Positions 1-33,848 are shown, counted from the stretch's first letter. The stretch is DNA of 33,848 nt from Bacteroidota bacterium (GCA_006227105.1 SBFR01000062.1:1-33848), one strand, 5' to 3'. Numbers and translations: made by a program. The notes: generated by a model from the letters alone, not told the origin.

Positions 1-344
1 GCTCCTGTCCGAATACCTTTTCCAAATCGATCCAGTGTTCGCGCGAAAAAGATCCAAATAGGGAAACTTGAAACGACCATTAACGGTTTTGAAATGGTGC
101 TTAGGGCATATCCAACTTGAACGAAAGGAACTCTTTTACCCTTCAGATCTGATAGTTTCCCAAAATAGCCTTTACTTAAACCAGCCGTCGCTTCTGCAAC
201 TCCCTCGAGAATTCCGATTAAAAAGGCGGAGAAACCTATACTTTCTAGAAAAATTGGCATAACCGGGTAAAGCATTTCACTGGCGACGTCAGTGAAAAAG
301 CTTACGATCGATAAAATCCAAATTGTCCGAGTAATGTATTTCAT
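1..344 (-). CDS. MFS transporter, N-terminal part (3' end cut by window edge)
   Basis: Not in the supplied ORF track because it runs off the edge. Reverse complement from 344 reads MKYITRTIWILSIVSFFTDVASEMLYPVMPIFLESIGFSAFLIGILEGVAEATAGLSKGYFGKLSDLKGKRVPFVQVGYALSTISKPLMVVSSFPIWIFFARTLDRFGKGIRTG, matching MFS signatures (FTDxxSEMxYPxxP, GxLSDxxGKR, RxxDRxGKGIR). Confidence 0.85.
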   Translation of the reverse strand, partial: MKYITRTIWILSIVSFFTDVASEMLYPVMPIFLESIGFSAFLIGILEGVAEATAGLSKGYFGKLSDLKGKRVPFVQVGYALSTISKPLMVVSSFPIWIFFARTLDRFGKGIRTG

Positions 345-449
345 GGCTACTGAAACCAATATTAGGTAAAATCATTTGAAAGTCGAAATTAACACGCATC
401 GTCTTTCAAATTTCATAGATCAAGATGCATTTGTTACCTTCGTTTCGGT

Positions 450-1790
450 ATGAGAATAATAAGACCACTAATTACACTGACCTTTTTAATTCAGGTTTCA
501 TTTTCAATTTCTTTTTCGGCAAATGGAAACTTGCCAAGACAGCTTGAGTGCAGGAATGTGCATGAATCATGGTTGACTTTTGCTTTCGACCTGACAAGAA
601 ACACAGTAGGGTTTTCTGCTCCGGTAAGCGCAAGAGCGTATGCGTATTTGTCAATAACCAGTTATGAAAGTACAGTTGAGGTTTATGAAGATCTTCAAAG
701 CATTTCAGGGCAATTGAATGGTTATACGAGATCTAAATGGGCCTCCAAGAAGGAAAGAAAAAAACTGAATTGGCCTATTGTCGCGAACGCAGCTGATAAG
801 TATATGATTGATTATCTGTATAGAGGAATGCCTCCTTCGTACAAAGAGAAAACAGATCGTCATTTTGATTCTTTGAAAGCATGTTATGCGCTAGGGTCAT
901 CTGATAAAGTGATGAATATGTCCATGGAATATGGAAGAATGATCGCACAGGAGATCTTGAACTGGTCGAAAACAGACTTGGGAGATGAGGGGTATCTGAA
1001 TAATTTTCCGGAAGACTTTGTTCCTGCTGAATGTGAAATGTGCTGGACGAAAACGACTCCCGGTTATTTACCTTCTTTAGTTCCTCATTGGGGAGATAAT
1101 AGACGACTAATTGAAGGAGATTTCAAGATTGTAGAATCATGTAAACCAGTTAATGTTAATCTTGAGAAAGACGGGTGGATCTATAAAGATGCGCTGGAGA
1201 TCTACCAATTGAATTACAGTGAAAATAAGGACCTGGAGATCATAGCAGAATATTGGAATGATGCACCTGGATATTCAGGGACACCTGCAGGACATTTATT
1301 CTGTCTGGCAATCCAAGTTTCAAAAAATAGCCAGGTTTCAGCTTCTGAAGCAATGGAGTTATATGTCAAGCTGGGAATATCGTTGAATGAGGCATCTGTG
1401 AATAGTTGGAAATTGAAGTATACTTACAATTTGTTGAGACCTATAACTGTCATTCACAGAATGATCGATAATCGTTACAATACAATTATCGACAGTCCTC
1501 CATTCCCGGAGTTTCCTTCTGGACATTCATTTCAGTCTGGGGCTGCCAATGCCGTCTTTAATTCAATTTTTGGAGAGAATTACTCATTCATCGATTCAAC
1601 AATGTTATACAGAAGAGATATAGTAAACACCCCAAGAAACTTTAAATCCTTCAACGACATGGGGGAAGAAATATCCATTTCAAGATTGTATGGTGGAATA
1701 CATTACAGGACAACTTTGGATGAGAGTCTAAAATACGGAAGAATTCTGGGGCAATACATTGTGAGTCAGATCAAATGTCGAAAAGAATGA
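450..1790 (+). CDS. Vanadium-dependent haloperoxidase-like / PAP2-superfamily protein, exported
   Basis: Signal peptide-like N-terminus. Motifs K-x6-R (KYTYNLLRP), PSGH (FPEFPSGHSFQSGAA) and R-x5-H (SRLYGGIHYR), with the spacing of the vanadate/phosphate pocket of this superfamily. Confidence 0.88.
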   Translation: MRIIRPLITLTFLIQVSFSISFSANGNLPRQLECRNVHESWLTFAFDLTRNTVGFSAPVSARAYAYLSITSYESTVEVYEDLQSISGQLNGYTRSKWASKKERKKLNWPIVANAADKYMIDYLYRGMPPSYKEKTDRHFDSLKACYALGSSDKVMNMSMEYGRMIAQEILNWSKTDLGDEGYLNNFPEDFVPAECEMCWTKTTPGYLPSLVPHWGDNRRLIEGDFKIVESCKPVNVNLEKDGWIYKDALEIYQLNYSENKDLEIIAEYWNDAPGYSGTPAGHLFCLAIQVSKNSQVSASEAMELYVKLGISLNEASVNSWKLKYTYNLLRPITVIHRMIDNRYNTIIDSPPFPEFPSGHSFQSGAANAVFNSIFGENYSFIDSTMLYRRDIVNTPRNFKSFNDMGEEISISRLYGGIHYRTTLDESLKYGRILGQYIVSQIKCRKE

Positions 1791-3406
1791 TAAAAGTCCT
1801 TCCTATATCATTTTGTCTTTTTACGACTTTTTGGCTTAGTGCACAGACGTGGTTTCAAGAAGTAAGTGATTCTGTAGGTTTGTCTTATATCTATCCCGGA
1901 AATGAATTTCAAATGGCCGGTGGAGGATTAATGATCATTGATGTGAACAACGACGGATGGGAAGATCTGTATCAATCAGGCGGAGTATTCGAGTCAAAAC
2001 TTTGGCTCAATGAAAGTGGAAAATTCGTAGACAAAACTGAAGATTTTGGATTGAATGTTCTTGAAGGATATTTTATCCAAGGTGCACTTTCGGCAGATTA
2101 CAACAATGATGGTTTTACAGATTTTGTAGTGCTTAATTATGGGAAAGGAATGGGGAGAGGGGATAAAAGGTCGCCGGCATTATTGAAAAACATAGAGGGA
2201 AAGAAATTTGAATTGATCGATCTATCGGAATACATAGAGCCTGGAAATTATTCAAGTGGTAGTTGGGGAGATATTGATAGAAACGGTTTTCCGGATCTTT
2301 ATCTGACGAATTATGTGGAATCAATGGGGGGATTAATGGATGAAAAGGGAAGGGAAATAGGTTATGACCCAGTTTGTTTTGAAAACAGATTGTTAATGAA
2401 TATCGATGGTGTGAATTTTATCGAATCATCAGAAAAATATAAAGTAAACGATGCCGGATGTGGCTTGGCTGCAAGCTTGACAGATGTAGATCAGGATGGA
2501 GATCAGGATTTATTGCTCTTGAATGATTTTGGCGAATGGACTAACAACGGAAATCACTATTTCAGAAATGAATTTCCTAAACCATTTTTTCAGGATGTTT
2601 CTTTAGAAAAAGGATTTGACGTTAAAATGTATGGGATGGGAATTGGTCAGGGAGATGTCGATAAAGACGGAGATCCCGATTATTACATTACCAATATTGG
2701 TAAAAATTATTTGTATTACAATTCAAAAGGAGACTTTACGGATAGATCAACAGAGTTGGGAGTAGATTTAACCTTTGTAAAAGATTCATTAAGGGGTACT
2801 AGTTGGAGTGGATTGTTCTTTGATGCTGATTTCGATGGAGATTTGGACCTCTTTGTTTCAAAAGGTAATGTTTTGACCTTAGTTCCAAGAACTTCCGTGA
2901 AAGACGAAAACAAATTCTTTCTTCAAGAAGATAACAAATTCATAGATGGCTCTTCGGCTTCAGGATTGAATGATTTTTTATCGCACAGGGGCTCAGTGAT
3001 CACAGATTTCGATCATGATGGCGATCTGGATATTATTTCCGCAGTGGTTAAACTACCCTGGGCGGCATTCGCAAAGACAGAACAGAAGATCAAGTGTTTC
3101 AGAAATGATCTGCCCACTGGAAACTGGATAGGTGTTGAGCTGAAGGGTGACGGAAAGAACATTAACAAAGATTGTTTTGGATGCTCAGTCGTTTTTCATG
3201 ACCAGGGAGGAAAATCGTTCAGAGAAGTTGATGGAGGCAGTGGGCAAGCATCACAATCGGGAAGAGTGATTTGGTATGGGTTAGGAGATAAAAAGACGCT
3301 TGAAAGGTTAGATGTCCATTTTCCGGGTCTTACAAAAATGGAATTTGAAAACTTGAAGTCAGGAAATATTTATAAGATTTCGCCTGATGGAACTATTGGT
3401 TTTTAA
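1775..3406 (+). CDS. CRTAC1-like FG-GAP/VCBS repeat protein with C-terminal ASPIC/UnbV domain
   Basis: Signal peptide. Seven Dx[DN]xDGxxD-type repeats (DVNNDGWEDLY, DYNNDGFTDFV, DIDRNGFPDLY, DVDQDGDQDLL, DVDKDGDPDYY, DADFDGDLDLF, DFDHDGDLDII). C-terminal GNWIGVELKGDGKNINKDCFGCSVVFHDQGGKSFREVDGGSGQASQS...VHFPG is UnbV-like. Overlaps the upstream CDS by 16 nt. Confidence 0.88.
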   Translation: MSKRMIKVLPISFCLFTTFWLSAQTWFQEVSDSVGLSYIYPGNEFQMAGGGLMIIDVNNDGWEDLYQSGGVFESKLWLNESGKFVDKTEDFGLNVLEGYFIQGALSADYNNDGFTDFVVLNYGKGMGRGDKRSPALLKNIEGKKFELIDLSEYIEPGNYSSGSWGDIDRNGFPDLYLTNYVESMGGLMDEKGREIGYDPVCFENRLLMNIDGVNFIESSEKYKVNDAGCGLAASLTDVDQDGDQDLLLLNDFGEWTNNGNHYFRNEFPKPFFQDVSLEKGFDVKMYGMGIGQGDVDKDGDPDYYITNIGKNYLYYNSKGDFTDRSTELGVDLTFVKDSLRGTSWSGLFFDADFDGDLDLFVSKGNVLTLVPRTSVKDENKFFLQEDNKFIDGSSASGLNDFLSHRGSVITDFDHDGDLDIISAVVKLPWAAFAKTEQKIKCFRNDLPTGNWIGVELKGDGKNINKDCFGCSVVFHDQGGKSFREVDGGSGQASQSGRVIWYGLGDKKTLERLDVHFPGLTKMEFENLKSGNIYKISPDGTIGF

Positions 3407-3407
3407 G

Positions 3408-4484
3408 TTAGAACGATTCCCCAAAACTTACGTAAAAACCGCTTTGTCCGTCATTCCCAATGGCATAATCAAACCGAAGATTCGTGTTTTCATTTTTATC
3501 TACTTTAATTCGGAGACCTACGCCTGCATTTGGACGAATATAGGTTCCGAATGTTTCGGTATTGTGATACAGGGTTGAGATACCGGCGAATCCTGAAAGA
3601 CCAAACCATTTGTATAATGTGTACCGATATTCCATCTGGACCGTTGACAATGAAAGGTCTCGAAAACGACCAAAATAATAACCCCTTACCAATTTGTCTC
3701 CTCCTAACAATGCAATGTCAAAGAAAGGTGCGTTCGAGGTGTTCAGAACTGTATATGCTCTCCCCGAAAAAGTATGATTCTTCTTTTTACCTAGTGTGTG
3801 ATACTTCCTGAGATCCAAGGAGAATTGAGCATATACACCATTCGCAGTTGAAAGTTCTGCATTGTAAAATCTCATATAATATCCATTGGTAGGGGTAAGA
3901 ATGCTGTTTCTTTTGTCAATAAGATATTGCAACTGGAGACCCAAAGCACGAGCATCAATTAATTCTTGAAATGGGATTATCATATCCGTTAACGAGGCAA
4001 CATCCCAGTAGTCAACATATTTCAGTCCTCCACCGAGGAAATGTCCTTTTGAAACTTGTCGAAGTAGATTCAGATCAATTTTTGCTCTGTTGCTCTGATA
4101 ATTGAGTTCATTGGTGTTTATTGTATTTGGTCCGATGCCGTAATACAAATCCGGAAACTTTGAGAAATGAAGAATACCGTTCGTAAACCATTTTTCTTCC
4201 TTGAAAAAGTAATTCCATTCCGCTTCAGCAATGAATTGTTTGCGCATTGTGTAGTTCAATTCAACTTTTGCGTTGGACGTTCTCGTTAAAGAATCCTGAT
4301 AAAAATTCATTTGAAACAATGCGACAGCGCCAAAATAGAATTTAGTTTCAGGGCTGTAACCTAATGCTGGAACCGGTAAGATTTTAATTTTTTTCGTCTT
4401 TCTTTCAGTTATGCTGTCTTGCGAATAACATAACGGCATGACAATTAAAAATGAGAGAACAAATATGCCAGCAGTTCGGATCAT
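3408..4484 (-). CDS. Omp85/BamA-TamA superfamily outer-membrane beta-barrel protein, apparently without POTRA domains
   Basis: Signal peptide followed almost directly by a barrel (ILPVPALGYSPETKFYFGAVALFQMNF...). VRGY-type loop motif (LLGGDKLVRGYYFGRFRD). Amphipathic strands to a C-terminal Phe (FYVSFGESF). ATGA overlap with the upstream minus-strand CDS. Confidence 0.8.
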   Translation of the reverse strand: MIRTAGIFVLSFLIVMPLCYSQDSITERKTKKIKILPVPALGYSPETKFYFGAVALFQMNFYQDSLTRTSNAKVELNYTMRKQFIAEAEWNYFFKEEKWFTNGILHFSKFPDLYYGIGPNTINTNELNYQSNRAKIDLNLLRQVSKGHFLGGGLKYVDYWDVASLTDMIIPFQELIDARALGLQLQYLIDKRNSILTPTNGYYMRFYNAELSTANGVYAQFSLDLRKYHTLGKKKNHTFSGRAYTVLNTSNAPFFDIALLGGDKLVRGYYFGRFRDLSLSTVQMEYRYTLYKWFGLSGFAGISTLYHNTETFGTYIRPNAGVGLRIKVDKNENTNLRFDYAIGNDGQSGFYVSFGESF

Positions 4485-5920
4485 TTCTTAAGAATTCCAT
4501 TTTCATATGGTCCTAAATAACCTGGCCAGGAAACGTTCAGATCTTTATATGGCAAAGAAATAGACTCAATTATACTGTATTGATCGAAACCTTCCATTGG
4601 TAAAGATGAGGTTCCTATGATCAGTTCCATTTTACCATCATTGTCGCTATCGACAAGGGAAGGTGAGGAAGCCATAGATACTCCAGGTCTAACGTTACCG
4701 ATGAAATAGTTGGAATTATCGTTAATGTCGACCACTCTGACTTGATTTACCGTGGTGAATTTCTCTTGGTCAATTAGTGTGTTGTGAACATAGATCAATT
4801 CATCAATTCCATCATGATCAATGTCAGCTGAAACTCCAGGAGAATACTGATTAAATCCAGTTTCTTCTGAGTAGATCGTCGACCCGTCCTTGCCATCCAG
4901 TACGATCAATTTAAAGGAAGAATACATCGGGAATGAACCGAAAGCCAAAATAGTAAAGACATCAGGTATTTTATCTTCGTTGAAATAGCCAAATGAAGGG
5001 GTGACGTAGCATTCATATCCTTCGTGTTCTTTTTGCCAGATGTTTCTGTTATTGGCGATATCCACGGCTGTGATTTTCCCACTCATGTGAGCTACCACAA
5101 GGTCGTCATGTTTGTCACCGTTGAGATCTGCCAAAATTGAATTCAAAATGATCCCTTTAATTTCATCTTTAAGCAACAACTTGGAATTTTTCATTTTTCT
5201 TTTGGACAGGTCTGTGAAATCAACCGACCAAAGACTACCGTCAACTGTTTCTCCTCCAGACGCATAAATGATCTTGATGTTTCCTTCGGAATCAATAATC
5301 GTATGTGGGGCATAATACGATTCTCGGTCCTCATGAAAGCTTACATCATTTAAAATATCTCCATTTTTTCCTGAAAGGATCATGATCCGGGCAGCAGGTC
5401 TCTTTTTTTGATTAGGAAGCGCCAGGTAATCTCCTCCGTTAGTAACCAGAAGGTCTTTATAACCATCTTTGTTCTGGTCTTCAACCCATTGTGTGCAGAA
5501 GAAGTTTAGCCATCCCGCTTTTCTAGGATCTGCGTTTTTTTCTTTCCAGAATTCCCACAGAATTTCTCCAGTTGCTCCGTTAATTGACATGAAACAAGCT
5601 TCTCTACCTCCAATGAAAACGTCCATAATACCATCGCCGGTGATATCTTGAAAGAGTGCGCTAGTGTATAGTTGCGATCTTGATGGAGCTTCCCATAATA
5701 ATTGACCATTTTTTCCATCAACAGCAATGACAGCATGTTGTGTGTATTGATGCTCTAAACCTCCACCGATGATTACATCCAGAACCCCGTCTTTGTTTAG
5801 GTCTGTAAATCTTGGAGAAGAAAAAATACTGGCAGAATCAACCTTTAAGCTCCAATTTGTTGACTGTCCAAAGCAAGCGAATGCTAATGAAAAATAAAGC
5901 AAAACAATAGTGTACCTCAT
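4481..5920 (-). CDS. Exported FG-GAP / PQQ-like beta-propeller protein
   Basis: Signal peptide (MRYTIVLLYFSLAFACFGQS). Repeats DLNKDGVLDVIIGG, DITGDGIMDVFIGG, DQNKDGYKDLLV, DIDHDGIDELIY, DSDNDGKMELIIG interleaved with PQQ-like strands (AVDGKNGQLLWEAP, SINGATGEILWEFW). Confidence 0.85.
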   Translation of the reverse strand: MRYTIVLLYFSLAFACFGQSTNWSLKVDSASIFSSPRFTDLNKDGVLDVIIGGGLEHQYTQHAVIAVDGKNGQLLWEAPSRSQLYTSALFQDITGDGIMDVFIGGREACFMSINGATGEILWEFWKEKNADPRKAGWLNFFCTQWVEDQNKDGYKDLLVTNGGDYLALPNQKKRPAARIMILSGKNGDILNDVSFHEDRESYYAPHTIIDSEGNIKIIYASGGETVDGSLWSVDFTDLSKRKMKNSKLLLKDEIKGIILNSILADLNGDKHDDLVVAHMSGKITAVDIANNRNIWQKEHEGYECYVTPSFGYFNEDKIPDVFTILAFGSFPMYSSFKLIVLDGKDGSTIYSEETGFNQYSPGVSADIDHDGIDELIYVHNTLIDQEKFTTVNQVRVVDINDNSNYFIGNVRPGVSMASSPSLVDSDNDGKMELIIGTSSLPMEGFDQYSIIESISLPYKDLNVSWPGYLGPYENGILKK

Positions 5921-5989
5921 GATTAAACTTTCATCAAAGGTACCTTAAATCTTAATAATTGATAAGGCGATCAGATCAATTACACATGA

Positions 5990-6469
5990 TCAGTGAAGAT
6001 CAAAAGACCTGGTCAAGTCTCTGCTTATACCTGCCGAATGACAGCTAATACAACTGCTTCCTTTATCGGAGACACTATAGGCAACATCTCCATTTGGTTT
6101 ATATTCTCCCCAAACCCAGTTTTCTCCTTGAAATTTCGATTCACTGTCTTTCTTCATTACTACATAAAAAGTAAGCTCTCCCCCTGAATAGACTTCTTTG
6201 ACGATGACAGAACCATTCGAGAATTCTGCTCCAACCGGAAGTTTACCATCAGCTCCTAAAGAAGATACCGCAGTACTATTGAATTTTAGCTTGAAACTTC
6301 CATGTGGACTACCACCGGCTCCAGAATAAAGCGTGTCTTTATTTTTATAAAACTGAAGGTCAGTAGCTTTTGCTGCTTCGTAAAGTTCTTCATTCAATTT
6401 TTTCTTCTGGCAGGAAACAATTGTCAGTAGTGATATGCTCAGAATAAGTGCTTTGTTAAAAATGTTCAT
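5990..6469 (-). CDS. Cytochrome P460-like lipoprotein with one c-type heme motif
   Basis: Lipoprotein signal (LLTIVSCQKKK). P460-like pattern PHGSFKLKFN...GAEFSNGSVIVKEVY...FYVVMKKD...WVWGEYKPNGDVAYSVSDKGSSCISCHSAGISRDLTRSF with CxxCH. Confidence 0.82.
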   Translation of the reverse strand: MNIFNKALILSISLLTIVSCQKKKLNEELYEAAKATDLQFYKNKDTLYSGAGGSPHGSFKLKFNSTAVSSLGADGKLPVGAEFSNGSVIVKEVYSGGELTFYVVMKKDSESKFQGENWVWGEYKPNGDVAYSVSDKGSSCISCHSAGISRDLTRSFDLH

Positions 6470-6601
6470 AGTTTGTGAATTGATCTGTTCTAACGGCTAT
6501 CGATTAAAAATAGTATAAATTGACCTATTCCAACATTTCATTGTTAAGACCTTCTTCTCTAATCAAGAAAAAATGAGAGAACGAATAATTAATTTCACGT
6601 C

Positions 6602-8611
6602 ATGAATAAGGATCAGGCGCTGGGTAGGATCAATTTTCTTTCTGAAGAGATCGAAAAGCATAACCATTTGTATTACGTCGTAAATCAACCAGAAATTTCT
6701 GATTACGATTTTGATGTGCTCCTTAAGGAACTTGAGGCTCTTGAAGCACAATTCCCGGAATTTGCATCCGAACATAGCCCTACAAAAAGGGTTGGGGGTG
6801 ATATCACCCGAAAATTTGAAACTGTAGTTCATCGTTTTCCAATGTTATCCCTTTCAAATACGTATTCTGAAGAAGAAATTCAGGATTGGGAGAACAGGAT
6901 CAAAAAGTCGATTGATGAAAAGGTCGAATATGTTTGTGAGCTCAAATATGATGGCGTAGCAATTGGGATTCGATACCAGAATGGTTTACTGACTAGGGCT
7001 GTTACTCGAGGTGACGGAACTCAGGGCGAAGATGTAACGAACAATGTAAAAACCATTCGTTCTGTACCCTTGAAATTGAAAGGAGACTTTCCTGAAGATT
7101 TTGAGATCAGGGGAGAGATCTTTATGCCATTGACGAGGTTTTTGAAGCTGAATGCTGAACGGGAGGAGAATGGAGAACAGTTGTTTGCTAATCCAAGGAA
7201 TACAGCTGCCGGGACACTGAAAATGCAAGATTCAAAAATTGTTGCAGAGCGTGGGCTGGATTCCTATTTATATGGTTTTTACGCGGAAACAAATCCATTC
7301 AAGGGGCATTTTGAAGCAGTTGAAACAGCTTTAGATTGGGGGTTCAAAGCGCCGACACCTAAAAATAGATTGATTGAAAAGACAGATTCCATTGCGGGGA
7401 TCATGGACTTTATTCATTACTGGGATAAACACAGAGATGATTTACCTTTCGAAATAGATGGGGTTGTCATCAAAGTGAATGACTACGGAATTCAAAAGAA
7501 ACTTGGATTTACGGCCAAATCACCCAGATGGGCAATTGCCTTCAAATTTAAAACAGAGAGAGTAGAGACCCAACTTGAAAGTGTTACCTATCAAGTTGGG
7601 AGAACCGGTGCAATTACACCAGTTGCAAATTTGAAACCTGTTCAGCTAGGTGGTACCACGGTTAAAAGAGCATCATTACATAATGCTGATCAGATCGAAA
7701 AACTGGATCTACATGAGAGTGATTATGTGTACGTCGAGAAGGGTGGAGAGATCATACCTAAGATTGTGGGAGTAAACCTTGAGAAAAGACAGCCAATTGC
7801 AGGAAAGCTTATTTATATTTCGGCGTGTCCGGAATGCGGATCAGAACTGATACGAAGAGAAGGAGAAGCACAACATTTTTGTCCGAATGAGAAAGGTTGT
7901 AGCCCTCAGATCAAAGGAAGGATCGAGCATTTCATTTCGAGAAAGGCAATGAATATCGAAGGATTAGGAGCTGAAACAGTCGATATGCTCGTTGAAAGAA
8001 ATATGATCTCAAATTATGCGGATCTGTATGAATTGACCTATGATCAAGTTTTACAAATGGATCGTATGGCCGAAAAGTCTGCGGAAAATTTGATCAGCGG
8101 AATAAATGCATCTCGAGATGTACCATTTGAAAGAGTGCTATTCGCTTTGGGGATCAGGTATGTCGGTGAGACAGTAGCTAAAAAACTGGCGAAATATTTC
8201 AAGAATATGGATGCACTGATGAGTGCGAGTTACGATGATCTAGTCGCTGTTGATGAGATTGGAGAGCGAATTGCAATTTCAATCCAGCAATTTTTTCTTG
8301 ATGATTATAACAAGGGGCTGGTTGAACGTTTGAGATCCTATGGTCTTCAATTTGAGTTAAAAGAAAAAGAAGGAGCCAGCAATGTTTTGGAAGGGAAAAC
8401 GTTTGTAGTAAGTGGTGTTTTTAATGCTTTTTCCAGAGAAGAGATCAAAGAGGTTATTGAAATGAATGGGGGAAAGAACGTTTCCTCAGTTTCATCCAAG
8501 ACCGATTATCTTCTTGCAGGAGATGGGATGGGACCGTCCAAGTTGAAGAAAGCGACCGATCTGGGAGTAAAGATCCTTTCAGAAGATGAATTTATTAAAA
8601 TGATAGGATGA
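6602..8611 (+). CDS. ligA: NAD-dependent DNA ligase LigA
   Basis: Full-length 669 aa. HNHLYYVVNQPEISDYDFD; active-site CELKYDGVAIGIRY (KYDG); Zn-finger CPECGSEL...HFCPNEKGC; HhH repeats; C-terminal BRCT (LEGKTFVVSGVF). Confidence 0.98.
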   Translation: MNKDQALGRINFLSEEIEKHNHLYYVVNQPEISDYDFDVLLKELEALEAQFPEFASEHSPTKRVGGDITRKFETVVHRFPMLSLSNTYSEEEIQDWENRIKKSIDEKVEYVCELKYDGVAIGIRYQNGLLTRAVTRGDGTQGEDVTNNVKTIRSVPLKLKGDFPEDFEIRGEIFMPLTRFLKLNAEREENGEQLFANPRNTAAGTLKMQDSKIVAERGLDSYLYGFYAETNPFKGHFEAVETALDWGFKAPTPKNRLIEKTDSIAGIMDFIHYWDKHRDDLPFEIDGVVIKVNDYGIQKKLGFTAKSPRWAIAFKFKTERVETQLESVTYQVGRTGAITPVANLKPVQLGGTTVKRASLHNADQIEKLDLHESDYVYVEKGGEIIPKIVGVNLEKRQPIAGKLIYISACPECGSELIRREGEAQHFCPNEKGCSPQIKGRIEHFISRKAMNIEGLGAETVDMLVERNMISNYADLYELTYDQVLQMDRMAEKSAENLISGINASRDVPFERVLFALGIRYVGETVAKKLAKYFKNMDALMSASYDDLVAVDEIGERIAISIQQFFLDDYNKGLVERLRSYGLQFELKEKEGASNVLEGKTFVVSGVFNAFSREEIKEVIEMNGGKNVSSVSSKTDYLLAGDGMGPSKLKKATDLGVKILSEDEFIKMIG

Positions 8612-9078
8612 TGACAGAGATGACTTCGCTATGGAAAAAGGTTGAAAATCTCGTAGTGGTTTTTCAATATCGAAATGAAGAACACTATCGGGCATTCAGG
8701 AAAGAGCTGGACGTGATGTTGAATGACAGTAAGGTGAAATTACTAGATATCATAGTTACCATACCTGGGGAGATCAAAAAAGAAGATCTACCTCCGCATC
8801 GCTTGATCCATTTTATTTCACCAAAGGATTTTAACTGGTTAGGTAAGATGAAAGGCGATCTTCTGGATAGCGTCTTTTCCAAAAAATATGATCTGGTGAT
8901 CAATTTTGGACATGATATTCCTGGTCTGGATAAACAACTCAAAAAATTAAAAGTTAAATTTCATGTTGGTGTGAATACATCTGTGAAAGATGTAGATATA
9001 CATGTCAAATGTAAAGGGACCGATATGCATGAAATGGTTAGCTTTGCAAAACAAACGTTAGAAAAATTATCAGCCTAA
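8608..9078 (+). CDS. DUF6913-like hypothetical protein
   Basis: 156 aa, overlaps ligA (4 nt) and dapA (1 nt). Position between ligA and dapA and pattern (YDLVINFGHDIPGLDKQLKKLKVKFHVGVN) match the small flavobacterial DUF6913 family. Confidence 0.65.
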   Translation: MMTEMTSLWKKVENLVVVFQYRNEEHYRAFRKELDVMLNDSKVKLLDIIVTIPGEIKKEDLPPHRLIHFISPKDFNWLGKMKGDLLDSVFSKKYDLVINFGHDIPGLDKQLKKLKVKFHVGVNTSVKDVDIHVKCKGTDMHEMVSFAKQTLEKLSA

Positions 9079-9959
9079 TGAGAAATCCATTCAAAGGTGC
9101 GGGGGTTGCTCTTGTAACTCCTTTTAATTCAGATTATTCGATCGACTTTAAAGGTCTAGAGAAGTTGGTTCAGCTTCAAATTGATGGAGGAACAGATTTT
9201 CTGGTTGTTCAGGGGACAACGGGTGAGTCGCCAACGTTGAGTCAGGATGAAAAGATGAAGGTTTTAGACACCGTTCTTGCAGTTAATAATGGAAGATTAC
9301 CTGTGGTGTACGGAGCGGGTGGAAATAACACAATGTCTGTTGCAGAATCGTTTAAAAAGATACCTGCTGGCGTGAATGGAATATTGAGTGTCTCTCCGTA
9401 CTATAACAAACCGATACAGAAAGGGATCATTGAGCATTATAAATACATTGCTGATCATACGGATCTACCAATTATCCTTTATAACGTTCCTGGACGAACA
9501 GGTTCTAATATGCTACCGGAAACAACATTGGCCCTTTCAGAAATAAAGAACATTGTTGCGATGAAAGAGGCTTCAGGAAACATGGAGCAGATCATGGAGC
9601 TTATTCGATTGAAACCGGATGGTTTTGGAATCTTATCAGGTGACGATGCAATCACTATGCCTCTAATTGCTGCAGGTGCAGACGGAGTAATTTCGGTTGT
9701 TGCTAATTCGTTTCCGGAGAAGTTTTCAAAAATGGTTTCTGCGTCATTGAATGGAGATCTTGAATCAGCTAGAAAGGAACATTACGATCTTTTACCCGTA
9801 ACTAAGATGTTCTTTGAAGAAGGAAACCCAGGGGGAGTTAAAGTGGCCTTGAAAGTTCGCGGGTTGATGGAGGAACATATGAGAATGCCTTTGCATCCTG
9901 TTTCGGAAGGGCTGCGTCAAAGAATTACATCAGAAACTAAAGCGCTTTTGTCGAAGTAA
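9078..9959 (+). CDS. dapA: 4-hydroxy-tetrahydrodipicolinate synthase
   Basis: GAGVALVTPF, GTTGESPTLS, SPYYNKPIQKGI, ILYNVPGRTGSNM, MKEASGNM, ILSGDDA. Confidence 0.97.
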   Translation: MRNPFKGAGVALVTPFNSDYSIDFKGLEKLVQLQIDGGTDFLVVQGTTGESPTLSQDEKMKVLDTVLAVNNGRLPVVYGAGGNNTMSVAESFKKIPAGVNGILSVSPYYNKPIQKGIIEHYKYIADHTDLPIILYNVPGRTGSNMLPETTLALSEIKNIVAMKEASGNMEQIMELIRLKPDGFGILSGDDAITMPLIAAGADGVISVVANSFPEKFSKMVSASLNGDLESARKEHYDLLPVTKMFFEEGNPGGVKVALKVRGLMEEHMRMPLHPVSEGLRQRITSETKALLSK

Positions 9960-9988
9960 CGAAATCGCTACCAAGGATTATAGAAAGA

Positions 9989-10993
9989 ATGACAGTTTAC
10001 CAGGAAATATTTGATGAAATTCAAAAAGCAAATAAGATCGTAATAACCTCACACCGATCTCCCGACGGAGATTCTATAGGTTCATCGATGGGCTTATATC
10101 AATTCATCTGTAAACTTGGTAAAACGGTTCATGTTGTTCATCCTGATAAAGCTCCAGGATTTTTACATTGGGTTCAGGATGTTCACCAGATCGAGATCTA
10201 TGACGAGGAGAAAGAAAAAGCTGCTGAGTTAATTACCGGTGCTGATCTTCTGTTTTCTTTGGATTACAATGCGCCAGATCGAGTTGGGCCAGAAATGGAA
10301 ATCTTCTTGAGAACTTCAAAAGCGAGAAAGATCGTGATCGATCACCATTTAAATCCGGATATTGAATTTTATGATATTGTATTTTCCGATACCTATACTG
10401 GTTCGACTTCTGAATTGATCTTCAGGTTGATCGAAGGTTGCGGAAAATTGGATTTGTTGGATTCAGCCGTTGGTACACCATTGTATTTGGGAATCATGAC
10501 TGACACCGGATCCTTCAGATTTCCGTCGGTAAGTCCTGAAACACATGAAACGCTTGCCAAATTGATGAGAGCTGGAGTGAAGCACTATGAGGTTCACGAG
10601 CAGGTTTTTGATACCAATACGCTTGATCGATTGAAATTAAGAGGCTTTGCGACGAGCGAAAAGATCGAAGTGATCCAGGATCTCCCCGTTGCGTTTATAT
10701 CGCTTACATCAGAGGAACTAAATAAATTCAATTACGAAAAAGGGGACACCGAAGGACTGGTCAACATGGCTCTTTCTATTCAAGGTATAAAAATGGCGGC
10801 GCTTTTTTCTGAAAAGGATGGAGTGATCAAAATTTCATTGAGATCTAAAGGAGAACAGATCGTTAATGTTATGGCAAGAGACCTTTTCGATGGTGGAGGG
10901 CATAAATATGCGTCTGGGGGAATTTATTACGGAAGCCTTAATGAAGCCGTTTCTCTATTTAAAAGTAATCTATCAAAATACTGGAATTCATGA
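9989..10993 (+). CDS. DHH/DHHA1 family phosphoesterase (NrnA-like nanoRNase/pAp phosphatase)
   Basis: SHRSPDGDSIGSS, VIDHHLNPD (DHH), GIMTDTGSFRF, GGGHKYASGG. Confidence 0.93.
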   Translation: MTVYQEIFDEIQKANKIVITSHRSPDGDSIGSSMGLYQFICKLGKTVHVVHPDKAPGFLHWVQDVHQIEIYDEEKEKAAELITGADLLFSLDYNAPDRVGPEMEIFLRTSKARKIVIDHHLNPDIEFYDIVFSDTYTGSTSELIFRLIEGCGKLDLLDSAVGTPLYLGIMTDTGSFRFPSVSPETHETLAKLMRAGVKHYEVHEQVFDTNTLDRLKLRGFATSEKIEVIQDLPVAFISLTSEELNKFNYEKGDTEGLVNMALSIQGIKMAALFSEKDGVIKISLRSKGEQIVNVMARDLFDGGGHKYASGGIYYGSLNEAVSLFKSNLSKYWNS

Positions 10994-11505
10994 AATTGAT
11001 TCTTGGGTTTTTAGCTGCTTTTGTCCTGTTTTCGTGCGGAAATGGAGAGGAGAATGATCCAAAGAAAGTAGAATGGAATAGTGAGAAGTCCACTACCATG
11101 AACAAGAATCTGGCGGTCGAAGAACAATTACAGATCAAACTTTATTTGGAGCGACACAAGGATTGGAAAATGAAATCTTCGGGCACAGGACTTCAATACT
11201 ACATTTATGAGGAAACAGAAGGTGATTCGGCACTTATAGGTCAGGTGGCGCAAGTAGAATTGAAAATTTCCCTTCTTGACGATACTGAAGTGTATAAAAC
11301 GGCAGAAGATGAGGTGAATGAGTTTGTGATTGATAGAACGGATATTGAGTCAGGTATTCATGAAGGGATTAAAAAAATGAAAGTGGGAGAAAAGGCTAAG
11401 CTAATTATCCCTAGTCACCTCGCACATGGACTTATCGGGGATCTGGATAAAGTCCCGCCGTTATCTGTTTTGATCGTTGATATTCACTTGGTTAAACTTA
11501 AATAA
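10990..11505 (+). CDS. FKBP-type peptidyl-prolyl isomerase lipoprotein (GldI-like)
   Basis: Lipoprotein signal (AAFVLFSCGNG). FKBP core FVIDRTDIESGIHEGIKKMKVGEKAKLIIPSHLAHGLIGDLDKVPPLSVLIVDIHL. Position directly after a DHH gene resembles gldI loci. Confidence 0.83.
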   Translation: MKLILGFLAAFVLFSCGNGEENDPKKVEWNSEKSTTMNKNLAVEEQLQIKLYLERHKDWKMKSSGTGLQYYIYEETEGDSALIGQVAQVELKISLLDDTEVYKTAEDEVNEFVIDRTDIESGIHEGIKKMKVGEKAKLIIPSHLAHGLIGDLDKVPPLSVLIVDIHLVKLK

Positions 11506-12344
11506 TGAGAAGAGTTGGATTTTTGGTTGTGTTGATTGCATTGGCATCATGTGATACTTCCGGTGTAGAACAGAAAAAGTCGGATGAGAAACCACTTGTA
11601 CAGAAAAAAGCAGATAACTATTCACTGGATAAGGATCACGAGGTTCAAACAACCAAGAATTTCGATAATGGATTGATGATCGAATGGTTTGAAAGAGGAG
11701 ATGGGGAATCGATTAATGCTGGAGATCTGATCAGTATCGATTATAAAGTGCGATTAAAAGACGGCAATGTTGTAGATGGAAATCATTTGCTTAAAATGGA
11801 AAGCTTGCCTTTTATGGTAGGTTATAATATGCAAACAAAGGGATGGGATATTGCCCTTAAGGGAATGAAAGTTGGAGATTTTGCCAGGATCAAGATTCCT
11901 TCACATTTAGCGAGAGGTGAGAAAGGTGTCAATGGTTTGATTCCGCCGAATGCAGATAATTTTCTAACCATCAGAATTCTGTCCAAGATCAAACCGGATC
12001 GTGTTGTGGATGGCACGAAGGTTTGGATTTTGGAAGAGAACAAAAACAATAAGGAAAAATTCGGGGAAGGGTATAGTGTATCTTTTCATGCGATGGCGAG
12101 TTCTCCGTCATCAGCGTTGTTTGCTAATACATTCAGGACGAATCAGCCCTTTGTTTTTTCACTAGGTGACCAGGGAATTGTCCCGGGATTAAGGAAAGCG
12201 TTAATAAATGCTAAAACATCGGATAGACTATATATCCTTGTGCCAGCTTCAGATGCTTATGCTGATAAAGGTTACATGGATTTTGTGAAACCGGGAGAGG
12301 ATGTCTTCTATAACATACTTGTGATGGAAGTCGCGAAAAAATAA
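11505..12344 (+). CDS. FKBP-type peptidyl-prolyl isomerase lipoprotein with two FKBP-like domains
   Basis: Lipoprotein signal (LVVLIALASCDTS). First FKBP domain (DLISIDYKVRLKDGNVVDG...GWDIALKGMKVGDFARIKIPSHLARGEKGVNGLIPPNA). Second, divergent copy (FVFSLGDQGIVPGLRKALINAKTSDRLYILVPASDAYADKG). Confidence 0.83.
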   Translation: MRRVGFLVVLIALASCDTSGVEQKKSDEKPLVQKKADNYSLDKDHEVQTTKNFDNGLMIEWFERGDGESINAGDLISIDYKVRLKDGNVVDGNHLLKMESLPFMVGYNMQTKGWDIALKGMKVGDFARIKIPSHLARGEKGVNGLIPPNADNFLTIRILSKIKPDRVVDGTKVWILEENKNNKEKFGEGYSVSFHAMASSPSSALFANTFRTNQPFVFSLGDQGIVPGLRKALINAKTSDRLYILVPASDAYADKGYMDFVKPGEDVFYNILVMEVAKK

Positions 12345-12355
12345 GACGGTTTTAT

Positions 12356-12363
12356 TATATTTG
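12356..12363 (+). promoter_or_regulatory. Candidate -7 element upstream of the M23/LysM gene
   Basis: TATATTTG, 38 nt before ATG at 12402. Confidence 0.5.
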
Positions 12364-12401
12364 AGCGACAAACTAGAAAGATTAAATCCTCTGCAAGGGA
12401 C

Positions 12402-13349
12402 ATGATCAGAATATATTTTCTTTTTCTCTCCATTTTTCTATTCGGCAAAAGCTTTGCCCAAACCCCTATTGATACAGTTGAAACGATCAATGGTCCGCTT
12501 GTGATCTTCAATGACAGAACTTGGCAATACCTCGATGATATTGGTTTTGACGGGATTTTGAATCCAAAACTGAATGCACTTCTTGTTGAAGATACCTTTT
12601 ATCAATTTGTTCAAACCTGGGATCATGATGTATGTTATACTTCTGACCGTCAGAACGATCTTTCCAGATTAAGAGACACATTATGGTTGTGTGTTCTTGA
12701 AGATCAGCATAGCGAATTTTATCCACCGGTATCAGGAATTGTTACTTCGAGGTATGGATATCGATCCGGCCGTTACCACAATGGTATTGATCTGGATCTT
12801 GAAACAGGTGACACTGTTTATTCTTGTTGGTCGGGTAAGATCCGATATGCAAAATTCAACGATGGAGGATTCGGAAATCTTGTGATCGTTCGCCATTACA
12901 ACGGACTAGAGACGTTTTATGCGCATTTAAGTAAACTACTTGTTGTTCCAGATCAGGATGTTGTGGCTGGAGAACCGATTGGTCTGGGAGGTAATACCGG
13001 AAGGTCATATGGATCGCATTTGCATTTTGAGGTAAGATTTTTTGATGCACCTATGAATCCGGAGGAGATCATCGATTTCGAAAAACGACAGTGTAAAGAT
13101 GAGAATCTGATGGTTCATAAAGGTTTGTTCCGTCCAGGAGCAAAACCGACGGATCAGGATGAGCATGGTGAAAGCCCTTCTTATGCTGCTGTGAACAATA
13201 CAAATAGAGTATATTACAAAGTTCGTTCAGGAGATACACTTACAGCAATTGCCGCAAGGAATAAAACAACTGTTTCTAAGCTTTGTCAGTTGAACGGAAT
13301 TCGTCCTACGACAACAATTCAGATCGGTCGTAGCCTAAGAGTGAGGTGA
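12402..13349 (+). CDS. M23 family metallopeptidase with C-terminal LysM domain
   Basis: Signal peptide. GIVTSRYGYRSGRYHNGIDLDLETGDTVYS, FYAHLSKL, GNTGRSYGSHLHFEVR. LysM YYKVRSGDTLTAIAARNKTTVSKLCQLNGI. Confidence 0.94.
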   Translation: MIRIYFLFLSIFLFGKSFAQTPIDTVETINGPLVIFNDRTWQYLDDIGFDGILNPKLNALLVEDTFYQFVQTWDHDVCYTSDRQNDLSRLRDTLWLCVLEDQHSEFYPPVSGIVTSRYGYRSGRYHNGIDLDLETGDTVYSCWSGKIRYAKFNDGGFGNLVIVRHYNGLETFYAHLSKLLVVPDQDVVAGEPIGLGGNTGRSYGSHLHFEVRFFDAPMNPEEIIDFEKRQCKDENLMVHKGLFRPGAKPTDQDEHGESPSYAAVNNTNRVYYKVRSGDTLTAIAARNKTTVSKLCQLNGIRPTTTIQIGRSLRVR

Positions 13350-13419
13350 ATTTAAGATTTCTTGTGAAAATCTGTGCCTAATTCGAAATCACAAAATGGA
13401 TATATCAGCTGAATTCTTT

Positions 13420-13427
13420 TACTTTTG
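13420..13427 (+). promoter_or_regulatory. Candidate -7 element immediately before the bamD start codon
   Basis: TACTTTTG (TAnnTTTG), 6 nt before ATG at 13434. Confidence 0.45.
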
Positions 13428-13433
13428 TTGCCA

Positions 13434-14312
13434 ATGAAATTGCTGATCACATTATTATTCTTCTCAATTGGATTTGGATTTGTTTCCTGCTCAGACTATA
13501 ACTCTATTGTTAAAGGCGATGATTATGAGCTGAAGCTAAAGGAGGCAAACAAGCTGTATGACAAAGGTCAAAGTTATCAGTACAAGAAAAATGGAGAATT
13601 AAAAATTGATCGATTTGGAAATCCGAAGATCAAGGATAATTCGCTATTTCAATCCATTACACTGTATGAGCAGATCTATCAAAGAATGCCAAAAACAGGT
13701 GAAGGTGAATTATCGTATTTCAGAATAGGTAAAGCCTATTATCTGGGTAAAGATTTTTATATGGCTGGATATTATCTGGGTACATTTGTTCAGCGTTTCC
13801 CGGTTAGTGTGAAATGTGAAGAAGCTTTGTTCTTGTCGGCGATGTGTTCTGTGAATAATTCGCCTGATCATACACTGGATCAGCAGGAAACAGAATTGGC
13901 GATCAATGACCTTCAACAGTTCATAAATCGATATCCGGCATCTACTTTGGTGGATTCGTGCAACCACATTATGGATCGTTTGCGTTTGAAGCTCGAGCGT
14001 AAGGATTACGAATCTGTTAAGCTGTATGTGAAGATGGAAGATTACAGAGCAGCTGTAACCTCTGCATTGACTTTTATGGAGGATCACCCACGTTCTGATA
14101 AACGAGAAGAGATCTATTATCAATTGGTTCGAAATTCATATATGTTGTCAAAAAACAGTATTGAATCGAAAAAAAGAGAGCGTATTGAAGAATCTATTGA
14201 AAGAAGTCGTAACTTTGTGGCCGAATTCCCTGATTCCAGGTACAAAAAAGAAGTCGACAATTATTTTGACCTGTTGAACAAGGAACTTGAAACATTAACA
14301 TCCGGAAATTAA
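13434..14312 (+). CDS. bamD: Outer membrane protein assembly factor BamD
   Basis: Lipoprotein signal (MKLLITLLFFSIGFGFVSCSDYNSIVKG). TPR-like BamD pattern (YFRIGKAYYLGKDFYMAGYYLGTFVQRFPVSVKCEEALFL). ATG at 13434 preferred over the track's TTG at 13425. Confidence 0.9.
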   Translation: MKLLITLLFFSIGFGFVSCSDYNSIVKGDDYELKLKEANKLYDKGQSYQYKKNGELKIDRFGNPKIKDNSLFQSITLYEQIYQRMPKTGEGELSYFRIGKAYYLGKDFYMAGYYLGTFVQRFPVSVKCEEALFLSAMCSVNNSPDHTLDQQETELAINDLQQFINRYPASTLVDSCNHIMDRLRLKLERKDYESVKLYVKMEDYRAAVTSALTFMEDHPRSDKREEIYYQLVRNSYMLSKNSIESKKRERIEESIERSRNFVAEFPDSRYKKEVDNYFDLLNKELETLTSGN

Positions 14313-14318
14313 TACCTT

Positions 14319-14639
14319 ATGAATATTAAGAATAGTTCTGCTGAGCGCTCTACAGTTACACGTGACACCATTAAATTGGAAGATCAGACTGGGAATGTTT
14401 ATGAATCGATTGTGGTTCTTGCGAAAAGAGCAAACCAGATCAGTGTTGAAGTTAAAGAGGAGCTTACTCAAAAACTTCAGGAATTTGCATCTTCTACAGA
14501 TAATCTTGAGGAGATCTTTGAAAACAGAGAGCAGATCGAAATTTCAAAGTTCTATGAGAAATTGCCGAAGCCAGTTGCTTTAGCGATCGAGGAGTTAGAA
14601 CATGAGCAGATTTACATTCGTAAAGCTGAAGAAAAATAA
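14319..14639 (+). CDS. rpoZ: DNA-directed RNA polymerase omega subunit, Bacteroidota type
   Basis: TGNVYESIVVLAKRANQISVEVKEEL...LEEIFENREQIEISKFYEKLPKPVALAIEE. Located between bamD and coaBC as is common in Bacteroidota. Confidence 0.88.
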   Translation: MNIKNSSAERSTVTRDTIKLEDQTGNVYESIVVLAKRANQISVEVKEELTQKLQEFASSTDNLEEIFENREQIEISKFYEKLPKPVALAIEELEHEQIYIRKAEEK

Positions 14640-14644
14640 TTCAA

Positions 14645-15841
14645 ATGCGTGGTAAACGCATCCTTATTGGTATAACTGGTGGAATAGCGGCGTACAAGAT
14701 CGCATTTCTCATCAGGTTATTAAAAAAATCAGGGGCAGAAGTCAAATGTATAATGACTCCTGCCTCTTGTGATTTTATAAGTCCCCTTGTGGTTTCGACG
14801 TTATCCGGAAATCCTGTCGGTATTGAATTCTGGAACAAGCAAACAGGTGAATGGAGCAATCATGTGGAGTATGGATTGTGGGCTGATTTAATGGTGATCG
14901 CACCGCTAACGGCAAATACGTTGAGTAAAATGGTTTCAGGAGGATGTGATAACCTCTTGTTAGCCTCTTTTTTATCCATGAAAGGACCGGTTATGGTTGC
15001 GCCTGCCATGGATCTCGATATGTACGCTCATCCAACCACACGAAGAAATCTTGATCAGCTCATGAAGGACGGGGTACAAATAATCCCTGCTGAAAGTGGT
15101 GAACTAGCTAGTGGTCTAGAAGGAGAGGGGAGGATGGCCGAACCCGAAACCATTCATGCTAAGATAGAAGAGCATTTCAAAAACAAAGGAAAGCTTATTT
15201 CTAAAAAAGTCTTGATTACTGCTGGGCCAACCTATGAGGCAATTGATCCAGTTCGTTTCATAGGAAACCACTCATCTGGAAAAATGGGTTATGCAATAGC
15301 CCAAGCATTGTTAAATGAAGGTGCCGAGGTTGTGTTGATCTCAGGCCCGACTAATCTTCAGCTCGAACATCCTAGCTTGAAGATCATTAAAGTGACCAGT
15401 GCCGATGATATGTTCATTGAAGTAAAAAAACACTGGTCAGACTCTAATATCGGTGTCTTTTCTGCTGCGGTAGCAGATTACCGTCCTAAAGAAAAAGCTG
15501 ATCATAAGATCAAAAAGAACGATGATGAGCTGAAATTGGAGCTCGTTAAAAATCCGGATATTCTCGAATGGGCGGGATCTCATAAATCATCCGGTCAGTT
15601 TTTAGTAGGTTTCGCTTTGGAAACTGAAAACATGATCGAAAACGGTAGAGCGAAGTTATTGAAGAAGAATCTTGACCTTATCGTAATGAATAATTCAACG
15701 GAAGAGGGAGCAGGCTTTTCAGTTGATACAAATAAAATATCTATCTTAGATGCTAACAATAACTTGACGGTTTTTGAGTTAAAGTCTAAGTCCGAATCGG
15801 CAAAAGATATTGTGAATGTTATAGTAGAAAACTTGAAATGA
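14645..15841 (+). CDS. coaBC: Bifunctional phosphopantothenoylcysteine decarboxylase / phosphopantothenate-cysteine ligase
   Basis: GITGGIAAYKIAFLIRLLKKSGAEVKCIMTPA; APAMDLDMYAHP; VLITAGPTYEAIDPVRFIGNHSSGKMGYAIA; GFALET. Confidence 0.97.
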   Translation: MRGKRILIGITGGIAAYKIAFLIRLLKKSGAEVKCIMTPASCDFISPLVVSTLSGNPVGIEFWNKQTGEWSNHVEYGLWADLMVIAPLTANTLSKMVSGGCDNLLLASFLSMKGPVMVAPAMDLDMYAHPTTRRNLDQLMKDGVQIIPAESGELASGLEGEGRMAEPETIHAKIEEHFKNKGKLISKKVLITAGPTYEAIDPVRFIGNHSSGKMGYAIAQALLNEGAEVVLISGPTNLQLEHPSLKIIKVTSADDMFIEVKKHWSDSNIGVFSAAVADYRPKEKADHKIKKNDDELKLELVKNPDILEWAGSHKSSGQFLVGFALETENMIENGRAKLLKKNLDLIVMNNSTEEGAGFSVDTNKISILDANNNLTVFELKSKSESAKDIVNVIVENLK

Positions 15842-16740
15842 GAATTGTTGTATTATTTCTTTTAAGTCTTGTTATTGGCAGAGGTCATGCCCAGGAATTG
15901 AACTGTCAGGTTAGTATCATTACTGATGCTAGACTGGAAGTTACCTCTGTTGAGAAGGAGATCTTTGATCAGTTGAAGCAAACGATCTATGATCTAATGA
16001 ATACAACTCAATGGACGAAAGATAAATTCAAAGTTGAGGAAAGGATCAATTGCAATATTCAGCTTCAGATCAATGAAATTCCTTCATCTGGAAATTACAA
16101 AGGATCTATTCAGGTTCAGTCTTCTAGACCAGCATTTAATTCGTCCTACAATACGACCATTTTCAATTTTCAGGACGATGATGTACAGTTTTCATACAGT
16201 AGAAATGCCGTTCTTGTTTATGCTCCGAATCAATACAGAGACAATCTGACTTCAATCCTGGCATTCTATGCTTATTTCATTATTGGGATGGATTATGACA
16301 CCTTTTCATTGAAAGGAGGGACTCCATATTTTACTGAAGCGCAAAACATCGTTTCGAATGCTCAAGTTTCACCTCTAGCCGGTTGGAAATCCAATGAAGC
16401 CGGAAAACGAAATCGCTTTTACCTCGTTGATAATATTCTTCATCAACTGTTTGAGCCACTTAGAGAATGTAGCTATGAATATCACCGCAAAGGCGTGGAT
16501 ATGCTTTACGATGATAAAATTGCAGGTCGTCAAGCCATTTTTGATGCTCTTTCTAAATTGAATAAAGTAGCAGCTACTCGTCCCAATTCTGTGAATACAT
16601 TGAATTTCGTTCAGGCGAAAAGAGATGAGATCAAGAGCTTATATTCTGATGCAGAATTGAAGGATAAAAATGAAATGGTGAATCTGTTAAAGAGGATTGA
16701 CCCAGCTAACGCTTCAAGGTATCAGGAAATTCTAAACTGA
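15838..16740 (+). CDS. porD: PorD (DUF4835) family type IX secretion-associated protein
   Basis: Signal peptide, then QELNCQVSI...F.QLKQTIYDLMNTTQWTKDKFKVEERINCNIQLQINEIPSSGNYKGSIQVQSSRPAFNSSYNTTIFNFQDDDVQFSY...SILAFYAYFIIGMDYDTFSLKGGTPYF. Located between coaBC and recN. Confidence 0.9.
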   Translation: MRIVVLFLLSLVIGRGHAQELNCQVSIITDARLEVTSVEKEIFDQLKQTIYDLMNTTQWTKDKFKVEERINCNIQLQINEIPSSGNYKGSIQVQSSRPAFNSSYNTTIFNFQDDDVQFSYSRNAVLVYAPNQYRDNLTSILAFYAYFIIGMDYDTFSLKGGTPYFTEAQNIVSNAQVSPLAGWKSNEAGKRNRFYLVDNILHQLFEPLRECSYEYHRKGVDMLYDDKIAGRQAIFDALSKLNKVAATRPNSVNTLNFVQAKRDEIKSLYSDAELKDKNEMVNLLKRIDPANASRYQEILN

Positions 16741-18392
16741 TGATCCGTCATCTTAGTATTAAAAACTTTGCGTTGATCAAAGAACTGACGTTTTCCTTTG
16801 ATCAGGGTTTTACTGTTATCACAGGTGAAACCGGATCAGGAAAGTCGATTTTTTTGAATTCGCTTAATCTTTTGTCTGGTGAAAGGGCCGACTTTAATGT
16901 GATCGGAACAGACGGAGATAAATCTGTGGTAGAAGCAGTTTTTAATACTGAAGGGCTTGTTATCGATGATCTTTATACTGAGAATGATCTAGAGGCTGAG
17001 GATGAATTGATCGTTCGACGAGAGATCAGTAAAACAGGACGATCAAGAGCATTCATTAACGATACTCCGGTACAATTGGGGGTGATGCGTCAGTTTATGA
17101 CGAAGCTGATCTACATTCATTCGCAGTACAACACGATTGAATTGAAAGACCCTGAATATCAGTTAGAAATACTGGATATTCTTGCAGGTACAACTGAGGA
17201 AAAGGACCGATTCCAGAAGAAATTCACCTTTTATAAAAAACAAAGACAAAAACTGGAGTCCCTCAAAACTGAACAGCAAAAGACAATACAGGAGAAAGAT
17301 TATATTGACTTTCAATTGAAAGAATTGGAGTCGTTGCAATTGGAAAAAACGGACTACAAGTCGATCGAAGAGGAGTATAGTTTTATTGAGAATTCCGAAA
17401 AGATCAAGGGAGCCCTTCAGGCTGTTTCAGAAATGAATGAAGGTGATGAAAGTTTTGTTGGTGGACTGATCAGGGCAAAGAATACGCTGGATAAGATCGA
17501 TATGAAGAGCGATCGATTGAAAGATCTTCATGAACGTTTGTCTTCGCTGTTGATTGAAATCAAAGAACTTTCCAGCGAAGCATCCGAAATAGCATATGAT
17601 CTTGATAGTCCTAAAATGAGTAGGGAAGAGCTTGAAAATAAATTAGATCGATACAATCTGGTTTTGAATAAGCATGGATTAAAAGATCAGTCCGAACTGG
17701 TCATTTTTATGACTGAATTGCAAACTCGGGTCACCAATGAGGTCGGAATGCTTGAAGAAATTTTGCTGCTTGAAAAAGAAGTGGAGGATCTGAATTCTGA
17801 GTTGATGATTCTTGCTAAAGATCTCCACAATTCCAGAAAAAATAGTGTCGATTCGATCGAATTAAAAATTAAGTCACTTTTGTCGGATCTCAAATTACCG
17901 GAAACGATTCTTCATTTTCAATTAGAAGAGCGAGGAGCTTTGAATGATCAAGGAATGACGGATTTGAAAATGTATTTTTCAGCAAATAAAGGGGTTGCGC
18001 CTGTGTTGATCGAAAAGGCTGCTTCCGGTGGTGAATTATCCAGGGTGATGTTAGCACTTCAAAAGCTGATTTCAGAGAAAAAACAATTGCCGACGGTTTT
18101 GTTTGATGAGATCGATACAGGAGTTTCAGGAGAAGTTGCTCAAAAAATAGGAGAATTACTTTTGAAAATGGGTAGTAACATGCAGTTGATGGCGATCTCA
18201 CATTTACCACAAGTGGCAGCCAGAGCACAACATCATTTGAAAGTAGAAAAATCGTCAACAGGTGAAAGTACATACACCAACATTCGTAAGCTTAGTAAAG
18301 AAGAGTCCATCGAGGAAGTTGCTCGTTTAATGAGCGGTGAGCGAATTGATAGTGCAGCAATAGAAAATGCAAAAGTATTGATGGGACTATGA
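16740..18392 (+). CDS. recN: DNA repair protein RecN
   Basis: MIRHLSIKNFALIKELTFSFDQGFTVITGETGSGKSI (Walker A); AASGGELSRVMLALQKL; TVLFDEIDTGVSGEVAQKIG; ISHLPQVAARAQHH. Confidence 0.97.
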   Translation: MIRHLSIKNFALIKELTFSFDQGFTVITGETGSGKSIFLNSLNLLSGERADFNVIGTDGDKSVVEAVFNTEGLVIDDLYTENDLEAEDELIVRREISKTGRSRAFINDTPVQLGVMRQFMTKLIYIHSQYNTIELKDPEYQLEILDILAGTTEEKDRFQKKFTFYKKQRQKLESLKTEQQKTIQEKDYIDFQLKELESLQLEKTDYKSIEEEYSFIENSEKIKGALQAVSEMNEGDESFVGGLIRAKNTLDKIDMKSDRLKDLHERLSSLLIEIKELSSEASEIAYDLDSPKMSREELENKLDRYNLVLNKHGLKDQSELVIFMTELQTRVTNEVGMLEEILLLEKEVEDLNSELMILAKDLHNSRKNSVDSIELKIKSLLSDLKLPETILHFQLEERGALNDQGMTDLKMYFSANKGVAPVLIEKAASGGELSRVMLALQKLISEKKQLPTVLFDEIDTGVSGEVAQKIGELLLKMGSNMQLMAISHLPQVAARAQHHLKVEKSSTGESTYTNIRKLSKEESIEEVARLMSGERIDSAAIENAKVLMGL

Positions 18393-19327
18393 GGAAATTC
18401 ATGCTCCAAACTATCATCAGCGAATTTCCATTTCGAATAGGATACGAGGACGACATATTGTTACTAGGGAGTTGTTTTTCAGATGATATAGGTGCTAAGT
18501 TTTCATACTTCGGTTTTAATTCACTTTCCAATCCGCATGGTACTATCTTTCACCCTGACGTGATCGCTAGGAACATCTTGGAAGGATTGTCTGGTCAAAT
18601 GAAGGTGAGACAAGTAGAAAGGGATGGAATTCTGTTGTCTTATAATGCCGGATCCCAGATCTATGGGACAGATTCAGAACAGTTGATCGAGAGATTAAAT
18701 GAACGGAACGAATTACTTAAAAAATACCTAAACAGTTCTAAAGTGATATTCATAACATTTGGAACAGCATGGGGTTACATCGAAAAGGAATCCGCAGAAG
18801 TAGTAGCTAATTGTCATAAAGTTCCTTCACAGAATTTTGAGAAGAGATTGTCATCGGTGGAGGAAATGGAAAAGAATTGGTTAGAGACCATAGACAAGAT
18901 CAAGAAAGTAAATCCATCAGTCAAAATAGTTCTAACAGTTAGTCCTGTGCGTCATAGCAAGGAAGGCTTGGTTGAAAACAACAGAAGCAAGGCCCGTTTG
19001 ATCGAATTGGCTTATCGATTATCAGGAAATGATGATATTTTTTATTTTCCATCTTATGAGATTCTGATCGATGAATTAAGGGATTATCGTTTTTATAAGA
19101 AGGATCTTGTGCATCCGTCTGCTCAGGCAATTGAGATCATTTGGGAAAGACTCATTGAGCATATTCTTGATGAGAAACATGCTAATTTACTTGAGTTGAT
19201 TGGTCAATACCGTTCCATGTGTGAACATGATCTCCTGCATCCTGAAAGCTCGAGTGCATCTTCATTTGAGAAAAGGAAAGCAGATTTAAAAGAAAAGATA
19301 ATGAGCTCTGGAATAGAGATCAAATAA
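18389..19327 (+). CDS. GSCFA domain-containing protein
   Basis: LLLGSCFSDDIGAKFSYFGFNSLSNPHGTIFHP...VIFITFGTAWGY...VKIVLTVSPVRHSKEG...YFPSYEILIDELRDYRFYKKDLVHPS. Confidence 0.93.
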   Translation: MRKFMLQTIISEFPFRIGYEDDILLLGSCFSDDIGAKFSYFGFNSLSNPHGTIFHPDVIARNILEGLSGQMKVRQVERDGILLSYNAGSQIYGTDSEQLIERLNERNELLKKYLNSSKVIFITFGTAWGYIEKESAEVVANCHKVPSQNFEKRLSSVEEMEKNWLETIDKIKKVNPSVKIVLTVSPVRHSKEGLVENNRSKARLIELAYRLSGNDDIFYFPSYEILIDELRDYRFYKKDLVHPSAQAIEIIWERLIEHILDEKHANLLELIGQYRSMCEHDLLHPESSSASSFEKRKADLKEKIMSSGIEIK

Positions 19328-19328
19328 A

Positions 19329-19350
19329 AAAGGGGCATTAAGCCCCTTTC
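19329..19350. terminator. Bidirectional rho-independent terminator between GSCFA gene and convergent minus gene
   Basis: AAAGGGGC-ATTAA-GCCCCTTT perfect 8-bp stem flanked by A-tract/T-tract. Confidence 0.85.
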
Positions 19351-19369
19351 TTATGATCATCGTTTAGGT

Positions 19370-20659
19370 TTAGTCGGTAACTGTTACGGTACCACGATAT
19401 TCATTTCTTTCTCCAGGAAGCGGATTCTTGATCACCACTTTCCATGCAAATGGAGTATATCTTTTTACTTGTTGTCCATTTCGTTTGTCAGTACCATCCC
19501 ATCCTTGAGTTGCATCCGACGATTCGAAGATTACTGCTCCATTCGCAGCATCTACAATAATTAATGTGAATTCAACATCACGAACTGTCAGCGCAAATGG
19601 CATAAAGCTGGTGTTCTCGCCAATTGATGAATTCGGACGGATCGCATTTGCGGCTAATAAATTATAATCTTCTTCGATAGTAACCTTACGAGCAACACTG
19701 CTTTTACAGCCATTTGAACCTGTTACTTCATGAACGATGTTGTAATTGCCTTTTTCGAAAAGGTTGAACTCGGCATTTTTACCTTCTCTTATAATTCCAT
19801 TGATTGACCAATTGTAATTTGAGCCAGTTGAACCAGATTCTACTCTTACAACAGGGACACCATTGTCAAACGTATTTGCCTCAACAATTGAGAATTCTGC
19901 ATTCGGTCCCTCAAGTACTTTGAACGAGTCTCCTTCAATGAAATCTGCACCCTTCATCACGCCTATTTTATACGTTCCTGCCTCATCTCCAATAAATGTC
20001 AAAGAAGATTTAGGCTTAATCGTTGTAATTAATCCATTCGCCTGGATCAACGTAATTGGTGCTTCATTTTTGTTTTGAATCTTCACTGATTCTCCAAGAC
20101 AAATATTTTCAATCTTAGGGATTGAAATTTGACTCGGTGAATTCGAAGCTTGCTGTGTAGTAGAAGAATTATTTCTTTGGTTGTCAGCAGTATTGTTTGC
20201 ATTGCTGTTTGAACCATTTTGTGTCGTAGTATTGGTGCTTCCAGAATTTTGTGAAGTACTTGATGTATTTTGATTGCTTGAGCCACTATTCTGGGCTGTC
20301 ACATCATTCAGGTCAATTTGAACGAATTCGTTGTTTTGAACACCTTTAACATCAGTACCTGTGTTATTGTCAACTGAATGATTCGGTTGATTTTTAGAAT
20401 CATTAGAGTTCGTTTCTGTAGTCTGTGAAACAGAAGGTGTAACTTTTTGCTCCTCTGAATTGTTTGAAAGAAGTATAGCGCTGATAGATACAGCAGCAAT
20501 AACCGCAGCTCCACCAAGATACCACTTCAGATTAGAAGCAGGTTTGGTAGGCATCACCTGATCCAGACGTTTACTCATCTGATCCCAGGCTGCTGCATCG
20601 TAAGGCATTTCATGTCCTTCGACGCTTTTCTTTATTATTTCTTCAATATTCATTTTCAT
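19370..20659 (-). CDS. Sigma-linked membrane protein: anti-sigma-like cytoplasmic segment, TM helix, N/S/T/Q-rich periplasmic linker, PKD-like region and CHU_C-like (gliding-motility-associated) C-terminal domain
   Basis: N-terminus MNIEEIIKKSVEGHEMPYDAAAWDQMSKRLD; TM helix WYLGGAAVIAAVSISAILL; NTSSTSQNSGSTNTTTQNGSNSNANNT linker; C-terminus IRPNSSIGENTSFMPFALTVRDVEFTLIIVDAANGAVIFESSDATQGWDGTDKRNGQ...YRGTVTVTD. 1 nt downstream of an ECF sigma gene. Confidence 0.75.
   Translation of the reverse strand: MKMNIEEIIKKSVEGHEMPYDAAAWDQMSKRLDQVMPTKPASNLKWYLGGAAVIAAVSISAILLSNNSEEQKVTPSVSQTTETNSNDSKNQPNHSVDNNTGTDVKGVQNNEFVQIDLNDVTAQNSGSSNQNTSSTSQNSGSTNTTTQNGSNSNANNTADNQRNNSSTTQQASNSPSQISIPKIENICLGESVKIQNKNEAPITLIQANGLITTIKPKSSLTFIGDEAGTYKIGVMKGADFIEGDSFKVLEGPNAEFSIVEANTFDNGVPVVRVESGSTGSNYNWSINGIIREGKNAEFNLFEKGNYNIVHEVTGSNGCKSSVARKVTIEEDYNLLAANAIRPNSSIGENTSFMPFALTVRDVEFTLIIVDAANGAVIFESSDATQGWDGTDKRNGQQVKRYTPFAWKVVIKNPLPGERNEYRGTVTVTD
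20135..20300 (-). repeat. Low-complexity Asn/Ser/Thr/Gln-rich coding segment
   Basis: Translates on minus strand to AQNSGSSNQNTSSTSQNSGSTNTTTQNGSNSNANNTADNQRNNSSTTQQASNS. Confidence 0.8.
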
Positions 20660-20660
20660 T

Positions 20661-21230
20661 TTATCGAATATTCATGAATTTATCACTCAACATTTTTTGA
20701 AGATTCATTTTAGCTTTGGCGAGATTGGATTTCGAGGTACCTTCACTGATCCCAAGAATTTCTGCAATCTCTTTATGAGAGTATTCTTCCAATACGTATA
20801 GATTGAAAACAGCGCGATAAGCAGGTGATAACTTCTGGATAGCTTCCATTGCTATTTCTGCTTTGATATCCGTGATTTCCAACTCTTCACGCATTTCTAT
20901 CTCATCCTCGGCGCCAAGTTTAAAATCATTGTCGTTGTCGGTGAGATAGGGGTCCTTTTTCGATTTTCTGATAGAATCAATTGCTGTGTTTGCAATGATC
21001 CTTCTAATCCAACCTTCAAATGACCCTTTATAGTCAAATGCTCCCAATTTTTCAAAGACCTTAATGAAACCTTCCTGTAAAACTTCCTGGGCAGTATCCC
21101 TGTCGTTCATGTATCGCATGCAAACCACAAGCATCTTACCGTAGAAATGCCGGAACAACTCTTCTTGTGCACGTCGCTCGTTACGCAGACAGCCTTCAAT
21201 GATCAATTTGAGTTTTTCCTTATTCTCCAC
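20661..21230 (-). CDS. RNA polymerase sigma-70 family (ECF) sigma factor
   Basis: Region 2 (RRAQEELFRHFYGKMLVVCMRYMNDRDTAQEVLQEGFIKVFEKLGAFDYKGSFEGWIRRIIANTAIDSIRK). Region 4 (IQKLSPAYRAVFNLYVLEEYSHKEIAEILGISEGTSKSNLAKAKMNLQKML). Confidence 0.95.
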   Translation of the reverse strand: MENKEKLKLIIEGCLRNERRAQEELFRHFYGKMLVVCMRYMNDRDTAQEVLQEGFIKVFEKLGAFDYKGSFEGWIRRIIANTAIDSIRKSKKDPYLTDNDNDFKLGAEDEIEMREELEITDIKAEIAMEAIQKLSPAYRAVFNLYVLEEYSHKEIAEILGISEGTSKSNLAKAKMNLQKMLSDKFMNIR

Positions 21231-21392
21231 ATCAGTTTCGTTGATTAGACGCTAGGTTTTTGGGCGGGTTGCCTTTTGACGAAAAATATTCAAAAAATCC
21301 CGATAATATTGGACAAAATAAACGAATAATTTTTCAAAATGATTAATTTCGTCAACGAACAAAATCGAATTAACAGAAATAAATTAAATAAA

Positions 21393-22334
21393 ATGAAAGT
21401 AACAGTTGTAGGAGCAGGAAACGTTGGAGCTACATGTGCTGATGTTCTTGCTCACAGAGAGATCGCAAATGAGATCGTCTTATTGGACATCAAAGAAGGA
21501 TTTGCAGAAGGAAAAGCTTTGGATATCTGGGAAACTTCCCCGATCAATCTTTATGATTCAAGAACAATCGGTTCTACGAATGATTATTCAAAGACGGCGA
21601 ACTCTGATGTAGTAGTGATCACATCTGGACTTCCAAGAAAACCAGGAATGTCTAGAGATGACCTTATCGCTACCAATGCAGGAATTGTGAAGACTGTTAC
21701 TGAAAATGTGATCAAGTATTCTCCGGATGCGATCATCATTATCGTTTCTAATCCACTTGACGTAATGACATACTGTGCTTACTTGACAGCGAAGGTTGAT
21801 TCAAGTAAAGTATTTGGTATGGCAGGAGTTCTTGACACAGCACGTTACCGTTCATTCCTTGCTATGGAATTGAATGTTTCTCCGAAAGATATCCAAGCAG
21901 TATTGATGGGTGGTCATGGTGATACGATGGTTCCACTTCCAAGATATACAACAGTTTCTGGTATTCCGGTTACTGAATTGATCTCTGAAGAAAAGTTGAA
22001 TGAGATCATCGAAAGAACAAAATTCGGTGGAGGAGAGATCGTTAAGCTTCTAGGTACATCTGCATGGTATGCTCCAGGAGCTGCTGCCGCACAGATGGTT
22101 GAAGCGGTGATCAGAGATCAGAAGAGAATCTTCCCGGTTTGTGCTTGGTTGCAAGGAGAATATGGAATGAAGGACATTTATCTTGGAGTTCCTGTTGTAC
22201 TTGGTAAAAAAGGTATTGAGAAGATCATTGAACTTGATTTGAATGCTGATGAAAAAGCACTTCTTAAGGAGTCTGCAGAGGCTGTGAAAGGAGTTATGGA
22301 TGTACTTGATGGAATGAATCTTATCAATGCATAA
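21393..22334 (+). CDS. mdh: Malate dehydrogenase
   Basis: MKVTVVGAGNVGATCADVLAHREIANEIVLLDIKEGFAEGKALDIWE; SGLPRKPGMSRDDL; IIVSNPLDVMTY; GMAGVLDTARYR; MGGHGDTMVPLPRYTTVSGIP. Internal ATG at 21393 preferred over the track's 21339. Confidence 0.96.
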   Translation: MKVTVVGAGNVGATCADVLAHREIANEIVLLDIKEGFAEGKALDIWETSPINLYDSRTIGSTNDYSKTANSDVVVITSGLPRKPGMSRDDLIATNAGIVKTVTENVIKYSPDAIIIIVSNPLDVMTYCAYLTAKVDSSKVFGMAGVLDTARYRSFLAMELNVSPKDIQAVLMGGHGDTMVPLPRYTTVSGIPVTELISEEKLNEIIERTKFGGGEIVKLLGTSAWYAPGAAAAQMVEAVIRDQKRIFPVCAWLQGEYGMKDIYLGVPVVLGKKGIEKIIELDLNADEKALLKESAEAVKGVMDVLDGMNLINA

Positions 22335-22366
22335 TTAGCCTGAAAATCATAAGATTTAATATTGAA

Positions 22367-22388
22367 GGGTCCTTGATGGACCCTTTTT
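22367..22388 (+). terminator. Rho-independent terminator after mdh
   Basis: GGGTCC-TTGAT-GGACCC followed by TTTTT. Confidence 0.85.
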
Positions 22389-22459
22389 CTATTTACCTCA
22401 TTAGGTTTTTAGAATGTAAATGGCGAAATTTGAAGACAAGCTAAAATTATACGTATCTC

Positions 22460-24277
22460 ATGAAAAGAAATTTACTTCTTATTTCATTCATTCTTTTTGG
22501 AGCATATTCTTTTGCACAGGAAGAAATAGACAATGATCAAATTACATTCAGACGTGGAGAATTCCTTGGAATTAGTATTCCTTTAAAGGATCTGCCGACA
22601 GCAGATGATTCCGGCGATAAAGAAATGGCGAAGGATCATCAGATTCGAGAAAGCCGCAAAAGACCTGAAGCAGTGAACCAAGATGCTTTACCGGCAGGAA
22701 TGGATCCGATTCGTCAGGAATCTTTTGGTACGACTCCTTTAAAAGCACCGATAAAAAACTGGGATGGACAAACAGGTGCATTTCCACCGGATCCTTCAGG
22801 AGCAGCTGGACCAAACCATTACGTACAAGCAGTCAATTCAAAGTATAGAGTTTATGATAAAAACGGTACTGCTGTTACCAGCTCGCTAAATTTGAGCTCA
22901 CTTTGGGCAGGGAGTAGCAATGATGGTGATCCGATCGTATTATACGACAGACATGCTGATCGCTGGGTGATCACTCAATTCCAGATCTCAGGAAATAAGA
23001 TTTTGTTTGCTGTTTCTACAACTCCAGATCCAACTGGTACTTATTACACGTACTCGTTTACAATGCCAACGTTCCCAGATTACCCGAAATTTTCAATCTG
23101 GGCAGACGGTTACTACATGACTTCAAATACAGGACAGAAAAACCTGGCAGCATTCCAGCGCGAAAAGATGTTGGTTGGTGATCCTACAGCTGCTATGGTT
23201 GGATTGAATTATAATTATTCTTCTCATTATGGTTTTAAATGTATCCTACCTGCAGATGCGGATGGTGCTTTACCTCCATATGGAACACCGCAATACTTCT
23301 TTTATTTCCAAGATGATTCATGGAATGGAGTTTCTCAGGATGTGATCAAAATTCTGAAAATGGAGGTGGATTGGAATACTCCTACAAATAGCTCTGTAAG
23401 TGTTCATCAGACATTGTATCCTACAGCATTTAATTCGGTGTTCACAACCACCTGGAATGACATTGTTCAGAAGAATTCATCTCAGAAACTGGATGCGATT
23501 TCTTCTATATTCACGTTTAGAGCTCAATACATCAGATGGAGTGACTACAATACAGTAATGTTATGTCATGTAACAGATATAGATAATAACAACACTGGAG
23601 GTATCCGTTGGTATGAATTAAGAGAAGATCAGTCGACTGGACAGTTTTCAATCTATCAGGAAGGAACCTATGCTCCAGCAGATGGAGATAGCCGTTTTGT
23701 GGGAAGTATCGCTATGGATATGAATGGAAGCATTGGTTTGGCATATTCAATCTCAGGACCTAATTCATTTCCTAGTTTAGGTTATACGGGAAGGTTCCCA
23801 TGGCAGCCACTAGGTCAAATGTGGGCTCAGGAAACAATTGCAGTGTCTGGAGTGAGTGCGCAATCAGGAGGAAACCGATTTGGAGATTATTCTCACATGT
23901 CTCTTGATCCAAATGGAACTACATTCTGGTTTACAGGAGAATATATTGGAACAAGTGGAAGTAGAAGAACGAGAATTTTCTCCTTTGAAGTTCAAGATTT
24001 CTTGGGTACACCACAGACTCAGCTGAATGAATCAGAAATGGTTGCTTATGTAAATAATGGAGATCTTAACGTTGAATTGAAAAATGTTCAGTTCGATGCG
24101 AATGTTGAGGTCGAATTATTTGAAATGAATGGTCGTTCTATCCGTAAAGGAAGTGGAAAGATCATGGGAGGAATGATGAAGTATGTTTTTGATGTAAACG
24201 ATCTGCCTGCAGCGACTTACCTTGTAAGAGTTGGCAATCATGACGCGCAGAGAGTACAAAAGATCATCATTCAGTAA
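22460..24277 (+). CDS. Secreted protein with T9SS type A C-terminal sorting domain
   Basis: Signal peptide (MKRNLLLISFILFGAYSFAQ). C-terminal VNNGDLNVELKNVQFDANVEVELFEMNGRSIRKGSGKIMGGMMKYVFDVNDLPAATYLVRVGNHDAQRVQKIIIQ is T9SS type A-like. Confidence 0.85.
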   Translation: MKRNLLLISFILFGAYSFAQEEIDNDQITFRRGEFLGISIPLKDLPTADDSGDKEMAKDHQIRESRKRPEAVNQDALPAGMDPIRQESFGTTPLKAPIKNWDGQTGAFPPDPSGAAGPNHYVQAVNSKYRVYDKNGTAVTSSLNLSSLWAGSSNDGDPIVLYDRHADRWVITQFQISGNKILFAVSTTPDPTGTYYTYSFTMPTFPDYPKFSIWADGYYMTSNTGQKNLAAFQREKMLVGDPTAAMVGLNYNYSSHYGFKCILPADADGALPPYGTPQYFFYFQDDSWNGVSQDVIKILKMEVDWNTPTNSSVSVHQTLYPTAFNSVFTTTWNDIVQKNSSQKLDAISSIFTFRAQYIRWSDYNTVMLCHVTDIDNNNTGGIRWYELREDQSTGQFSIYQEGTYAPADGDSRFVGSIAMDMNGSIGLAYSISGPNSFPSLGYTGRFPWQPLGQMWAQETIAVSGVSAQSGGNRFGDYSHMSLDPNGTTFWFTGEYIGTSGSRRTRIFSFEVQDFLGTPQTQLNESEMVAYVNNGDLNVELKNVQFDANVEVELFEMNGRSIRKGSGKIMGGMMKYVFDVNDLPAATYLVRVGNHDAQRVQKIIIQ

Positions 24278-24300
24278 TGCTGAATTAATTTGAATGAAAT

Positions 24301-24329
24301 AAAAAAGGAGGGTTTATGCCCTCCTTTTT
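24301..24329. terminator. Bidirectional rho-independent terminator
   Basis: AAAAAAGGAGGG-TTTATG-CCCTCCTTTTT between convergent genes. Confidence 0.88.
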
Positions 24330-24333
24330 CTTT

Positions 24334-25728
24334 TTAATTTTCATAGGCTCCAATATCCGGAGGATCATTTCTTGGATTACCATCAATGTCAGTGAAAATG
24401 GTGGTAAATACTCCATTGTTATTTAATGGAGAAGCGGAATAGAACTTAAAATCGTAGTTTCCAGTATTGACGAACATCGGATTCGAATTCCAAATGATGT
24501 TCTGATAAAAAGATTCCGTTGAAGCAGGGGTTCTTTTAATCAAACAGTGATGAATATCAAAATTAAGATTGACCATTGCATCAGGAATGGTGTCAAATGC
24601 AATTTCGCTATCCTGACTTCCGTAGATCACTGAATTCATGATCACACCTTCATTGATCGATCCAATATTCTGGGTGCCGTTTGCATAATCATTGTAAAAG
24701 TTACTGATACCAACAGCAGGACCCGTCGCCGAACCATAACCCACAAGATCACAATGATTAAAATTAAAGTCACCACCTTCCAGTACAAGTAATGCATGTG
24801 TCCCGTTTTTTGCAATTACACAGTTCTCAGCTTTGACTTTTGCACCTGAGTATATGAATACACCATATCGAGCATTGTTGAAGATCTTGGTGTTTGTTAC
24901 TGTAAGCGTGTAACTGCTTGAAGTATTGGGATCCTTTGAAAATAAGTGGATTCCGGAGGTTCCATTCTTAATGATCGCATAATTGATCGTTGAGGGTCGC
25001 GCTTCATGAAAATAGATCCCATAATATTGTCCGGTTACGTCATCGTACCAGGATTCCAGTCGATCTCCCTGAAAAACAACTTCATTTCCAAGAGTTCCGT
25101 TGATGTTCAAGGTGCCTTTGTAATTGTATAGGATTGCATTTTTATGCAGATAGATCTGAGTTCCTGCAGGTATGGTTAGTGTCTTGGCCGAATCGATCGC
25201 TGCATATCCATAAATGACATGAGGTTTATCATTCAACCATGGGTTATCGATATCATCATTCAAATCTTTGTAATGGAAGTAAGCATCCTGTCCCCACGCA
25301 GCCAGTTTTACATATTGATCAACCCCATTGGTTCTGAATCGAATGGAATCTTCAATGATCAAGGGGAGAGTAAGATTATTGACTTCAAGTGTAACCTCCA
25401 CAAAGCCATATAGACTATCTTTTCCTTCAAGCTCTATATTTTCGATCAACGTTTCATTCAAACCGTCAATGTTGATCCTGAAAGGTGAATCTGTTCCTCC
25501 CATTAGTTCGATCTCTTCGATCAGAACAGTTTTATTTTCTTTGTTGTAGATCTTGAACTGCTGAGTGGTGGATCCAATGGTCGTGAAAACAGTGTCAAAA
25601 ACAACCGTGTCCTTTGAAAAATCAAGATTGCCTTTGGAAAACAAAATTGGTTTTTTGCAAGAACTTGTTGCTACAATGGTCAACACTGTAAGCACAAAGA
25701 ATAAGAACCGAAATACTTTTTTATTCAT
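24334..25728 (-). CDS. Lipoprotein with right-handed parallel beta-helix repeats
   Basis: Lipoprotein signal (VLTIVATSSCKK). Pectate-lyase-like ladder (AKTLTIPAGTQIYLHKNAILYNYKGTLNINGTLGNEVVFQGDRLE...TINYAIIKNGTSGIHL...NTKIFNNARYGVFIYSGAKVKAENCVIAKNG). C-terminal DIDGNPRNDPPDIGAYE. ATG at 25728 preferred. Confidence 0.85.
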   Translation of the reverse strand: MNKKVFRFLFFVLTVLTIVATSSCKKPILFSKGNLDFSKDTVVFDTVFTTIGSTTQQFKIYNKENKTVLIEEIELMGGTDSPFRINIDGLNETLIENIELEGKDSLYGFVEVTLEVNNLTLPLIIEDSIRFRTNGVDQYVKLAAWGQDAYFHYKDLNDDIDNPWLNDKPHVIYGYAAIDSAKTLTIPAGTQIYLHKNAILYNYKGTLNINGTLGNEVVFQGDRLESWYDDVTGQYYGIYFHEARPSTINYAIIKNGTSGIHLFSKDPNTSSSYTLTVTNTKIFNNARYGVFIYSGAKVKAENCVIAKNGTHALLVLEGGDFNFNHCDLVGYGSATGPAVGISNFYNDYANGTQNIGSINEGVIMNSVIYGSQDSEIAFDTIPDAMVNLNFDIHHCLIKRTPASTESFYQNIIWNSNPMFVNTGNYDFKFYSASPLNNNGVFTTIFTDIDGNPRNDPPDIGAYEN

Positions 25729-25800
25729 GTACAGCAAAACTAACGTTTTTAGAGAAGGATTATTTTGTTTTAAAAATTATCGTGATTAAAAAAGTTTCAA

Positions 25801-25808
25801 TATATTTG
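25801..25808 (+). promoter_or_regulatory. Candidate Bacteroidota -7 element upstream of rpmE2
   Basis: TATATTTG, perfect match to TAnnTTTG, 38 nt before the ATG. No clear -33 box at canonical spacing. Confidence 0.55.
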
Positions 25809-25846
25809 CACTCCGTTTTGGGAAAAACTGAATTAATATTTCAAAG

Positions 25847-26101
25847 ATGAGAAAAGATATACATCCGGAAGATTATAGATTAGTCGTATTTAAGGACATG
25901 TCAAATGAATATTCTTTCATTTGTCCTTCATGTGCAACGTCAAGCGAAACAATTACTTGGGAGGACGGAAATGAGTATCCACTTGTGAAGTTGGATATCT
26001 CTCACAAATCTCATCCATTCTTTACAGGAATTGTTCAGTTTGTCGATACTGCAGGACGTATTGATAAGTTCAAGAACCGTTATGGTCGTACAATGAAATA
26101 A
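25847..26101 (+). CDS. rpmE2: 50S ribosomal protein L31, type B (with a CxxC insert)
   Basis: MRKDIHPEDYRLVVFKDMSNEYSFICPSCATSSETITWEDGNEYPLVKLDISHKSHPFFTG...DTAGRIDKFKNRYG. Confidence 0.93.
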   Translation: MRKDIHPEDYRLVVFKDMSNEYSFICPSCATSSETITWEDGNEYPLVKLDISHKSHPFFTGIVQFVDTAGRIDKFKNRYGRTMK

Positions 26102-26120
26102 TCATTTCGATTGAAGATAT

Positions 26121-26148
26121 AAAAGCCTCCGATTTCGGGGGCTTTTTT
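26121..26148 (+). terminator. Rho-independent terminator after rpmE2
   Basis: AAAAGCCTCCG-ATTT-CGGGGGCTTTTTT hairpin plus T-tract. Confidence 0.88.
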
Positions 26149-26193
26149 CTTTTAAAACAATTGGAAAAGATCAGCGTTTCTAGTGAATAGTGC

Positions 26194-26201
26194 TAACTTT
26201 G
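26194..26201 (+). promoter_or_regulatory. Candidate -7 element immediately upstream of the WG-repeat gene
   Basis: TAACTTTG, 9 nt before ATG at 26211. Confidence 0.5.
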
Positions 26202-26210
26202 ATTTAATCA

Positions 26211-28316
26211 ATGTTCAGATCTGTTGCCATACTCATTTTGATCCTCATTTCTTTTCAGAGCTATTCGGGAAAGATAGAAAGAGGCTATGAAGCACTGAAG
26301 ATCTTTAACTATTTCAAGGCTAAATCTTGTTTTGAAAAATCAATGAAACGTCAGCCTTCTGCTGCCGCTTACGGTTTGTCAATCATTTATTTCAGGAAGG
26401 ATAATCCATTTCATAATATTGATTCGGCGTTGAGGTACATAAAGATCGCTGAAGATAAATTCAGTGAGCTGGATGAGAAAAAGAAAGAAAAGTGGAAGGT
26501 GTTTGGTTTCGAATACTTGAGCATCATTGATCTGAGAAGTCAAGTCAGCAGTGAGCATTTCATTCGTGCTGCAATGTCACCCTCTGAGAAATCTTATGAT
26601 TCATTCATGAATGAACATCCGTGGGCAGGAGAATTTGAATTGGCGCATTATCGAAGAGATTCAATAGCCTATCAGAGCGCTTTGGAAACGAACAAGAGCG
26701 CAATAATGAATGATTTTCTGAAGAGGTATCCTGATTCAGAGTTTTATAATAAGGCTCAAGAAGATTTCTTTAGATTCCAGTATTTCGAAGTGACGAACAG
26801 CGGAAACTTGTCTTCTTACCTGGATTTTCTTAAATCTCATCCGGAAAGTCCTTATGCTCAGCTCGCCGAAGACAGGGTCTATGAGATCGTAACCGGACCA
26901 AATAGCATTGCGAGTCTTGTGGTTTTTGTCAAAACCTATCCGAAGAATAGAAATGTTGGAGAAGCTTGGAGAAGGATCTATCAGCTTTTTATGTCTGATT
27001 ATTCTCAGGAAAGATTTGAAGAGTTTAAACTAACCTATCCGTCATTTCCTTACACAGAGGAACTCGAACTGGATTTTACCTATTCAAAGAGAGAGTTGCT
27101 CCCTTATTTGAAAGAAGGCAAGTATGGCTATATAGATTTTGAAGGTACGGTGATCATTGAACCGGAATACGATTATGCCGGGTTTTTTAAAGAAGGACTT
27201 TCAGTGGTTTCAAAAGACAATAAGTTCGGGTTCATCGATAAAGGAAATCGAGTGAAAATTCCATTAACGTATGACAATGCGCTCGATTTTGATCAGGGTA
27301 GAGCTGTTGTTGAGTTGAATGAGTTGCTGGGGATGATCGATCGAAACGGGGTAGTCGTATTTGATTTTGAATTCGAAGATCTTGGAAATCTAAGTGGAGG
27401 GTTGATCTATGCCAGTAAAAATGGATTGTATGGCTACTATGACAAAAATGCGAACCTGAGAATCCCTCATCAGTTTGACGAAGCATTCAGTTTTATTGAT
27501 GACAAGGCTAAAGTAGTGAAGGAAGAAAAAGAGGCATTTGTCGATATCTACGGAACATACCTTGTGCCACCGGGTTACAGTGAAATCCGCTTCTTTAATG
27601 ACTCCTTGTTGATCTTTGAGAACAATGGAAACTATGGATTGATGTACCGCAATTGCACGGTTTATCTGGAGGCGCAATTCCAGGAGATCGGTGATCTGGT
27701 GGAAGGCCGTGCTTTAATAGTAAAAGATGATTATATCGGATACCTGGATCAAAAAGGGAATGTTGTGATTGCTCCTAAATTTGATCTCTTCCCGAATTAT
27801 CAGGATAAAGGAAGTTTTAAGGATAAATTGGCGGTTGTGAAATACAAAGGTAAATACGCGGTCATAGATCCGACAGGTAAATTGATCATTCCCAATATTT
27901 TTCAGGATCTTGGAAGTGTTTCGGATAAGATCGCCTTTTCAAAAGGAAAAGGGTGGGGATATATGGATAAAGCAGGTAAAGAGATCATGAAGCCGGCATA
28001 TGAGTATGCAGAAAGTTTTCTCAATGGATTCGCAATTGTCGAACTTGGTGGTGCTCAAGGTGTAATAGATCCGAAAGGATCTGTTATAGTTCCGCTCGAA
28101 TACGGTTCAATTGTTGATGTGAATAATGCATTCTGGATGGTTTCGAAATTTTCGAAGTACGGATTGTTGAACAAAAAAGGTGAAATCGTCGTACCATTAG
28201 AATACGACAAGATCATACGAATGGATGACATGTTTGTACTCGTAAAAGAAAACGAAATCCATTACTTTTATGAGAAGGAAATGAGAATGATCAAAGAAAA
28301 GGAACTGAATGAATAG
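26211..28316 (+). CDS. Exported WG-repeat protein with N-terminal TPR-like region
   Basis: Repeated WG units: GKYGYIDFEGTVIIEPEYDYAGFFKEGLSVVSKDNKFGFIDKGNRVKIPLTYDNA; GYLDQKGNVVIAPKFD; KYAVIDPTGKLIIPNIF; GWGYMDKAGKEIMKPAYEYAESF; GVIDPKGSVIVPLEYGSI; KYGLLNKKGEIVVPLEYDKI. Confidence 0.92.
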   Translation: MFRSVAILILILISFQSYSGKIERGYEALKIFNYFKAKSCFEKSMKRQPSAAAYGLSIIYFRKDNPFHNIDSALRYIKIAEDKFSELDEKKKEKWKVFGFEYLSIIDLRSQVSSEHFIRAAMSPSEKSYDSFMNEHPWAGEFELAHYRRDSIAYQSALETNKSAIMNDFLKRYPDSEFYNKAQEDFFRFQYFEVTNSGNLSSYLDFLKSHPESPYAQLAEDRVYEIVTGPNSIASLVVFVKTYPKNRNVGEAWRRIYQLFMSDYSQERFEEFKLTYPSFPYTEELELDFTYSKRELLPYLKEGKYGYIDFEGTVIIEPEYDYAGFFKEGLSVVSKDNKFGFIDKGNRVKIPLTYDNALDFDQGRAVVELNELLGMIDRNGVVVFDFEFEDLGNLSGGLIYASKNGLYGYYDKNANLRIPHQFDEAFSFIDDKAKVVKEEKEAFVDIYGTYLVPPGYSEIRFFNDSLLIFENNGNYGLMYRNCTVYLEAQFQEIGDLVEGRALIVKDDYIGYLDQKGNVVIAPKFDLFPNYQDKGSFKDKLAVVKYKGKYAVIDPTGKLIIPNIFQDLGSVSDKIAFSKGKGWGYMDKAGKEIMKPAYEYAESFLNGFAIVELGGAQGVIDPKGSVIVPLEYGSIVDVNNAFWMVSKFSKYGLLNKKGEIVVPLEYDKIIRMDDMFVLVKENEIHYFYEKEMRMIKEKELNE

Positions 28317-29085
28317 GTTGATGGTTTTCATAGATAAGTACATCTACGGTATTATTGCCGCTCTCACAGTCTATGTGGCAGTGTTTGTGTATTTACAATT
28401 GGAGACCTATACCGAATATTTTCCGATCGAATCTTTTTACAAAGGGTCAAGGATAGATATTCCGGAAGATGAAATTCATCTGTTGAAAGAGAATCTGGAA
28501 ATTCCTGCGGATTTCCAGCCAACCAATGTCAAGAGCATTGCACAAGATGCCAATGATAAGCGTAAAAAATCCTATGAAGATTGGGCAGCTACGCAAAGTA
28601 GCGGTGATCCTGAAAAGTCTGTAAAGGATTATGAGAAAGAGCTTTTTCAGAATGCGAAAGGGGTAGAAGAAAGAAAGAGACTTCAGGAGGAGATGGATAA
28701 TCGCAAGAAAAACGAGACCACGATCAATAAAAAGAACGAGAATACGAATTCCTCATCCAAGTCCTCGCCAAATGCTTATGCAGGTGAAGTAATGGTGAAA
28801 TGGTCACTTCAAGGTAGAACTCCTCATCAAAACAACGAATGGTTTGTGCGCAATCCGGGATATACTTGTGGGTTTGGATCTACCGGAAAAATCACGGTGC
28901 GTATTCGAGTGAACAATAATGGGGATGTCATCAGTGCAACCTGTGATCCGTCTTTGAGCACGAGCTCCGACCCATGTATGGTTGAGCAATCTGAGAAATA
29001 TGCTCGGATGTCAAGATTCAACTATGCTGCCGGTGCTGCTAAAAATCAGGAGGGCATTATCACTTATACCTTTATTGCTCAATAA
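28309..29085 (+). CDS. Single-pass membrane protein with TonB C-terminal-like domain
   Basis: N-terminal TM (YGIIAALTVYVAVFVYL), charged linker, then YAGEVMVKWSLQGRTP...NPGYTCGFGSTGKITVRIRVNNNGDVISATCDPSLSTSSDPCMVEQSEKYARMSRFNYAAGAAKNQEGIITYTFIAQ. Overlaps upstream CDS by 8 nt. Confidence 0.75.
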   Translation: MNRLMVFIDKYIYGIIAALTVYVAVFVYLQLETYTEYFPIESFYKGSRIDIPEDEIHLLKENLEIPADFQPTNVKSIAQDANDKRKKSYEDWAATQSSGDPEKSVKDYEKELFQNAKGVEERKRLQEEMDNRKKNETTINKKNENTNSSSKSSPNAYAGEVMVKWSLQGRTPHQNNEWFVRNPGYTCGFGSTGKITVRIRVNNNGDVISATCDPSLSTSSDPCMVEQSEKYARMSRFNYAAGAAKNQEGIITYTFIAQ

Positions 29086-29891
29086 TGAATTCAACCGATC
29101 AACTTTACAGTGATCTGATCGATCGTTTTGCCCTTAAGCCAGATGATACCTTATTTCTCTCGTCTGATCTGGGGAAACTGGCGAATTATTTTAAAAGTCA
29201 GGGTGTAAAGTTTGATGTTAATGAATTCATCGATTCGATTCAACAAAGAATTCCTCTGGGAACGCTGATCATTCCGGCGTATACGGATAATCTCAGGGAT
29301 GGAGATACATTCGAGCTGTTGAGATCGAAGCCTACAACAGGAGCATTGTCCAACAGGGTGTTTAAAAGAAAGGATTTTAAAAGAACCAAAGATCCGCTTC
29401 ATTCGGTTTTTGTCTGGGGTAAAAAAGCAGAAGAATTAACGGAATTGAAGGATGAGAGCACATTTGGTCCGAACAGTATTTTTGGCTTTCTGGAGAATGA
29501 TAATGCCGTAATGGTCATCATCGATGTACATTTCAATAACAGCTTTACGTTCGTGCATTTCGTTGAGCAGCGATTGAATGTTAAATTCCGAAAAGCCTAT
29601 TACTGGAAGATCAAAGTCGCTGACGAGGAGAAAACATATGAGAAGAATTTGATTTTCTACACCAAAAAAATGGGTGTGGTTACTGATCTGGATGAGCTAC
29701 AAGCCTATTTGATCGAGAAGAATTGCGTGCAGAACAATGACTTCCATGGGATTCCGGTTTTGAGGGTAGATCTGAAAAACTCAGCCAAATGGACAGAAAC
29801 CTTCATTCGTTCCGTGGGAAAAACATATCGTTTTGACCCTGTATTGTGGTTAAAGCAACTGGTTAAAAAACTGATCGGCAGGAAATACTAA
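29085..29891 (+). CDS. AAC(3)-family N-acetyltransferase-like protein
   Basis: TLIIPAYTDNLRDGDTFELLRSKPTTGALSNRVFKRKDFKRTKDPLHSVFVWGKKAEELTEL...GPNSIFGFLENDNAVMVIIDVHFNNSFTFVHFVEQ matches the family architecture. Confidence 0.8.
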   Translation: MNSTDQLYSDLIDRFALKPDDTLFLSSDLGKLANYFKSQGVKFDVNEFIDSIQQRIPLGTLIIPAYTDNLRDGDTFELLRSKPTTGALSNRVFKRKDFKRTKDPLHSVFVWGKKAEELTELKDESTFGPNSIFGFLENDNAVMVIIDVHFNNSFTFVHFVEQRLNVKFRKAYYWKIKVADEEKTYEKNLIFYTKKMGVVTDLDELQAYLIEKNCVQNNDFHGIPVLRVDLKNSAKWTETFIRSVGKTYRFDPVLWLKQLVKKLIGRKY

Positions 29892-29896
29892 TTTTG
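29889..29896 (+). promoter_or_regulatory. Candidate -7 element upstream of menB
   Basis: TAATTTTG, 19 nt before ATG at 29916. Confidence 0.45.
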
Positions 29897-29915
29897 CCGA
29901 ACCAATCAATAAAAC

Positions 29916-30749
29916 ATGAACTGGACAACAATTAAGGAATACGAGGACATCACCTTCAGGTATTGTGACGGAGTAGCAAGAATAGCATTTAACAGACCTG
30001 ATTGCAGAAATGCTTTTCGGCCTAAAACAGTTTCAGAATTACTTGAAGCACTGATCATCAGTCATGAGTCTCAGGAAATTGGGGTTGTTTTGATTTCAGG
30101 TGAAGGACCATCTCCAAAAGATGGTGGTTGGGCTTTTTGTTCCGGTGGAGATCAGCGAGTAAGATCTACGACAGGATATAAAGGAGAAGATGGCGTCAAT
30201 CGCTTTAATATTTTGGATGTTCAACGTCAGATCCGTTTCATGAATAAGGTGGTGATCGCTGTTGTTCCAGGTTGGGCAGTTGGTGGTGGACATAGCTTAC
30301 ATGTTGTTTGTGATCTTACGTTAGCGAGTAAAGAACATGCGATCTTCAAGCAGACGGATGTCGATGTAGCCAGTGTTGATGGAGGTTTTGGTTCGGCTTA
30401 CCTTGCTCGTCAGGTAGGACAAAAAAGAGCAAGAGAGATCTTTTTCCTGGGTAAATCATACTCGGCACAGGAAGCCTTTAATATGGGAATGGTAAATGCC
30501 GTTGTTCCACATGAAGATCTGGAAAAAGTGGCTTTTGAATGGGCTCAGGAAATACTAACGAAAAGTCCTACAGCTATCAAAATGTCAAAATTTGCATTCA
30601 ATTTGATAGACGACGGATTAGTTGGTCAGCAAGTATATGCAGGAGAAGCTACTCGACTGTTATACATGACTGATGAAGCGGTAGAAGGAAGGAACGCCTT
30701 TCTTGAAAAACGGAAAAGAGATTTTTCGAAATTCCCTAAGTTTCCTTAA
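29916..30749 (+). CDS. menB: 1,4-dihydroxy-2-naphthoyl-CoA synthase
   Basis: RIAFNRPDCRNAFRPKTVSELLEAL; FCSGGDQRVRSTTGY; VPGWAVGGGHSLHVVCDLTLAS; ASVDGGFGSAYLARQVGQKRAREIFFLG. Confidence 0.97.
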   Translation: MNWTTIKEYEDITFRYCDGVARIAFNRPDCRNAFRPKTVSELLEALIISHESQEIGVVLISGEGPSPKDGGWAFCSGGDQRVRSTTGYKGEDGVNRFNILDVQRQIRFMNKVVIAVVPGWAVGGGHSLHVVCDLTLASKEHAIFKQTDVDVASVDGGFGSAYLARQVGQKRAREIFFLGKSYSAQEAFNMGMVNAVVPHEDLEKVAFEWAQEILTKSPTAIKMSKFAFNLIDDGLVGQQVYAGEATRLLYMTDEAVEGRNAFLEKRKRDFSKFPKFP

Positions 30750-31717
30750 TGCTATTGAAGAATTATAAAATATCGATCTTATTCGTACTTCTCCTTGGAG
30801 TTGCTGCATTTTCATTTACACACAAAGTCGAAGTTGATGAAGTTGTCAGAAAATATCAAACAGAGAATATAATTGTATTGATCATTGATGGGCCACGTCT
30901 TACAGAGACTTTTGGAGATGATAGTTGTCGTTACATCCCAAACCTGTCTAAAGAACTGGCTCCGCAAGGTGTGTTGATCAAGGGATTCAGAAATAATGGT
31001 CCTACCTACACAAATGCAGGGCACTCTGCGATCACAACGGGGCACTATCAAAGGATCAATAATAATGGCGAGGAATTGCCAAAAAGACCTTCGATGTTTC
31101 AGTATTTTCTGAAAAATTCCGGATTCGATTCCACTCAGGCAATGGTGATCGCTTCGAAAGGAAAACTTTCGATCCTGACAGATACAAAGGACAAGAAATG
31201 GCGAGGGCAATACAGGCCTTTTATGTATTGCGGCACCGATGGAAAAGGAGAGGGCTACACTTCAGATGTCTATACTTGGAGGGATGCACAAAAATTATTG
31301 AAACAATATCACCCAAAGCTGGTTCTGATCAATTTACTGGAAGTAGATGTGAAAGGGCATCAGAATGACTGGCAAGGATATCTCAAAGGAATAAGAAACA
31401 CTGACAAGACAGCATTAGAATTGTGGGATTTTATCCAAAATGATTCTATTTACAGCGGTAAGACTACCTTGTTGATCACTAATGATCATGGTCGTCATCT
31501 CGATGGACGTAAAGACGGATTTGTTTCGCACGGCGATAATTGCGAAGGTTGCCGACAATTGTATCTGATCGCTTTGGGTCCTGATTTTAAGCGCAATGTA
31601 GTTCTCGAAAACAAGTACGAACAGATCGATATTTCAGCCACGATCGCTCAAATGCTGCATTTCGATATGATCACCTCAGAGGGGATCGTGATGAAGGATC
31701 TGTTTTTGGAGAAATAA
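30749..31717 (+). CDS. Alkaline phosphatase superfamily (sulfatase/phosphodiesterase-like) protein
   Basis: IIVLIIDGPRLTETFGDD; GPTYTNAGHSAITTGHYQRINNNGEELP; EVDVKGHQNDWQGYLKGIRNTDK; LLITNDHGRHLDGRKDGFVSHGDNCEGCRQLYLIALGPDFK. Confidence 0.85.
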   Translation: MLLKNYKISILFVLLLGVAAFSFTHKVEVDEVVRKYQTENIIVLIIDGPRLTETFGDDSCRYIPNLSKELAPQGVLIKGFRNNGPTYTNAGHSAITTGHYQRINNNGEELPKRPSMFQYFLKNSGFDSTQAMVIASKGKLSILTDTKDKKWRGQYRPFMYCGTDGKGEGYTSDVYTWRDAQKLLKQYHPKLVLINLLEVDVKGHQNDWQGYLKGIRNTDKTALELWDFIQNDSIYSGKTTLLITNDHGRHLDGRKDGFVSHGDNCEGCRQLYLIALGPDFKRNVVLENKYEQIDISATIAQMLHFDMITSEGIVMKDLFLEK

Positions 31718-31718
31718 A

Positions 31719-31743
31719 AAAAGGCCACTAATAGTGACCTTTT
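31719..31743. terminator. Bidirectional rho-independent terminator
   Basis: AAAAGGCCACT-AAT-AGTGACCTTTT (one internal mismatch) between convergent genes. Confidence 0.75.
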
Positions 31744-31760
31744 CAATTTGAAATATCTGA

Positions 31761-32651
31761 TTATTTCTTAAAATTATCAGCTACGATCAGGTCTTTTGTT
31801 CCATGTGTCCATGAATAGAAACCTTCACCTGTTTTAACTCCTTTCTTTCCGGCAGTAACCATGTTTACCAATAACGGACATGGAGCATACTTTGGGTTTC
31901 CGAATCCGTCGTGCAACACTTCAAGGATGGCTAGACATACGTCTAATCCAATGAAATCTGCCAATTGAAGTGGTCCCATTGGATGAGCCATTCCAAGCTT
32001 CATCACCGTGTCAATTTCTTCAACACCGGCAACACCTTCAAACAACGTATAGATCGCCTCATTGATCATTGGCATCAAAATACGGTTCGCAACGAAACCA
32101 GGATAGTCATTTACTTCAACTGGAACTTTGCCTAATTTTCTTGAAAGATCCATGATCAAGTTCGTTACTTCATCAGATGTAGAGTAACCTCTGATGATCT
32201 CAACCAGCTTCATAACAGGCACAGGATTCATAAAGTGCATTCCGATCACTTTATCCGCTCTTCCTGTTACACTTGCGATCTTCGTAATTGAGATCGAAGA
32301 TGTGTTTGTAGCAAGGATCACTTCCGGAGAAGTCAATTTATCAAGATCGGCGAAGATCTTCAGCTTTAGATCTATGTTTTCTGTTGCAGCTTCAACTACC
32401 AGTTCAACTCCTTTCACGCCCTCTTCCATAGAAGTGAAGGTTTTGATCCTGGAAAGTGTTTCATTTTTCTGAGCCTCAGTTAAAACTTCCTTCGCAACCT
32501 GACGATCAAGGTTCTTGGCGATGGTCGCCAATCCTTTATCCAGACTTGTCTGAGAAAGATCGATCAAGTTTACCTGATATCCTGTTTGAGCAAAAACGTG
32601 GGCAATTCCATTCCCCATAGTTCCTGCACCGATCACTGCAACATTTTTCAT
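31761..32651 (-). CDS. 3-hydroxyacyl-CoA (3-hydroxybutyryl-CoA) dehydrogenase
   Basis: VAVIGAGTMGNGIAHVFAQTGYQVNLID; ATNTSSISITKIA; GMHFMNPVPVMKLVEIIRG; NDYPGFVANRILMPMINEAI; HPMGPLQLADFIGLD. Confidence 0.96.
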   Translation of the reverse strand: MKNVAVIGAGTMGNGIAHVFAQTGYQVNLIDLSQTSLDKGLATIAKNLDRQVAKEVLTEAQKNETLSRIKTFTSMEEGVKGVELVVEAATENIDLKLKIFADLDKLTSPEVILATNTSSISITKIASVTGRADKVIGMHFMNPVPVMKLVEIIRGYSTSDEVTNLIMDLSRKLGKVPVEVNDYPGFVANRILMPMINEAIYTLFEGVAGVEEIDTVMKLGMAHPMGPLQLADFIGLDVCLAILEVLHDGFGNPKYAPCPLLVNMVTAGKKGVKTGEGFYSWTHGTKDLIVADNFKK

Positions 32652-32669
32652 TCTTGTAATTTTTTCCTA

Positions 32670-32677
32670 CAAATATA
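32670..32677 (-). promoter_or_regulatory. Candidate -7 element for the hydroxyacyl-CoA dehydrogenase gene
   Basis: Minus strand reads TATATTTG (TAnnTTTG), 18 nt upstream of the ATG. Confidence 0.5.
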
Positions 32678-32739
32678 ACCACTTGAAACTATCTTCGTTC
32701 CCGTTTGTTAGTTGAATTAAACAATACTGTACAGAAGAT

Positions 32740-33762
32740 ATGGACTCATTGACTCAGGTGGTTTTAGGTGCAGCAGTGGCAGAGGCTGTGGCAGGAAGGA
32801 AGATGGGAGCGAAGGCAGCCATGTGGGGGGCGATAGCGGGTACCATACCTGACTTGGACGTCTTCTTAAGAGCATTTTATCATCCCATTGATGCGGCACT
32901 GGTGCATCGAGGATTTTCACATTCGATCCTATTTTCTGTCATTTTCGGGCCAGTGTTCGCCTGGTTGACCTATCATTTGTACAAAAAGAGATATGAGCTT
33001 AAAACCTGGAGGTGGCTGTGGTTCCTGGCTTTAATTACTCATCCGATCCTTGATATGTTTACCAATTACGGGACGGAATTTTTGTGGCCTATTTCCACGA
33101 GGATCACTTTTAACACTGTTTTTGTGGTCGATCCTCTTTATACGGTGCCGTTTATGTTCTTTTTATTGGTAGCGCTTTTTATGAAACGAGAGTCAGAAAG
33201 AAGAAGGAAATGGAATATGACTGGTATTTACTATTCTTCCGGGTATTTGTTGTGGGGTGTGATCGTTAAACTTTTTATTCTGTCGGGTACGACTTCAAAT
33301 TTTAAAGAGGCAGGTTACGAAATAAAGACGGATATGGTAACGCCTATGCCATTGACCTCATTTTACTGGATGATGCTGGTGGAGGATGAAAAGAACTTTT
33401 ATGTGGGTTACAAATCTCTCTTTTATCCGTTTGAAAAGATGGATATTGATACTGTTCCCAAAAATCAAGCTCCTTTGGATCAGCTAAAGTGGAAAGGAAA
33501 GAACTATTCAGAAACCTTAAAGTTTATTTCCAAAGGATGTTATACCACAGAAATGAAAGGAGAGGATACATTGATCTTTTACGACATGCGCTTTGGGTTG
33601 CTGTCAAAAATGACCGCGAATAAGGAAAAACACCCTCTTTTTGGATATGAAATGGTTATTGACAACAACACTGTTCAAAAAACCGATAATATCAGAGGTA
33701 GGGGTATGTCAAACCACCTTAATTTTGGATGGTACATTAATAAAATCTTTAATCATGAATAA
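32740..33762 (+). CDS. YdjM/LexA-binding-like inner-membrane metal-dependent hydrolase family protein
   Basis: MDSLTQVVLGAAVAEAVAGRKMGAKAAMWGAIAGTIPDLDVFL...HRGFSHSILF...THPILDMFTNYGTEFLWPIS. Confidence 0.9.
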   Translation: MDSLTQVVLGAAVAEAVAGRKMGAKAAMWGAIAGTIPDLDVFLRAFYHPIDAALVHRGFSHSILFSVIFGPVFAWLTYHLYKKRYELKTWRWLWFLALITHPILDMFTNYGTEFLWPISTRITFNTVFVVDPLYTVPFMFFLLVALFMKRESERRRKWNMTGIYYSSGYLLWGVIVKLFILSGTTSNFKEAGYEIKTDMVTPMPLTSFYWMMLVEDEKNFYVGYKSLFYPFEKMDIDTVPKNQAPLDQLKWKGKNYSETLKFISKGCYTTEMKGEDTLIFYDMRFGLLSKMTANKEKHPLFGYEMVIDNNTVQKTDNIRGRGMSNHLNFGWYINKIFNHE

Positions 33763-33848
33763 TTTCCTCCTTTCTGCAGTATGTTTCGCATTGATCTTTC
33801 AGGGATGTGCTCAGTCTGAAAATCAAGAAACCAAAAAGGAGGCAAAGG
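33755..33848 (+). CDS. Lipoprotein, N-terminal fragment (3' end cut by window edge)
   Basis: Reading from ATG 33755 gives MNNFLLSAVCFALIFQGCAQSENQETKKEAK, a lipoprotein signal peptide with lipobox FQGC. Overlaps the preceding stop by 8 nt (ATGAATAA). Confidence 0.6.
   Translation, partial: MNNFLLSAVCFALIFQGCAQSENQETKKEAK

Follow-up and report, generated by a model that had tools for sequence, protein, structure and literature searches.

An exported vanadium-haloperoxidase-type PAP2 protein (VHPO) and a CRTAC1-like FG-GAP/ASPIC propeller, encoded by overlapping genes in a marine Bacteroidota genome, very probably work together, judging from sequence comparisons in which the pair recurs side by side, and more loosely in fused proteins, across unrelated bacteria. 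Both families are known, and their partnership seems undescribed in the open literature searched, where we found no haloperoxidase linked to CRTAC1, UnbV or FG-GAP. We are aware of no settled physiological role for bacterial VHPOs other than those of natural-product pathways, nor of a function assigned to most bacterial CRTAC1-type proteins. The strict pairing offers the two families a testable partner at once, and it might also give a handle on the role of VHPOs in Rhizobiaceae, Comamonadaceae and relatives of Rhodobacter, since related loci adjoin sugar transporters.

The genes occupy positions 450 to 6,469 of the window, by which we mean the whole 33,848-nt stretch of DNA that was analysed:

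450..1790, + strand: exported vanadium-haloperoxidase-type PAP2 protein (VHPO), 446 aa; core member
1775..3406, + strand: CRTAC1-like FG-GAP/ASPIC propeller, 543 aa; core member
3408..4484, - strand: POTRA-less Omp85-type outer-membrane barrel, 358 aa; optional member
4481..5920, - strand: FG-GAP/BamB-like eight-bladed propeller (the second propeller), 479 aa; frequent third member
5990..6469, - strand: cytochrome P460-like c-haem lipoprotein; chromosomal backbone, outside the module
365..5988, no strand: accessory block of 5,624 bp, present here and in genome G012, with about 56 bp instead in genome G013

Pfam supports every identity that an earlier note had proposed for the five open reading frames. 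In the window, the VHPO and CRTAC1-like reading frames overlap by 16 nt and those of the second propeller and the barrel by 4 nt, while the CRTAC1-like and barrel genes converge with 1 nt between their ends (3406/3408). The P460 gene is followed by ligA at 6602, and the MFS flank is truncated by the contig end. No RNA elements were found in the first 9 kb of the window.

Pairing of VHPO and CRTAC1-like genes

In a survey of 399 genomes of the order (cut-offs of at least 38% identity for VHPO, 45% for CRTAC1 and 44% for the second propeller), VHPO was present in 17 genomes at 18 loci, and the CRTAC1 subfamily in exactly the same 17. The two genes are adjacent at all 18 loci, with CRTAC1 downstream of VHPO and mostly overlapping it or lying a few bases away, and the pairs are found in differing genomic contexts. 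Judged from gene content and order, it is VHPO together with CRTAC1 that forms the strong unit, a smaller one than the five-gene module that had been suggested. The functional linkage supposed in the earlier note is much stronger than claimed for this core and does not extend to all five genes: VHPO and CRTAC1 are co-present and adjacent, the second propeller is a frequent neighbour, the barrel an occasional one, and P460 is unlinked. The outcome foreseen there as damaging, no conserved pairing beyond two genes, is indeed what is seen outside the Crocinitomicaceae, but not within this family, where three genes stay together at 10 of the 18 loci.

A collection-wide scan with the VHPO alignment as query (named relatives: Fluviicola and Crocinitomicaceae MAGs) extended the pairing well beyond the family. 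At 67 of its 80 best-scoring VHPO loci, which are a non-random sample, a CRTAC1-profile gene lies directly beside VHPO on the same strand; these comprise all 13 Crocinitomicaceae loci and 54 others, nearly all of them Pseudomonadota as labelled (one is labelled "bacterium" and one is a MAG labelled Exiguobacterium). CRTAC1 follows VHPO in 36 of the 54 outside pairs and precedes it in 18, which are betaproteobacterial. The partner is absent at the remaining 13 loci (eight Chloroflexi, three Deinococcales, Algoriphagus and a Spirosomataceae), and those VHPOs therefore manage without a CRTAC1 protein; the CRTAC1 profile had no further matches in the 1.2 Mb of fetched sequence.

Among 200 Rhizobiaceae genomes, 28 carry a close VHPO (at least 59% to the query L192, from Rhizobium rhizophilum), and each of these also encodes an ASPIC domain, located 1,371-1,444 bp from VHPO in 27 of them; in the 28th (G513), the contig ends at VHPO. 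ASPIC proteins are not confined to such genomes, since they are also encoded in 58 of the 172 Rhizobiaceae genomes that lack a close VHPO. All 17 pair-carrying genomes sampled outside Bacteroidota encode just one ASPIC domain, which is the one beside VHPO, and the eighteenth genome sampled, the unpaired Algoriphagus, has seven, all of them away from VHPO. On plasmids, only distant VHPOs were found, with 24-29% identity to the window enzyme.

Fusions bring the two kinds of domain together within one chain. In three distant VHPOs from the same order, an FG-GAP propeller precedes the enzyme in the polypeptide (L233, 1,157 aa; L232, 1,337 aa; and L231, more than 2,000 aa, which includes UnbV_ASPIC); a motif scan found K-x6-RP retained in all three, SGHS and SR...GGIH are present in the L231 and L233 alignments, and two of the three fusions tested carry type IX (T9SS) sorting tails. 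Two further distant VHPOs, L134 and L135, adjoin FG-GAP proteins of 1,100 aa, of which the L134 neighbour, the only one scanned, has UnbV_ASPIC. Because all these VHPOs are distant from the window enzyme, they suggest that the association recurs, and not that the proteins are orthologous.

Distances among VHPOs and among their CRTAC1 partners are correlated (r 0.87 over 67 pairs and 0.82-0.86 within groups, values confounded by shared ancestry), a pattern that argues against frequent partner swapping as far as common descent allows. The VHPO tree holds three clades of paired enzymes interleaved with unpaired clades, so that pairing has been gained or lost several times. On the CRTAC1 tree, whose root is ambiguous, the Crocinitomicaceae partners are nearer to Bacteroidota CRTAC1 proteins than to the Pseudomonadota partners, from which they are far apart. 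Both an ancient linkage with losses and a repeated assembly of the pair are possible on these trees.

The accessory block and its empty site

Comparison by blastn of contig C204 of G013, a genome of the same genus, with the window revealed the order MFS, P460 and ligA with about 56 bp in place of window positions 365-5988; the flanks are 93.1% and 94.1% identical to the window, and the alignment breaks at 364 and 5989. The suspicion that the locus is an accessory insertion between MFS and ligA was thus well founded. Since P460 remains beside MFS and ligA at the empty site, the block on this comparison is exactly four genes, namely VHPO, the CRTAC1-like gene, the Omp85 barrel and the second propeller, and P460 belongs to the backbone. 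The P460 protein (Pfam Cytochrome_P460, PF16694, 40.4 bits against a cut-off of 27; lipobox-like N-terminus IVSCQKK and haem motif CISCH at the C-terminus) is 98-99% identical in G012 and G013, and its gene adjoins no other VHPO pair among those examined. The idea of a single five-gene envelope module was therefore abandoned.

G012 has the block as in the window, split over two contigs that leave window positions 2605-3315 uncovered. Gain of the block in the lineage of G000 and G012 is the simpler reading, because VHPO occurs in only three of the 26 genomes of the genus and in one of these (G008) at a different location; loss in G013 is a possible alternative. The order P460-MFS-ligA is unsupported as the ancestral one of the genus, as a gene of about 290 aa (PrmC-like in the one genome tested) precedes ligA in most other same-genus genomes.

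A transposon, integron or phage cassette was considered and rejected. The ends of the block share no 6-mers, direct or inverted, and no repeats of at least 6 nt; its GC content (0.384 against a mean of 0.391) shows no shift; no transposase or integrase was found with it; and no PHROGs or PADLOC family matched, which also leaves the block without a match as an anti-phage defence or phage-borne module. These results bear on whether the pair is merely co-inherited, as a selfish or accidental cassette of two genes without a shared biochemical role, which we regard as improbable. The insertion/absence polymorphism of the block and the varied contexts of the pairs do resemble the behaviour of mobile cassettes, but the linkage survives the reversal of gene order in betaproteobacteria, co-presence is exact and FG-GAP proteins fused to VHPO exist, while the transposase, integrase and end repeats of such cassettes are missing.

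The enzyme, its partner and their possible chemistry

By itself, a PAP2-fold sequence cannot tell a haloperoxidase from a phosphatase. The window VHPO matches PAP2 (27.6 bits against a Pfam cut-off of 27.2) and shares the catalytic motif set KX6RP, PSGH and SRX5H with PAP2 acid phosphatases, but no acid phosphatase is represented among the nine PDB sequences that match it. Its nearest solved structure is instead the iodoperoxidase zgVIPO1 of Zobellia galactanivorans (PDB 4cit, 4usz), an exported Bacteroidota enzyme with the same vanadate ligands, which it matches over the full length (phmmer E 1.3e-53, 4cit residues 17-447) and which is among the biochemically characterised VHPOs (PMC13198595). 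The vanadate ligands K323, R330, S357, H359, R412 and H418 are conserved without exception in all 67 paired homologues, and G358 is invariant in a 13-member VHPO alignment. Unlike the window enzyme, zgVIPO1 lacks the CxxCW at 195-199, an extra motif found in all 14 aligned Crocinitomicaceae pairs and in none of the 53 pairs aligned from other families; the Crocinitomicaceae enzyme also has a dedicated propeller gene, a comparison in which zgVIPO1 was considered as a protein only.

The CRTAC1-like protein is recognised by FG-GAP_3 (80.6 bits) and UnbV_ASPIC (28.8 bits against a cut-off of 23.4) in Pfam, and its single-chain AlphaFold model (pLDDT 89.6) has murine CRTAC1 (9etn) as its best PDB match in Foldseek (TMq 0.73, E 1.9e-29). 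The two share the FG-GAP propeller, UnbV_ASPIC and overall fold of the CRTAC1/ASPIC-UnbV family, whereas the bacterial protein is secreted and VHPO-linked, has no Pfam EGF domain and is only about 18% identical. Apart from CRTAC1, the fold is matched best by a sugar dehydratase; further matches include lectins and a rhamnogalacturonan lyase. Paired Asp positions are compatible with FG-GAP calcium loops, cysteines 201 and 229 are nearly universal among the partners, and hydrophobic N-terminal signal sequences, judged by eye, occur on both VHPO and CRTAC1-like proteins across phyla. A CxxC at 467-470 is present in 11 of 14 Crocinitomicaceae partners and is missing from all 53 pairs aligned from elsewhere; here we speculate that it could form a shared metal or disulfide site with the CxxC of the VHPO. 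CRTAC1-family genes have also been described beside hydrazine-synthase-like subunit genes (PMC12758564), a parallel in that an FG-GAP gene accompanies redox enzyme subunit genes in a clade-dependent order, although the enzyme and the bacteria are others and no VHPO is involved.

Export, the intact vanadate pocket, the iodoperoxidase as nearest structure and the strict propeller linkage together speak for a haloperoxidase that is exported and has a protein of its own as scaffold, activator or substrate, and we lean, with some reserve, towards a halide-oxidising VHPO served by a dedicated calcium-binding CRTAC1-type propeller. We infer the complex from linkage and the halide chemistry from family membership. 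The VHPO would bind vanadate and oxidise bromide or iodide with H2O2 outside the inner membrane; the CRTAC1-type protein would bind the VHPO, or present or be its substrate, and might thereby fix the site at which reactive halogen is released. In the Crocinitomicaceae, the eight-bladed propeller and sometimes the POTRA-less Omp85 barrel may hold the complex at the outer membrane or pass it there. No source of H2O2 is encoded in the accessory block.

The main rival is an exported phosphatase of the same fold that dephosphorylates sugar phosphates or phosphorylated glycans, with the propeller binding the glycan and the freed sugar being imported. It owes this rank to a XylF-type binding protein gene within 3 kb of VHPO at 17 of the 67 loci outside the Crocinitomicaceae (a raw count). 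CUT2 sugar ABC transporters and ROK regulators dominate the VHPO neighbours outside Bacteroidota; a XylF-type gene shares one operon with VHPO at L183, L189, L185 and L216, a permease and an ATPase are present at L206, and galactonate-type sugar catabolism genes at L191. All five XylF-type proteins tested had TIGR02634 (xylF) as best match, one of them above the cut-off, and such neighbours also occur at Deinococcales VHPOs that lack CRTAC1. The carbohydrate-related fold matches of the CRTAC1-like partner are likewise in keeping with a phosphatase. However, the full-length match to an iodoperoxidase and the lack of acid phosphatases among the PDB matches speak against it, no sugar transporter stands beside the Crocinitomicaceae pairs among the ORFs identified, and sugar transporters are plentiful anyway in genomes outside Bacteroidota. 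We consider a phosphatase unlikely, though deserving of attention, and retain the exported haloperoxidase as the preferred reading.

As a bolder and rather doubtful extension, VHPO and CRTAC1 may constitute a two-component exported enzyme system of general occurrence in bacteria, put together repeatedly as separate genes in either order or as fusions, in which the propeller directs an oxidising enzyme to carbohydrate, and the related VHPOs of Pseudomonadota and Deinococcales beside XylF-type transporters may serve sugar acquisition.

The second propeller and the Omp85 barrel

Pfam places the second propeller among FG-GAP/FAM234-type propellers, and its single-chain AlphaFold model (pLDDT 83) has BamB and PQQ dehydrogenases as nearest folds. 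It was rejected as a BamB on its score against the BamB equivalog TIGR03300 (19.7 bits, cut-off of 285 not reached), the likeness being at fold level only (Foldseek TM 0.45 by query length). The gene occurs in 11 genomes and lies beside the VHPO-CRTAC1 pair in 10 of them, the exception being G320, an association with a Fisher p of about 8e-15 when phylogeny is ignored. Its proximity to the pair outlasts its orientation, since it is divergent from VHPO at seven loci and convergent with CRTAC1 at three. Eight of the 18 family loci have no adjacent second propeller, one of them (G363) on a short contig.

The barrel matches Pfam Omp85 (PF01103, 57.5 bits over residues 73-358) and no POTRA domain, in agreement with its earlier description as POTRA-less; against the NCBIfam model Omp85_fam it scores 58.8 bits (cut-off 200). 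Four genomes (G000, G012, G322 and G212) have the barrel gene linked to the module, and homologues with 28-46% identity are found in many genomes without VHPO.

These two proteins could be imagined as part of one secretion-coupled system in which the barrel and the BamB-like propeller export VHPO and the CRTAC1 protein across the outer membrane. Their genes, besides overlapping in the window, adjoin in L126, and G002 retains a decayed barrel-propeller remnant. Yet the barrel is missing from 14 of the 18 family loci and from all 54 non-Bacteroidota pairs, it is common elsewhere without VHPO, and, being POTRA-less, it has no POTRA domain for a partner of such modest BamB likeness to bind, all of which makes this arrangement very unlikely in our view. 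In architecture, the two proteins are nonetheless reminiscent of the Omp85 proteins without an N-terminal domain ("noNterm") and the WD40-Omp85 propeller fusions on record (PMC4104836), in which a barrel lacks POTRA or a propeller goes together with an Omp85 barrel; in the window, each of the two has its own gene, the two genes overlap, and both are optional in the VHPO block.

The ligA flank and the P460 gene

At the empty site of G013, a same-genus genome without the four-gene block (contig C204; L087), the gene encoding the cytochrome P460-like c-haem lipoprotein, which occupies 5990-6469 in the window, lies between the MFS gene and ligA. Since ligA is preceded by a gene of ~290 aa, PrmC-like where tested, in most other same-genus genomes, the MFS-P460 neighbourhood is itself lineage-specific.

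Relatives of the second propeller and a decayed barrel

The second propeller of the module has a paralogue of ~950 aa (for example, L093:8891-11734), with other matches at 31-37%. Most of the 88 genomes of the order with a propeller match have this paralogue, and the copy tested carries a type IX sorting tail along with SprB repeats; the module-type second propeller was found in only 11 genomes. In G002 (L080:9481-10192), a decayed remnant of the Omp85 barrel (62% and 46% identity, with stops present) has a piece of the propeller C-terminus immediately after it, and neither VHPO nor CRTAC1 was found near this barrel-propeller remnant.

VHPO and CRTAC1-type genes in other settings

CRTAC1-type genes unlinked to VHPO (L223, L224 and L225) are located near a conserved gene of ~500 aa, the product of which has an N-terminal membrane helix and is possibly a sensor. 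VHPO genes adjoin XylF-type sugar ABC transporter genes, in the same direction, in Pseudomonadota (L183, L189 and L206) and likewise in Deinococcales (L185 and L216), where CRTAC1 is absent from both loci. Directly 3' of distant VHPO lipoproteins of other families lies a conserved lipoprotein of ~115-132 aa, apparently a VHPO partner different from the CRTAC1 type, for which the two copies tested gave no Pfam match:

L081:10940-11332, lipoprotein after distant VHPO
L082:4834-5232, lipoprotein after distant VHPO
L083:4263-4658, lipoprotein after distant VHPO
L084:10991-11338, lipoprotein after distant VHPO

At L229, L230 and L232 there are neighbouring VHPO proteins that are long and multidomain, some of which carry type IX sorting tails.
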